Of a stretch of DNA of 49,724 nt, positions 1 through 49,724 are shown piece by piece. Source of the stretch: Bacteroidales bacterium (lineage in GTDB: Bacteria; Bacteroidota; Bacteroidia; Bacteroidales; WCHB1-69); NCBI GenBank assembly GCA_017395245.1, contig JAFPVR010000004.1, forward strand, positions 1 through 49,724, in the 5' to 3' direction. Position numbers and translations under genes: made by a program. Under the pieces are notes generated by a model. The model did no database searches. It was not told where the DNA came from and saw only the letters and a program-made list of their open reading frames with translations. How positions within the stretch are numbered: the first letter of the stretch is position 1; each line of letters opens with the position of its first letter.

Positions 1-816
1 CAGGTCGGCGTTCCGAGAATGGTGGTCTTCATGAACAAGGTTGACCTTGTTGACGACCCCGAGCTTCTCGACCTCGTTGAGATGGAAATCCGTGACCTCC
101 TCTCTTTCTACGGCTTCGACGGCGACAACAGCCCCGTCATCCGCGGCTCTGCCCTCGGTGCCCTGAACAAAGAACCCAAGTGGGTTGAGAAGGTCATCGA
201 ACTGATGGATGCCGTTGACACTTGGATTCCGCTGCCTCCGCGCGATGTCGATAAAGACTTCCTCATGCCCGTTGAAGACGTGTTCTCCATCACCGGCCGT
301 GGTACCGTTGCTACCGGTCGTATCGAGACTGGTGTCATCCACACCAGCGATCCCGTCGACATCATCGGTATGGGTGCTGAGAAACTGAAATCTGTCGTCA
401 CCGGTGTTGAGATGTTCCGCAAGATCCTCGACGAAGGTGAAGCTGGCGATAACGTGGGTCTGTTGCTCCGCGGTATCGATAAGGACGAAATCCGTCGTGG
501 TATGGTTATCGCGAAACCGGGTTCCATCCACCCGCACAAGAAATTCAAAGCTTCCGTGTATGTGTTGAAGAAAGAAGAAGGCGGCCGTCACACTCCGTTC
601 GGCAACAACTATCGCCCGCAATTCTACTTCCGCACCACTGACGTCACCGGCGCCATCACCCTGCCCGCAGGCGTTGAAATGTGCATGCCCGGCGATAACG
701 TGGAAATCACGGTCGAACTGCTCTCTGAAATCGCTCTGAACATGAACCTCCGTTTCGCTATCCGTGAGGGTGGTCGTACGGTCGGCGCTGGTCAGGTGAC
801 TGAGATCTTAGACTAA
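1..816 (+). CDS. tuf: Elongation factor Tu, 3' part (5' end outside window)
   Basis: C-terminal 271 residues of translation factor EF-Tu, the GTPase that carries aminoacyl-tRNA to the ribosome. The reading frame is open from base 1, so the gene begins upstream of the window; about 395 residues are usual, so roughly 120 N-terminal residues (P-loop, switch regions) are missing. Visible are the G4 motif NKVD near the start, the G5 region SALGAL, the domain II start [19 protein letters not shown], and the family C-terminus GQVTEILD. The ATG at base 19 is internal, not the start. A strong hairpin follows 19 bases after the stop and tRNA-Trp directly after that. Identification is certain; completeness cannot be judged from here. 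Confidence 0.98.
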
Positions 817-834
817 TTTATCATCGCCAATAAC

Positions 835-865
835 AAAGAGGAGGCTGTAATAATGCCTCCTCTTT
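835..865 (+). terminator. Hairpin between tuf and tRNA-Trp
   Basis: An 11-bp perfect stem (AAAGAGGAGGC with GCCTCCTCTTT) around a 9-nt loop lies between the tuf stop and the first base of tRNA-Trp. It ends in only three T, so it may be a weak terminator or a processing stem separating the tRNA from the mRNA. Confidence 0.7.
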
Positions 866-868
866 CAC

Positions 869-939
869 AGGGGAATAGTTTAAGGGCAGAATAGTGGTCT
901 CCAAAACCATTGATGGGAGTTCGAATCTCTCTTCCCCTG
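869..939 (+). tRNA. trnW: tRNA-Trp (anticodon CCA)
   Basis: A complete cloverleaf can be drawn. The acceptor stem pairs 869-875 (AGGGGAA) with 932-938 (TTCCCCT), with discriminator G939. The anticodon stem pairs 894-898 with 906-910 around loop CTCCAAA, giving anticodon CCA at 901-903. The T arm carries GTTCGAATC. The 3' CCA is not encoded. tuf followed by tRNA-Trp is the usual Bacteroidota order, but the usual next genes secE and nusG are absent here. Confidence 0.97.
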
Positions 940-941
940 CT

Positions 942-972
942 AAAAGTCAGGTTCTTCAACGACCTGACTTTT
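942..972 (+). terminator. Terminator behind tRNA-Trp
   Basis: An 11-bp perfect stem (AAAAGTCAGGT with ACCTGACTTTT) around a 9-nt loop, ending in TTTTG, starts three bases after the tRNA. It fits an intrinsic terminator closing the tuf/tRNA-Trp unit, so the following gene at 997 probably needs its own promoter. Confidence 0.8.
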
Positions 973-996
973 GTTATATAACCAAGTAGCATCCTT

Positions 997-1722
997 ATGA
1001 TTCTGATGTACCATAACGTGGATGAGAAGCCCGGCTTCAACACCGTCTCCGCTGAGAATTTCGAGCGGCAGCTCCGGTTTGTGAAACAGCACTGGCACTT
1101 CACTGATATGGACACCTATGTGCGAGAATGCCGCCATAACCCCCGCCTCACCACCGTCACCTTCGACGATGCCTATTCCTGCCTCTATACTTGCGTCAGG
1201 GGCATTCTCGATGAGCTAAACATTCCTGTCACCGTCTTTGTTCCGGTTTCCCATGTAGGAAGCGACAACTGCTGGGACAAGGATGAACCCGGCTACCAGA
1301 AAATTGACATACTCTCATGGTGCAGCATCGAAGAACTGGCCCAAAATCCGCTTTTCACTTTCGGGTCCCATGGCATGACCCATGTCTCCATGCGTCATTT
1401 GTCGAAAGAACAGACCGTGAAGGATTTACGGGAATCTAAGCAGCTATTGGAAGAACATCTGCAAAAACAGGTGGATTATTACGCCTTCCCTTACGGCCAG
1501 AAGAAAGATTTCGGCCACGCGACCCCCGAACTGCTTCAGGAAATCGGTTTCAAGGCCGCCTTCACCACCTTGTGGAAACGGAACAACTTAAGGGAAAACC
1601 CCTACCGTCTCCGCCGCGTGGAGGTAAAACCGACCGATACAATGGACGATTTCCAACGCTACCTGATGCAAAAACCCGATTTCAGACTCATCAAACAGGA
1701 AATAAAGAACATCTTGCGTTGA
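997..1722 (+). CDS. Polysaccharide deacetylase (NodB domain)
   Basis: A 241-residue carbohydrate esterase family 4 protein. The NodB signatures are visible: motif 1 TFDDAY (residues about 53-58; catalytic and metal Asp), motif 2 SHGMTH (metal His pair), and further on YAFPYG. Family members remove N-acetyl groups from GlcNAc-type polymers or capsular and O-antigen sugars; the substrate here is not predictable. There is no signal peptide; the protein opens directly with the MYHN strand of the fold, so a cytoplasmic role in surface sugar synthesis is plausible. It lies alone between the tRNA-Trp terminator and a perfect 30-bp palindrome that starts at its stop. No clear TAnnTTTG promoter is visible upstream. 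The family is certain, the substrate unknown. Confidence 0.85.
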   Translation: MILMYHNVDEKPGFNTVSAENFERQLRFVKQHWHFTDMDTYVRECRHNPRLTTVTFDDAYSCLYTCVRGILDELNIPVTVFVPVSHVGSDNCWDKDEPGYQKIDILSWCSIEELAQNPLFTFGSHGMTHVSMRHLSKEQTVKDLRESKQLLEEHLQKQVDYYAFPYGQKKDFGHATPELLQEIGFKAAFTTLWKRNNLRENPYRLRRVEVKPTDTMDDFQRYLMQKPDFRLIKQEIKNILR

Positions 1723-1752
1723 TGTAGAGACGCACGGCCGTGCGTCTCTACA
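1723..1752. repeat. 30-bp perfect palindrome, GTAGAGACG family (copy 1)
   Basis: A perfect 30-bp palindrome with arms TGTAGAGACG and CGTCTCTACA around CACGGCCGTG begins at the last base region of the deacetylase gene. An identical 30-bp copy lies at 43521-43550, and variants at 9646-9667, 11665-11698 and 33001-33026. It could act as a terminator but has no T-run. Confidence 0.85.
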
Positions 1753-1800
1753 TTGTTCTCATAACCTCGAAACCATGTAACCTCGTAACCCAAAAAAATG

Positions 1801-1808
1801 TACCTTTG
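1801..1808 (+). promoter_or_regulatory. -7 promoter element for the wbpE operon
   Basis: TACCTTTG matches the Bacteroidota -7 consensus TAnnTTTG. Transcription should begin near 1813, just before the 55-bp hairpin element, so that element would be part of the 5' leader. Confidence 0.75.
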
Positions 1809-1816
1809 CAGCGTTT

Positions 1817-1871
1817 TAGGAGTTGCGGCATTCCTGCCGCTTAAAGGCCGCCAGGAATGGCGGAACTCCTA
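1817..1871 (+). repeat. 55-bp two-state palindromic leader element (copy 1)
   Basis: The outer arms TAGGAGTT (1817-1824) and AACTCCTA (1864-1871) enclose two hairpins: GCGGCA-TTCC-TGCCGC (1825-1840) and CCGCCA-GGAA-TGGCGG (1848-1863). The loops TTCC and GGAA are complementary, and the two halves also pair with each other as one long stem. A second copy of identical length lies on the minus strand at 37629-37683, also directly behind a TAnnTTTG promoter. Confidence 0.8.
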
Positions 1872-1901
1872 TTACAAACAACTTGCAACGGTAAAACGAA
1901 T

Positions 1902-3035
1902 ATGAAGATGAATCCAATCCAGATGGTGGATTTGAAAAGCCAGTACCTCCGCATCAAACCTGAAATTGATGCGGCCATTCAGCATGTGTTGGATTCCACC
2001 GCTTTCATACAAGGCGCACCTGTAAAAGAATTTGAGGAGTCTTTGTCGCAATACACTGGCAACAAGTATGTTATAAGCTGCGGGAACGGAACAGATGCAC
2101 TGACAGCCGCGTTAATGGCACTGGAAATCGGACCGGGCGACGAGGTTGTCACCACACCCTTTACATTCATCGCCACGGTAGAAGCCATCGCATTAGTGGG
2201 CGCAAAACCCGTGTTCGTGGATGTATGTGAAGAGACATTCACGCTTGATGTGAACCGGTTGGAAAGCGCCATCACTCCCAAAACCAAAGCCATCATACCC
2301 GTTCACCTTTACGGGCAGTGTGCAGACATGGAACCAATATTGAATATCGCTAACCAACATAATATCCGCGTGATAGAGGATGCCTGCCAAGCGATTGGAA
2401 CGGAATACCATTTCGCAGACGGCAGCGTGAAACAAGCTGGAACAATGGGAACTGTCGGCTGTCTGTCGTTCTTCCCTTCCAAAAACCTGGGCTGTTTCGG
2501 CGATGGCGGCGCACTGATGACCAACGACGCGGATTTAGCTGGAAAACTCCGGTCCATCTGCCGCCACGGTTCCTCAGAACGCTACCATCACGAACGGATA
2601 GGGCTGAACTCCCGTTTGGACACCCTGCAAGCCGCCATTCTGACCGTAAAATTAGACCATCTCCAAGAATACATCACCGCTCGAAAAGAAGCCGCAACCT
2701 ACTATCATGCTGCCCTATCGGACTTGGATTGGCTGTCTCTGCCCGCTTCTTCCCCCTACTCTACTCACACTTACCACCAGTTCACCGTCAGGGTGAAAAA
2801 TGGCCGGAGAGACGCCCTCAAGCAACACCTTGCCGACAAAGGCATCCCTTCCGCCATCTACTACCCTGTTCCGGCGCATCTGCAACCGGCATACGCTTCC
2901 CTGAACCATCATAAAGGCGACTTCCCCATGGCTGAACAACTTTGCGAAGAGGTGCTGTCGCTGCCTATGCACACCGAACTTACGAAAGAGCAATTGGACT
3001 ATATCTGTCACACAATCAAGAACTTCCCATTATGA
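1902..3035 (+). CDS. wbpE: DegT/DnrJ/EryC1 aminotransferase, WbpE/WlbC-like
   Basis: A PLP-dependent sugar aminotransferase of 377 residues. WbpE/WlbC homologues convert UDP-2-acetamido-3-oxo-glucuronate to the 3-amino sugar. Seen: NGTDALTAA near the N-terminus, PVHLYGQ, the PLP-contacting EDACQAIG stretch, [14 protein letters not shown] with the Schiff-base lysine, and [20 protein letters not shown], all in family order and at full length. The start at 1902 ([15 protein letters not shown]) is preferred over the ATG at 1857, which lies inside the hairpin element; 1908 or 1923 are alternatives. Its stop overlaps the start of the acetyltransferase (ATGA), indicating translational coupling. A wbpB homologue lies about 37 kb away at 39906. 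The exact sugar is inferred from family resemblance. Confidence 0.85.
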
Positions 3036-3607
3036 AAAACTACTTCGCACACGAAACTGCCGTATTAGACGAGGGTTGCCGCATTAGCGACGGAACCCGC
3101 ATCTGGCACTTCACACACGTGATGGCCGAGGCCGTGGTCGGGAAAAACTGTGTGTTGGGGCAGAACGTGATGGTCGCCAACCGCGTAACGATAGGCGACA
3201 ATGTGAAAATACAGAACAACGTCTCTGTCTATGAAGGGGTTACGTGTGAGGACAACGTGTTTTTAGGACCTTCTGTCGTGTTCACGAATGTCATCAATCC
3301 CCGGGCTTTTATTGAAAGGAAGCACGAGTTTCGACCGACTTTGGTGAAAAAAGGAGCCTCCATCGGGGCGAACGCCACTATCGTATGCGGACATACTATC
3401 GGCCAGTACGCGCTTGTGGGCGCGGGGGCGGTGGTCACACACGATGTGCCTGATTACGCGCTTGTTACAGGAAATCCTGCCCGGCAAACCGGCTGGGTGA
3501 GTGAATATGGCTACAGGTTAAGGTTCGACAACAACAGTAAGGCCGTATGCCCGGAAAGCGGACAAACCTATCAGTTAATAAACAACCAAGTGAGAAGAAT
3601 CAAGTGA
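3032..3607 (+). CDS. wbpD: Left-handed beta-helix N-acetyltransferase, WbpD/WlbB-like
   Basis: A 191-residue hexapeptide-repeat acetyltransferase. WbpD/WlbB enzymes acetylate the 3-amino group of UDP-2-acetamido-3-amino-glucuronate, the step after WbpE. Seen: imperfect hexapeptide repeats from about residue 20 ([16 protein letters not shown]), the conserved [16 protein letters not shown] loop, [15 protein letters not shown], and [13 protein letters not shown] near the end. The start at 3032 overlaps the wbpE stop as ATGA and gives the family N-terminus [10 protein letters not shown]; an upstream in-frame ATG at 2942 lies inside wbpE. Only one base separates its stop from the start of the T9SS cargo gene, so the three genes form one operon. 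Confidence 0.85.
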
Positions 3608-3608
3608 C

Positions 3609-6209
3609 ATGTACAGGAAATTATTACGTATTCTTCTGGTAATCATTGTCTTGGCCATTTCATTGCCAACGGCATACGCCACGCATCAGCGCGCAGGCGA
3701 GATTAGCTATACGTACGTTTCCGGACTCACTTACGAGTTCACAATCACGACATACACCTACACGCCGAGTCCCGCCGACAGACCGCAAATCGAGGTTTAT
3801 TGGGGCGACGGTACATCCTCCATTATCGACCGCAATCTCAAGGTCAATATGGAGAACAACATCAGCCAAAACGTCTATATCACACAGCATACGTTTTCCG
3901 CTGCAGGCACGTTCCATGTCACCTTTGAAGACCCGAACCGAAACGCCGGCATTGTGAATATCCCCAGCTCGGTGGAGATTCCGTTCTTCATCGAAACCAT
4001 CCTGATTATCAACCCGTTTATCGGTGGAAATTCATCACCTCAGCTGTTGAACCCGCCGTTGGACAACGCCTGTACCCACGTGCCTTACTACCACAATCCC
4101 GGTGCCTACGACCCCGAAGGCGACAGCCTTTCGTACAGCCTCATTAACTGCCGTGGCTACAACGGCGAGGATATCCCGGGCTACTCGCTGCCCGCCGCCT
4201 CCAACTACATCGCCATAGACCCGATTACTGGCGACCTGACGTGGGATTCTCCCCTTATGGCCGGTGAATACAATATCGCCATTCTGATTGAAGAGTGGCG
4301 CGACGGCATCCTGATCGGCAGTATGGTCCGCGACATGCAGATTACGGTGGCACCTTGTAACAACGAACCGCCTGTGGTGGAAGTGAACGATACCTGCGTC
4401 ATTGCGGGAAGCCGCATAGACCAGCTGGTTTGGGTCTACGACAGCACTTCCAAATACGTAAGGCTGACCGCCACAGGCGAACCTTTCTTGGTAAGTGTAT
4501 CGCCTGCGCAATTCTCGAGTATCTACGACAGTGTGCCCTACGGAACCCATTTCGTGTGGCAAACAGCCTGTAACCACATTAAGCAGAACCCCTACGAAGT
4601 AATCTTCAAGGCGAAAGACAACGGACCGCAGGTGGAGCTTGTCTCCTTTAAAACGCTCCGTATTCGAATTATCGGTCCGAAACCGGAAAACCTGAATGCG
4701 TTCCCTGAAGGCAATGTAATTCATTTAGATTGGCAACCAGATTTCTGCTTTAACGCAGTCGGATACGACATCTATCGCCGCAATGGAGAAGACGATTTTG
4801 AGCCGGATTCCTGTCAGACGGGACTTCCACCCGAAGCAGGTTACACGAAAATCGGCTCCACTAACAGTTGGTCGGATACCACGTTCATCGATGACGGTTC
4901 GGTACGCCCACTCTACCACGGCAATGAATACTGTTATCGTGTAGTTGCTTTGTTCCCAGACGGTTCCGAGAGCATTGTCTCCGACAAGGTTTGCGCCCAT
5001 ATTGCCAACGATGCGCCCGTCATCATCAACACCGATGTGGTAACGACCGACCTTACAAACGGTACAATACTTGTCCGTTGGCTCTTCCCGCCCGAGGTTG
5101 ATTCGGCCGCTTTCCCGCCGCCTTATCAATTCCAACTGTTCCGCGAAAACGGTTATGGCAATGCGATTTTGATTCATCAGACTTCTGCGCCGCAAAATCC
5201 GAGCGATACGCTTTCCTACTTAGATCACGATTTGAACACGTCGGATTCCGCATACACCTACAAAGTGACCATGCTCAATTCCGATACGGTGATAGAGAAT
5301 TCCGATCCTTCCACTTCTATTTTCCTGACCGTATCTTCTGCGGACAAGCGTCTGGTTCTTACCTGGACGGACGTACAACCGTGGAACAATGTGGCATACA
5401 CCGTGTTCCGATACAACGAGCACACGGCAGACTGGGATTCCGTTGCAACCGTAGCGGAAACGCATTATACCGACCGCAATCTTGAGAATGGGAAAACCTA
5501 TTGCTACTATATCTTGGCAGAAGGTTATTACTGGTTGCCCGACACCATCGGTCCGCTGTGGAACCGGTCGCAACGGGCATGTGGGGAGCCTTACGACAAT
5601 GAGCCGCCTGAGCTTCCGGAAGTCACCATCACCACCGACTGCCAGAACGTGGAGTTCAGCTGGGTTTTCAGTTCCGACTCCGCCGCCACCGATGCTGTAC
5701 GCTATTACATTTACTACAAGCCCACGCTGGCCGGAACGTTCACCTGTATCGACTCTTTCAGGAACGACGAAATCTGCTATCCCGAGCCGTGCACTCATAG
5801 CATCAGCGTCACCGGTTCGCAAGTGCTGGTCGGTTGTTACGCCATGCGCGTGGCCGACAGCAACCGCAACATCACCGCACTCACAGATTCCGTATGCATT
5901 GACGTGTTCGACTGTCTGGAATACCAGCTGCCGAACGTCTTTACGCCCAACAGCGACGGCATCAACGACCTGTTCACCCCGTACATGCCGTACTCTGGGA
6001 TAACCAAAATCGAGATGGAAATCTTCAACCGTTGGGGCAAACGTGTGTATCACACTGTGAATCCCGACATCCTTTGGGACGGCGCTGACGAGACCACGCA
6101 CCTGCCCTCCTCCGACGGGGTCTACTACTACGCATGCAAGCTGTATGTCAACACGTTGGCAGGTGAAATTTATTACCTGCTGAATGGTTCAATTACTCTG
6201 ATTCGATAA
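3609..6209 (+). CDS. Large secreted protein with T9SS type B (gliding-associated) C-terminal domain
   Basis: An 866-residue exported protein. The N-terminus is a signal peptide (MYRKLLRILLVIIVLAISLP, probable cleavage near AYA-THQ). The body is rich in Thr, Asp and Tyr and looks like several beta-sandwich (PKD/fibronectin III-like) modules, with phrases such as EVYWGDG, AYDPEGDSLSYSL and repeated YRV/YKV strands. The last about 90 residues, from LPNVFTPNSDGINDLF through IFNRWGKRVY to the end, are the type B sorting domain that directs T9SS export. It is translationally close to wbpD (1-nt gap) and followed by a strong hairpin. The protein's specific role (adhesin, motility or matrix) cannot be told. 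Secretion route is well supported. Confidence 0.9.
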   Translation: MYRKLLRILLVIIVLAISLPTAYATHQRAGEISYTYVSGLTYEFTITTYTYTPSPADRPQIEVYWGDGTSSIIDRNLKVNMENNISQNVYITQHTFSAAGTFHVTFEDPNRNAGIVNIPSSVEIPFFIETILIINPFIGGNSSPQLLNPPLDNACTHVPYYHNPGAYDPEGDSLSYSLINCRGYNGEDIPGYSLPAASNYIAIDPITGDLTWDSPLMAGEYNIAILIEEWRDGILIGSMVRDMQITVAPCNNEPPVVEVNDTCVIAGSRIDQLVWVYDSTSKYVRLTATGEPFLVSVSPAQFSSIYDSVPYGTHFVWQTACNHIKQNPYEVIFKAKDNGPQVELVSFKTLRIRIIGPKPENLNAFPEGNVIHLDWQPDFCFNAVGYDIYRRNGEDDFEPDSCQTGLPPEAGYTKIGSTNSWSDTTFIDDGSVRPLYHGNEYCYRVVALFPDGSESIVSDKVCAHIANDAPVIINTDVVTTDLTNGTILVRWLFPPEVDSAAFPPPYQFQLFRENGYGNAILIHQTSAPQNPSDTLSYLDHDLNTSDSAYTYKVTMLNSDTVIENSDPSTSIFLTVSSADKRLVLTWTDVQPWNNVAYTVFRYNEHTADWDSVATVAETHYTDRNLENGKTYCYYILAEGYYWLPDTIGPLWNRSQRACGEPYDNEPPELPEVTITTDCQNVEFSWVFSSDSAATDAVRYYIYYKPTLAGTFTCIDSFRNDEICYPEPCTHSISVTGSQVLVGCYAMRVADSNRNITALTDSVCIDVFDCLEYQLPNVFTPNSDGINDLFTPYMPYSGITKIEMEIFNRWGKRVYHTVNPDILWDGADETTHLPSSDGVYYYACKLYVNTLAGEIYYLLNGSITLIR

Positions 6210-6214
6210 CAGAA

Positions 6215-6245
6215 AAAGGATGCCTTCTTTCGAAAGACATCCTTT
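6215..6245 (+). terminator. Terminator of the wbpE-wbpD-cargo operon
   Basis: The stem AAAGGATG (6215-6222) with CATCCTTT (6238-6245), with a further CTTTC/GAAAG pairing inside, lies six bases after the cargo stop. The loop is compact and the 3' side ends in TTTAGTTT. Confidence 0.75.
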
Positions 6246-6247
6246 AG

Positions 6248-6350
6248 TTTCAGGTTTCAGGTTTCAAGTTTCAAGTCCTAAGTCTCAAGTCCTAAGTCTC
6301 AAGTCTCAAGTCTTAAGTCTTAAGTCTCAAGTCTCAAGTCCTAAGTCTTA
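6248..6350. repeat. Heptamer repeat array (GTYTYAR), array 1
   Basis: About 14 consecutive 7-bp units of the form GTTTCAG, GTTTCAA, GTCCTAA, GTCTCAA and GTCTTAA fill the space between the T9SS cargo and the DUF937 gene, running up to the DUF937 stop. The same degenerate heptamers recur at 6927-6981 and 38611-38682. Confidence 0.85.
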
Positions 6351-6848
6351 TTTCTTGAACATCTTGCCCAGCAGGCCGCCGAGGACTTTGCCGGCGTTGG
6401 AACCGCTGTTGGAGTTGGAGGCACCGCCCAAGAGACCGCCTAAAATATTGCCGATGTTGCCGGCGCCCGCCGTGTTCTTGCCTAATACGGAAAGCAGGTT
6501 CGGGGCGATAGAGGCCAAAATGTTGGACACCTGGTCGTTGGTAGTGCTGGTCTGTTTGCCCAAACCGGAGATGACAGAACCGAGATTGCCGCCGAAGATT
6601 TTCTCTAAAATCTTCTTGCCGTCTTCCAGATTGAAGCCGAGGCCCTGGCCCGCGTGGTTGCTCAAAGCTTGCGTCAATGCGGCCGCACCGGCAGCAGTAC
6701 CGGCATTCTTCTGCATGGCACTCAAGAACTTAGGAATAGCGGCTTTGATCACGTCCATGATCTTGTTCGGGTCGATGTTGAATTTTTTTGCGATTTCACC
6801 GATCATATTGTTGCCGGTGATGGCGGAAATGATACTGTTTAAATCCAT
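6348..6848 (-). CDS. DUF937 (YidB-like) family protein
   Basis: A 166-residue protein of the DUF937/YidB type. It starts MDLNSIISAITGNNM, has an amphipathic helical N-terminal half with many Ile, Ala and Lys, and a Gly/Asn/Ser-rich C-terminal part (AGAGNIGNILGGLLGGASNS) ending in LGKMFKK. No signal peptide and no catalytic motif are visible. The family is widespread but of unknown function. It has its own promoter at 6884-6891 on the minus strand, so it need not be co-transcribed with the membrane protein and sigma factor upstream. Its stop touches the heptamer repeat array. Confidence 0.75.
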   Translation of the reverse strand: MDLNSIISAITGNNMIGEIAKKFNIDPNKIMDVIKAAIPKFLSAMQKNAGTAAGAAALTQALSNHAGQGLGFNLEDGKKILEKIFGGNLGSVISGLGKQTSTTNDQVSNILASIAPNLLSVLGKNTAGAGNIGNILGGLLGGASNSNSGSNAGKVLGGLLGKMFKK

Positions 6849-6883
6849 AATGCTAAATTTTTAAGGTTTTGATTTTTCGAAGG

Positions 6884-6891
6884 CAAAAGTA
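6884..6891 (-). promoter_or_regulatory. -7 promoter element for the DUF937 gene
   Basis: TACTTTTG read on the minus strand fits TAnnTTTG and lies about 36 bases upstream of the ATG. Confidence 0.7.
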
Positions 6892-6926
6892 CATTTTATT
6901 CCGATACGTTATACCTGAATAGTTGG

Positions 6927-6981
6927 TTTCAAGTTTCAGGTTTCAGGCATTGACTACTTGAAACCTGAAACCTGAAACTTA
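6927..6981. repeat. Inverted pair of heptamer runs (array 2)
   Basis: GTTTCAA-GTTTCAG-GTTTCAG is followed, after an about 14-nt spacer, by the reverse complement CTGAAAC-CTGAAAC. Together they can form a hairpin just downstream of the membrane protein gene on the minus strand. The units belong to the same heptamer family as the arrays at 6248 and 38611. Confidence 0.75.
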
Positions 6982-6986
6982 ATGAT

Positions 6987-7577
6987 TTATTCCTCCCCTT
7001 CTTCAATCTGACTGATAATCTCCTCGGCGTTGCGAATCACCGAATTGTGCATTTTCAGCCCGATAAAGCCGCCGATGGCCAAACTGATGAGCAGGATGAC
7101 AATCACGAAGAGAGACAATTTCCAGTCGTTGTATCGCATACAGAACTCTATGCAAAGCCATATAAACCAGATGACAATCATAACAATGCTATATTTCAGC
7201 CATTTGCGGTAGTTGTCGCGCAGCTGTTTCATCACTTTGGCAACAGTAAGCAGATCGCCACTCATTGTTTTGGCATTCACATCCTTATGGTACTTCCAAG
7301 TGAAGAAGTCGCACACGAGCATCATCAGGATAGTGGCGGCAATAAACCACCAGCTGAATCCTTCGCTTGGAAGATAGGCCAATGCCCAGAAAATCACGAA
7401 GATAGAAGCGACCACGCTAATCCAAGCATTGTTGTTGATGTTGCGGGCCTTATGCCGCATCGTGTCGCGGAGGAGTTTTTCGGAGACAATGGTTTCCTTG
7501 TCTAATTTGTCCTTCAGCAGTGCAATTTGTGCACGCATGGTTTCCAATTCGCTGTTGTTTATTTCACTGTTTTCCAT
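6987..7577 (-). CDS. Membrane protein partnered with an ECF sigma factor
   Basis: A 196-residue protein not assigned to a named family. The N-terminal about 45 residues are charged and probably coiled coil (ELETMRAQIALLKDKLDKE); then follow four hydrophobic segments (about residues 53-68, 74-92, 128-148 and 154-174) and an acidic tail ending IEEGEE. It starts two bases after the stop of the sigma factor gene, which points to a two-gene operon. Small membrane proteins with a short coiled coil commonly follow ECF sigma genes in Bacteroidales; an anti-sigma or sensor role is an inference from position. No zinc-binding anti-sigma motif is visible. Confidence 0.65.
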   Translation of the reverse strand: MENSEINNSELETMRAQIALLKDKLDKETIVSEKLLRDTMRHKARNINNNAWISVVASIFVIFWALAYLPSEGFSWWFIAATILMMLVCDFFTWKYHKDVNAKTMSGDLLTVAKVMKQLRDNYRKWLKYSIVMIVIWFIWLCIEFCMRYNDWKLSLFVIVILLISLAIGGFIGLKMHNSVIRNAEEIISQIEEGEE

Positions 7578-7579
7578 AA

Positions 7580-8071
7580 TTAAAATTCTTGATTGTCAGA
7601 TATTTGCATTAACTGTTGTTTAATTCTAACCAACTTCACAGAAACATTCTTGGCGGAAATGCCGGCGATGGCCCCAATCTCCTCGTAGCTGAGGTTCTCC
7701 AACCAGAGCAGGACGAGGGCGCGATCCATGATGCCCAGCTTGTTGATGCGCGCATAGAGCTGGCGGATCTGTTTGGTGTCCTCGTCGGTGTCGGTGTAGA
7801 GGTCGGCAGCCATCTCCAGGGGGACGCGTTCCCCTCGCCGCTTCTTCTTGCGGTCGTCGGAGATGCAGGTGTTGAGGGCGACGCGCCAGATCCAGGTGTC
7901 CACCTTCGACTCGCCTCTGAAACTGTCGAAGCCTTTCCAGAGGTTGATGAGGACTTCCTGGAACAGGTCGTTGACCTCGTCGGTGTCCTTGGAGAACATG
8001 TAGCAGACGGTATAGACGGTGCTTTTGTGCTCGCGGACCATTCGTTCAAAATCTGTTTCTTTCTTTGTCAT
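7580..8071 (-). CDS. ECF RNA polymerase sigma factor
   Basis: A sigma-70 family member of the extracytoplasmic function group, 163 residues from the preferred start MTKKETDFERM; an upstream ATG at 8089 would add six residues. Region 2 is clear (TVYTVCYMFSKDTDEVNDLFQEVLINLWKGFDSF), as is region 4 (ALVLLWLENLSYEEIGAIAGISAKNVSVKLVRIKQQL), which recognises the -35 element. There is no C-terminal extension. It is followed at two bases by a membrane protein that could control it. Function as a sigma factor is well supported; the regulon is unknown. Confidence 0.93.
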   Translation of the reverse strand: MTKKETDFERMVREHKSTVYTVCYMFSKDTDEVNDLFQEVLINLWKGFDSFRGESKVDTWIWRVALNTCISDDRKKKRRGERVPLEMAADLYTDTDEDTKQIRQLYARINKLGIMDRALVLLWLENLSYEEIGAIAGISAKNVSVKLVRIKQQLMQISDNQEF

Positions 8072-8138
8072 CGGTTTTAGAATTAACACTGGTTAGACGC
8101 AGGATAGGGTGAAAAACTACAAATCAGTTATTGCGTGG

Positions 8139-8146
8139 CAAAAATA
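8139..8146 (-). promoter_or_regulatory. -7 promoter element for the ECF sigma operon
   Basis: TATTTTTG on the minus strand, about 68 bases upstream of the chosen start; it lies next to the 63-bp repeat copy at 8151-8213. Confidence 0.55.
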
Positions 8147-8150
8147 AAAA

Positions 8151-8213
8151 TTCCCGCAGAACTCGCAGACTTCCGCAGAAAAAATACGCGCAGATACGTG
8201 CGATACGCGGAGA
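8151..8213. repeat. 63-bp intergenic repeat, copy A
   Basis: A 63-bp unit beginning TTCCCGCAGA and ending GATACGCGGAGA. Two further copies of exactly 63 bp lie on the other side of the AAA ATPase gene at 9483-9545 and 9551-9613, all in the same orientation. Confidence 0.85.
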
Positions 8214-8231
8214 AAAAAACCTCTTCTATAA

Positions 8232-8266
8232 ATTATGTTACTAACATAATGCTATTAGCATAATTT
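8232..8266. promoter_or_regulatory. Paired palindromes upstream of the AAA ATPase promoter
   Basis: Two adjoining inverted repeats, ATTATGTT-act-AACATAAT (8232-8250) and ATGCT-att-AGCAT (8249-8261), end a few bases before the -7 box at 8270. They have the form and position of an operator for a dimeric regulator. Confidence 0.5.
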
Positions 8267-8269
8267 TTG

Positions 8270-8277
8270 TATCTTTG
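8270..8277 (+). promoter_or_regulatory. -7 promoter element for the AAA ATPase
   Basis: TATCTTTG fits TAnnTTTG; the start codon is 28 bases downstream. Confidence 0.75.
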
Positions 8278-8304
8278 CCGCGTTATTAAAATAGTATGCT
8301 GTAA

Positions 8305-9471
8305 ATGAGCAAGATAAAGAATCCGTTTATCGTTAAGGGGCGCATTCCTTCGGAATACTTTTGCGACAGAGTGGAGGAAACGAAGAAGCTAACCCGAGAG
8401 CTGCTGGCCGGGAACGATGTGGTTATCATGTCCTCGCGCCGTCTCGGGAAAACGGGGCTGGTGCAACATTGTTTTGACCAATCCGTTTTCGAGGAGGATT
8501 ATTACACCTTTTTTATAGACATATTGGAAACCAGCTCTTTGCGCGATTTCACGTACGCACTTGGCAAATGTGTCTTTGAAACGCTGAAACCGAAAGGAAG
8601 GAAGTTCGTCGATACTTTTGTGCAGACCTTGAAGTCACTTCAGGCGGGTTGGGGGTATGATCCGATTTCTGGAATGCCGAAATTCACCTTCTCCATTGGT
8701 GCCATCACAAACCCGCAAGTAACGCTGAATGAGATTTTTACCCTAATAGAAAAAGCGGACAAACGCTGCATCGTAGCTATTGACGAGTTTCAGCAGATTA
8801 CGAAATACCCGGAGAAGAATGTGGAGGCTGTTCTGCGCGGGTTTATCCAACATCTGTCCAATTGCGATTTTATTTTCGCTGGTTCGGAGCGGCATCTACT
8901 GACAGAGATGTTCAGCACGTATGGCCGTCCTTTTTACAACAGCACGTCGTCATTGCACCTCGACCCCATCCTGAAAGAGCACTATGTGGAGTTCGTTACC
9001 ACTAATTTTCAACGTTTTCAAAAACAGATTGGTGCAGAAATTGTAGAACGCACTTACGACTTGTACGAGGGCAATACCTTCTGCCTGCAAAAAACATTCA
9101 ATATGGCATTTGACAAGACAGATTTGCAATGTGAATGCACGGAACAGGATGTGCGTCAAACCATTGATGAGATTCTTTCGGACAAAGAGCGGGATTTCCA
9201 GAGCATCCTTTCCTACGTCGCCTCCCGTCCAAAAGAGCTACTGATTGCCATTGCATTGGACAATCATGTGGACAAACCCACATCCGCCGCCTTCATCCGC
9301 AATCACCAACTACAATCGGCCAGCTCCGTGCAATCGGCCATCAAACAACTACTTCAAGATGAGCTCATTACATATCAAGTGAATGAAGAAGGAAAAAAGG
9401 TTTACCAAGTATCAGACCCGTTCTTAAAACTGTGGCTCCAGCAGTCGTTCAACGGAGGCTTCGAGTTCTAA
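8305..9471 (+). CDS. AAA+ ATPase of the archaeal-type/STAND-like family
   Basis: A 388-residue ATPase. The N-terminus FCDRVEETKKLTRELLAGNDVVIMSSRRLGKTGLVQHCF contains the Walker A-like SRRLGKTG. Walker B is CIVAIDEFQQI (residues about 153-163), and FIFAGSERHLL is the sensor 1 stretch. The C-terminal about 100 residues look like a winged helix (SSVQSAIKQLLQDELITYQVNEEGKKVYQVSDPFLKLWL). This architecture matches the COG1672 type of ATPases whose role is unknown in most cases. There is no signal peptide. It stands alone with its own promoter, and 63-bp repeats bracket it on both sides. A second, different ATPase of the same superfamily lies at 47478-48926. Confidence 0.85.
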   Translation: MSKIKNPFIVKGRIPSEYFCDRVEETKKLTRELLAGNDVVIMSSRRLGKTGLVQHCFDQSVFEEDYYTFFIDILETSSLRDFTYALGKCVFETLKPKGRKFVDTFVQTLKSLQAGWGYDPISGMPKFTFSIGAITNPQVTLNEIFTLIEKADKRCIVAIDEFQQITKYPEKNVEAVLRGFIQHLSNCDFIFAGSERHLLTEMFSTYGRPFYNSTSSLHLDPILKEHYVEFVTTNFQRFQKQIGAEIVERTYDLYEGNTFCLQKTFNMAFDKTDLQCECTEQDVRQTIDEILSDKERDFQSILSYVASRPKELLIAIALDNHVDKPTSAAFIRNHQLQSASSVQSAIKQLLQDELITYQVNEEGKKVYQVSDPFLKLWLQQSFNGGFEF

Positions 9472-9482
9472 TATGGCATTTT

Positions 9483-9613
9483 TTCCCGCAAACTACGCAG
9501 ACTTTCGCAGAAAAAATACGTGCCGATACGCGCGATACGCGGAGATGATTTTCCCGCAGACCTCGCAGACTTCCGCAGAAAAATTACGTGGAGATACGCG
9601 CGATACGCGGAGA
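9483..9613. repeat. 63-bp intergenic repeat, tandem copies B and C
   Basis: Two copies (9483-9545 and 9551-9613) separated by 5 bases, same orientation as copy A at 8151. Together the three copies bracket the AAA ATPase gene. Copy C runs up to the galK promoter. Confidence 0.85.
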
Positions 9614-9624
9614 TAAAAAAATCG

Positions 9625-9632
9625 TACCTTTG
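9625..9632 (+). promoter_or_regulatory. -7 promoter element for galK
   Basis: TACCTTTG, 57 bases upstream of the galK ATG. The leader holds the palindrome at 9646-9667. Confidence 0.75.
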
Positions 9633-9645
9633 CCCCCTGAAATCC

Positions 9646-9667
9646 GAGACGTGGCACGCCACGTCTC
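9646..9667. repeat. Palindrome in the galK leader (GAGACG family)
   Basis: GAGACGTGGC (9646-9655) pairs with GCCACGTCTC (9658-9667) around two bases. It ends in the CGTCTCTAC sequence shared with the dispersed palindromes at 1723, 11665, 33001 and 43521. Confidence 0.75.
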
Positions 9668-9688
9668 TACAAAGGTAAAACTCCGACT

Positions 9689-10810
9689 ATGCAGAAAACC
9701 GAACGCCACTTTTTCGCCCCCGGCCGCGTGAACCTCATCGGTGACCACACCGACTACAACGGCGGACTCGTCTTTCCCGCCGCGCTCAATATGGGCACCT
9801 ACCTCACCGTAAGTCCCTCGGAAGATGACTGTTATCACTTCTCCTCCGAGAACGATCCCGCTGCTTTTACCCTCCGAAAAGAGGAGCTGACACTGCGGCA
9901 CCATAGCTGGGTAGATTACCCGCTCGGCGTGGTCAAGGAGTTCACCGACAGGGGATTTCCCGTGAGCGGTCTCCAGTTCCACTACCGCGGTGACCTGCCC
10001 ATCGGGGCCGCGCTCTCCTCCTCCGCCTCCATCGAAATGGCGACCGCCGTGGCCCTCAACGCCTTGAACGGCAGTCCGTTCACGATGTTAGAGCTCGTGA
10101 AGATGGCCCAGCACGCGGAAAACGACTTCGTGAGGATGAACTGCGGCATCATGGACCAGTTCGCCTCGGGATTCGGGAAGAAAAACTGCGCCATCGCACT
10201 GGACTGCAATACGTTGGCGTACGAACATGTGCCATTGGAGATGCAGGGGCTGAAGTTCGTCATCGCCAACACCAACAAGAAACGCGAGTTGGTGGATTCG
10301 GCCTACAACCAACGGCGCAGCGAATGCCAGCAGGCGTTGGAGATTTTGCAACAGCATACGTCTGTGGAGAATCTCTGTCAACTGACTGTGTCGCAGTTTG
10401 ATGGGTTGTCGGAATACCTCACTGGCGGTGTGCTCAAACGGGCGCGACACGCCGTGCGCGAAAACGGGCATGTGCGGGAGGCTATCATCGCCCTCAAACG
10501 CGGCGACATGACCCGTTTCGGTCAGCTGATGAACGCCTCGCACGCTTCCCTGCGCGATGACTACGAGGTCACCTGTCCCGAATTGGACTTCCTGGCCGAA
10601 CAAGCGCAGCAGTTCCCCGGTGTACTCGGCAGCCGTATGACTGGCGCGGGTTTTGGTGGCTGTACGGTTACGTTGATTGCTGAGAATCAGGTGGATGCGT
10701 TTGTTGAGAATGTCGGAAAAGCCTACGAGCAGCAGTTTAATATCCGTGCCGATTTTTATGTGGCGGAGATTGGGAATGGCGCTGGCGAAATGATGAATTA
10801 TGAATGCTGA
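9689..10810 (+). CDS. galK: Galactokinase
   Basis: Phosphorylates alpha-D-galactose to galactose-1-phosphate with ATP in the Leloir pathway; cytoplasmic GHMP kinase. The 373-residue length is typical. Seen: the galactokinase signature PGRVNLIGDHTDYNGGLVFP near the N-terminus, the GHMP ATP-binding motif PIGAALSSSAS (residues about 103-113), catalytic-region GIMDQFASGFG, and the C-terminal GSRMTGAGFGGCTV loop. No other gal genes are adjacent; the sodium/sugar symporter at 16203 is a possible partner. The next gene starts 23 bases downstream, so the two may be co-transcribed. Confidence 0.97.
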   Translation: MQKTERHFFAPGRVNLIGDHTDYNGGLVFPAALNMGTYLTVSPSEDDCYHFSSENDPAAFTLRKEELTLRHHSWVDYPLGVVKEFTDRGFPVSGLQFHYRGDLPIGAALSSSASIEMATAVALNALNGSPFTMLELVKMAQHAENDFVRMNCGIMDQFASGFGKKNCAIALDCNTLAYEHVPLEMQGLKFVIANTNKKRELVDSAYNQRRSECQQALEILQQHTSVENLCQLTVSQFDGLSEYLTGGVLKRARHAVRENGHVREAIIALKRGDMTRFGQLMNASHASLRDDYEVTCPELDFLAEQAQQFPGVLGSRMTGAGFGGCTVTLIAENQVDAFVENVGKAYEQQFNIRADFYVAEIGNGAGEMMNYEC

Positions 10811-10832
10811 ATGCTGAATAAAAATAACGAAT

Positions 10833-11645
10833 ATGAAGAATTGTAAACAATTGTTGTACAGCTTTTTATTTGTGCTGGGTCTTACCTTGACGGCCGCCGC
10901 CCAAGGCGGGCATGTCCTTACTGCCAAAATCATACCTTGCACAAGCAGCGAACCCGGAAAAACCGTCATACCGGAGCAGGATGCCAGCCAGTTTGTTAAC
11001 ATTACCGATGTGGTGCCGGATGCGATCCTGGAGATTCGCTACTTTAGCACCTATAACTTTGTGGGAGAGCGCATTGACGGCTACCTGCAACCTACCGCCC
11101 TGTTGACAAAACGCGCTGCCGATAGTCTGAAAGCGGTGAGCGACGACGTGATGCGCATGGGTTACCGGCTGAAGATTTACGATGCTTACCGTCCACAGAT
11201 GGCCGTTGACCATTTCGTGCGCTGGGCCGCCGATGTGCCCGACACGATGATGCGGCGTTACTTCTACCCCGAGGTGGATAAGAGCCGGTTGTTCGAACTG
11301 GAGTACATCATGGCGAGAAGCGGCCATACCCGCGGCTCCACCGTCGATCTCACCCTCTTCGACATGAACACCGAGAAGGAACTTGACATGGGCGGCACCT
11401 TCGACTGGTTCGGCGAGGAGAGCCATCCCGACTTCGGCGGTAACCCCGAGACGGGCGAGTTCAATGGGAAACCGTCTCCTGCCGGCCGCACCATCACCGC
11501 CGAACAGTTTCGCAACCGCATGATCCTGCGGGAGGCGATGTTGCGCCACGGTTTCAAGCCCCTCGACAGCGAATGGTGGCATTTCACATTGAAGGATGAA
11601 CCGTATCCGGAGACCTATTTTGTGTTTCCGGTGAAAGAACTGTGA
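10833..11645 (+). CDS. D-alanyl-D-alanine dipeptidase-like M15 peptidase (VanX/DdpX family)
   Basis: A 270-residue exported zinc dipeptidase. The signal peptide is MKNCKQLLYSFLFVLGLTLT followed by AAAQG. The M15D signature is present: the substrate-arginine region LKIYDAYRPQ, SGHTRGSTVDLTL holding the first zinc His and Asp, and EWWHF holding the catalytic Glu and the last zinc His. VanX cleaves D-Ala-D-Ala; exported homologues such as DdpX serve peptidoglycan recycling, so glycopeptide resistance should not be assumed, and no vanH or vanA is nearby. It follows galK by 22 bases, probably in the same transcript. Confidence 0.9.
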   Translation: MKNCKQLLYSFLFVLGLTLTAAAQGGHVLTAKIIPCTSSEPGKTVIPEQDASQFVNITDVVPDAILEIRYFSTYNFVGERIDGYLQPTALLTKRAADSLKAVSDDVMRMGYRLKIYDAYRPQMAVDHFVRWAADVPDTMMRRYFYPEVDKSRLFELEYIMARSGHTRGSTVDLTLFDMNTEKELDMGGTFDWFGEESHPDFGGNPETGEFNGKPSPAGRTITAEQFRNRMILREAMLRHGFKPLDSEWWHFTLKDEPYPETYFVFPVKEL

Positions 11646-11664
11646 TAATTTATCTCTTACATTG

Positions 11665-11698
11665 GTCGTAGAGACGTGCTGCAGCGCGTCTCTACGAC
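11665..11698. repeat. Palindrome, GTAGAGACG family (variant)
   Basis: GTCGTAGAGACG (11665-11676) pairs perfectly with CGTCTCTACGAC (11687-11698) around a 10-nt middle. It lies just after the VanX-like gene and may act as part of its terminator. Confidence 0.8.
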
Positions 11699-11730
11699 TT
11701 TAGGAACAATCATGGAATGCTTCTGATTGT

Positions 11731-11765
11731 TGAACTGGTCAAAAATTTTGACCAGTTCAGTTTTT
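11731..11765 (+). repeat. Intergenic GGTCA palindrome, followed by a T-run
   Basis: TGAACTGGTCAA (11731-11742), loop AAATT, TTGACCAGTTCA (11748-11759): perfect 12-bp arms. GTTTTTG follows, so it could end the galK-VanX transcript. The core and the 5-nt AT loop are those of the palindromes inside the neighbouring ORF6N gene (12591 and 12666) and inside the second ORF6N gene (35565-35759). Confidence 0.8.
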
Positions 11766-11828
11766 GTGTGGTTTGGGATCTCGCCTGCGGCAAATAAAGG
11801 TTTGCGTCACACAGATTGCACGGATTTT

Positions 11829-12896
11829 TCAGAATAACAGCACAGGATTGTTCAACAACGTGTCAACAATCTGATGGTAAACTTGCCGGTCGGCCACCTC
11901 AGTGATAGTGGTCACTTTGTTTCCGGCATCTTTTGATGATGCGCCGCAATGAAAAATACGCTCGCCATCGGTATTGTAGTCGAGAATGATGTATCGGTCA
12001 TGAAAAATGCCGCAAGTTTGGCGAAAACTGACTTGAATGTTCGGGTACTCTCTATGAAAATCATCGTAATCGGCTTGATGGAACCCTTTTCCCGTGTTGT
12101 CGCTAAAAACGGTGATGGGAATGTTGTCCACAACGTTTTTAAGCAGTACCAGCGTTTTCAGACCGATATAATTGTCTATAACAAAAACGCTACTTTTAGC
12201 AGATTTGTAGATGTTGCTATATGCGATATTGGCCTCAACCGACTCACCGTTAAGGATCAGGTATTCTCGTCGTGTCATCGGGTCGGTAAAGTCGCGCACC
12301 ACCTTAGCAAGATCGGTTTTGGCGACCATCGTGTTCTTGATTTCAGCAATGTCAGCCGTATTTTGAGCAGTTTGAATGGATAACTGGACCAGCTCTTTGT
12401 TTCCAATCAAGTATCTGTTTTCAACAATGAAATCCTTCATTCCTTTGAAGGTTCGAATCAGCGCTTTACTCTGTTCAACAGCCAATTCGCCTTTCAAGAC
12501 GGTCATAAGCATGTAAATGCCTTGCTCGGTAAATGCATAAGGTAGTGTGCGACTTTTTGAGCTTAACTTTGTGATAGGTATAAATCTATCATTTGCGGTC
12601 AAAATTTTTGACCGCAAATTCAAGTCTGGATTGTAGTCTATTGATAATGAATTGGTTTCATTCTGTTTTGAGGTCAAAATTTTTGACCTCAAAATTTCTT
12701 CATATTCAATTTTGGTCAATTGAAACCGGAAATCATCGTCGAATTTTTCGATGTTGTTCTTCACTTGTTGGTTGAATGCTTTTGTGGTGTAGCCGTAGAT
12801 CGATGCCAAATCAGCATCGAGCATCACCTTGACTCCACGTACGATATAAATCAGTTTGCTGAGGTCTTCAAAGTTGTTTGCATTTTCTGAATTCAT
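11829..12896 (-). CDS. ORF6N-domain protein with C-terminal PLD-like domain (copy 1)
   Basis: A 355-residue protein. The N-terminal about 130 residues are an ORF6N domain, a phage-type DNA-binding module (IYIVRGVKVMLDADLASIYG, FQLTKIEYEEIL, LPYAFTEQGIYMLMTVLKG). The C-terminal part carries H299-x-R301-x4-D306 followed by HCGASSKDAG, resembling one HKD motif of phospholipase D-type nucleases with Lys replaced by Arg. The peptide LRSKILT occurs twice (residues 69-75 and 94-100), each encoded by a perfect inverted repeat. The closest relative in the window is the gene at 35323. It has its own promoter and no operon partners. DNA binding is supported by the family; nuclease activity is only inferred. 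Confidence 0.85.
   Translation of the reverse strand: MNSENANNFEDLSKLIYIVRGVKVMLDADLASIYGYTTKAFNQQVKNNIEKFDDDFRFQLTKIEYEEILRSKILTSKQNETNSLSIDYNPDLNLRSKILTANDRFIPITKLSSKSRTLPYAFTEQGIYMLMTVLKGELAVEQSKALIRTFKGMKDFIVENRYLIGNKELVQLSIQTAQNTADIAEIKNTMVAKTDLAKVVRDFTDPMTRREYLILNGESVEANIAYSNIYKSAKSSVFVIDNYIGLKTLVLLKNVVDNIPITVFSDNTGKGFHQADYDDFHREYPNIQVSFRQTCGIFHDRYIILDYNTDGERIFHCGASSKDAGNKVTTITEVADRQVYHQIVDTLLNNPVLLF
12591..12619. repeat. Intragenic palindrome in ORF6N copy 1 (a)
   Basis: ATTTGCGGTCAA, loop AATTT, TTGACCGCAAAT: perfect 12-bp arms inside the coding sequence, encoding one of the two LRSKILT peptides. Confidence 0.9.
12666..12694. repeat. Intragenic palindrome in ORF6N copy 1 (b)
   Basis: TTTTGAGGTCAA, loop AATTT, TTGACCTCAAAA: perfect 12-bp arms. 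Compared with the copy at 12591, the outer arms differ in sequence but still pair. Confidence 0.9.
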
Positions 12897-12922
12897 TTCT
12901 CTTTAATTAAATTTCCAGACCG

Positions 12923-12930
12923 CAAACATA
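12923..12930 (-). promoter_or_regulatory. -7 promoter element for ORF6N copy 1
   Basis: TATGTTTG on the minus strand, about 27 bases upstream of the ATG. Confidence 0.65.
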
Positions 12931-13306
12931 CAAAATCTTTTCGAGAAAATCAAGGACAATTATAATTTAACTAATTAAAAATCAAATATATAAAAATAAC
13001 AGTTTTCGATATAAAAGTTGCAGCTTTAGGTATAAAAGTTGCAAAATTGTAAAAATTGTGAGAATAATAATGCATGTGCGCGTTGGGTGGAGCAGGCGGG
13101 TTTTTGGAAAAATATGGCGGGAATAGTGCAATGCATAGGAGCATCCGCTTCCCAGCGGATGAGACAATGGTAGATTGACAACGAAAAACAGTCGAAAAAA
13201 AACAGGCGACAACCTGAAACAGTCGCAAATATTAACCCACTAACTCAGCCTCCGGCTTTTTTTTGTTGCCGAAGGCATTTTCTTTTTTTAATGTGAAATA
13301 AATGTG
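12931..13306. other. AT-rich non-coding stretch with one hairpin
   Basis: No convincing gene is seen between the ORF6N promoter and the RNA promoter at 13307. It holds a short direct repeat (ATATAAAAGTTGCA and GTATAAAAGTTGCA near 13010-13040), a hairpin CATCCGCT-TCCC-AGCGGATG at 13142-13161, and a T-rich stretch at 13255-13290. Confidence 0.6.
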
Positions 13307-13314
13307 TATTTTTG
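13307..13314 (+). promoter_or_regulatory. -7 promoter element for the structured RNA
   Basis: TATTTTTG, followed by no usable start codon in a sensible frame but by a strongly structured region ending in a terminator. Confidence 0.7.
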
Positions 13315-13319
13315 CAGCG

Positions 13320-13608
13320 TCGTTTCAACCGAAGCAGAAACAGGGATTCGTATTTCTGAAGAAGCGGAAGTGGCGGCAGGACATATTAAAAGAGACGTTG
13401 TAACAGCGTTTATCTGCGGCGTATAAGAATCTCGCAAATTCTATAGATTGTACCGCGATAATGCAATGTTCCTCGTTCCATGGTTTGGTCACACTCATTT
13501 GTGTTCCAATATGCGTGGGCTTCGGCATTGCTTATCTTGTACAATCAGGCAATGCGAGAGCCTTTATACGCGGGATAAGCAAAGTAGCAGATTCCCGCGC
13601 TTCTTTTT
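13320..13608 (+). ncRNA. Candidate independent structured RNA (rod-like, 6S- or Bacteroidales-1-like)
   Basis: About 290 nt with its own TAnnTTTG promoter and an intrinsic terminator (CGCGGGA 13569-13575 with TCCCGCG 13593-13599, then CTTCTTTTTG). Nested pairings read by eye build a long rod: 13359-13366 with 13598-13605; 13408-13414 with 13574-13580; 13419-13426 with 13564-13571 (8 bp); 13431-13436 with 13553-13558; 13446-13453 with 13539-13546 (8 bp); 13457-13468 with 13526-13536 (one bulge); TTGG and ACAC with GTGT and CCAA at the tip (13485-13509). The outermost helix competes with the terminator stem. A rod with internal bubbles recalls 6S RNA; the Bacteroidales-1 motif is also independently transcribed. 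The small ORFs across it have no family resemblance. Identity is unproven. Confidence 0.6.
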
Positions 13609-13697
13609 GTGTTCTTCTTTAAAACAAAAATTAATTCAGCATCGGGAATCATGCTGGCCAAAAAAATACTATGTGGATGGGCAATAGTTTAACTTTT

Positions 13698-14063
13698 ATG
13701 GCATCTAAAAAGAAACATTACAAATGGCCTTTTTTTAAAGTCAAAGTCAATCGATTTAATAGATTGTGTGAGCATGAGGTATCAGTGGAAGAATTACACG
13801 ATATACTTGAAGATGCTTACGAATACTATTTAGACGAAATCGGTCTGTCTATAAATGATAAAGAATCTCTTTTTGATGAATCAAACGCAGCATATAAGTT
13901 GGCACAACTGGACTGTCGGACAAAAACAAGCGGCGAGCCAATACTTGTTTGGATGTATAAACATAAAGATGGAACGTTTAAACATCTTGAATTCGGCACA
14001 CGCTATAGTTTTGACAAAATAATAGCATGTAAAAGGAGAAAAGCGTTTGTTGAGAATTCATAA
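13698..14063 (+). CDS. Small hypothetical protein
   Basis: A 121-residue protein not recognised. It starts MASKKKHYKWPFFKVKVNRF; an in-frame ATG at 13671 would add nine residues. It is mixed in charge, with an acidic helical stretch (VSVEELHDILEDAYEYYLDE) and a C-terminal beta-like part (EPILVWMYKHKDGTFKHLEFGTR). No signal peptide or membrane segment is seen. It is AT-rich like the next gene and unlike most of the window. It precedes the BspA-like cargo gene by 28 bases on the same strand, so the two may be an operon acquired together. Confidence 0.6.
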   Translation: MASKKKHYKWPFFKVKVNRFNRLCEHEVSVEELHDILEDAYEYYLDEIGLSINDKESLFDESNAAYKLAQLDCRTKTSGEPILVWMYKHKDGTFKHLEFGTRYSFDKIIACKRRKAFVENS

Positions 14064-14091
14064 TAACAATCACATAAATTTTAGTAATTCT

Positions 14092-15546
14092 ATGAAACGT
14101 CTATTTTTATTTGTTATTACTATTATGGCAATGTGGCAGACTGCAACTGCCAAGTTTTCATCTGTGTCACCGAGCGGACACACTCTATATTATGAAGTTT
14201 TTGGCACTCATGTTCGTGTTACTTCTTCCGGAGAAGATGGTTATTGGTCCACACCTCCAATAGGTGATTTAATAATACCGGATAGCGTGACTAATAATGG
14301 CACCACATACGATGTTAAAGGAATTGGATATAGAGCTTTCTTTTATTGTAATGGTTTGACATCTATATCTATTCCACTTACCGTTACTTACATTGAGGCT
14401 TTTGCATTCTATGAGTGTACCAGTTTGACGACAATATACTTCACAGGTTCTATTGAACAATGGTGTAATATTGGTCGTGATAATGGCGGGCATGGTAACG
14501 GGTATTTTTATGTGCCTTATCGTTTATACATTGGTAATGTAGAAATTGAACATCTTGTTATTCCCAATGGCATTTCCCAAATTAAGAAACTGTCGTTTAA
14601 CAAATGCATTAGTTTGTTGTCAGCAACAATTCCAGAGTCCATCACTAGTATAGGAGGAGGTGCATTTTCCGGTTGTACGAACCTAACGACGGTCAACTTC
14701 AATCCTAATAATTTGATGGAAGGAGGCTTTGGAAGCTGCTCTTCTTTGGCAACTTTAAATATCGGAGACAATGTTAAAAACATTCCTAATGATGCATTTC
14801 GTAATTGTAGTATGTTGACGTCTATAATCATTCCAGATTCAGTTACGCACATCGGTGATTATGCGTTCAAAAATTGCAATCATTGCACAAACATCACCTT
14901 GGGAAAGAATCTTCAATACATAGGTCAGGGTTCTTTTGATCAATGTGATCAGGTTCAGATTGTAACCTCAAAGTCAGAAATTCCCCCTACTTTATATGGC
15001 TCTAGTTCAATAGCGGGCAATATGCTTTATATTCCATGTGGTTCATCATCAGCCTACTCATTGACTGCTTATTGGACAATCTTTTTTCCCGACAGATTCG
15101 AAGAAAAACTAATGTATTCTCTAATTGCCACATCATCAGATGCCTCTATGGGTTATGTCCAAATTGTAACGCAGCCAAGTTGTGTAAATCTTGAGGCAGA
15201 AATAGTGGCTACACCTTATCAAAACTATCGGTTTGATCATTGGAGTGACGGGAATACAAATAATCCGAGATACATCGTAATGTTACAAGACACTTTAATA
15301 CAAGCTATTTTTGTGGAAGATAGCGATACCGGTATAGATGATATTAATCCAAATGTTTGTACGGTGTATTCTCAAGGAAAAAAAATAATAATCGAGACTG
15401 ATAAATCAGATGAAATTACAATATACAATGTTTGTGGCAAAAAAATAGATAGCGGGAGAAAAAAGACTTTTCGAGTACCCTCTACAGGTACTTACCTTGT
15501 CAAAATTGGCAACCATCCTGCTCGAAAAATCGTGGTTTTAGGATAA
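14092..15546 (+). CDS. BspA-like leucine-rich repeat surface protein with T9SS type A-like sorting domain
   Basis: A 484-residue exported protein; MKRLFLFVITIMAMWQTATA is the signal peptide, and the chosen ATG at 14092 puts it at the N-terminus (an upstream ATG at 14047 would add 15 residues). Residues about 50-320 hold repeated LRR_5 units of the form IPDSVTxIGxxAFxxCxxLTxI. Then comes an InlB B-repeat-like module (GYVQIV, FDHWSDGNTNNPRYIV). The last about 70 residues (KKIIIETDKSDEITIYNVCGKKI to TGTYLVKIGNHPARKIVV) look like a T9SS type A sorting domain, which would lead to export and surface anchoring. The role is probably adhesion. The gene is clearly AT-richer than its neighbours, suggesting transfer. 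Confidence 0.87.
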   Translation: MKRLFLFVITIMAMWQTATAKFSSVSPSGHTLYYEVFGTHVRVTSSGEDGYWSTPPIGDLIIPDSVTNNGTTYDVKGIGYRAFFYCNGLTSISIPLTVTYIEAFAFYECTSLTTIYFTGSIEQWCNIGRDNGGHGNGYFYVPYRLYIGNVEIEHLVIPNGISQIKKLSFNKCISLLSATIPESITSIGGGAFSGCTNLTTVNFNPNNLMEGGFGSCSSLATLNIGDNVKNIPNDAFRNCSMLTSIIIPDSVTHIGDYAFKNCNHCTNITLGKNLQYIGQGSFDQCDQVQIVTSKSEIPPTLYGSSSIAGNMLYIPCGSSSAYSLTAYWTIFFPDRFEEKLMYSLIATSSDASMGYVQIVTQPSCVNLEAEIVATPYQNYRFDHWSDGNTNNPRYIVMLQDTLIQAIFVEDSDTGIDDINPNVCTVYSQGKKIIIETDKSDEITIYNVCGKKIDSGRKKTFRVPSTGTYLVKIGNHPARKIVVLG

Positions 15547-16051
15547 GTCGAGAACAGAACATATCTTTCCATTACGAACCGATATTAATTTGCTAATATG
15601 ATTTTCTATCCCATTCTAGGGCTTCAAGTACCTCATCATCTTGTATTAATATCGCCGTTTACAATGATTCGCACCCTTAAATCACCGCCAACATTGACCT
15701 AACACTGACCTAACACTAACATAGGGTTAAGGCACTCGCCTCGCAAAAGACCCCGATTTGTTGCGTGCCCCCGGCACGCTGTCACACACGCTACGTCCCC
15801 ATACCCCACACTGCGGCTGGCGCCTTATGTGGGGTTATTAAGATGGCGTGCGTTCCGCACGCGGGGGCGGCAGAACACCCAACCGCGAGGACGCGGTTGG
15901 CTCCTTAACCGACAACGGCAAGGCTGCGGCATCGGGCGTACGTGATACGGGCACATGCGATACGCTCCTACGGACACCGCAAAACGCAAACCGTAAACCG
16001 ATGGTCAACATCAGACTGTAGCTTGCAAACGCCTTTCAACTTACGATGTCC
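15547..16051. other. Non-coding stretch with GC-rich hairpins
   Basis: No gene is supported. After an AT-rich 130 bases it contains a short repeat (CCTAACACTGA, CCTAACACTAA near 15699-15720) and three GC-rich hairpins: GCGTGCC/GGCACGC (15763-15779), GCGTGCG/CGCACGC (15846-15862) and CCAACCGCG/CGCGGTTGG (15879-15900). Confidence 0.65.
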
Positions 16052-16163
16052 CCAACACGAAGTAACCAACACGAAGTAACCAACACGAAGTAATCAACAT
16101 TTACTCACCAACACGAAGTAATCAACATTTACTCACCAACACGTAGTCACCAACATTCACTTA
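16052..16163. repeat. 14-bp tandem repeat upstream of the symporter promoter
   Basis: Eight consecutive 14-bp units run from 16052 to 16163: three CCAACACGAAGTAA, then alternating TCAACATTTACTCA and CCAACACGAAGTAA, then two variants. The array ends 7 bases before the -7 box at 16171, so the last units overlap where a -33 element should be. Confidence 0.9.
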
Positions 16164-16170
16164 AAAATCT

Positions 16171-16178
16171 TACCTTTG
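16171..16178 (+). promoter_or_regulatory. -7 promoter element for the symporter
   Basis: TACCTTTG, 24 bases upstream of the ATG and directly after the 14-bp repeat array. Confidence 0.75.
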
Positions 16179-16202
16179 CCGCCAAATTAAATCCCTCAAA
16201 AA

Positions 16203-17846
16203 ATGAACCCCGCTTTTCATACGATTGACATCATCATTTTCGCCGCCTATCTGCTAATCATTGTTGGATTGGGCATCTGGATTTCACACCGGAAGAAGAA
16301 CAAGGACAAGACCGCCGAGGACTACTTTTTGGCGGGTAAGTCGCTGCCGTGGTGGACGATAGGCGCGTCGCTGATTGCCGCCAACATCTCGGCAGAGCAG
16401 TTCATCGGAATGTCGGGCTCGGGGTTCGCAGGCGGCTTTGCAGTGGCCTCCTACGAGTTCATGGCCGCGCTCACCCTCATCATAGTGGCCAAGTTCTTCA
16501 TGCCTGTGTTCGTGAAACAGGGCATCTACACCATCCCCGAATTTGTGGAAAAACGGTTCTCACGAAATCTCAAGACCATCCTCGCCGTCTTCTGGTTGGG
16601 ACTCTTCATCTTCGTGAACCTCACCTCCGTGCTCTATCTCGGCGCGAAAGCCATTGACACCATCATCGGCATTGGCGACGGCTCGCTCATCATCCCCGCC
16701 ATCATCGGACTGGGCCTGATCGCCGCCCTCTACTCCATCACCGGCGGCCTTTCCTCCGTGGCCTGGACCGACATTCTGCAGGTTATCCTGCTCGTGCTCG
16801 GCGGCCTCATCACCACGGTGGTCGCGCTGCAGGTCATCAGTCCCGACGGCACCATTATGCAAGGCATCCAACATCTCACCAACGTGGCAGGTGACCGCAT
16901 GCACCTGATTTTGCCGAAAGACAACCCCGAATATCACAACCTGCCCGGCATTGCCATGCTCATCGGCGGACTATGGGTGGCAAATCTCTACTACTGGGGT
17001 TTCAACCAGTACATTATCCAGCGGGCATTCGCGGCCAAATCGCTGTCCGAAGCGCAAAAAGGTCTGGCTTTCGCGGCATTCCTCAAGCTGCTCATCCCCT
17101 TCATCGTGGTCATCCCCGGCATTGTGGCTTACGTGATGTATACCGAGGGCAGCTTCGGCGCGGTAGAGGCACTCACCAAGGCCAACGGTGCCCTCAACAA
17201 CGACAACGCCTACCCGTGGCTCATCAGCACCTTCATCCCGGTAGGACTTAAAGGGCTGGTAGTCGCTGCGTTAGCCGCCGCCATCATCTCCTCCTTAGCC
17301 TCTATGCTCAACTCCGCCTCCACTATTTATACCATGGACATCTACAAGCCCTATATCGCCCCGAAAGTGAAGGAGAAAACGGGCAAGGACGTGAGTCTGG
17401 TGCTGGTGGGACAGATTTCCGCCGGACTTTTCCTCATCATCGCCTGCTTGATTGCCCCGCTGCTCGGCAGTGTGGGACAGATGTTCCAGTACATACAGGA
17501 ATACACTGGTCTGGTGAGTCCGGGCATCCTCGCGCTGTTCCTGTTAGGATTGTTCTGGAAGAAGACCACCAACAAAGGTGCTATCACGGGTGTGGTTCTT
17601 TCCATCCCCATCGCACTGGCACTCAAATTCTTACCCATCGGCATGCCCTTTATCGACCAGATGTTCTACACCTGCCTGCTCACGATGGCCATTATCATCA
17701 TGGTGAGCTTGTGCACGTGCGAGAATGAAGATGATGTGAAAGGTATTGCGCTGACTTCCAGCATGTTCGAAACCAAAACGGACTTTCACATTGCGGCTTA
17801 TGCAATCTGTATTCTGCTCGTAGTAATTTATGCCGTGTTCTGGTAA
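16203..17846 (+). CDS. Sodium:solute symporter, SGLT-type sugar transporter
   Basis: A 547-residue inner-membrane protein of the SSS family with about 14 hydrophobic segments. Seen: DYFLAGKSLPWWTIGASLIAANISAEQFIGMSGSGFAGG, typical of the SGLT group including Vibrio vSGLT; TDILQVILLVLGG; YYWGFNQYIIQRAFAAKSLSEAQKG; and AAIISSLASMLNSASTIYTMDIY, which holds the Ser residues of the Na2 site region. The closest-looking members carry galactose or glucose with sodium, and galK lies 5.4 kb upstream, but the substrate is inferred. It is monocistronic, with promoter and terminators of its own. The 14-bp repeat array just upstream may influence its expression. Confidence 0.92.
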   Translation: MNPAFHTIDIIIFAAYLLIIVGLGIWISHRKKNKDKTAEDYFLAGKSLPWWTIGASLIAANISAEQFIGMSGSGFAGGFAVASYEFMAALTLIIVAKFFMPVFVKQGIYTIPEFVEKRFSRNLKTILAVFWLGLFIFVNLTSVLYLGAKAIDTIIGIGDGSLIIPAIIGLGLIAALYSITGGLSSVAWTDILQVILLVLGGLITTVVALQVISPDGTIMQGIQHLTNVAGDRMHLILPKDNPEYHNLPGIAMLIGGLWVANLYYWGFNQYIIQRAFAAKSLSEAQKGLAFAAFLKLLIPFIVVIPGIVAYVMYTEGSFGAVEALTKANGALNNDNAYPWLISTFIPVGLKGLVVAALAAAIISSLASMLNSASTIYTMDIYKPYIAPKVKEKTGKDVSLVLVGQISAGLFLIIACLIAPLLGSVGQMFQYIQEYTGLVSPGILALFLLGLFWKKTTNKGAITGVVLSIPIALALKFLPIGMPFIDQMFYTCLLTMAIIIMVSLCTCENEDDVKGIALTSSMFETKTDFHIAAYAICILLVVIYAVFW

Positions 17847-17990
17847 ATATACTGCCCTTTTGCCAAATATCACTTTAATTTTGTAATGCCCATTTGGCAT
17901 AAATTTCGCTCTTTTGCCGTTGAGTTTTGGGAGTTATTCTAACGGAACGATTCTCTATTCAAAAGGAAACCTATCAAGGTAGAGATAGAA

Positions 17991-18027
17991 GCAGGTCGTT
18001 TGAGTATTACCCCAATACGAGACCTGC
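17991..18027 (+). other. Two-step hairpin in the symporter 3' region
   Basis: GCAGGTC (17991-17997) pairs with GACCTGC (18021-18027), and inside it GTATT with AATAC. It lies 145 bases after the symporter stop and before the terminator at 18050. The remaining 17847-17990 shows no gene. Confidence 0.5.
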
Positions 18028-18049
18028 ATTCATGTGTTGTGTTATGTGC

Positions 18050-18080
18050 AAAAGGGACCCTCACGGGTCTCTTTTGTTTT
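18050..18080 (+). terminator. Terminator for the symporter transcript
   Basis: AAAAGGGACCC pairs with GGGTCTCTTTT around TCAC, then GTTTT. The A-rich 5' side makes it usable in both directions. Confidence 0.75.
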
Positions 18081-18097
18081 AAATAGTCCCCAAAAAG

Positions 18098-18126
18098 AAA
18101 GCCCTCGTCAAGAAGAGGAGGGCTTT
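18098..18126 (-). terminator. Terminator for the ruvA-sprA transcript
   Basis: AAAGCCCTC with GAGGGCTTT around an 11-nt loop; read on the minus strand it is followed by CTTTTTG. It lies about 30 bases after the sprA stop. Confidence 0.85.
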
Positions 18127-18157
18127 GTATAACGATGAGTATCAGCCGAATGATGAA

Positions 18158-21100
18158 TTATTGCGACAGCATCAGCTTTAGCTCGATACCTGTCTCAAAG
18201 TTCATGTTATTGTACTGATTCTTGTTCTTCGGCTTGTTGATGGCTTGGTCGTAGTAGAACCTCAAACCAACCAAGCGGCTGAACTGGTAATCAGCGGCGA
18301 CGTTGATGGTGACATTCAGCGCACCGGAGGTAACCTGATCGTCATCCTCGGTAATGCGGCGCAACATCGTCTGATTGTCTTTTATTCCGAAACCGGCCGT
18401 GACATTCAGGTCGCTGACAAACTGACGTTTCACACCGGAAAAGACCAATCCTATCTTGATGTCTTTGAAACGGTAGCCGGCAGAGAACGCCACCTCCTTG
18501 GCGGTGGTCTCCGTAATCTGCGTGTTAGCGAAACTGAGAGAGATATTGCGTGACTGTCGGTATTCCACTTTCAGCAACATGCTGTTTTTCAAGGTCATGT
18601 CAAAGCCAATCATCGGGCCGAACTGTTCGGTAAGGGCCATCTGGCTCAACTCATTGGCGGGGATAAAGTCGCCAAGGGCGTTGTAGGCGTTGGGGTAACC
18701 GTTCTCATCCTGCGTGTAGGCGATGTTGGTGGAATAGCTGCCGACATTGTAGCTACAGGTGTAGCTATGCGTCAGGGAGAAGCTCTGGAACACTTTCTCC
18801 ATGCCTTTGATTTTGGTCAAACCGTTATAGTTGAGGCGCCAGTTGGGCAACGGAATCTTCAGGAACGGTGTGAAGATGTCCGATTTCTGCGCATCTCTGT
18901 TGAGATAGGTGGTCAAGAAGGCACCCATGAGTACATCCTGGGAGATGGCGCTGTAACCGACCGGATAATCCGTCTCCGGATCGACATCGCCCGTGTAGTT
19001 GGGGTTGTTCTCTGCATAGCGATAGGCCAGTTCCTTACGAACCGCGCGGAAATCCTGGAACAGGTCGTCGTGATTGCGGAAGAAGGTTCCCAAACCGCAA
19101 TAGGTCATACTGAAGGTACCGGAACGTTGCGGGGTATAATGCGACACATTGCCAAGCTCATCAACATGGAAGTATTCGGAGAAATTCTGCGTGAAGTTGC
19201 GGTTGGCGGAGACATCGATGCGGAAATCCTTGAACGGCTCCACGGTGGCGCGGAAGTTCCACACTTCACTCCGGGTGCGCTGATACGGCGAATTCATCAG
19301 GGAATCGGTGGTCAGCCAGCCGTTGCTTGCCGCAATCGACTGAATGTCGGGCTGGGCACCGAACATGAAGAGGAATCCCGGCCCGCTACTTTCCTTCGTG
19401 TGACCCACTAACGTGGCCGAATACATATAACCGGGCAAAACCGTTCCGCTACCCCGTGTGTAGTTGGCAGAGACATTGCGCACTGACATCAACAAGCGCA
19501 CTGTTCCGTCCAAGATGATACGGCCGACATTCGGTCTGTCAATCGAATCGTTCTTGTCACGCTTTTTCTTACCTTTCTTAACCTCCTCGGCCAAATCATC
19601 CTCCTCATCCTCCTTGTCATCTTTGCCTTTCTTGGCATCCTTGCCCTTCTTATTGTTACCCTTCTTGTCCGGTAAAATACTTTGGTTAACTTTCTTAAGA
19701 TATGGGACTGAATTGTATAAGGTTACAAAGTTCAAAGTGGCATTTCCCTGAATATTCTGGGAGTTTTGGATGGTGTTGCCCAAGTAGGACAAGGAAAGCG
19801 CGGAAGCCGTGTATTGGTACATGGAGGTGTAGCGCAAGTTTGCGGAAACAAACTTGAAGAGCGGAATCTTGTTGATGGGCACCTGGTAGGTGGCGCTGAA
19901 GTTTTGGCGATAGTCGGTGGTGCGGCCGCCCCTGCCGATACAACGCCACACAGAATCTCGCTTCACACGGGTGTCGACACGGCCTTCCGGCTCGTCAATA
20001 CGCGCAGAAGCGTCCGCCTTGAATTCCAACCGGAGGCTCTGGAAGATGTCCCAGTTGATGGCGTAGTTGCGGGTCCAGTCGAAGGACTTCACGTAGTTAG
20101 TGTCAATGATGATATTACCCTTGCTCTTCGGACGATATTTGAACTCCTGCAAGTCGCGGTGAATCGTGGTGCGGAACACAAGATTCTTCGGCATGGGCGT
20201 GATGTTGAAATCGCGAATAATCTGCAACCACTTGTTGCTCATCCATTTGACCTTTGAGAACGGACGATAGTTCTTCGGATTGGTGCTGAACGTGTATCCG
20301 ATTTCACCATTATGGATATATTCGTTGTTCATCTCCATATCCTCATCGCGCTGCACCAATTCGGAATAGGAGTAGGAGAAGTCGAGGTTCTCAACATCCC
20401 AGACATGCATCTTGCCGCCCTTCGAGAAGTCGCGCTCCTTGCGGACGTTCATCAAGTTGACATTCTGGCGACGAGTGACTTTATTGGTCAGGAAACGGAG
20501 CGAATCGCGCGACTCCGCGGTGGGAAGGTCGGCCAACTCGTCTTTCATCTTCACGTCGGGGTTCAGCGGGTTGTATTCAGGCTGCACCACCGCCAACGAG
20601 TAGTCGTAGTGCACGGGAATCCTGATGTTCCATTTTTCCGGGAAAAGCAGCTTGCCACCGTCGATATTCGTGGCAAGGTCGAAGTTGACATTGGTTTCGT
20701 GCGACCGTTCAGTGATAGACTGCTCCAAACCTCCGAAACCAGGCGAAGAGTAGACGCCCGAAAGGGTTAGGTCACCCACATCGGCAAGGGTCGTCCTGGC
20801 GCGAAGCAAGGCAGCAAATCCCTGTCGGTCATCGAACCCGCAAAGTCGCAACTCATTGACCCACATCTCCACAGACTTGGGCTTCATATCGTCATTATCG
20901 TTAGCCGTCCGCTTCTTGGGGTTACGAATACCGATCATAATGGTGGTTACGTCGCCCAAGTTCGGGTTACCGACCACTGTATAACGCGGATCCATGTCCG
21001 AAATGGGCAGAATCGAATAAGGTGCCAGGATGCTCGGATGGCGTCCCTCCCGAATGGCTCGATTACGCTGCATCTTCAAAGAGACCAAGGAGTCCAGTAC

Positions 21101-24100
21101 AATACGAACCATATTGTGCTCAGGCCAAATAGCGTTGGTATCGCGACCCACACCCCACGGGGTAATCTCAATCGGAAGCTCATACTCATAGTAGTTCTCC
21201 GTGAAGTCGGAACCCAAGCGGATAAACGCCGTCACTTCGCCAGGACGCAGATCACCGGAAGAGAAGACATCTTCGGCATGGATGTACATCTGCAAGTTAT
21301 GGAACTGACGGAGGTCGTACGACGTGCTCTTATAGATGGCACGGGAATCACCATCAGGCAGGTTCACCGCCTTCATCGTCACCGATTGTTCGTTCTCCTG
21401 ATAAGCCTGGGCGGTCATACCGTAGGCGGTCTCGCGGATAATGCCCGGAGGTAGCACATATGGAATCGGCACGCGGTTGGCATTCTCCTCGAAGCTCACC
21501 GTTCCGACATAGAAGGAGCTCTCACCGTCATCCTGCGTCGGGTTGTAGTCGCCGTCCTCGCGCAAACTGAGGTTGTACGTACGCCAACTGCTGCGCACCA
21601 GCTCAAACGTGGCCAAACGGCAGACAATCGGCTCCTCAAATTCCCGCATGAAGACACGCATGAAACGGATGGAGTTAAAACCCGTCATGCCGTTCACTAC
21701 CTTGTCGGGATTGTGAATCGGAATACGGAACTGATACCATTTGGTGGCAGGGCGTTCGCCGTTGGGCAGCGTGTTGGGATGCCCTTCATAAACATCGTTG
21801 ATGTAATTCTCACCCACCACCATCTTGTCGGGCGACAGGTCAATCACATATTGATAATAGCGCTCATCCTCACTCAACGTGTTGTCGTTGTTCATATCCT
21901 CCAAGTTCGGGATATTGGTGGCGGCCGTGGGATAGCTCTCCGGACTCTGGTCGTCGGTGGGGGAGTTTCCTTCTGAGTTGTTGTAATATTTGTAACGTTC
22001 CACCACCTTGAGGTCCATCTCGTCATAGTCGTGACCTCTGAAATAGTGGTAGTTATCGGCTGACGGGTCGTTGACGGCATTCTGATAGGCCAGTGAACCC
22101 GGTCCGAAAGCGGCTTCCACCCTGCTGACGTACACCTCTCCGAAATAATCCCGCTCACGAATGGTTGACAAACCGTCGTAACCGATATCCTGGTATTGGC
22201 GGGTACCGTTTTGGTTGTCGAAGGAGTTCACAATCAGCTGGTTGGTAGGCACACGACCCCAGACTGTGAAGGCCACATCGTCATCAGAATCATCGGTAGG
22301 CATACCACTCTCGAAGAATTTCACACCGTCGCGGAGAATATCCTCGGAGATATCACCCAAGTTAAAGTAAAGCTTACCGCCCTTGTGATTTGGATTTTCA
22401 ATGAAGGGGTCCATCATCCAGAACTCGATGTATTCGTAGTTGGAAGACTCGAAATCGGTCTGGTCGAACTTACGCATGATACCGCCCCAACGAGTTTCGG
22501 GATCTTTCAGGGTACCGTCCTCGTTCAAACCACTGGAGTAACCTTCCGAACCATCCACATCATAGTTGTAGGAACCTCTCTCAGAAGGATAGAAGGCCAG
22601 GTTGAAAACGTTCATCAGCGTGGAAAGCTGCGTAGTGGCCTGCTCTTTGAACGGGAAAAGTTCGGGCTCATAAACGGCACGGGCGTAAGGCCGCGAAAGG
22701 TCATCCTTGGTCAGGTTGGAGGGGACTGCGCTACCGCTGTTGTAGAACAACGGGTCGATGAGATACCAGGCCAAACGGGCGCGGTTGTATCCGTATGCGA
22801 GTTGCCGGCGCGCTGAAGCCGTCACGCCTACCGGCAAGGCCTCGGGGAAGAGATCAGGCTGCCCCTGCGGCGTGGATGCCATCACCCAGTTGCTGATATT
22901 CATCAGGTCGACGGTCGATTTCGCCGACTCGAAATTGTCAATATACGTGGTACCTTCCTTGCCAATCTGACGGTTGTGGCCCGGAATGAAATGAGCGAAC
23001 TCACCGTCTAAGTTCAAGTACGACTTTGTGGTGGTATGATGGAAACTCAACAGGTCAATAGCCTTCGTAACGAACGGAAGTTCCGTCTTATAGGCGAAAT
23101 TCATACCCCAAATCAAGTTATTGATAGGCTCGTCGCCATAGTTGACCTTGTTGGTGAAGGGACGCTCACGCAGGTTCAGCAACGTCGCACCCACCGTGAA
23201 GTCGGGCGAGAAAACATAATCCAAAGTGACACCGAACATGCGCTTGTCGGTCTGGTAGGCATCGTCGGTTTCCGGGGTAATCTGAATCGGCGTGCCGGAT
23301 GCCAAAATGCTCTGGTTGATGATCGTCACCACACCCATGTCGTAGTTGACGGTGTAGTCCACGTTCTCCGTCAGCGTGATACCGCCGGCGGTCACTTTCA
23401 CGGCCTTGGTCGCGCCGCCGCCCGTGAAATGGAACTCGGAGCCATACGACGAACGGTAGCTACCTTCGATATAGTACTTGTTTTTGTTGGTTATCTGCTG
23501 CGCCATGGTCTTCGTCATCGTGTAGAGCGAGTCGAAAGCATACTTGTCGGCCAGCTCCGGATCGTCGAGCACTGCACGCAAATCCTTACCGAAAGGCTCT
23601 GTATGGGGGAAATAGACACGGCCGTTGGAAGAGTTGATGGTACCGCCCGAGATGTGGGCACCGTCGATGAAGTCGAAAATACCATCGGGCGTGGGGTCTT
23701 GTTGCTGGTTCAAACGGTCCATGCCCATCAAGCGGATCAACGGGATACCCTTCTGCGCACCCTCCGTGAAGAAACCGTTCGGCGTGCCCGCCGCATCGCC
23801 CGTATAGAGGATGTTCAAACGGAATTTGTCGGAAGAGACCTGATAAGCCGACAAGCTGTAGACGTTCTTCATCATCAACTTCCACAGCGGAGACTTGGTA
23901 TTCAGGTTTGTACTCTTCAACAGCTTGGCACGAATACAGTTAGGCGTGGCCACCTCATTGGAGAACTCACCCACCTGATACACATGGTCGTCACCGATGA
24001 CCGTATATTGGAACGCCACAGCCAGCACCTGGTCGGAGGCGAGGGCAGAATTCAACGAGATGAAACCCAACTTCGTATTCACCGTGTATTCGTTAGGGGA

Positions 24101-25438
24101 AAGCAGACGCGCACTCTCCACCTTTTCGTAGTCGGTGCCCGACTTGAAGCCAATCGACTGCATATTGCTCGACACATTGGCGATGTTGCGGATCAAGGAA
24201 CTGTCGGCATACATCGTCAGGTTGTTGGTATAGTTGTCCGGCAATTGCCCGCCAGCGTATGCGGGGTTGTACGACAAGGCAGGGAACTGCGGGTCATATT
24301 CACCCAAATCAGTGAAAGCCACAATGTTACGGTTGTTCGTAGTCGCCGATCCAACCGTTGTGCGCCACACCTCAATCTTGGTGATGACGATGGGAGAGCT
24401 AACCAACGGCAGCGTGCTGAGGTATTGGTTATAATGCTCTTCGAAGAAATGGGCGATGAAGAAGTGCTTGTTCTCCTCGTATTCGTCGGCGCGGAAGTAG
24501 AAGTCAGTCTCTTCGGCGCCGCCCTCCACCGTGATGGTCTGGGAGGAACCCTTCTTTCGCGACGCGACGGCCGTGATGAACAAGTTACCGAACTTGAGTT
24601 GCGTCTTCACACCGAACAAACTTTGGCTACCGTTAATCAACGTGCTGTTCAGCGGAAGCGTAACATCACCAAACTCAATGAGTTGCAGAATGTCATCCTC
24701 CTTACCGTTGTATTTGAGCTTGATCTGGTCGGTTTTGGTCGTCACTGCCAGCTCATCCGTCGAATAGTTGAGATTGAACTCAATTTTGTCACCGATTTTC
24801 GCTAACAAGTTAAGCTGAATATCCTCGTCGAAATCGAGTTGCAACTGTTTACGCTGCTTCACTGGCAGCAGGTAATTATCTGTTTGTGTGTATTTTACAC
24901 CCAACTTCAACCCCACATTTCCTGAAGGTCGTATGTCGATGGTGTTGCTGCCGAAGATGCCCTCGAAAATGTCGCCGCCGATGTGCAGCTGCGGTATGAG
25001 GCCACTGCCTCTGCGGTTGTTGGGTCCGCCGCCAATACTCCGACTCTGGCTCTGCCAATAGTCATGGATACTCTGCTGCAGGTCGTAATTGATGTACTCA
25101 TTGACGTTCATGTAGGCACCTGGACCGAATGTCGAGCTGCCGGTCATGTACTGGAAGTTGTAGGTATTTGTCTCCGGGTCGTAAATAATGGACTGCCCGA
25201 TTCCAGGCGGGTTGTTGAGATAGAACGGGTTGTTTGGATCGGGAATCAGCGGGTTGATGTCCGGCTGGGGAAGTGTCGGCGGGGTGGTATCGGGCGGACA
25301 AATCGGGTACGACAGTTCCACCCGCGTGGGTAGCGTCTTGCGGACAAAGGGCCCGTTGGCGGCTTTCAGACCGAGATGTCCGAATCCGACAACGAGAAGC
25401 GCTATGATGACAGCGTGTATATGATGTCTTAGTTTCAA
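18158..25438 (-). CDS. sprA: T9SS outer-membrane translocon SprA/Sov
   Basis: A 2426-residue protein, the usual size of SprA (Sov in Porphyromonas), the very large beta-barrel that forms the type IX secretion pore in the outer membrane. It has a signal peptide (MKLRHHIHAVIIALLVVGFG), a Pro-rich N-terminal linker, the SprA N-terminal signatures (NVGLKLGVKYTQTDNYLLP, LQLDFDEDIQLNLLAKIGDK), and long alternating beta-strand regions ending in a strand-like C-terminus (NFETGIELKLMLSQ). A Lys/Asp/Glu-rich low-complexity loop (KKGNNKKGKDAKKGKDDKED) lies near residue 1910. It follows ruvA by 15 bases, an order common in Bacteroidota. Its cargo candidates in the window are 3609-6209 and 14092-15546. 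Confidence 0.95.
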   Translation of the reverse strand: MKLRHHIHAVIIALLVVGFGHLGLKAANGPFVRKTLPTRVELSYPICPPDTTPPTLPQPDINPLIPDPNNPFYLNNPPGIGQSIIYDPETNTYNFQYMTGSSTFGPGAYMNVNEYINYDLQQSIHDYWQSQSRSIGGGPNNRRGSGLIPQLHIGGDIFEGIFGSNTIDIRPSGNVGLKLGVKYTQTDNYLLPVKQRKQLQLDFDEDIQLNLLAKIGDKIEFNLNYSTDELAVTTKTDQIKLKYNGKEDDILQLIEFGDVTLPLNSTLINGSQSLFGVKTQLKFGNLFITAVASRKKGSSQTITVEGGAEETDFYFRADEYEENKHFFIAHFFEEHYNQYLSTLPLVSSPIVITKIEVWRTTVGSATTNNRNIVAFTDLGEYDPQFPALSYNPAYAGGQLPDNYTNNLTMYADSSLIRNIANVSSNMQSIGFKSGTDYEKVESARLLSPNEYTVNTKLGFISLNSALASDQVLAVAFQYTVIGDDHVYQVGEFSNEVATPNCIRAKLLKSTNLNTKSPLWKLMMKNVYSLSAYQVSSDKFRLNILYTGDAAGTPNGFFTEGAQKGIPLIRLMGMDRLNQQQDPTPDGIFDFIDGAHISGGTINSSNGRVYFPHTEPFGKDLRAVLDDPELADKYAFDSLYTMTKTMAQQITNKNKYYIEGSYRSSYGSEFHFTGGGATKAVKVTAGGITLTENVDYTVNYDMGVVTIINQSILASGTPIQITPETDDAYQTDKRMFGVTLDYVFSPDFTVGATLLNLRERPFTNKVNYGDEPINNLIWGMNFAYKTELPFVTKAIDLLSFHHTTTKSYLNLDGEFAHFIPGHNRQIGKEGTTYIDNFESAKSTVDLMNISNWVMASTPQGQPDLFPEALPVGVTASARRQLAYGYNRARLAWYLIDPLFYNSGSAVPSNLTKDDLSRPYARAVYEPELFPFKEQATTQLSTLMNVFNLAFYPSERGSYNYDVDGSEGYSSGLNEDGTLKDPETRWGGIMRKFDQTDFESSNYEYIEFWMMDPFIENPNHKGGKLYFNLGDISEDILRDGVKFFESGMPTDDSDDDVAFTVWGRVPTNQLIVNSFDNQNGTRQYQDIGYDGLSTIRERDYFGEVYVSRVEAAFGPGSLAYQNAVNDPSADNYHYFRGHDYDEMDLKVVERYKYYNNSEGNSPTDDQSPESYPTAATNIPNLEDMNNDNTLSEDERYYQYVIDLSPDKMVVGENYINDVYEGHPNTLPNGERPATKWYQFRIPIHNPDKVVNGMTGFNSIRFMRVFMREFEEPIVCRLATFELVRSSWRTYNLSLREDGDYNPTQDDGESSFYVGTVSFEENANRVPIPYVLPPGIIRETAYGMTAQAYQENEQSVTMKAVNLPDGDSRAIYKSTSYDLRQFHNLQMYIHAEDVFSSGDLRPGEVTAFIRLGSDFTENYYEYELPIEITPWGVGRDTNAIWPEHNMVRIVLDSLVSLKMQRNRAIREGRHPSILAPYSILPISDMDPRYTVVGNPNLGDVTTIMIGIRNPKKRTANDNDDMKPKSVEMWVNELRLCGFDDRQGFAALLRARTTLADVGDLTLSGVYSSPGFGGLEQSITERSHETNVNFDLATNIDGGKLLFPEKWNIRIPVHYDYSLAVVQPEYNPLNPDVKMKDELADLPTAESRDSLRFLTNKVTRRQNVNLMNVRKERDFSKGGKMHVWDVENLDFSYSYSELVQRDEDMEMNNEYIHNGEIGYTFSTNPKNYRPFSKVKWMSNKWLQIIRDFNITPMPKNLVFRTTIHRDLQEFKYRPKSKGNIIIDTNYVKSFDWTRNYAINWDIFQSLRLEFKADASARIDEPEGRVDTRVKRDSVWRCIGRGGRTTDYRQNFSATYQVPINKIPLFKFVSANLRYTSMYQYTASALSLSYLGNTIQNSQNIQGNATLNFVTLYNSVPYLKKVNQSILPDKKGNNKKGKDAKKGKDDKEDEEDDLAEEVKKGKKKRDKNDSIDRPNVGRIILDGTVRLLMSVRNVSANYTRGSGTVLPGYMYSATLVGHTKESSGPGFLFMFGAQPDIQSIAASNGWLTTDSLMNSPYQRTRSEVWNFRATVEPFKDFRIDVSANRNFTQNFSEYFHVDELGNVSHYTPQRSGTFSMTYCGLGTFFRNHDDLFQDFRAVRKELAYRYAENNPNYTGDVDPETDYPVGYSAISQDVLMGAFLTTYLNRDAQKSDIFTPFLKIPLPNWRLNYNGLTKIKGMEKVFQSFSLTHSYTCSYNVGSYSTNIAYTQDENGYPNAYNALGDFIPANELSQMALTEQFGPMIGFDMTLKNSMLLKVEYRQSRNISLSFANTQITETTAKEVAFSAGYRFKDIKIGLVFSGVKRQFVSDLNVTAGFGIKDNQTMLRRITEDDDQVTSGALNVTINVAADYQFSRLVGLRFYYDQAINKPKNKNQYNNMNFETGIELKLMLSQ

Positions 25439-25453
25439 GTCTCTCTTTTTTTG

Positions 25454-26044
25454 TTACAATAATTTCAAAGCCTTCTTAATAAGTTCTTCTACAGTTAGTT
25501 GGATACCTTCAGCTTTGATGATTTTATCCAAAACAGTTTCCGCGCCGGACTTGGGGAAGCCAAGTGCGACAAGAGCGGATAACGCTTCAAACTTGTTATT
25601 ATTGTATGCGACGTTAATTTTTGTTGCGTCGGCCCAGGAAGCCTTCTTCGCTTTGTCTTTCAATTCAATGACCACGCGCTGTGCAGTCTTCGCCCCGATG
25701 CCCTTCACCGACTGGATAGCCTTGACATCCTCGGTGGCGATGGCGTTGAGCACTTCGCCCACACTCATGGACGAAAGGATGAGCCGCGCGGTGTTCGGAC
25801 CGATGCCGTTGACCGTGATCAGCAATTTGAAGAGCTCGCGTTCCTCCTCGGTGGCGAAACCGTACAGCACCTGCGCATCCTCCTTCACGATGAAATGCGT
25901 GAGCAGCCGCACCTCCTTCAAATCCTTGATTTCGGAAAATGTGGCCAACGAGATGTTGATACAGTACCCCACCCCACCGGCCGTCTCAATGACGACGTAC
26001 GCGGGATTCACCTCTTCAATTCTGCCTTTTATGTGGTTTATCAT
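25454..26044 (-). CDS. ruvA: Holliday junction branch migration protein RuvA
   Basis: The DNA-binding subunit of the RuvAB helicase, which moves Holliday junctions during recombination and repair. The 196-residue length is typical. Visible are the N-terminal OB-fold (MINHIKGRIEEVNPAYVVIE), the acidic-pin region around residues 55-60, two helix-hairpin-helix motifs (LITVNGIGPNTARLIL and IQSVKGIGAKTAQRVVIELKDK) and the C-terminal RuvB-binding domain (ALSALVALGFPKSGAETVLDKI). It has a TAnnTTTG promoter and runs into sprA 15 bases downstream. Confidence 0.97.
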   Translation of the reverse strand: MINHIKGRIEEVNPAYVVIETAGGVGYCINISLATFSEIKDLKEVRLLTHFIVKEDAQVLYGFATEEERELFKLLITVNGIGPNTARLILSSMSVGEVLNAIATEDVKAIQSVKGIGAKTAQRVVIELKDKAKKASWADATKINVAYNNNKFEALSALVALGFPKSGAETVLDKIIKAEGIQLTVEELIKKALKLL

Positions 26045-26062
26045 CTTCTAAAAAATAAGCGG

Positions 26063-26070
26063 CAAAGATA
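26063..26070 (-). promoter_or_regulatory. -7 promoter element for ruvA-sprA
   Basis: TATCTTTG on the minus strand, about 19 bases upstream of the ruvA ATG. Confidence 0.75.
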
Positions 26071-26093
26071 CAAAAATTAGGGCTCCCTCCGTG

Positions 26094-28208
26094 TCAGAAT
26101 TTTCGGTCGCCGGTGAAGGTGAACGGGATGCCATATTCATGGCAGAAATCGCGCCATTTTTCCACGTAAAACGGGGTATTTGAGCCATCCGCGATGACCT
26201 CCCGGAAGGGCATCAGCGCCATCATCTCCTCGGGCGGCAGCCTCGGGTTTTGGCGCAAAAGCAGGCAATCGACCCGCAAAGTGTCACAACAGAGCCCTTC
26301 CCAAAGTTTTTCCTTGTGGGTGAGCAGATAATAGGTTCTGCCGTCGAACTGGATGAAATTGCCGCGCTTGCAGAGAAAAGGTGTGTCAAACGCCACGGTG
26401 TCGATGGGCACCACCCTCCCGTGCAACCGGTGTTTCCGCGCATGGTTGCGGATATTGTACTGATACAGCTTGTCGTCCTCATTGCGCAGGGAATCCGACA
26501 GCCAAACCGTCTGCCCGTGCCAGTTAAACTCCAACACGCTGCATTTTCGGACGTGATATGCCAAAAACACTGTTTCGCGGGCCAGCACAAGCTTTTTCAC
26601 CCCAAAAGAGACGCAAAACAGGGTGAACAACATGCCGGTTGCCCAGAAAACCCGTCGGTTTCTTCGGTAAAGCAGATAACAGATACCGCCTATAACGCCG
26701 TATAACAGCCACATTTGCACAACGTGGAAGTCGATGTTTTCCGTCACCGAATGGGGCAGCCCTTCTATGAAGGTGATAAGGGTGTTCATGATTCGGATTT
26801 CCATCGTCAAGAGCCACGTCAAGTATTTGGGTATGAGCGGGATAAACGAAATTGGAAGTAATGCGACCCCGGTGATGATGACAACAAAAGAGAGCGCAAT
26901 GACGCTGAGGTTGGAAAGCATGAAGTAGTTAGGGAACTGCGCAAAATAGTAGATGGAGATGGGCGAGGTGCCGAGCTGGGCGGCCACGGAAACGGTCAGC
27001 AGTTCCCAAAAGTAGTTGCCGATGCGGGTGCGACAATGATAAACGGCGGCCAGTTTCGGCTGGAACAGCACAATGCCCGCCACCGCGAGATAACTCAGCT
27101 GGAAACTCACCTCAAACAATAACAACGGGTTGATTACGAGTAAGATAAAAGCCGACGCAAAGAGACTGTGGAAGACATTGGTGTTCCTTCGCAGCTGCTG
27201 CCCGACGGCCACGAAGGTGAACATAGTGGCCGAGCGCGTCACCGAAGGGGCAAGACCGGTAATATGCGCATACAACCATATAACCAGCATCACCAGAACG
27301 ATTTTGAGAATCCGCGAGGTGCGGAAGTAATCCAGTGGCTTCAGCAAGAAGTTGACAATCATGAAGATAATGCCGACATGCATGCCCGACACACAGAGAA
27401 TGTGGCTCACCCCCGCAGAGGAGTAGGAGGCTTTCAGCTCGGGGTCGAGGGTGTCGTCATCGCCGAGAAGGATGGCCTTGAGAATATCGAGTTCATCGCC
27501 GCTCATGCCCGCGTGTATGTAGATATCCGTCAGGCGGTTGCGAGCCTGTTGCGCAAGAAACTTCAGCCGGTTGGCGGGCCGATGCCCGATACACTGCCAA
27601 CCGCCCTCTCGCACGAAACCGGAGTAGTAGATGCCGCGCCGCCGCATATACCGTTGGTTGTCGAAGGCATCGGGGTTGCAGGGCGGCGCAATGCGGGAGA
27701 GGTCGGCATGGACAAACAGCAGATCGCCGTAGCGCAGACTGTCGGTCGAGGCCGACGGCTGCAAATAAAGCAACACTTTCCCGTCAATCGATTTTCTGTC
27801 AACGGCTTTTTCGTCAACTGCTTGCTCGTTTATCGCTTTCCTGTCAAGGAATTGCAGCATCTCAGCCTCCACTTTCACGCTCTTTTCGCGCGGGGTGGGT
27901 TCCGCCGCGACACGCACTATCCAGTCGGCGTTTGCCTCCATCGCTTCATCCGGGATTTTCGGATGGAAATGGCTGTTGGTCAGAGCGATGCCGACCATTA
28001 CGAACGCCGCGCACATCCCGATCGTCTGCACCACCCGCCAGCGGTATGCCTTGACGAACGTCAGTGCAACAACCAGCAGGAAACTCGCGACCGAAACCCA
28101 CCAAAGCGTCCGGCAAACCCTATCTGGGAAGTCCCCGAAATAGGCGATGAGTATGCCAACGACATACGGAAGCAACAATTTCACAATGGGGTAGTTTTCG
28201 ATTTTCAT
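26094..28208 (-). CDS. comEC: ComEC/Rec2-family DNA uptake channel
   Basis: A 704-residue polytopic membrane protein of the natural-competence channel family. The N-terminal region has two or three hydrophobic segments followed by the DUF4131-type soluble part (residues about 95-220); the competence core shows ILLGDDDTLDPELKASYSSAGVSHILCVSGMHVGIIFMIV and AHITGLAPSVTRSATMFTFVAVGQ, then further membrane segments. The C-terminal about 170 residues do not show the metallo-beta-lactamase HxHxDH motif found in many ComEC proteins, so this is the shorter form common in Bacteroidota. It has its own promoter at 28292. Confidence 0.88.
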   Translation of the reverse strand: MKIENYPIVKLLLPYVVGILIAYFGDFPDRVCRTLWWVSVASFLLVVALTFVKAYRWRVVQTIGMCAAFVMVGIALTNSHFHPKIPDEAMEANADWIVRVAAEPTPREKSVKVEAEMLQFLDRKAINEQAVDEKAVDRKSIDGKVLLYLQPSASTDSLRYGDLLFVHADLSRIAPPCNPDAFDNQRYMRRRGIYYSGFVREGGWQCIGHRPANRLKFLAQQARNRLTDIYIHAGMSGDELDILKAILLGDDDTLDPELKASYSSAGVSHILCVSGMHVGIIFMIVNFLLKPLDYFRTSRILKIVLVMLVIWLYAHITGLAPSVTRSATMFTFVAVGQQLRRNTNVFHSLFASAFILLVINPLLLFEVSFQLSYLAVAGIVLFQPKLAAVYHCRTRIGNYFWELLTVSVAAQLGTSPISIYYFAQFPNYFMLSNLSVIALSFVVIITGVALLPISFIPLIPKYLTWLLTMEIRIMNTLITFIEGLPHSVTENIDFHVVQMWLLYGVIGGICYLLYRRNRRVFWATGMLFTLFCVSFGVKKLVLARETVFLAYHVRKCSVLEFNWHGQTVWLSDSLRNEDDKLYQYNIRNHARKHRLHGRVVPIDTVAFDTPFLCKRGNFIQFDGRTYYLLTHKEKLWEGLCCDTLRVDCLLLRQNPRLPPEEMMALMPFREVIADGSNTPFYVEKWRDFCHEYGIPFTFTGDRKF

Positions 28209-28291
28209 AGTTCAAAAGTTTTAACAACAAATTGTTTTTCAACGCCTTATAATAAACATTTTGTTTATGGTTATAAACTATTTTCACGATG

Positions 28292-28299
28292 CAAAGATA
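28292..28299 (-). promoter_or_regulatory. -7 promoter element for comEC
   Basis: TATCTTTG on the minus strand, 84 bases upstream of the comEC ATG. Confidence 0.7.
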
Positions 28300-28366
28300 C
28301 GACAAATCATTCACAGGCAAACTGCCTGCAAACAATTTTATCAACAATGGAAAGAGAAATTAAAGA

Positions 28367-28894
28367 CTACTGGTTGAGGTACAACTCCACCAGCCCTTCC
28401 GGCGTGGAGACGTGCAGGGTCTTGTTCTCGCGGTCAACCTGCGTGACGAACTGCTGCGAGGCGGGGATGAGGATTTCCGTGCCGTCATGATCGACCTGCA
28501 TGAGCGGGTTGTTGGCCAGTTCGAGGAAATCCTTGCAAACGCCGATTTCGCCCAAGCGCTCGTCAACCACCTTGAAACCAGTCACTTCGTGGAAATAGAA
28601 ACGATTGCCGGTAAGTTTGGGCAGACTGCTGAGCGGCAGGTAGAGCTCGGTCTGGGCAAACTCGCGGACATTGTCGATGTCGACCTCCTGCAATTTGATG
28701 ATGAACTGGTTGTTGCCCTTGTATTGCAGCCGTTCAACCATATAGGGCAGCATTTCGCCGTCGGTTTCGATGAATACGGCGGGGAGGTCGAGGTAGCGTT
28801 CGCAGTCATCGACATCAAAAAAGGCACACAACTCGCCTTTCAGTCCGAAAGGTTTCGTTAGTGTGCCTAAATAGTAGTAGTTTTTGTCAGCCAT
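28367..28894 (-). CDS. rimM: Ribosome maturation factor RimM
   Basis: Binds S19 and helps assemble the 30S head domain. The protein is 175 residues: the N-terminal RimM domain (YYYLGTLTKPFGLKGELCAFF, containing the family G-T-L-T-K-P-F-G-L-K-G-E stretch) is followed by the PRC-barrel domain (RFYFHEVTGFKVVDERLGEIG to LIPASQQFVTQVDRENKTLHV). The start at 28894 gives the family N-terminus; the longer open frame upstream is an artefact of overlap with rpsP. It begins 14 bases after the rpsP stop, forming the classic rpsP-rimM operon. Confidence 0.95.
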   Translation of the reverse strand: MADKNYYYLGTLTKPFGLKGELCAFFDVDDCERYLDLPAVFIETDGEMLPYMVERLQYKGNNQFIIKLQEVDIDNVREFAQTELYLPLSSLPKLTGNRFYFHEVTGFKVVDERLGEIGVCKDFLELANNPLMQVDHDGTEILIPASQQFVTQVDRENKTLHVSTPEGLVELYLNQ

Positions 28895-28907
28895 AAGGCG
28901 GAAAAAA

Positions 28908-29486
28908 CTATTCGGCGGCCGGTTGTTCGGCCTCGGCTGCGGGAGCTGCGGCGGCCTCTTCAGCAGCGGCCTCGGCGGCTGCGGCTTCAGCGGCTTCCTG
29001 CGCGGCCTTGGCCTGCGCAGCGGCGATCTCGGCGGCCTTGGCGGCGACCTTCGCGGAGATGGCCTCGCGGACCTTCGTCTCAGCGGCAAGGCGCTCCTTC
29101 ACGACTTTGCGTTTGGCCTCACGCTCGGCGTTCTCCACGTCTTTCAGCTTGGAGTTCTTCTCCTGCTTCCAGGCGTCGAATTTGCGCTGGGCCTCGTTCT
29201 CGCTGAATGCGCCCTTGGCGACACCGCCTCTGAGGTGTTTCATCAAATAGACACCTTCGCGTTTGAGAATCGCACGGGCGGTGTCGGAGGGAGTGGCGCC
29301 CACTTCCAGCCAATACAACGCTCTGTCGAAATTGATGTTGAGGGTTGCGGGATTGGTCAGGGGGTTGTAGGTACCCAGGTCCTCGATGAATCGTCCGTCA
29401 CGGGGTGCTCGACCATCCGCAATTACAAGGTGGTAGAAGGGTTGGTTCTTCTTACCGCGTCTTTGTAATCTGATTCTTGTTGCCAT
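28908..29486 (-). CDS. rpsP: 30S ribosomal protein S16 with long Ala/Glu C-terminal extension
   Basis: The first about 85 residues are a normal S16 (MATRIRLQRRGKKNQPFYHL, ADGRAPRDGRFIEDLGTYNP, GATPSDTARAILKREGVYLMKHL). Then come about 105 further residues, first a Lys/Glu-rich helix (AFSENEAQRKFDAWKQEKNS), then an almost pure Ala/Glu tail. Such extensions are usual in Bacteroidota S16 and may bind at the ribosome surface. The Ala-rich codons produce long spurious open frames on both strands. Promoter at 29523. Confidence 0.97.
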   Translation of the reverse strand: MATRIRLQRRGKKNQPFYHLVIADGRAPRDGRFIEDLGTYNPLTNPATLNINFDRALYWLEVGATPSDTARAILKREGVYLMKHLRGGVAKGAFSENEAQRKFDAWKQEKNSKLKDVENAEREAKRKVVKERLAAETKVREAISAKVAAKAAEIAAAQAKAAQEAAEAAAAEAAAEEAAAAPAAEAEQPAAE

Positions 29487-29522
29487 AATACATTAATTTT
29501 TAGGGGTTAAAAAAATCGGCGG

Positions 29523-29530
29523 CAAAAATA
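29523..29530 (-). promoter_or_regulatory. -7 promoter element for rpsP-rimM
   Basis: TATTTTTG on the minus strand, 37 bases upstream of the rpsP ATG. Confidence 0.7.
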
Positions 29531-29635
29531 CACTTTTTTGGGATACAAACAGTTGGGGGAAGAAAAAAGACTTGAGACGGGAGACTTAAGACTTTGGGGG
29601 TTGCTGCTACTGGTGTATTTTCGTGACTTTCCGGA

Positions 29636-29707
29636 GGAGATTCCGCTCGCTCACTGCGTTCGCGGCGCACCATTCCGCAAGGCACGAAGTGCCGAAGCGG
29701 AATCTCC
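29636..29707. repeat. 72-bp inverted-repeat element (REP/MITE-like)
   Basis: Perfect 11-bp terminal inverted repeats (GGAGATTCCGC at 29636-29646 and GCGGAATCTCC at 29697-29707) enclose a GC-rich 50-bp middle that itself contains GGCAC/GTGCC. It lies in the divergent space between rpsP and the restriction enzyme gene. A heptamer-like stretch lies at 29570-29592. Confidence 0.75.
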
Positions 29708-29740
29708 ACCATTTTTTCAACCGTGTATTCGAAATTTATG

Positions 29741-29748
29741 TACTTTTG
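29741..29748 (+). promoter_or_regulatory. -7 promoter element upstream of the type ISP gene
   Basis: TACTTTTG; if used, the leader of the restriction enzyme mRNA would be about 280 nt and would include the long hairpin at 29849-29959. Confidence 0.6.
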
Positions 29749-29848
29749 CCCTCGTAAAAATGTGTAAGAACCAAACTTATTTTGAGTATTAGTAGAAAGA
29801 GATAGACTTATTGTAATTTTTTGATATAAAGCGTTTTTGCTTTTCAAG

Positions 29849-29959
29849 TAATCGGAAATCGGCAAATTTTCACTTTACTACGCAAGAAAGCAAAGATGCT
29901 CACGGTTTTATCCGTGGGCTTTCTTGTTTGTAGTAAAGGTTTTGCCGAACCTCCGATTA
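29849..29959 (+). other. 111-bp rod-like hairpin in the restriction gene leader
   Basis: Five nested perfect helices read by eye: TAATCGG/CCGATTA (29849-29855, 29953-29959), CGGCAAA/TTTGCCG (29860-29866, 29941-29947), CTTTACTAC/GTAGTAAAG (29873-29881, 29930-29938), CAAGAAAGC/GCTTTCTTG (29883-29891, 29918-29926) and CACGG/CCGTG (29901-29905, 29912-29916). That is 37 base pairs separated by small internal loops. It may be a leader RNA structure, a separate small RNA, or a non-autonomous mobile element. Confidence 0.65.
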
Positions 29960-30035
29960 GACAAGAGTTCACGGATTTCTTTTTGTGATGCTTGAAAGGC
30001 GGAGACGCCCGGACAAATTGAAAAAAACAAGCATC

Positions 30036-33000
30036 ATGAGCAATTTCCACACCGTAATCGACCGTTATCGCAACCTTTCTTTCTCGGAAGCCGACAAAGG
30101 CAACCGCTTTGAACGCCTTATGCAGGCCATGCTCCGCACGATACCGCCCTACAGTGACGAACTGTTGCAGGTCTGGTTGTGGGGCGAGTTTCCCTTCCGC
30201 CAAAGCATCTCGCTGCACGATACTGGCATAGATCTTGTGGCACATACCGCCTCCGGCGACTATTGGGCAATCCAGTGCAAGTGCTATCGCGCCAACGCCC
30301 GAATCGACAAGGAAAGTGTGGACACCTTCCTTTCCACCTCGGCGAGAGCCTTTACCGATGAAAACGGGGCAAAACGGTATTTCAGCCAACGGATGTGGAT
30401 TGACACCACCGATGGCGGATTCACTGCACATGCCGCCGAGAGCTTTACCAACCAGGCCATCCCCGCCATGGTGCTGCATTTGACAGAGCTGGCCGAAATG
30501 CCGATAGATTGGGAGGAGTTAGACAAGGGCATCTCCGGCGAGAAAGCCATCACTGAACACAAGGAGCTGAAACCCCACCAGCAGGAGGCCCTCGACGATG
30601 CATTGAAGCACTACGCTGACCACGACCGCGGCAAGCTCATCATGGCATGCGGCACCGGCAAGACCTTTACCGCCCTTCGCATCGCTGAAGCTATAGGAGC
30701 GCACGCTTCCAGCGTGCAAATAGGAGAACACACCTCCAACATGCGTGACACCAAAATCCTCTTTCTCGTCCCCAGCATCGCCCTGCTTGGCCAAGTACTG
30801 AGGGCGTGGTGCTTCGACGCGAAGAAGCCCATCCGTCCGATGTGCGTATGCTCCGACCGCGAAGTGTCGCGCACACACACAAAAGACGACGACCAAAACC
30901 TTACCATGATTGAAGAACTGGCCTGGCCCGCCTCTACCGATGTGGAACAGATTGTACACCAGTATCATGCGTTGCAGCAAGATTCACGTGATGGTATGTT
31001 GGTCGTGTTCTCCACCTACCAAAGCATCGAGCGGGTGGCGACAGCGCAGCGCGAACTGAATGATGAGCTCATCTTCGACCTCATCATCTGCGATGAGGCG
31101 CACCGCACGACTGGTGTCACACTCAAGGGCGAAGACGAGAGCGCGTTCGTGCGGGTCCACGACAACGACTTCATCCGCGCCCGCAAACGTATGTACATGA
31201 CCGCCACACCGCGTCTTTATAAGGAGGCCGACCAAAAACGCGCCCGCGAGAACGAGGCCTACCTTTGCAGTATGGACGACACCGCCCTCTATGGTGAGGA
31301 ATTCCACCGGCTTGGTTTTGGCGAGGCGGTGGGCAAAAAACTCCTAAGCGATTACAAAGTGCTGATTCTCAATGTCGAACCGGAAGATGTCAGTTCTAAA
31401 ATGCAACAAGTGTTGGCGGGTTTCGATGAAGTGACCCAAAAGGAGGTGGATACCGATGACATGGCCAAGCTCATCGGATGCATTAATGCGTTGAGCAAGC
31501 GGAGCCGTCATGATAATAAACTGCTTCGCGAGGTGGATCCCCAGCCTATGCACCGCGCCGTAGCCTTCTGCCAGAATATCAAGGTGAGCAAGGCCGTGGC
31601 CTCCGCTTTCAACATCTGTGGGGAAGCCTACTACGAGACGCTCACCGAGCAGGAACGCGAGGGACTGGTGCATGTCACGGCTGAACATGTGGACGGGAGT
31701 ATGGGCGCGGCCGTGCGCGAGCGCAAACTCGACTGGTTGAAACGCACCCGTACCGATGGCCTCGACTGCCATCTGCTCAGCAATGTGCGCTGCCTGAGCG
31801 AAGGGGTCGATGTGCCGTCGTTGGATGCTGTCATCTTCCTCTCCGCCAAGAACTCGCAAGTGGATGTGGTGCAGAGTGTGGGTCGCGTGATGCGCGTTGC
31901 CGAAGGCAAGAAATACGGCTATATCATCATTCCCATTGTGGTACCGAGCGACGTGAATCCGGAGGAAGCTTTGGACAACAACAAAACCTACGCCGTGGTA
32001 TGGGACATCCTCAACGCCCTCCGTGCCCACGATGACCGCTTCAATGCGATGGTCAACAAGTTGGAACTCAATAAGCAACGTCCTGATACCGTGCAGATTA
32101 TCCGTCCAGGTAGTCGCATGATTGGGCGGGGTGCCGCCTATCCGGTCCCGGAAGAGGATGGGGCCTTACCCAAGGTGGAGGAGGAACGGGCTGGGTATCA
32201 GACCGCTTTGGATCTGCGTTTTGAAACGCTGCAGAATGTTATCTTCGCCCGTATGGTGCAGAAGGTGGGCAGCAAACGGTATTGGGAGCAGTGGGCTGGC
32301 GACGTGGCGAAGATTGCGGAGAAGCATATTGAGCAGATTAACAAGCTGATAGCCGAAGATACTAAAGCGCGTAAGGCTTTCGACGGGTTCATGAGAGGCT
32401 TGCACAAAGACATCAACCCGGCGGTGACGGAAGCGGCTGCAGTGGAGATGCTGGCTCAGCATATCATCACGCAGCCCGTGTTCGAAGCTCTGTTCGAAAA
32501 CTACGCTTTTGCCGAGTACAACCCCGTAAGCAAGGCTATGAACCGCATCGTGAAGCTGCTCAACGACCAAATGGACGAGTCCGACCATAAGAGTCTGGAA
32601 AAGTTCTATGACCACGTGCGGGAGAGCGTGAAAGGCATCGACAACGCCGAATCGAAGCAGAAAATAGTGGTGGAACTGTATGACAAGTTCTTCTCCACGG
32701 CTTTCCCGAAAGTGAAAGAGCAGTTGGGCATCGTCTATACTCCCGTGGAGGTAGTCGATTTCATCATTCACAGCGTGGAGCACGTGCTGAACGAGCATTT
32801 CGGACGCTCCCTCAACGACCGCAACGTCAGGATTATAGATCCGTTCACCGGCACGGGCACCTTCATCACGCGACTCTTGCAGAGTGGTATCATCAAAGAC
32901 TTGGAATACAAGTACAAACACGAGATTTTTGCCAACGAGATTGTGCTGTTAGCCTATTACATCGCCAGCGTAAATATTGAAAACGTCTATCACGACCTGG

Positions 33001-35069
33001 TAGAAACGCAAAATTTTGCGTCTCTATCGCCGCAGTCGGAAGATAGTACGGTTAGAAACCGTACCTCCTATGTCCCCTTCGACGGCATCTGTCTCACCGA
33101 CACCTTCGAGTTGGGCGAGAAGATGTACCGCAAGCGGGGCATCTTGCGCAAGACCATCAACGACCAAGGCCAGTTTGAGGGTATGGAGACCCCATTTGCG
33201 GAGAACAGCACCCGCGTGCAACGCCAGTTGGACAGCCCGATTACGGTGATCATGGGCAACCCGCCGTACTCTATCGGGCAAAAGAGCGCAAATGACAATG
33301 CGCAAAACCAAAAGTACGAATTGATGGAGAAACGTATCTATGAAACTTACGGGAACAGTTCAGCAACATCAATAAAGGCATTGCATGACAGTTATATTAA
33401 AGCTTTCAGGTGGGCTTCTGACCGACTATATGCGGAGTATGGCGGCATTATAGGCTTTATCACAAATTCTGGGTGGTTAGATAGTAATGGAATGGATGGT
33501 TTCAGAAAAAGCCTGACATCTGAATTTACAGACATATATGTTTTCAATCTTCGTGGAGCAATCAGAGGTCGTGCAGGTGAAACTGCTAAAAAAGAAGGCC
33601 AGAATGTTTTTGATATAATGACTGGTGTGGCCATCATACTTTTAGTCAGAAATCTAAAACATGAGCAACAGAATCAACAAGCTATTATTCATTACTCTGA
33701 TATTGGCGACTATTTGTCGAGAAAAGACAAATTCGACATCATGAAGAAAGCTCACAGCATTAGAGGAGTTATGTTTGAAGAAATATTACCGAATGAACAT
33801 GGAGATTGGATTAACCAGCGAAATGACAGCTTCTCCACATTCATCCCTGTGGAACCTGATAAAAAATTCAATGAGCTTGCCAAGAGTTTCTTCTCCATCA
33901 ACTCTTTGGGCTGTAATACAAACAGAGACGTTTGGATGTACAACAGTTCAAAAGTAGCTTTGGAAAAAAATATGCAGCGTACCATTGATTTCTATAACAG
34001 CCAAGTTGAGGAGTTGAAAAAAATACGTTCTACGGGTGAAAGAATCAAAGTGGACGATTTCAAAAGCTCAGATGAAACGAAAATAAGCTGGAGCAGTAGC
34101 TTGGTCCCAAAGCTGGATGCTGGTGTTTACTGCGATTTTGATGAAAATGGTGTTCGGATAGCAGCATACAGACCGTTTTGTCAACAATATTTTTACTTCG
34201 GCAATCTTTTTGTCCATAGAAGAGGTCAGTTTGATCAACTATTTCCAACTACTGAAGCGCAAAATCTGGTAATAGATATTCCTGGAGTCGGGGTTCCTAA
34301 ACCATTTTCTTGTTTGATAACTGATAAGATTACCGATCTTAATCTGCACACAGCCAGCCAATGTTTCCCCCTCTACTGGTACGAAGAGCGGAAGTCCGTG
34401 CAGGGCGATCTGTTCGAAAGCGGCGGTGAGGACCATTGGATCCGGCATGAGGCTGTCACCGACTTCATCCTTAAGAGAGCGCGGGAGCAGTACGGCGGCA
34501 AGGTGCAGAAGGAGGACATTTTCTACTATGTTTATGGTTTCCTGCACAATCCGGCCTACCGCAAGACCTTCGCCAACGACCTCAAGAAGATGCTGCCAAG
34601 GCTGCCGTTGGTGGAGAAGGCCGAGGATTTCTGGGCATTCTGCCGTGCCGGCCGCGAATTGGCGAACCTGCATCTCCATTACGAGGATGTGGAACCGTGT
34701 CCGGAGGTGGTCATCGATATGTCCTCGTCGGTTCCGCAAAACGTGTACCGCGTGGAACAGATGCGATTCGGGAAAGGCGCAGGCAAGGAAAAAGACCGCA
34801 GCGTCATCGTCTATAACCCGTACATCACCCTGCGAAATATCCCGCTACGCGCATACGACTACGTGGTGAACGGCAAGAGCGCTATCGAGTGGGTGATGGA
34901 ACGCTACTGCGACAAGACGGACAAGAAGAGCGGCATCCGCAACGATGCCAACCAGTGGGGCATCGAGCACGGCAACCCGCGCTATCCGCTCGACCTGCTG
35001 CAAAGCGTCATCACCCTCAGCCTCCGAACCTTAGGAATCGTGGACAGCCTGCCGGAGGTGACGTTTTGA
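30036..35069 (+). CDS. Type ISP single-chain restriction-modification enzyme (nuclease-helicase-methyltransferase)
   Basis: A 1677-residue protein combining, in order: an Mrr-like PD-(D/E)xK nuclease (GIDLVAHTASGDYWAIQCKCY, residues about 63-83), an SF2 helicase/translocase (Walker A CGTGKT near 206, DEAH near 353, MTATPR near 388, VGRVMR near 615), an N6-adenine methyltransferase (DPFTGTGTF at 935; NPPY at 1075), and a C-terminal target recognition region. This is the layout of LlaGI/LlaBIII enzymes, which methylate one strand and cut invading DNA after translocation. The start at 30036 (MSNFHTVIDRYRNLSF) fits better than the ATG at 29985. Bases about 33290-34370 are clearly AT-richer than the rest, and palindromes interrupt the frame near 30695-30740 and 33001-33063. 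No methylase-only or antirestriction genes flank it. All motifs look intact. Confidence 0.93.
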   Translation: MSNFHTVIDRYRNLSFSEADKGNRFERLMQAMLRTIPPYSDELLQVWLWGEFPFRQSISLHDTGIDLVAHTASGDYWAIQCKCYRANARIDKESVDTFLSTSARAFTDENGAKRYFSQRMWIDTTDGGFTAHAAESFTNQAIPAMVLHLTELAEMPIDWEELDKGISGEKAITEHKELKPHQQEALDDALKHYADHDRGKLIMACGTGKTFTALRIAEAIGAHASSVQIGEHTSNMRDTKILFLVPSIALLGQVLRAWCFDAKKPIRPMCVCSDREVSRTHTKDDDQNLTMIEELAWPASTDVEQIVHQYHALQQDSRDGMLVVFSTYQSIERVATAQRELNDELIFDLIICDEAHRTTGVTLKGEDESAFVRVHDNDFIRARKRMYMTATPRLYKEADQKRARENEAYLCSMDDTALYGEEFHRLGFGEAVGKKLLSDYKVLILNVEPEDVSSKMQQVLAGFDEVTQKEVDTDDMAKLIGCINALSKRSRHDNKLLREVDPQPMHRAVAFCQNIKVSKAVASAFNICGEAYYETLTEQEREGLVHVTAEHVDGSMGAAVRERKLDWLKRTRTDGLDCHLLSNVRCLSEGVDVPSLDAVIFLSAKNSQVDVVQSVGRVMRVAEGKKYGYIIIPIVVPSDVNPEEALDNNKTYAVVWDILNALRAHDDRFNAMVNKLELNKQRPDTVQIIRPGSRMIGRGAAYPVPEEDGALPKVEEERAGYQTALDLRFETLQNVIFARMVQKVGSKRYWEQWAGDVAKIAEKHIEQINKLIAEDTKARKAFDGFMRGLHKDINPAVTEAAAVEMLAQHIITQPVFEALFENYAFAEYNPVSKAMNRIVKLLNDQMDESDHKSLEKFYDHVRESVKGIDNAESKQKIVVELYDKFFSTAFPKVKEQLGIVYTPVEVVDFIIHSVEHVLNEHFGRSLNDRNVRIIDPFTGTGTFITRLLQSGIIKDLEYKYKHEIFANEIVLLAYYIASVNIENVYHDLVETQNFASLSPQSEDSTVRNRTSYVPFDGICLTDTFELGEKMYRKRGILRKTINDQGQFEGMETPFAENSTRVQRQLDSPITVIMGNPPYSIGQKSANDNAQNQKYELMEKRIYETYGNSSATSIKALHDSYIKAFRWASDRLYAEYGGIIGFITNSGWLDSNGMDGFRKSLTSEFTDIYVFNLRGAIRGRAGETAKKEGQNVFDIMTGVAIILLVRNLKHEQQNQQAIIHYSDIGDYLSRKDKFDIMKKAHSIRGVMFEEILPNEHGDWINQRNDSFSTFIPVEPDKKFNELAKSFFSINSLGCNTNRDVWMYNSSKVALEKNMQRTIDFYNSQVEELKKIRSTGERIKVDDFKSSDETKISWSSSLVPKLDAGVYCDFDENGVRIAAYRPFCQQYFYFGNLFVHRRGQFDQLFPTTEAQNLVIDIPGVGVPKPFSCLITDKITDLNLHTASQCFPLYWYEERKSVQGDLFESGGEDHWIRHEAVTDFILKRAREQYGGKVQKEDIFYYVYGFLHNPAYRKTFANDLKKMLPRLPLVEKAEDFWAFCRAGRELANLHLHYEDVEPCPEVVIDMSSSVPQNVYRVEQMRFGKGAGKEKDRSVIVYNPYITLRNIPLRAYDYVVNGKSAIEWVMERYCDKTDKKSGIRNDANQWGIEHGNPRYPLDLLQSVITLSLRTLGIVDSLPEVTF
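30701..30737. repeat. Palindromes inside the helicase domain coding sequence
   Basis: GCACGCT-TCC-AGCGTGC (30701-30717) and GGAG-AACACAC-CTCC (30723-30737) encode part of a stretch, GAHASSVQIGEHTSNMRDT, between helicase motif I and the LVPSIALL strand, where related enzymes seem to have a shorter spacer. The first is similar to the intergenic hairpin at 13138-13161. Confidence 0.6.
33001..33063. repeat. In-frame palindromic insert between methyltransferase motifs
   Basis: TAGAAACGCAAAA/TTTTGCGTCTCTA (33001-33026, one mismatch) belongs to the GTAGAGACG family; it is followed by TACGGTT-AGA-AACCGTA (33047-33063). Together they encode roughly VETQNFASLSPQSEDSTVRN between the motif I and NPPY regions. 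The frame stays open. Confidence 0.7.
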
Positions 35070-35185
35070 TACGCGCCCCCTCCTTTCTGATGTATGTTGC
35101 CCCACCTTTTCCCCGTCAGGGGAAACATATCCGTAGTGCATCCTTGCGGACAACGTTCCGTTTTTCCTGCGAAAAACCGATTCAA

Positions 35186-35217
35186 AAATTAACTATTCAA
35201 CCTTGAATAGTTAATTT
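35186..35217. repeat. AT-rich 15-bp-arm palindrome between the restriction gene and ORF6N copy 2
   Basis: AAATTAACTATTCAA (35186-35200) pairs perfectly with TTGAATAGTTAATTT (35203-35217) across two bases. It may end the restriction gene transcript or be an operator for the ORF6N gene, whose -7 box is 74 bases further. Confidence 0.8.
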
Positions 35218-35290
35218 CAAAAACACAATCCGTTGGTTTCCAAGACTTAATAAAAATCACAAAACCCTTGACAAACGGGCGGATTTGTTG

Positions 35291-35298
35291 TATATTTG
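35291..35298 (+). promoter_or_regulatory. -7 promoter element for ORF6N copy 2
   Basis: TATATTTG, 25 bases upstream of the ATG; TTGACA lies about 22 bases further upstream. Confidence 0.7.
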
Positions 35299-35322
35299 TC
35301 AGCGGAAATAGTAACGTTTTGA

Positions 35323-36405
35323 ATGAACGAACTTGTGGCAAAGAAACAGGAACTTGAAGTCGCAAATTGTGACTTCAAAAACATGGACAACATCAACATC
35401 GGATCACTGATTCATGTTATAAGAGGGCAGCAGGTGATGCTTGATGCTGATTTGGCGATGTTGTATGGCGTAGAAACTAAGAGGTTGAACGAACAGGTTA
35501 AACGCAACATTAATCGTTTCCCTGACGATTTCATGTTTCAACTAACGAAAGAAGACGTGGTTGCTTTAAGGTCACAATTTGTGACCTTAAACGAGGAAGG
35601 CTATTCTTTAAGGTCGCAATTTGTGACCTTAAACGAGAAAAGTAATGCTTTGAGGTCACAAATTGTGACCTCAAACGAAAGACCGGATTCTTCAAGGTCA
35701 CAAATTGTGACCTTGAACGATAAAGGTGATGTTTTGAGGTCGCAAAATGCGACCTCAAACGGAAGGGGCGGTAACAGGTACCTTCCCTACGCCTTCACCC
35801 GCAACGGTATCGCCATGCTCAGCAGTGTTCTGAAGTCCGAAACCGCGGTGGGCGTTAACATCCGCATCATGCGGGCGTTCACGATGATACCCCAACTCGT
35901 CAACTACAACGCACAACTGGCTCAGCGCATTTTCGACATCGAACATCACCAACAGGAAACAGATAGAAAGATTGATGTCATCTTTGAGAAAATCAAGGAC
36001 ATTTCTCCAAAACCGCTCCCCGAACAAGTGTTCCCCACCGGCTGCGTGTGGGACGCATGGACCTACATCTCAGACCTCGTGCGGAGTGCCCGCCAACGAA
36101 TCATCCTAATCGACAACTTCGTTGATGACCGCGTTTTGAGCATGTTCACGAAGCGCGCCGATGGAGTTTCCGCCACTATTCATACCCGTTACAACGAACA
36201 GTTCCTTACCGACCTGAAGAAGCACAACACCCAGTATCCCGAAATCGAATTCATACAACTGCCCCAACGAAACCACGACCGTTTCCTGATTATTGACGAC
36301 AAGGTCTATCTGTTAGGTGCCAGCGTGAAGGATATGGGTTCCGGACTGTGCGCGGTTTCCGAAATGTCAATTTCACCCGATGTTATTTTGGGGTTGCTGA
36401 AATAG
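35323..36405 (+). CDS. ORF6N-domain protein with repeat array and C-terminal PLD-like domain (copy 2)
   Basis: A 360-residue relative of the gene at 11829. The ORF6N domain (HVIRGQQVMLDADLAMLYGV, DDFMFQLTKEDV, YLPYAFTRNGIAMLSSVL) is split by five 14-residue repeats (residues 82-151) of the form LRSQxVTxNxxxxx. Normal ORF6N proteins have one such LRSQIVTS stretch before the YLPYAFTEQG strand. At DNA level the repeats are exact 42-bp units, each containing an inverted repeat. The C-terminus carries H318-x-R320-x4-D325 and LGASVKDMG, similar to an HKD nuclease motif with Arg in place of Lys. Residues 200-225 are probably coiled coil. The adjoining restriction gene suggests a defence or mobile context. 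The function is unknown. Confidence 0.87.
   Translation: MNELVAKKQELEVANCDFKNMDNINIGSLIHVIRGQQVMLDADLAMLYGVETKRLNEQVKRNINRFPDDFMFQLTKEDVVALRSQFVTLNEEGYSLRSQFVTLNEKSNALRSQIVTSNERPDSSRSQIVTLNDKGDVLRSQNATSNGRGGNRYLPYAFTRNGIAMLSSVLKSETAVGVNIRIMRAFTMIPQLVNYNAQLAQRIFDIEHHQQETDRKIDVIFEKIKDISPKPLPEQVFPTGCVWDAWTYISDLVRSARQRIILIDNFVDDRVLSMFTKRADGVSATIHTRYNEQFLTDLKKHNTQYPEIEFIQLPQRNHDRFLIIDDKVYLLGASVKDMGSGLCAVSEMSISPDVILGLLK
35354..35378. repeat. Intragenic palindrome near the 5' end of ORF6N copy 2
   Basis: TTGAAGTCGC, loop AAATT, GTGACTTCAA: 10-bp arms with one G opposite T. Same design as the 42-bp array further downstream. Confidence 0.85.
35565..35774. repeat. Five 42-bp tandem units with covarying inverted repeats
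   Basis: The palindromes start at 35565, 35607, 35649, 35691 and 35733, exactly 42 bp apart. Arms of 11 bp enclose 5-nt loops AATTT, AATTT, AAATT, AAATT and AAAAT. Arms read TTTAAGGTCAC, TTTAAGGTCGC, TTTGAGGTCAC, TTCAAGGTCAC and TTTGAGGTCGC; the right arms change to match in four of the five, and the remaining one is a G opposite T. The units encode 14 residues each in frame. Confidence 0.95.
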
Positions 36406-36554
36406 CCCTGCGTGCAACCCCTTAATGGCGCGTTGCTCGTCTCGCAGCCATAACCAAATAAAAAGACGCGAACGAAAAAACAGCCTCGCAGGAAGTTGGA
36501 ACTGTTCGAAGAATTGCAGAAAATGAAAAAACGGAAGGAGATCAGGCCATGAAA

Positions 36555-36830
36555 CTACTTGTCTCCATAATGTCCGTATGCAGTAAGTACGAGAACAACG
36601 ACTTCCGTATCGTGAATTTCGTAAACAAGCCGATGTTTCTTGGTGATACGTCTGCTCCATTCACCCGCTCGATTGCCAGAAAGGGGCTCGGGCTTTCCGG
36701 TGCCAGTGCGAGGATGCTCTTTCAGCTCTGCTTCCAGTTTCAAAAGTTTTTGAAAAGCCTTCGGTTCTTCGTTTTTCAGTTTTCTGGCGTCCTCAACGGC
36801 CTGTTTCTTATATCGGATTGTGTAAGCCAT
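36555..36830 (-). CDS. YoeB/Txe-type RelE-superfamily toxin
   Basis: A 91-residue ribosome-dependent mRNA endonuclease of the YoeB/Txe group. The family order is visible: a helical N-terminus (YTIRYKKQAVEDARKLKNEE), the glycine-poor loop GTGKPEPLSGNRAGEWSRRI with the conserved Glu-Trp-Ser-Arg, HRLVYEI, and the C-terminal catalytic AYGHYGDK with His-Tyr. It begins two bases after the antitoxin stop, so the pair is one operon read from the promoter at 37092. No frameshift or missing catalytic residue is seen. Confidence 0.93.
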   Translation of the reverse strand: MAYTIRYKKQAVEDARKLKNEEPKAFQKLLKLEAELKEHPRTGTGKPEPLSGNRAGEWSRRITKKHRLVYEIHDTEVVVLVLTAYGHYGDK

Positions 36831-36832
36831 TA

Positions 36833-37066
36833 TTATACGCGATTTAGGAGATCTTCAATGGTTTCACCCTCTTCCAACTTATACGTAGGGCCTTTCTTCG
36901 CCTCATCGACACGGGCAAAAAATTCCTCTTTTGTGAAAAGAGTGGCATCTTCTTTCTCTGCTACAAGTTTGCGCAAATATTTAGCAGCTCGTTTCAGCAA
37001 GTTCTCGTCTTCAGCGATGATGCTCATGTTGCGGAGCACCTCCGCATTCAATTGCGTAGTTGTCAT
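36833..37066 (-). CDS. Antitoxin of the YoeB-type pair
   Basis: A 77-residue protein from the start MTTTQLNAEVLRNMSIIAED; a much longer open frame extends upstream but crosses the promoter at 37092-37099, so it is rejected. The sequence is acidic and helical (LLKRAAKYLRKLVAEKEDAT) with a short Lys/Glu C-terminus (TYKLEEGETIEDLLNRV), as expected for an antitoxin that wraps round a RelE-type toxin. No clear Phd/YefM or ribbon-helix-helix signature is recognised. The assignment rests on the 2-nt spacing to the toxin and on size. Confidence 0.85.
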   Translation of the reverse strand: MTTTQLNAEVLRNMSIIAEDENLLKRAAKYLRKLVAEKEDATLFTKEEFFARVDEAKKGPTYKLEEGETIEDLLNRV

Positions 37067-37091
37067 ATCTCTGTCATATTTTATCACAGCG

Positions 37092-37099
37092 CAAAAATA
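37092..37099 (-). promoter_or_regulatory. -7 promoter element for the toxin-antitoxin operon
   Basis: TATTTTTG on the minus strand, 26 bases upstream of the chosen antitoxin start. Confidence 0.7.
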
Positions 37100-37232
37100 C
37101 GAAAAATATTTGAACCAAATCATTATGGAAAAACTGAACATGCATACCCCGGACGAGGGACTTGGACTGGCGGGCCAATCGGAACCTCCTGGGCGCAAGG
37201 GCGCGTGCTCGCGTATGTAAGCGTCTGTTTAT

Positions 37233-37365
37233 GCCTGCACCGGCATTTTGTGAATTCCTGCTCCTGCGTTTGTAAATTCCCGCACCTACGTTTGAGAATT
37301 CCCGCACCGGCGTTTGAGAATTCCCGCACCGGCGTTTGAGAATGCCTGCGCAGGCGTTGGCGGAT
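37233..37365. repeat. 22-bp tandem repeat, six units
   Basis: Units begin at 37233, 37256, 37278, 37300, 37322 and 37344. The two central ones are identical (TCCCGCACCGGCGTTTGAGA plus AT); outer ones diverge progressively, and the first has one extra base. The array fills the space between the toxin-antitoxin promoter and the small protein gene at 37399. Confidence 0.9.
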
Positions 37366-37398
37366 GCGTAGGTTGACGTGTGAATGATTAGTGGCTGT

Positions 37399-37599
37399 TT
37401 AGGTAGTCGCTCGTTTCAAGTTCCAGGTTAAAGGCCAAGGGTCTCCAAGTAATCGTTCTTTTTCCTTGAGTCGCTCCTCGCTTATGCCATAGTTGTTGAT
37501 TATAGTGGTGGCATTGGGATTAAAGTTATGCACCGTCCCGATATTTATCTCCTGAAATGTGTTTCCCGTACCGGGATTGCCTTCGATTTTGATGTCCAT
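37399..37599 (-). CDS. Small protein of the GNPGTGNTF type, possibly truncated
   Basis: A 66-residue protein of unknown function. The N-terminal half (MDIKIEGNPGTGNTFQEINI, then NPNATTIINNYG) resembles the N-terminus of uncharacterised Bacteroidales proteins that, from memory, continue for 100 or more residues. The C-terminal end (RLLGDPWPLTWNLKRATT) looks unlike a natural domain, so the gene may be cut short. There is a promoter at 37692-37699 on the minus strand, and the 55-bp two-state hairpin lies between promoter and start. There is no signal peptide. Confidence 0.55.
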   Translation of the reverse strand: MDIKIEGNPGTGNTFQEINIGTVHNFNPNATTIINNYGISEERLKEKERLLGDPWPLTWNLKRATT

Positions 37600-37628
37600 A
37601 CTCTTTTAGTTGATGGTTATATGATAAG

Positions 37629-37683
37629 TAGGAGTGTCGCCATCCCTGGCGACCGTTTTGCGGCAGGAATGCCACAGCTCCTA
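37629..37683 (-). repeat. 55-bp two-state palindromic leader element (copy 2)
   Basis: Read on the minus strand: TAGGAGCT, then GTGGCA-TTCC-TGCCGC, a short linker, TCGCCA-GGGA-TGGCGA, then ACTCCTA. It has the same 55-bp length as copy 1 at 1817-1871 with 9 differences. The closing pair of the second hairpin changes from C-G to T-A, and one pair of the first becomes G-U; the outer stem loses two pairs. Confidence 0.8.
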
Positions 37684-37691
37684 AGACGCTG

Positions 37692-37699
37692 CAAAAATA
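37692..37699 (-). promoter_or_regulatory. -7 promoter element for the small GNPGTGNTF gene
   Basis: TATTTTTGCAGCG on the minus strand; the TTTGCAGCG is shared with copy 1 of the two-state element at 1805-1813. Confidence 0.7.
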
Positions 37700-37812
37700 A
37701 TGAAAATTCAAACAACTTTCTTTTTTCGTTTGTAATCATCTGATTTTCAAATAGAAAGTTGAAAGAAAGAATAATTCGGGATTCTTTCTTGGTTTCACTG
37801 TCGCCGCGGATG

Positions 37813-37820
37813 TATTTTTG
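37813..37820 (+). promoter_or_regulatory. -7 promoter element for the HU-like gene
   Basis: TATTTTTG, giving a leader of about 105 nt before the ATG at 37933. Confidence 0.65.
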
Positions 37821-37932
37821 CCTCGTCATTCAGTCGCAAACGCGTGACAAAGATGACAAGCGTTCTTTGACATACTGAGACAAGGCGGTTTTTAATTCAC
37901 CTTATTTATTAACAATCAAAAACTTCAAAATT

Positions 37933-38472
37933 ATGATCGATTATTCTGTTTGTAAAAAATTCAATTTGATGGATGAAACTGCTGCGCCGAAGGCTTATGC
38001 CGTGGCGCAAATACGCGAGAACATGTCGTTCTCCGATTTCGTAAACCACATCGCCGGCCACAACGGGGTGTTCAGCCGCGGTACGGTGCAGGGTGTTCTG
38101 AGTGACGCCTGCCAGTGCCTCGTCGAACAGTTGCTGAACGGCAACAAGGTGCAAATGGGCGAACTGGGCAAGTTTTGGATCAGCCTCACCTCAATAGGTG
38201 CTGATTCACCTGAGAGCTTCAGTGCCTCGAACATCAAAACCGTGAACATTGTGTTCACCCCAGGGCCTGACTTCGAGAATCTTCGCGCAAGGGCCACCTT
38301 CAACCTCGTCTCCAGCCGTGCAGCCCAGGCGGCCACACTGAAAGCTGAGAAGAGCGGTGACACGATTGTGGACCTGGAGGCGGCTCGCACCGCTGTCCGC
38401 CCGAGTGCTGGCCCCGGGTCTTCTTCGACGGGTTCAGGATCCGATTCCGGTACTGGCGATTCTGACAACTAA
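37933..38472 (+). CDS. HU-family DNA-binding protein with disordered acidic tail
   Basis: A 179-residue protein. Residues about 30-125 form an HU/IHF-like fold of the Bacteroidota HU-related type: SFSDFVNHIAGHNGVFSRGTVQGVLSDACQCLVEQLLNGNKVQMGELGKFWISL matches the helical body, and the following part resembles the beta arms. The last about 35 residues are Ser/Gly/Asp-rich and probably disordered (GPGSSSTGSGSDSGTGDSDN). These proteins bind DNA, but some HU-like members act as structural or surface factors. It has its own promoter and a strong terminator, so it is a single-gene unit. Confidence 0.87.
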   Translation: MIDYSVCKKFNLMDETAAPKAYAVAQIRENMSFSDFVNHIAGHNGVFSRGTVQGVLSDACQCLVEQLLNGNKVQMGELGKFWISLTSIGADSPESFSASNIKTVNIVFTPGPDFENLRARATFNLVSSRAAQAATLKAEKSGDTIVDLEAARTAVRPSAGPGSSSTGSGSDSGTGDSDN

Positions 38473-38570
38473 CCTACAACCTTAACTCTTAAATTATAAC
38501 CAAAATTGCAAAAAGCCTTGTAATCTCAGTATTGTCAAAGAAAGAGTGAAGGTTTGGTAGCCAATTAGCA

Positions 38571-38600
38571 AGGGCACTCGGAAACGGGTGCCCTTTTTTA
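38571..38600 (+). terminator. Intrinsic terminator of the HU-like gene
   Basis: AGGGCACTCG (38571-38580), loop GAAA, CGGGTGCCCT (38585-38594), followed by TTTTT: a textbook terminator with a GNRA-type tetraloop. Confidence 0.93.
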
Positions 38601-38610
38601 CATTATCCCA

Positions 38611-38682
38611 AGCCTCAAGTCTTAAGTCTTAAGTCTTAAGTCTTAAGTCTTAAGTCCCAAGTCTCAAGTCTCAAGTCTCAAG
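38611..38682. repeat. Heptamer repeat array 3
   Basis: About ten 7-bp units (AAGTCTT five times, then AAGTCCC and AAGTCTC variants) lie between the HU terminator and the stop of the endonuclease-like gene. Same family as 6248-6350. Confidence 0.9.
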
Positions 38683-38683
38683 T

Positions 38684-39715
38684 CTACTTCCCGCCATCCC
38701 GGAACTCCACATACACCGGCAGATGGTCCGCGAAACCGCCGATGTAGCGCGGGCCGAGGAAGGTGCGGTAGTTCTTACGACCGCCGTACTTTTCGTCCTC
38801 CACCAACAGGAAGTCCGCGTCGAAGATATCCGCACCGCCGACCTGCCGAACGCCGACCGTGTCCGTCAGCCAGGCATCGGACACGACGAACTGGTCCAAG
38901 CAGCCCCAGAAGTCCTCGTGCTTGTGGGAGCCGCGCAGACTCTGCCGCGCCAACGGGAGCATCAGGTTGTAGAGCGTGTCGCGGGGCAGGCGCGGGCCAT
39001 ACTCCCGCACGCGCAGGTGGTCCGCCATGCTCTCGTCGGTGGCGTAATCGTTGAAGTCGCCGGTAATCAGGATCTTGGCCTGGGGGTCGCCACGGATAAG
39101 CGAGTCCACACACATACGTACGACGTCGGCATAATGGTTGCGCTTGGGCACCGTGGCCGCGTACCCGCCATAGCGCGAAGTCCAGTGGTTGACGAACACA
39201 TGCAGCGAATCGCCACTTGGAAACTGCACCACCGCGTAAAGGATGTCCCGGTTTCGCGCGAAGGTGTCGAACGGGAAGACCACCGGAATCTTCCGGCTTC
39301 GCAGAATCCGCACGCAGCTGTCCCGGTAGAGCAGCGCAACATCGACCCCCCGGCGGTCGGGCGAGTCGTAATGCACATACCGATACCGATAGGCCCGTAA
39401 CGGCGATTTGTAACACAAGTCCTTGAGTACCTGCTCGTTTTCAATCTCCGCAAGTCCGACAAGCCACGGCGGGTCACCCATACCCGCCGCCACTATCACC
39501 TTTCCAACCATGGAAATCTTCTTGAAATACTTTTTATAGGTCCAGTGATAGCTGCCCGTCGGAGTAAAATCATCGTCTGCCTTCAGACTGTCGTCCGATG
39601 GGTGAAACAGGTTCTCCACGTTGTAGAAGAGGATTCTGTGAAGCGCGGTGTCCGTCTGCGCCCAGCCGACCGCACCGCATAATAAACCGAATACTATGAT
39701 ACAAATACGTTTCAT
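38684..39715 (-). CDS. Exported endonuclease/exonuclease/phosphatase family protein
   Basis: A 343-residue protein with a signal peptide (MKRICIIVFGLLCGAVGWAQ). The EEP fold motifs are in order: FYNVENLF, the metal-binding Glu in VGLAEIENEQV, SPDRRGVDVALLYR, the catalytic His in FVNHWTSRYGG, ITGDFNDYATDES, and the final ADHLPVYVEF with the terminal Asp-His. Such secreted Bacteroidota enzymes are probably phosphodiesterases or nucleases acting in the periplasm or outside the cell; the substrate is not predictable. The start at 39715 is chosen because the longer ATG at 39739 falls inside the promoter. Confidence 0.88.
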   Translation of the reverse strand: MKRICIIVFGLLCGAVGWAQTDTALHRILFYNVENLFHPSDDSLKADDDFTPTGSYHWTYKKYFKKISMVGKVIVAAGMGDPPWLVGLAEIENEQVLKDLCYKSPLRAYRYRYVHYDSPDRRGVDVALLYRDSCVRILRSRKIPVVFPFDTFARNRDILYAVVQFPSGDSLHVFVNHWTSRYGGYAATVPKRNHYADVVRMCVDSLIRGDPQAKILITGDFNDYATDESMADHLRVREYGPRLPRDTLYNLMLPLARQSLRGSHKHEDFWGCLDQFVVSDAWLTDTVGVRQVGGADIFDADFLLVEDEKYGGRKNYRTFLGPRYIGGFADHLPVYVEFRDGGK

Positions 39716-39736
39716 CTTGCCTTCAAATTGTCGAGG

Positions 39737-39744
39737 CAAAGATA
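39737..39744 (-). promoter_or_regulatory. -7 promoter element for the EEP protein
   Basis: TATCTTTG on the minus strand, 22 bases upstream of the chosen start; it excludes the longer start at 39739. Confidence 0.75.
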
Positions 39745-39814
39745 CAACGAAATTTGTCTAAAATCAAGGGGTTTGAAAACTTTTTTGTATTGTGCTATGT
39801 GTAAGCGAATTGCC

Positions 39815-39868
39815 ATCCTAAATTAACATGTTTTAGGATTAAATTTAACTGTTAATTGTTAAATTTAA
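39815..39868. other. AT-rich hairpin pair downstream of wbpB
   Basis: ATCCTAAA/TTTAGGAT (39815-39822, 39832-39839) and, next to it, TTAAATTTAAC/GTTAAATTTAA (39839-39849, 39858-39868). They lie between the wbpB-like stop and the EEP promoter and have no GC-rich stem, so termination is uncertain. Confidence 0.5.
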
Positions 39869-39905
39869 AGGCGATTTTGGAAGGATTCCGTAGAATTTTG
39901 AGAAA

Positions 39906-40871
39906 TCATCGCAAGAACGGATGGCTCTCGCACGGCAGTGCGGCCAACGGATGATAATCGCCCCTCAACCCGACGGGCGTGGCGTTGCGGATGTCGTAGA
40001 CAATCTGGATGCAGGGGCGCACCTCCTCCAAACCGAAGCCATGGCCGTCCAAAATCTGCCGGTAACTCTCAGTATGCAGGTTGGTGAAGCCGTCGCTGAA
40101 CTCGAACGGCTCGCCATTGATCACAATCTGCCGGAACGTCGATTTTCCGCTCTCCGCAACCTCTTTGGGAAGCGTGTTCCGGTTGATACTCAGGAAGTAA
40201 CGAACCCGGGCCTTGTCGAAACGGATAAATCCGGCCACCCGATCGTGGGTGGCGACATGCACGATATTTTCCTGTACTTTGCCAAAAATATGGCACAGCA
40301 TGTCGTAGAAGTGGATGCCAATATTGGTGGCAATGCCGCCGCTCTTGCTCTCCGAACCCTTCCAGCTGGTGAAATACCAGTTGCCCCGAGAGGTGATGTA
40401 AGTCAAGTCAACATCATATATAATATTGTCAGGAGCACCATCCACCTTTTTCTTCAACGCGATTATTTCAGGATGAAGCCGCAGTTGCAAAATGTTGTAG
40501 ACCCTCTTGCCCGTCTCTTTCTCAACGGTTTGCAAAACGTCCACATTCCATGGATTCAACACCAAAGGTTTCTCGCAGATGACATCCGTGCCCAAGCGCA
40601 GGGCGTAGCGCGTGTGCGCGTCGTGAAGGTAGTTCGGCGTGCAGACGGAGATAATGTCCAGCTGGTTGTCCGTTCCCTTCATCTTCGACACATGGCGGTC
40701 GAAAAGCTCCATTTCGGTGAAAAAGGCCGCCTCGGGAAAATAGCTGTCGATAATGCCGACACTGTCGGATTTGTCATACGCGGCAACCATCTGGTTCCCA
40801 GTATCTTTGATAGCTTTCAAATGTCGCGGGGCCACATAACCGCCCACTCCGAAAACGGCGAAATTCTTCAT
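39906..40871 (-). CDS. wbpB: Gfo/Idh/MocA dehydrogenase, WbpB/WlbA-like
   Basis: A 321-residue NAD-dependent sugar dehydrogenase. WlbA/WbpB oxidise the 3-hydroxyl of UDP-N-acetyl-glucosaminuronate, the step before the WbpE aminotransferase. Seen: N-terminal Rossmann motif FGVGGYVAPRHLKAIKDTG, SVCTPNYLH, CEKPLVLNP with the family catalytic EKP, and GNWYFTSWKGSESKSGGIATNIGIHFYDML, which is characteristic of this subgroup. It stands alone with its own promoter about 37 kb from the wbpE-wbpD operon at 1902-3607. In other bacteria these three genes are usually clustered. The reaction is inferred from strong subgroup resemblance. Confidence 0.87.
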   Translation of the reverse strand: MKNFAVFGVGGYVAPRHLKAIKDTGNQMVAAYDKSDSVGIIDSYFPEAAFFTEMELFDRHVSKMKGTDNQLDIISVCTPNYLHDAHTRYALRLGTDVICEKPLVLNPWNVDVLQTVEKETGKRVYNILQLRLHPEIIALKKKVDGAPDNIIYDVDLTYITSRGNWYFTSWKGSESKSGGIATNIGIHFYDMLCHIFGKVQENIVHVATHDRVAGFIRFDKARVRYFLSINRNTLPKEVAESGKSTFRQIVINGEPFEFSDGFTNLHTESYRQILDGHGFGLEEVRPCIQIVYDIRNATPVGLRGDYHPLAALPCESHPFLR

Positions 40872-40897
40872 GTATAATATAGTCTACGAAACGTCCG

Positions 40898-40905
40898 CAA
40901 AAGTA
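40898..40905 (-). promoter_or_regulatory. -7 promoter element for wbpB
   Basis: TACTTTTG on the minus strand, 27 bases upstream of the ATG. Confidence 0.7.
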
Positions 40906-40987
40906 CACAAATTACCAATACACGCCAAAGGCTGTTTTCCCGCTTGCAAAGACGCGGGATTGTGCGTCACGGCAAACGGAAAAATTA

Positions 40988-40995
40988 TATTTTTG
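40988..40995 (+). promoter_or_regulatory. -7 promoter element for mntP
   Basis: TATTTTTG, 22 bases upstream of the chosen ATG. No yybP-ykoY type manganese riboswitch is evident in the short leader. Confidence 0.7.
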
Positions 40996-41017
40996 CGGCC
41001 TCTTAAAAATGACCGTT

Positions 41018-41578
41018 ATGAGTTGGATAGAGCTGATACTGTTGTCATTAAGCCTCGCGATGGACTGCTTCGCCGTCAGCTGCGTGATCGGGATGCTGCA
41101 ACCGGCGTTGGAACGTCGCCACGTGCTGCGGTTTTCCCTGGCTTTCGGTGTTTTCCAAGGCGGGATGCCGCTCATCGGGTGGCTCTTCGGCGAGTCGCTG
41201 CTGGGTCCGCTGGGGAAAGTCGGGCCGTACATCGCCTTCGCCCTGCTGGCCTTCATCGGCGGCAAGATGCTGATCGAGAGTTTCACGAAAGGCGAGGACG
41301 AACAGCCGGAACACCTTGACGTCACCCGCTGGAAGAATGTCGTCCTGCTGGCCATCGCCACCAGTATCGACGCGCTGGCCGTGGGTTTCAGCTTCGCCAT
41401 GATCCAGGAGCAGCATGCCGCCCGCGCCTTCCTCACCATCGGGCTCACCTCGTTCCTCGTCTCCTTCTTGGCCTACACGTTCGTGCGGAAACTCCACAAC
41501 CCGAAAGTCGGCAAATACGCGGAAACCGTCGGCGGCATCGTGCTGATTATCATAGGGTTGAAGATCTTATTGTGGTAA
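41018..41578 (+). CDS. mntP: Manganese efflux pump MntP
   Basis: A 186-residue inner-membrane exporter with six hydrophobic segments in two similar halves. Each half carries the family's Asp motif: LSLAMDCFAVS near the N-terminus and ATSIDALAVGFSF near residue 115. Length and the phrases FGVFQGGMPLIGW and AFIGGKMLIES are typical. It protects against excess manganese. The start at 41018 (MSWIELILL) is preferred; the ATG at 41009 would leave a very short leader. Confidence 0.93.
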   Translation: MSWIELILLSLSLAMDCFAVSCVIGMLQPALERRHVLRFSLAFGVFQGGMPLIGWLFGESLLGPLGKVGPYIAFALLAFIGGKMLIESFTKGEDEQPEHLDVTRWKNVVLLAIATSIDALAVGFSFAMIQEQHAARAFLTIGLTSFLVSFLAYTFVRKLHNPKVGKYAETVGGIVLIIIGLKILLW

Positions 41579-41593
41579 ATAAAGGAATTTTTG

Positions 41594-41601
41594 TAATTTT
41601 G
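41594..41601 (+). promoter_or_regulatory. -7 promoter element for the SPOR protein
   Basis: TAATTTTG, 13 bases upstream of the ATG, implying a very short leader. Confidence 0.65.
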
Positions 41602-41614
41602 CCGCAAATTTCGT

Positions 41615-42004
41615 ATGAGAAAGTTTTTGGCCATATTCCTTTTCTGTGCCGCATGCGGATTCGCGTTTGCGCAGGGGAATGTGCGCTATGATATCGAGCC
41701 GGGCATCACCAAAATACAGGAGGATTACATCTACAATTGGAAGAAATTGGGCGAGATCAACGGCTTCCGAATCCAGATTGCCGCCTACTCGGGTGTGAAC
41801 TCCCGCTCGCAGGCCGAAGCTGCACGCAACTCCTTCACCGCCCTGTTCCCCTATACCCGTTCCTACCTCATCTACAACGAGCCTTACTTCAAGGTGCGCG
41901 TCGGCGACTACTACACCCGCCTGCAGGCTTTTAAGGACCTCGAAACCATCCGCGAGACCTACCCCAGCGCCTACATCGTGCCCGACAAAATCCGCTATCG
42001 TTAG
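41615..42004 (+). CDS. Exported SPOR-domain protein
   Basis: A 129-residue protein: signal peptide MRKFLAIFLFCAACGFAFAQ, a short linker, then a SPOR domain (FRIQIAAYSGVNSRSQAEAA to YFKVRVGDYYTRLQAFKDLE) filling the rest. SPOR domains bind denuded peptidoglycan glycan strands, usually at division sites, so a periplasmic cell-wall role is likely. There is no membrane anchor beyond the signal peptide. It stands alone between mntP and the acyltransferase gene, each with its own promoter. Confidence 0.88.
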   Translation: MRKFLAIFLFCAACGFAFAQGNVRYDIEPGITKIQEDYIYNWKKLGEINGFRIQIAAYSGVNSRSQAEAARNSFTALFPYTRSYLIYNEPYFKVRVGDYYTRLQAFKDLETIRETYPSAYIVPDKIRYR

Positions 42005-42083
42005 CCCCTTAAACGGCATCGATATTTTCTATCTACTTATATACCAGATTATTGTAAATGTTAAAATCAGTTAAAAAAAACTG

Positions 42084-42091
42084 TATCTTTG
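42084..42091 (+). promoter_or_regulatory. -7 promoter element for the PlsC-like gene
   Basis: TATCTTTG, 40 bases upstream of the ATG. Confidence 0.75.
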
Positions 42092-42131
42092 CCGCCGTTT
42101 TTTTACTGACTGTATCACTAAGAACTATTTT

Positions 42132-43490
42132 ATGTCTTCAAGAATCGGATACCGGCTTTTCAAGCATTACGTGCGCTTCTGCATGAACCACATCATGTTC
42201 CGCAAGCATTACATCCTTGGTGAAGAGAATTGCCCTCCGTTTGGTGAGCCGTTCGTCATGCCCGCCAACCACCAGAATGCAGCCATCGACCCCATCCTGA
42301 TGATTCTCGCACAGGACAATCGCTCGCACCCTTACGTGCTGGCGATGGGCGGCGTGTTCACCTGGCATAGCCTGATCAACAAATTATGGGACTGGGTAGG
42401 AATGCTGCCCGCCTTCCGCATGGATTTTGAGGGGGTGGAGGAGGCCGTCGCCCGCACAAAATACGTGATTGATTTCGCCGCAAGCAAAATGGTGGAGGAG
42501 GGCAATCCCGTCTTTCTTTTCCCCGAAACCAACCACCATGTGGAGCATTGGATGCGCGTATGGGTCCCGGGATACTTGGAAATCGCCTTCGCCGCCGCCA
42601 AAAAGATGAATTTCGAGCGCGACGTGAAAATCGTGCCAATGGCGCACCACTATTCATCCTATTACGGGGCGCGGGGAAGCTACATGCTGCATTATGGCGA
42701 GCCCATATCGCTGATGCCTTACTATGAACAATATCAGGCGAAACCGCGCACGACAATGCGCGAACTGAACGAGCCGATTCGTGAAAAGGTGAAAAGTATG
42801 ATGCTCTACACCGACGATTTGGCGCATCACGACCTCTACGATTTCATCCGGAAGTCGAAAGTAGGCGAAGAACATGCGATGGCGTTAGGTAAAAACCCCG
42901 ACATCCTGCCTGAACGCCTCGAAAGCGACCAGCATCTCTGGGCAGAGCTCGAAAAAGGCGTGGCCGCACACCCCGAAATCGCCGACGAGCTGACCGAAAC
43001 CATGAAAGACATCCGAACCGTGGAGAAAAAGATGCTCCTGCGCGAACACGCCGGCGAGCAAAAGCAACAAGGCGGTATTAAGTTGGCACTGAGTGTTTTA
43101 GCACAAATTCTCATGCTTCCCCTTTGGGTATTTTCCCTCTTCCCGTCCGCCATCATGTACTTCATCCCGCCGATGTTCATGCCCGGCAAAGAAGATCCAT
43201 ATTACAAAGTCTACACCCAGTCGATGCAGTTCATCGTTTCGATCCTCATCCTCATTCCCGTCAACGTGCTGGCCATACTGTTAGTGCTCGGACTGGTATG
43301 GGGCTGGTGGTGGCAGGCCATCCTCTGGATTTTGCTGCTCTACCCGCTGACGTTGTTCGCCTGGCACGAAGGCCAATGGATGCACCGCACATGGGAACAG
43401 CTTTCCATGCGGCTGCACAAGGGCAAGGCAAAACGCCTCCGCGCCCTCTATGAGCGTTTCTATGGATTGGTGAAGAAAATGGTGGAATAA
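42132..43490 (+). CDS. PlsC-type lysophospholipid/glycerol-phosphate acyltransferase
   Basis: A 452-residue membrane-associated acyltransferase. The acceptor motif is NHQNAAIDP (His and Asp separated by five residues, a form I know from Bacteroidota members), followed by a Gly-rich block (VLAMGGVFTWHSLINKLWDWVGMLPAFRMDFEG) and FPETNHH. After about 300 residues come two or three hydrophobic segments (ILMLPLWVFSLFPSAIMYFI, FIVSILILIPVNVLAILLVL). Enzymes of this shape transfer acyl groups to lysophosphatidic acid or glycerol-3-phosphate. The family is clear, the acceptor is not. It runs alone from its own promoter and ends 30 bases before the palindrome at 43521. Confidence 0.87.
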   Translation: MSSRIGYRLFKHYVRFCMNHIMFRKHYILGEENCPPFGEPFVMPANHQNAAIDPILMILAQDNRSHPYVLAMGGVFTWHSLINKLWDWVGMLPAFRMDFEGVEEAVARTKYVIDFAASKMVEEGNPVFLFPETNHHVEHWMRVWVPGYLEIAFAAAKKMNFERDVKIVPMAHHYSSYYGARGSYMLHYGEPISLMPYYEQYQAKPRTTMRELNEPIREKVKSMMLYTDDLAHHDLYDFIRKSKVGEEHAMALGKNPDILPERLESDQHLWAELEKGVAAHPEIADELTETMKDIRTVEKKMLLREHAGEQKQQGGIKLALSVLAQILMLPLWVFSLFPSAIMYFIPPMFMPGKEDPYYKVYTQSMQFIVSILILIPVNVLAILLVLGLVWGWWWQAILWILLLYPLTLFAWHEGQWMHRTWEQLSMRLHKGKAKRLRALYERFYGLVKKMVE

Positions 43491-43520
43491 ATTCCCGTTG
43501 TAAAAACACATGTTTTCCCT

Positions 43521-43550
43521 TGTAGAGACGCACGGCCGTGCGTCTCTACA
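43521..43550. repeat. 30-bp perfect palindrome, GTAGAGACG family (copy identical to 1723)
   Basis: Identical over 30 bp to 1723-1752, about 42 kb away. A half copy (CGTCTCTAC) follows at 43558-43566. It lies between the convergent PlsC-like and folD genes. Confidence 0.85.
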
Positions 43551-43562
43551 GACCGTTCGTCT

Positions 43563-44417
43563 CTACATTCTCAATTTGTAGATATCCAACACATTCTGCA
43601 TCAACATGGCGATGGTCATGGGACCGACGCCTCCTGGCACGGGTGTACAGGCACGAAGCCGTTTCTCCAATGCGGGACGCGTTGCTTCGCTGTAAACATC
43701 GCCCTGAAGTTGTCCGTCCACGCGGTTCATGGCCACATCGATGAGGACAGCCCCTTCTTTGAGGTCTGTGGGCTGCAACAAGTTGGGACATCCTGCCGCT
43801 GTGATGACAATATCCCCCAAATGAGCGATTTCCGGCAGATTCTTGGTGCGCGAATGACACAGCGTGACCGTGGCATTACTGTGTATGAGCAGCTTGGCGG
43901 TAGGTTCGCCCACCAACTGGCTGCGCCCAATCATCACCACATGTTCGCCTGAAACCTCTATATCGTTAGTTTCCAGCAAGGTCATAATGCCTTTCGGGGT
44001 ACAGGGCATCACGTAGGGTTCGCCGAGATGCAACAATCCGACATTCATTAAATGGAGCCCGTCGGCATCCTTGCGGTAGTCGATAAATTCGAGCACCCGG
44101 GCGGAATTGTAGTGGTCAGGGAGGGGGAGTTGGATCAAGATGGCATCCACCGCTTCATCGCGGTTGCACTCGTCAATCATGACCATCAGCTCGCTTTCGG
44201 AGGTGGTGTCGGGCAGAAGGTGCAATTTGCAGTCCATGCCGAGAGCTCGGCAGGTCTTGTCCTTGGTGCGGACGTAGGAGAGGCTGTCGGGGCGGTCGCC
44301 GACGAGGAAAATATCCAATCTCGGGGGCCGTTGTCCTTTGGCTTTGATTTCCGCCACTTCTTTGGCAATCTGGTCTTTCACAACCTGTGCGCACTGTTTT
44401 CCGTCAATGATTCTCAT
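43563..44417 (-). CDS. folD: Bifunctional methylenetetrahydrofolate dehydrogenase/cyclohydrolase FolD
   Basis: Interconverts methylene-, methenyl- and formyl-tetrahydrofolate in one-carbon metabolism. It has 284 residues, the usual length. Seen: the active-site YVRTKDKTCRALGMDCKLHL with catalytic Tyr and Lys, QLPLPDHYNSARVLE, PCTPKGIMTLLE, the NADP-binding MIGRSQLVGEPTAKLLIHSNATVTLCHSRT, and the C-terminal PVPGGVGPMTIAMLMQN. It has its own promoter; the insertion sequence lies upstream of that promoter without disrupting it. Confidence 0.97.
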   Translation of the reverse strand: MRIIDGKQCAQVVKDQIAKEVAEIKAKGQRPPRLDIFLVGDRPDSLSYVRTKDKTCRALGMDCKLHLLPDTTSESELMVMIDECNRDEAVDAILIQLPLPDHYNSARVLEFIDYRKDADGLHLMNVGLLHLGEPYVMPCTPKGIMTLLETNDIEVSGEHVVMIGRSQLVGEPTAKLLIHSNATVTLCHSRTKNLPEIAHLGDIVITAAGCPNLLQPTDLKEGAVLIDVAMNRVDGQLQGDVYSEATRPALEKRLRACTPVPGGVGPMTIAMLMQNVLDIYKLRM

Positions 44418-44457
44418 AACTTGTCCGTTTCAATAATGGTCTGGTCAAATTTTGCCG

Positions 44458-44465
44458 CAAAAATA
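44458..44465 (-). promoter_or_regulatory. -7 promoter element for folD
   Basis: TATTTTTG on the minus strand, followed by GCGGCAAAATTTGACC, a leader start identical to that behind the M64 peptidase promoter at 47275. Confidence 0.7.
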
Positions 44466-44592
44466 CACTTTATTTGATGTGAAATGATTTGTGCAAAAAA
44501 ATCGCTTTTTTGCTGTTCACAACTCTGTTCATATCTTTAAAATAAGACGTTTATAAACCATTCGGTTTTTGTGCAAATTCGCGCTCACTAGT

Positions 44593-44611
44593 GTCCCGTT
44601 AAAATCGGGAC
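44593..44611 (-). terminator. Hairpin at the left end of the IS
   Basis: GTCCCG-TTAAAAT-CGGGAC overlaps the left inverted repeat and follows the transposase stop, so it may end the transposase mRNA. Confidence 0.5.
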
Positions 44612-44617
44612 GGATTA

Positions 44618-45787
44618 TTAATCAATATTATCAAACAAGTCTGGCCCGTCAAAGCCAAAACGTTCTTTGTCATTTTTGAATATAGTTTTGTTGAAGAGTT
44701 CTTTGAGAGGTGTCGTATCTGTAAGTGACATACTGAGTATTTGCAGAACTTCATACGTGCTCCTGTCCAAATGCATGTCGTGTTGCACGATAACGACAAG
44801 ACAATAGGCACAAATGGCCGAGTAAATCTGTATTCTGACGGCATTTTCTGTTGTGCCCCAGAATTTCTTGATTTTGAGATGCTGCTTGAGCCACTTGAAA
44901 AACAGCTCTATCTGCCATCGGTTCTTATAGAGGTCGGCGACCTGCAGGGCTGTTAGTTTCATTGCATTGGTGAGGAACATGAAATCCCTGCCTTGCTCCT
45001 CGTCGAAGAACCGCACAAGCCTCAACTGTTCAGGATAGCCTTTTTGACTGCCATATACGGTGAGTTCAATCACCGCATCAGTCAAAATCCCCTTGGGCAG
45101 TCTACGCCTCCACTTGACGTTCTTGTACTGCAGGTTTGTTTTGGCCCGAACGACAAAGAAAGACTCTGCCCGGTGTATGCGATAGAGTTCCTTGAAGTTG
45201 TTGTACGCTCTGTCGAATATGTAGTACGCACCAGTCTCAACGGGGATTTGTTTCATCGCCTTGGAGTCGTGGACAGATGCTGTAGTGATGTGGAAGAAGG
45301 CCGGTATTTGCGTCTCCAAATCATACAGGGTGTGGATTTTTACACCACCCTTGTGACTTCGGAACTTTGCCCACCAGAACACATCCAGGCATAACGATAT
45401 GGTCGTGGAGTCGAAGGCATAGACATTGCCGTCAAGCCGAAAAATGTTGGTCGCTCTCTTGTGTCTTGCCTCGCCCACGAGATAGTATGCGAAATCCTCG
45501 AAGATGCGATAATCTCGTGTTTGGTTGGCTCTTGCAAGCGATGTTTTGGAAACATTTTTGCCAAAACCGAGGTGATAACTCTTGCTGCGATGCGCCTCGA
45601 TGGCGACAATCACGTCGCGCAGGCTCCCACGGTTGCTCAACTGACCGAACATCATAACAAGCAGTCGGTTCCAGCAGGTGAAATGCTTCACGTATCTGTT
45701 TCCACCATACTTGCGGGCGATGTAGTTGAAATGGTTTCTGTCAAGGAATGTCGTCAGTTGGGCGAATACGTATTTTGATTTGTTCAT
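44618..45787 (-). CDS. IS4-family DDE transposase
   Basis: A 389-residue transposase from MNKSKYVFAQLTTF; a longer frame from 45826 crosses the promoter at 45810-45817. The N-terminal DUF4372-type helical domain (FNYIARKYGGNRYVKHFTCWNRLLVMMF) is followed by the DDE core: first Asp in YAFDSTTISLCL, second Asp in YIFDRAYNNF, and the Y-x2-R-x3-E-x6-K signature YKNRWQIELFFKWLK with the catalytic Glu. No frameshift or stop is present, so it could be active. It is the only gene in the element. Confidence 0.95.
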   Translation of the reverse strand: MNKSKYVFAQLTTFLDRNHFNYIARKYGGNRYVKHFTCWNRLLVMMFGQLSNRGSLRDVIVAIEAHRSKSYHLGFGKNVSKTSLARANQTRDYRIFEDFAYYLVGEARHKRATNIFRLDGNVYAFDSTTISLCLDVFWWAKFRSHKGGVKIHTLYDLETQIPAFFHITTASVHDSKAMKQIPVETGAYYIFDRAYNNFKELYRIHRAESFFVVRAKTNLQYKNVKWRRRLPKGILTDAVIELTVYGSQKGYPEQLRLVRFFDEEQGRDFMFLTNAMKLTALQVADLYKNRWQIELFFKWLKQHLKIKKFWGTTENAVRIQIYSAICAYCLVVIVQHDMHLDRSTYEVLQILSMSLTDTTPLKELFNKTIFKNDKERFGFDGPDLFDNID

Positions 45788-45809
45788 AGACGGCTGTTCA
45801 TTAGGGCCG

Positions 45810-45817
45810 CAAAGATA
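45810..45817 (-). promoter_or_regulatory. -7 promoter element of the transposase
   Basis: TATCTTTG on the minus strand, 22 bases upstream of the chosen start, inside the IS. Confidence 0.7.
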
Positions 45818-45923
45818 CAGAATCAAATCCGTTGACTAGAAAAGTCTCTACAACTAACTATATATCAATCATTTCAAAGAACAATATTAAATTTTAACGG
45901 GACAGCAGTGAATTATGACGATT

Positions 45924-45948
45924 GCAGAGCCGCCATGATATGACGGCT
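45924..45948 (-). terminator. Hairpin overlapping the end of the M64 gene
   Basis: On the minus strand AGAGCCGTCAT, ATC, ATGGCGGCTCT: 11-bp arms with one T-G pair, beginning right at the M64 stop. No T-run follows, so it may be a dispersed palindrome rather than a true terminator. Confidence 0.5.
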
Positions 45949-47235
45949 CTACTTGCTGTAATATCGGATCACCTTCTCCAACGTTTCCCGGCACACGGGG
46001 CAGAAATCGTTGTAGATAATGCTGTTCATCGTGCAGTGGAGGGTCGGGCGGTAGACACCCTTGGCCACATAACCGCCACCCTCATAGACTCCTACGCGGT
46101 CGTAATCGGGATGGCCTTTGCCCACAGGCGGCGTGGGAACGGGCGTGCCGCTCGGCACCTTGTCGGCCCACTTGCTGTCGAAATCCACCAGCGTGGTGAG
46201 GTTGGGCTCGGTAGGCTCTATACCGGCAGGATAGAAGTCCTGAACGGAGACCTCGGAGGTGTAGTACTCGTCGGCAAGACCGCCGATGAGGTGTCCCATC
46301 TCGTGAACCACCACATAGTCAGGATATTCGCCGTGGTTATAGACCGTGCAGTAGAAGTTGTAAATGCCACCGCCGCCGTATTTCTCGCTGTTGCAGATGA
46401 TGATAATGGCATCGTAGGGCGCATCGTCGGCCACCTCATGCAGGTTCCACACTCCTGGACACATCAAATAACGATCAAGGTCGAGGGCATTATAGGTGCA
46501 GTTCAGCAACGTATTGACATAGAAGTTGTTCTGCGGCTGCGTTATGCCCGACTGCTCCGAATAGCCTTCAATAGCACGGATGTTCACGTGGCGACGGTTC
46601 TCCTTATATGGCGTGCAGTTCATCACATATTTGGCAAACCGCTTCATGTCGTATTTAAGCGTTTTGGCATCACTCTTGGCATAGCCATCGGGGATAAAGA
46701 GGATGTCAATGGCTTCCTTTGGGGAACCGCCGTGGTGGAGATTCATCACGTTGTATTCCTTTTTCGCTTGCCGGACAGGTAAATTCACCGGATCCAATAC
46801 CGTGTCTTTCAGCACAGTAGCTTTCCGATAACGATCGAAGGAGGTGAGGCGAACCCGCACGGGATCTTTCGGCATGGGCATATTGACGCACTCCTCCATG
46901 CGTGCGATTTCGGTCTCGCCACGCTCGGTGGTGCGGTATTCCGTGAAGAGACAGGAATAGCTGCGACTGTAGATAAGTTTCTGCGTGGCCTGGTCAAGCA
47001 CCTCAATGAGGATGTCGCCATAGTGGTAGGGCTCCACCAACTGCGAACGCGTGCCGTTCCAATGTTCCACCTCCGTGAAGTGGTCGATCTGCACTTGTTC
47101 CACATCTTTGTTTCCGATATGCAGATAGTTGATTCGCAATGTTTTGTCAACGAAATAATCGTCAAAGTGCTGAGCCTGTGCGAATGTAAAGCCCAACAGA
47201 AGAGCCAACAAGGTGACGAAACTTTTCTTATTCAT
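45949..47235 (-). CDS. M64-family (IgA peptidase type) secreted metallopeptidase
   Basis: A 428-residue exported protein; from the start MNKKSFVTLLALLLGFTFAQ the signal peptide is N-terminal. An ATG at 47256 would add seven residues, and the one at 47310 lies upstream of the promoter. The N-terminal domain (residues about 25-170) is beta-rich; the peptidase domain holds VVHEMGHLIGGLADEYY, with the HExxH zinc motif and the family's downstream Asp-Glu-Tyr. M64 is named after an IgA protease of Clostridium ramosum; Bacteroidota members are common and their substrates mostly unknown. There is no T9SS sorting domain, so it may stay periplasmic or reach the surface by another route. Confidence 0.88.
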   Translation of the reverse strand: MNKKSFVTLLALLLGFTFAQAQHFDDYFVDKTLRINYLHIGNKDVEQVQIDHFTEVEHWNGTRSQLVEPYHYGDILIEVLDQATQKLIYSRSYSCLFTEYRTTERGETEIARMEECVNMPMPKDPVRVRLTSFDRYRKATVLKDTVLDPVNLPVRQAKKEYNVMNLHHGGSPKEAIDILFIPDGYAKSDAKTLKYDMKRFAKYVMNCTPYKENRRHVNIRAIEGYSEQSGITQPQNNFYVNTLLNCTYNALDLDRYLMCPGVWNLHEVADDAPYDAIIIICNSEKYGGGGIYNFYCTVYNHGEYPDYVVVHEMGHLIGGLADEYYTSEVSVQDFYPAGIEPTEPNLTTLVDFDSKWADKVPSGTPVPTPPVGKGHPDYDRVGVYEGGGYVAKGVYRPTLHCTMNSIIYNDFCPVCRETLEKVIRYYSK

Positions 47236-47274
47236 AAACAGTTTTGCGGTATTCATACGGGTCAAATTTTGCCG

Positions 47275-47282
47275 CAAAAATA
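47275..47282 (-). promoter_or_regulatory. -7 promoter element for the M64 gene
   Basis: TATTTTTG on the minus strand; the start of the leader (GCGGCAAAATTTGACC) equals that of folD. Confidence 0.7.
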
Positions 47283-47477
47283 CATTTTTTACCGTAGTAT
47301 CACTCCACACAGGCGGGAATATGCGTGGTACAGGTGCGGAGTGTATTCCGCTATCCGCATTCCACTCTCAACTTTTAACTATATCTTTATCTCATCCCTC
47401 TCGCTCTTCGCCACGACGAAGGCACTACAGCTGAACCACCACCTTCATCCGGTGCCACCTCCACGGGAGGCTGTTTC

Positions 47478-48926
47478 TTAACTATAAAACAAGTCATCCA
47501 TAGTGACTTCATTCTGGACTACTTGAGAATATTTGTTTCGTTTCAACCCATAGGTTGTTATCAGTGTGGTGTGCAGCGATTTGCGCGTTCCTGTGACTGC
47601 CCTGAATGTTTCTTTGCGCGATTTCAGCCGTTCTGCATAATCCTCTGTTATTGCATACATTTCCACCGAGAACTTGGCCTCACAAAGGTTCACCGTTTCG
47701 TCACGTCTGTCAATGACAAGGTCAATCTGCGTTCCTTTGTGTTCTGTACCATTCTTGTCGACAAACGACTTGCAAGCCCACGAGCAGACCTCGCTCAGAA
47801 CACCAGTAATTCCTAATTTCTGTTTTATCTGAGGTACATGATGCAGACACACCTGCTCAAAGGCGTATCCCTGCCAGGCCTGGCGTCGTGGATTGTCTTG
47901 CATGTTGCTCCAGAAACGGGTGTCTTGCCCGTTCGACTTCTCAACAAATTGCAAATGGAAAAGCGAGAAAAGGTCGATGAGCTGGAATATCTGCCCTTGC
48001 TCTTTTTTCCCGAAAGCTGCATATCGTCTTATGAAATCACATTTACACAGGTTGTCGAGCACTTCGGTCAACATTCCACCGTCATCCATTTTCATCGCCT
48101 GAAGAATTTCTTTTCTTTCCATTCCGTGCCGTTTCGTCGCCAACAGTTCCACAACCGAACGATACACCTTCGAATTCTTGAACAGTGAACGGAAAATAAA
48201 ATCATACTCGGTTCGCAAAGCCGCACCCTCATCAAAAAACAGGTGGTCGACATTCTCGTTTAGCGACAGGTTCCCCTCCAACATATCAAGATAATAGGGT
48301 ATGCCCCCCATGGTCATATAAGCTTCCACAATCTGATATCTGTCCCAGTCGATGTTCTTACTCTCGAGGAACTGTTCTGTTTCGCAAAGGTTGAACGGAC
48401 GCAGGTAGATCTGCCTGTTCACCCTCCCGTGCATCCCGCCCTTGTCGCCAATGAATTTCGAAAGCATCCATGTGGTGGCCGAGCCGCATACAATCAGTTT
48501 CAAGCCATCAACGGTCGAAGCCCAACTGTTCCAGAAATAGCTGAAAGCGGATAGGAATCCGGATTTGGGAGTATCCAGCCAAGGCAACTCGTCAAGAAAG
48601 ACAATAATTCTCTCTTTCCCAAGCGATGAAAGATAGTCGCGCAACTGGTTAAACGCCTCATCCCAGTCTTTAGGTTTCTGCCATTTTCTATGCGAGTATC
48701 TTTCTAATTCATTTTTGAAGAGTTTGAGTTGAGTGATGCGGGGCGTCTCAAACGATCCAGTAAAACAAAAGTCAAAATTATTGTCAAAAAACTGTTTGAC
48801 AAGGTATGTTTTTCCCACACGACGGCGTCCGTATATGGCAATAAGTTCAGATTTCGCGGTCTCGCAATACTCCGCAAGAAGATTTTGTTCGAGCTTGCGT
48901 CCTATAATTTTAGTGTTGTATTCCAT
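47478..48926 (-). CDS. AAA ATPase with C-terminal DUF234/nuclease-like domain
   Basis: A 482-residue COG1672-type ATPase. Walker A is AIYGRRRVGKTYLVKQFF (residues about 30-47), Walker B is IIVFLDELPWLDTP, and LIVCGSATTWML is sensor 1. A winged-helix part follows (RKEILQAMKMDDGGMLTEVLDNLCKCDFI). The C-terminal about 150 residues match the DUF234 type and contain GTQIDLVIDRRDETVNLCEAKF, a D-x(n)-E-x-K arrangement as in PD-(D/E)xK nucleases. Cellular role unknown; such genes are frequent in Bacteroidota accessory regions. It has its own promoter. The neighbour upstream on the same strand is the broken Fic gene. Confidence 0.87.
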   Translation of the reverse strand: MEYNTKIIGRKLEQNLLAEYCETAKSELIAIYGRRRVGKTYLVKQFFDNNFDFCFTGSFETPRITQLKLFKNELERYSHRKWQKPKDWDEAFNQLRDYLSSLGKERIIVFLDELPWLDTPKSGFLSAFSYFWNSWASTVDGLKLIVCGSATTWMLSKFIGDKGGMHGRVNRQIYLRPFNLCETEQFLESKNIDWDRYQIVEAYMTMGGIPYYLDMLEGNLSLNENVDHLFFDEGAALRTEYDFIFRSLFKNSKVYRSVVELLATKRHGMERKEILQAMKMDDGGMLTEVLDNLCKCDFIRRYAAFGKKEQGQIFQLIDLFSLFHLQFVEKSNGQDTRFWSNMQDNPRRQAWQGYAFEQVCLHHVPQIKQKLGITGVLSEVCSWACKSFVDKNGTEHKGTQIDLVIDRRDETVNLCEAKFSVEMYAITEDYAERLKSRKETFRAVTGTRKSLHTTLITTYGLKRNKYSQVVQNEVTMDDLFYS

Positions 48927-48952
48927 CTCTTTTCCACTTTTGAATTCGAATG

Positions 48953-48960
48953 CAAAGATA
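48953..48960 (-). promoter_or_regulatory. -7 promoter element for the AAA/DUF234 ATPase
   Basis: TATCTTTG on the minus strand, 27 bases upstream of the ATG. Confidence 0.75.
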
Positions 48961-49062
48961 CAAAAAAATCACGATACCACTTCCGAAACTATATTTTTTT
49001 TACCAAAACGGAGCCGCTATCCGCATCCGGCAGCGATGCACTTGCAAGCCTCCATCCATAAC

Positions 49063-49557
49063 TCACGTGTGTCGTCGCGCTCGATGGCGTCGAAGTGCGG
49101 CCGGAGCGGCAGATGAAGATGTTCCTCCTAATCCCCGTATGAAAGTTCCTGTCCCTCCGATTCCTTCCGTGAATGCCTGGATGCATGATAGCAGAACCAA
49201 TGTCAGCAAGGCCTTCTCGAAAATGTTTTCCTTCCAGTTAATCAGGTCGCAGGTGTCGTATAATGCCTCCCGAATTTGGAACTCGTTGTCAAGCGGGTGG
49301 TAATTGGTGCCCGTGATACCCACACGGCGATGACGGATGCCTTTGTCGACGGAGAGCTCTTTGGTGAGCAACTGATGTATATCCTCTATGTGACTTACGG
49401 ATAGTTCTTGCAGATAATCGGGATTGTCGAGTATGAATCGCAGGGCGTCTTTATGATTCAGCAGCATAACGGCTTCTTCCTTGGTCTTTCCGTTGGCCGT
49501 CTTGCTTTCGCGTAGCAGACGCTCCGTTTCTAATTGGAAAAAACGGAGCATGTCCAC
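49063..49557 (-). pseudogene. Truncated Fic-family protein lacking the catalytic motif
   Basis: A 164-residue open frame. Residues about 7-129 match the Fic family of AMP-transferases (RHRRVGITGTNYHPLDNEFQ, the inhibitory-helix-like SVSHIEDIHQLLTKELSVDKG, FEKALLTLVLLSCIQAF). Normally the stretch after IQAF continues S/T-DGNKRTAR, the catalytic loop. Here it reads TEGIGGTGTFIRGLGG and a low-complexity tail ending RRHRARRHT, so the motif and everything behind it are missing. No other frame restores it. The first codons (MDMLRFF) lie in a short repeat seen twice more upstream. Almost certainly inactive. Confidence 0.8.
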
Positions 49558-49680
49558 CCAGTTGAGGCGGCCAAAACCGTTCGTCAGGAGGGGGTGATTG
49601 CCGCCAAAAAGGGCTGAAAAAACGGAGCATATCCGTTCAATTCGGCAAAAAACGGCAAAAAAAACGGAGCATATCCGTTC
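49538..49680. repeat. Triplicate hairpin-like repeat upstream of the Fic fragment
   Basis: AAAAAACGGAGCATATCCGT plus TC occurs at 49617-49638 and 49659-49680, and a degenerate copy at 49538-49557. On the minus strand each full copy reads AACGGA-TATGC-TCCGTT followed by more T, a terminator-like hairpin, and each contains ATGCTCCGTTTTTT. The remaining bases to 49724 show no gene. Confidence 0.75.
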
Positions 49681-49724
49681 ACCTGTGAGGCCGGATGGGC
49701 CAAAGGGCGCGAAAGCGCACCGAA

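Follow-up and report, generated by a model that had tools for sequence, protein, structure and literature searches.

What is being kept when a single gene holds six palindromes inside its reading frame, the protein or the symmetry of the DNA? The question is raised by an ORF6N gene of a Bacteroidales bacterium (contig JAFPVR010000004.1), located in the window analyzed here, a stretch of 49,724 nucleotides. A previous sequence-only reading of the window had proposed that a DNA or RNA hairpin is kept in this gene, perhaps as a binding site for the encoded DNA-binding protein, as a substrate of its nuclease-like domain, or as a device for gaining and losing 14-residue units. The features of the gene are given below, the palindromes without strand.

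35268..35298 (+): TTG...TATATTTG, promoter-like, which we take to match a Bacteroidota-type consensus on sequence alone
35323..36405 (+): ORF6N gene, 360 aa; ORF6N domain followed by a C-terminal domain with an HDRFLIID motif
35351..35381: 5'-end palindrome; one G.T mismatch; E 5e-4; directly precedes a second in-frame ATG at 35383
35563..35593: palindrome unit 1, at the family core position; encodes LRSQFVTLN
35605..35635: palindrome unit 2; encodes LRSQFVTLN; one G.T mismatch
35647..35677: palindrome unit 3; encodes LRSQIVTSN; best model site, E 6e-7
35689..35719: palindrome unit 4; encodes SRSQIVTLN
35731..35761: palindrome unit 5; encodes LRSQNATSN

The gene had been described as ORF6N/PLD-like, and the first half of that name holds: the PF10543 profile matches with an E value of 2.4e-35 and 121.1 bits, against a curated cut-off of 27.8. 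Phospholipase D-like nucleases are marked by two HxKx4D motifs. The HDRFLIID motif occurs as a single copy in the 360-aa protein, with H-D-R invariant across 8 proteins, and the C-terminal half gave no Pfam match, PLD included, and a weak NCBIfam match, VPA1262_N, under its cut-off. Thus, the PLD-like part of the name is not established.

As had been reported, five inverted repeats are spaced by exactly 42 bp (starts at 35565, 35607, 35649, 35691 and 35733), with a sixth at 35354. The 5-nt AT-rich loop ascribed to them proved to be a loop of 1-3 nt, since three units are perfect 13-nt arms around one base and unit 5 has perfect 12-nt arms around three central bases. The outer arms change exactly in pairs (TTTAAGG/CCTTAAA, TTTGAGG/CCTCAAA, TTCAAGG/CCTTGAA), whereas the claimed inner pair GTCGC/GCGAC is complete in unit 5 only; unit 2 and the 35354 copy read GTCGC/GTGAC, a single G.T mismatch in each. 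The palindrome at 35351-35381 may be leader and not coding, because the second in-frame ATG comes after it. A 19-mer core pattern with up to 3 mismatches had 14 matches, against a mean of 0.28 in shuffled sequence (largest 3; none of 100 shuffles reached 14). When folded as single-stranded DNA, each of the six copies was more stable than every one of 200 shuffled versions of it (z -5.8 to -8.0).

The window holds a second ORF6N gene, also over the curated cut-off, with palindromes of its own.

11829..12896 (-): second ORF6N gene, 355 aa
12665..12695: core palindrome of this gene; encodes LRSKILTSK
12590..12620: second intragenic palindrome of this gene; encodes LRSKILTAN
11730..11760: non-coding palindrome, about 70 bp beyond the stop codon of this gene

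The internal palindromes of this gene have the inner core GGTCAAAA..TTTTGACC, unlike the gene at 35323-36405, and the non-coding palindrome shares that inner core with different outer arms. A third ORF6N gene, on contig C20, is over the cut-off and has one palindrome. With a covariance model at E<=1, the 3.78-Mb genome of this bacterium yielded 10 sites, all within or up to 70 bp from its three ORF6N genes; whole-genome searches scored 150 first-look candidates per genome (150 of 544 in this one). Among 34 other genomes at E<=0.01, 12 of the 14 with ORF6N had matches, all inside or up to about 270 bp from an ORF6N domain. Three of the 20 ORF6N-less genomes gave four matches; all four are stems next to gene ends that run into a T tract, no ORF6N-like frame accompanies them, and they look like ordinary terminators.

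These distributions bear on several explanations. A genome-wide repeat family is ruled out, as all ten sites found among the scored candidates of the source genome lie at its three ORF6N genes. Rickettsia palindromic elements occur inside genes and, like REP sequences, are dispersed through the genome; the ORF6N palindrome, with 10 sites in 3.78 Mb and none away from ORF6N genes, differs from both in being found, in the source genome, only at its gene family. REP/RAYT systems also consist of short palindromic sequences, according to the accessible part of PMC3733652. Rho-independent terminators share a stem-loop in DNA with the ORF6N site, but no T tract follows the palindromes in the window sequence, in contrast to loci L317-L320 of the ORF6N-less genomes, and most sites of the family lie in open reading frames. 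A further explanation is that ORF6N copies undergo gene conversion or duplication at the palindrome, as a recombination or homing site, which would explain tandem clusters and arrays. It fits the up to 13 family matches per genome, the tandem clusters, and the copies before and after the gene. Against this stands the lack of dispersed empty sites, as the source genome and the tested ORF6N-bearing genomes have sites only at ORF6N genes, and genomes with a single ORF6N match carry the palindrome as well. We give this explanation very little weight.

We then asked how the palindrome behaves across the ORF6N family, with the register set from the protein profile only and the DNA unseen. Of 204 ORF6N matches, 197 were ungapped across the eight codons, and 172 of these formed at least 10 of the 12 pairs (mean 10.57); at each of 43 other codon offsets (-14 to +29) the mean was 1.8-4.2. 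In named genomes, taken from the best 80 loci of the scan (87 rows), 77 of 85 ungapped matches reached at least 10 of 12 pairs. Judged from their record titles, Nitrospirae, Deltaproteobacteria, Omnitrophota, Acidobacteria, Beta- and Gammaproteobacteria, Planctomycetes, Verrucomicrobia, Elusimicrobia, Melainabacteria and Treponema are represented among these loci, mostly by metagenome bins. The counts 172/197 and 77/85 are unfiltered for pairing, as is the protein-aligned KilA-N set described below. Some loci overlap (for example L028/L083), and de-duplication applies only where distinct sequences are stated. Twelve of the 197 genes had 5 or fewer pairs in the aligned register, and 10 of these 12 hold a palindrome in a shifted register or frame (two rows of this set, under L019, are listed as L313 in the frame classification). 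A strict scan had no match at 23 of 298 ORF6N loci.

Among sites with at least 8 of 12 pairs, three further bases on each side of the 25-mer pair strongly (z 12.6, 10.9 and 8.9), followed by z 2.5, so that pairing extends 15 bp per side before it declines. The pair 12-14, next to the centre, tolerates mismatches (z -1.2). In an alignment of 56 diverse 31-mers picked by the scan (of 57 chosen), 88.3% of cells were paired versus 62.0% after shuffling, with a covariation score of 0.647 versus 0.173. Both this alignment and the covariance model were built from a scan that fixes T7, A11, T15 and A19, and the invariance of these four bases in the alignment and in the non-coding set is therefore by construction. 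In many phyla, ORF6N genes hold a palindrome of about 31 bp at a single place, maintained by compensating base changes.

Could this pairing be a by-product of codon choice? When the codons of the same peptides were redrawn, 4.52 +/- 0.11 of 11 pairs were obtained (maximum 4.87 in 200 draws), versus 10.15 observed, for 202 distinct 25-mers drawn from the 284 of 318 rows in which 8 or more of the 11 pairs form. In the 189 distinct 25-mers that pair at 8 or more of 12 positions, which are kept sites by definition, synonymous bases follow the opposite arm: the third base of Leu TTR matches in 153 of 155 cases, and that of Ser TCN in 142 of 144 at codon 8 and 111 of 116 at codon 3. The third base of Thr ACN tracks codon 2, with G-C in 82 of 89, T-A in 16 of 17 and A-T in just 17 of 33.

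The reading frame changes as well. Among 319 intragenic sites, 301 are in the frame that reads LRSQ, 17 in the second frame and 1 in the third. Eight of the 17 second-frame rows (7 loci) occupy the usual aligned place of the protein, for example as ELITNCDKL or KLVTKCDRL. Of the other nine, eight lie 203-257 nt before the usual place, near the gene start, and may be leader; the last, L220, is probably there by chance. The peptides at the site vary too, as in LRSQIVTS, LIFQFGIS, LMSQIATS, LRYQFGTS, WRSQIVTS, LRCQNGTS, LMCKNFTS and VKSQIVTSR. The T7-A19 pair stays T and A in 237 of 251 sites, and despite this constancy codon 3 is S, F, Y, C or L and codon 7 is T, I, M, R or S. The sequence-only reading had held that homologues keeping the peptide with unpaired arms would make the palindrome a by-product of codon choice. 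The opposite was found, as homologues keep the pairing and lose the peptide, and codon redraw and frame change rule that by-product out. The earlier proposal that the palindrome itself is kept, beyond codon choice, is thus borne out by redraw, synonymous bases and frame change. What evolution keeps here is the DNA pairing rather than the peptide.

Two of the roles proposed earlier find no support as general ones. Against a nuclease-domain substrate, genes encoding ORF6N only have the palindrome: 48 of 49 complete short ORF6N proteins are 143-202 residues long, with the palindrome present. A device for gaining and losing 14-residue units finds no general support either, because the scan of 298 ORF6N loci found 264 core sites and 55 elsewhere in the gene, so that most loci show one internal copy. 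The same scan placed 38 sites upstream of the gene and 16 downstream of it; the remaining 7 were over 600 bp distant.

The earlier reading left open whether DNA or RNA is the constrained molecule. A hairpin in the mRNA, controlling translation or stability of the ORF6N transcript, would be compatible with 373 of the 380 scanned sites, which lie within the ORF6N gene or up to 600 bp from it and so could be part of a transcript. A stem of RNA would be expected to favour G.U, and G.T proved rarer than A.C on the mRNA strand, which counts against this explanation: coding sites had 17 G.T, 33 A.C and 52 other mismatches (raw counts, codon constraint included), and non-coding sites had 25 G.T, 37 A.C and 62 other. 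As G.U is not in excess among the mismatches, it is the DNA and not the mRNA that is constrained, and a role as an mRNA hairpin is highly improbable. The palindrome is kept as DNA, since it occurs in another frame and in non-coding copies and shows no wobble excess; the wobble count in coding sites took only kept sites, those with at least 8 of 12 pairs (185 of 197).

The copies outside the coding sequence were then considered. Start codons were assumed to be the nearest ATG at least 60 codons before the site, which makes 'upstream' and 'inside' uncertain near gene starts. With these starts, 25 of the 38 upstream sites fall 28-62 bp ahead of the gene. Within 200 bp of ORF6N genes, 49 distinct non-coding sites stay paired with varied sequence. 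A separate scan of the 200 bp upstream, which sought the shape and not the ORF6N core and excluded 123 genes with short upstream DNA, found a palindrome of this shape (at least 10 of 11 pairs) in 31 of 199 genes versus 2 of 184 control windows, and none in the other 168. Replacement of the internal site by an upstream copy had no clear association, with upstream copies in 5 of 28 genes lacking a good internal site versus 26 of 171 others. The outer arms of outside sites were closer to the internal site of their own locus than to those of other loci (0.689 versus 0.606, p 0.002; 35 loci and 49 outside sites), although the p values of this comparison are optimistic because near-duplicate loci are included and the window's two genes are pooled as one locus. 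At pairs 5-6 this likeness was weaker (p 0.04), and neither the inner core (p 0.13) nor the outermost bases (p 0.27) showed it. Outer arms also differ among the sites of a single locus (the window; L272), which would be unexpected of a fixed operator. A fixed arm code for each locus is only partly supported; the likeness is modest and could stem from site copying.

The way the arms diverge bears on a mutational explanation, in which template switching between the arms perfects a functionless palindrome and the amino-acid changes are a by-product. This process is known to make the arms of short inverted repeats alike, coding genes included, according to the accessible part of PMC8604942; PMC8794818 and PMC7202029, as far as their accessible parts go, also concern template switching between inverted-repeat arms. 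In disjoint nearest pairs, the arms diverged 1.8-3 times more slowly than the flanking codons (0.019 versus 0.056, 0.066 versus 0.155, 0.123 versus 0.233, and 0.168 versus 0.298). With rising divergence, compensated and single changes stood at 1:3, 5:7, 17:14 and 45:33, the two closest bins holding few changed pairs (4 and 13). Single changes therefore come first and compensated ones increase with divergence, which, like the slow rate, speaks against homogenization, as do the same place of the palindrome over phyla and the similar sites in flanking non-coding DNA. We consider this explanation improbable. The pattern looks like purifying selection with later compensation. Template switching may assist it, and would leave the constant place, the slow rate and the outside copies unexplained.

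Next, we analyzed related domain families. In Bro-N genes of the window's phylum, 18 of 30 loci held a palindrome with a score of at least 9 between +100 and +180 of the domain, versus 30 of 1069 control windows, and the other 12 scored below 9. After codon redraw, 0.5 of 29 distinct sites would be expected to score at least 9, and 17 did. The Bro-N palindromes use three frames at about one aligned place. For KilA-N, a scan of 40-bp windows from -400 to +800 covered 21 of 30 loci (9 partial, weak or stop-bearing matches were excluded), and the window at +160 stood out with a mean of 11.33, versus 3.5-5.0. Aligned by protein, 25 of 26 genes (the 21 loci plus 5 named ones) pair at 12 or more of 15 positions. 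The 21 distinct KilA-N sites had a mean of 13.24, versus 10.12 with shuffled arms and 8.63 after codon redraw, and their peptides range from FNPVEFDGIK to FNYPEFGVIE and FNLVELHQIK. The source genome has one KilA-N match (14 of 15 pairs) and one Bro-N match (score 8). AntA had no match in any of 198 genomes, and pRha and P22_AR_N were represented by one clear gene each, with best palindrome scores of 6 and 8. Thus, the sampled Bro-N and KilA-N genes bear palindromes of other sequence at set places.

Twelve named records were also inspected. An internal palindrome is present in seven: the KilA-N genes of Xenorhabdus, Staphylococcus phage EW, a Mannheimia phage and the satellite phage Javan279, the ORF6N genes of Sulfuricurvum and Butyrivibrio, and dinD of Zymomonas. 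In the Butyrivibrio gene, the leader and internal copies are nearly identical. The Mannheimia palindrome, centred at about 462, is not the annotated terminator, which occupies 358-387 on the other strand. The palindrome of Escherichia coli dinD is weak (score 6), and among these records Haliovirga ORF6N and Calothrix dinD have no clear palindrome. In two single cases, Latilactobacillus KilA-N and Thiothrix dinD, a leader site occurs instead of the internal one.

What would such a DNA site be for? Among the roles suggested earlier, binding by the encoded DNA-binding protein fits best, and we propose that each palindrome is a candidate operator for a dimer of the ORF6N protein from the same gene (probability roughly 0.55). 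Intragenic operators are palindromes in coding sequence selected as DNA, and this is what the pairing, synonymous-base, frame and redraw tests found. ORF6N would form a winged-helix-like domain followed by a long helix fit for dimerization, and the dimer would read the two symmetric arms. Binding at the intragenic site, and at leader or downstream copies where present, would restrain expression of the gene, either as a roadblock or by looping between sites about 210-310 bp apart. The likeness of outside sites to the internal one and the enrichment of upstream copies favour this proposal; the variable arms within one locus, the 168 of 199 genes that show no upstream partner and the members with no clear palindrome count against it. 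Genes that swap domains would take the operator along wherever the domain moves. Domain swapping has been described for the families that carry the palindrome, and the accessible part of that description (PMC10111431) mentions no internal site.

A structural model of L271, an ORF6N-only protein of 176 aa, has a mean pLDDT of 82, and residues 71-80 average 68. The residues encoded by the site form the end of helix 64-74 and the following loop, between two strands, and a long helix spans 104-141. Because the site codes for a helix end and a less ordered loop, the protein would tolerate the amino acids that the palindrome dictates. Several DNA-binding domains are among the nearest folds, namely Ski (Z 6.8), Dachshund (5.8), RacA on DNA (5.2) and a MerR regulator on DNA (4.8); all fold matches had Z below 8, where chance resemblance is common, and the second-best was a viral envelope-protein domain. 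Foldseek found no match to this model at E<=0.001, and a search by sequence for solved ORF6N structures found none.

The main rival to the operator is a cruciform, or a hairpin on single-stranded DNA during replication or transfer, recognized by ORF6N or a host factor; its stem need only pair, and the CAANTTG centre and T7/A19 would be read. The outer arms, which vary and remain paired in coding and non-coding copies, the strong single-stranded hairpins predicted, and the mismatches tolerated at the pair beside the centre, as with a 3-nt loop, all agree with it. A DNA hairpin alone, however, has no need for arms that resemble the other sites of the same gene, or for a site tied to putative DNA-binding families, and the DinD-type and KilA-N sites tend toward particular outer sequences (GACCATTTT.., TTTAA..). 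We regard the cruciform or hairpin as unlikely, and continue with the candidate operator.

More broadly, and with somewhat less assurance than an even bet, we suggest that ORF6N genes of many bacterial phyla, and by the samples Bro-N and KilA-N genes of bacteria and phages, hold the putative operator of their own product in the stretch that encodes its DNA-binding domain, at a set place possibly older than the split of the families. Because the pairing, not the protein, would set the local amino acids, regulator and operator would be one DNA stretch, and each gene would be a movable unit of autoregulation, complete in itself.

Among bacterial repressors, intragenic operators with a partner site upstream include lacO2 inside lacZ and galOI inside galE. 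Like these, the ORF6N palindrome would be a protein-binding site within coding sequence; an upstream palindrome accompanies it in 31 of 199 genes. In contrast to them, the ORF6N candidate is embedded in the very DNA that encodes the presumed DNA-binding domain, where it dictates amino acids, and it holds one position over many phyla. A self-encoded site that stays at one place throughout a family has no counterpart known to us. A search of the open-access literature, where the term ORF6N occurs in five papers, by title and start of abstract found no description of palindromes in ORF6N, Bro-N or KilA-N genes. The nearest phenomenon found, in the accessible part of PMC6649704, is that of Nematomorpha mitochondrial genes, where perfect inverted repeats of up to 284 bp occur in functional protein genes. 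There too, protein and structure are kept together; the ORF6N site differs in being short and in belonging to DNA-binding families of bacteria and phages, not to mitochondria.

Across phyla, the palindrome is a clear example of DNA symmetry taking precedence over protein sequence within a gene. The need for codons to pair couples amino acids that lie several positions from each other, and covariation between amino acids in such families does not have to reflect structure. If the operator reading is true, the DNA target can be read from sequence alone for three large regulator families of phages and bacteria, DinD included, and the regulation of the ORF6N, Bro-N and KilA-N families therefore becomes directly testable. 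If the mechanism is ordinary autoregulation, the palindrome becomes a variant form of intragenic operator.

The window gene has its loop segment multiplied in 42-bp steps (four helical turns), so that several bound dimers would share one face of the DNA. In some loci, tandem units recur every 30, 36 or 42 bp. We do not press a general helix-phase rule, given the mixed coding and scattered non-coding spacings: those with a non-coding member spread over 28-116 bp, and 12 of the 20 coding spacings are 42 bp (4 of them the window's own, and some from near-duplicate loci), the others being 30, 36, 72 or 75 bp.

Within the ORF6N gene of the window, the C-terminal part of the encoded protein carries a distinct motif, and genes lie close by on both sides:

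29985-35069, + strand: a large restriction-modification enzyme of type ISP, encoded immediately 5' of the ORF6N gene
36274-36333, within the ORF6N gene: C-terminal HDRFLIID..GASVKD motif
36555-36830 and 36833-37198, both - strand: Txe/YoeB-family toxin gene (by TIGR02116) and its neighbour

The H-D-R of the HDRFLIID motif was invariant in the eight ORF6N proteins sharing the C-terminal tail. The C-terminal part of the window protein also gave a weak match to VPA1262_N, below that family's cut-off.

The palindrome score reached 8 at best in P22_AR_N (+155 of the domain; locus L405) and 6 in pRha (a weak palindrome at +101; locus L395), in a single gene each. P22_AR_N and pRha are possible further palindrome-bearing families. 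In the Mannheimia phage record (L389), a rho-independent terminator is annotated on the opposite strand inside the KilA-N gene, at 358-387, and the palindrome of this gene is centred near 462, beyond the terminator.

Family matches numbered up to 13 per genome, and several ORF6N matches were grouped on one contig (overlapping loci L028/L083; L109; contig C48 of genome G003).

Upstream of the window ORF6N gene, 5' of its promoter-like sequence, we observed a perfect inverted repeat at 35186-35217 with 15-nt arms (AAATTAACTATTCAA/TTGAATAGTTAATTT). In the DNA upstream of the genome's third ORF6N gene, on contig C20, a partial counterpart of this repeat can be made out. On the other side, the ORF6N gene is followed at once by the toxin gene and its unassigned neighbour, which may encode the cognate antitoxin. 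The window also holds short tandem arrays:

6246-6348: short tandem array
37237-37358: short tandem array
38610-38685: short tandem array

Their units are two of 7 bp (AGTCTCA and AAGTCTT) and one of 22 bp.
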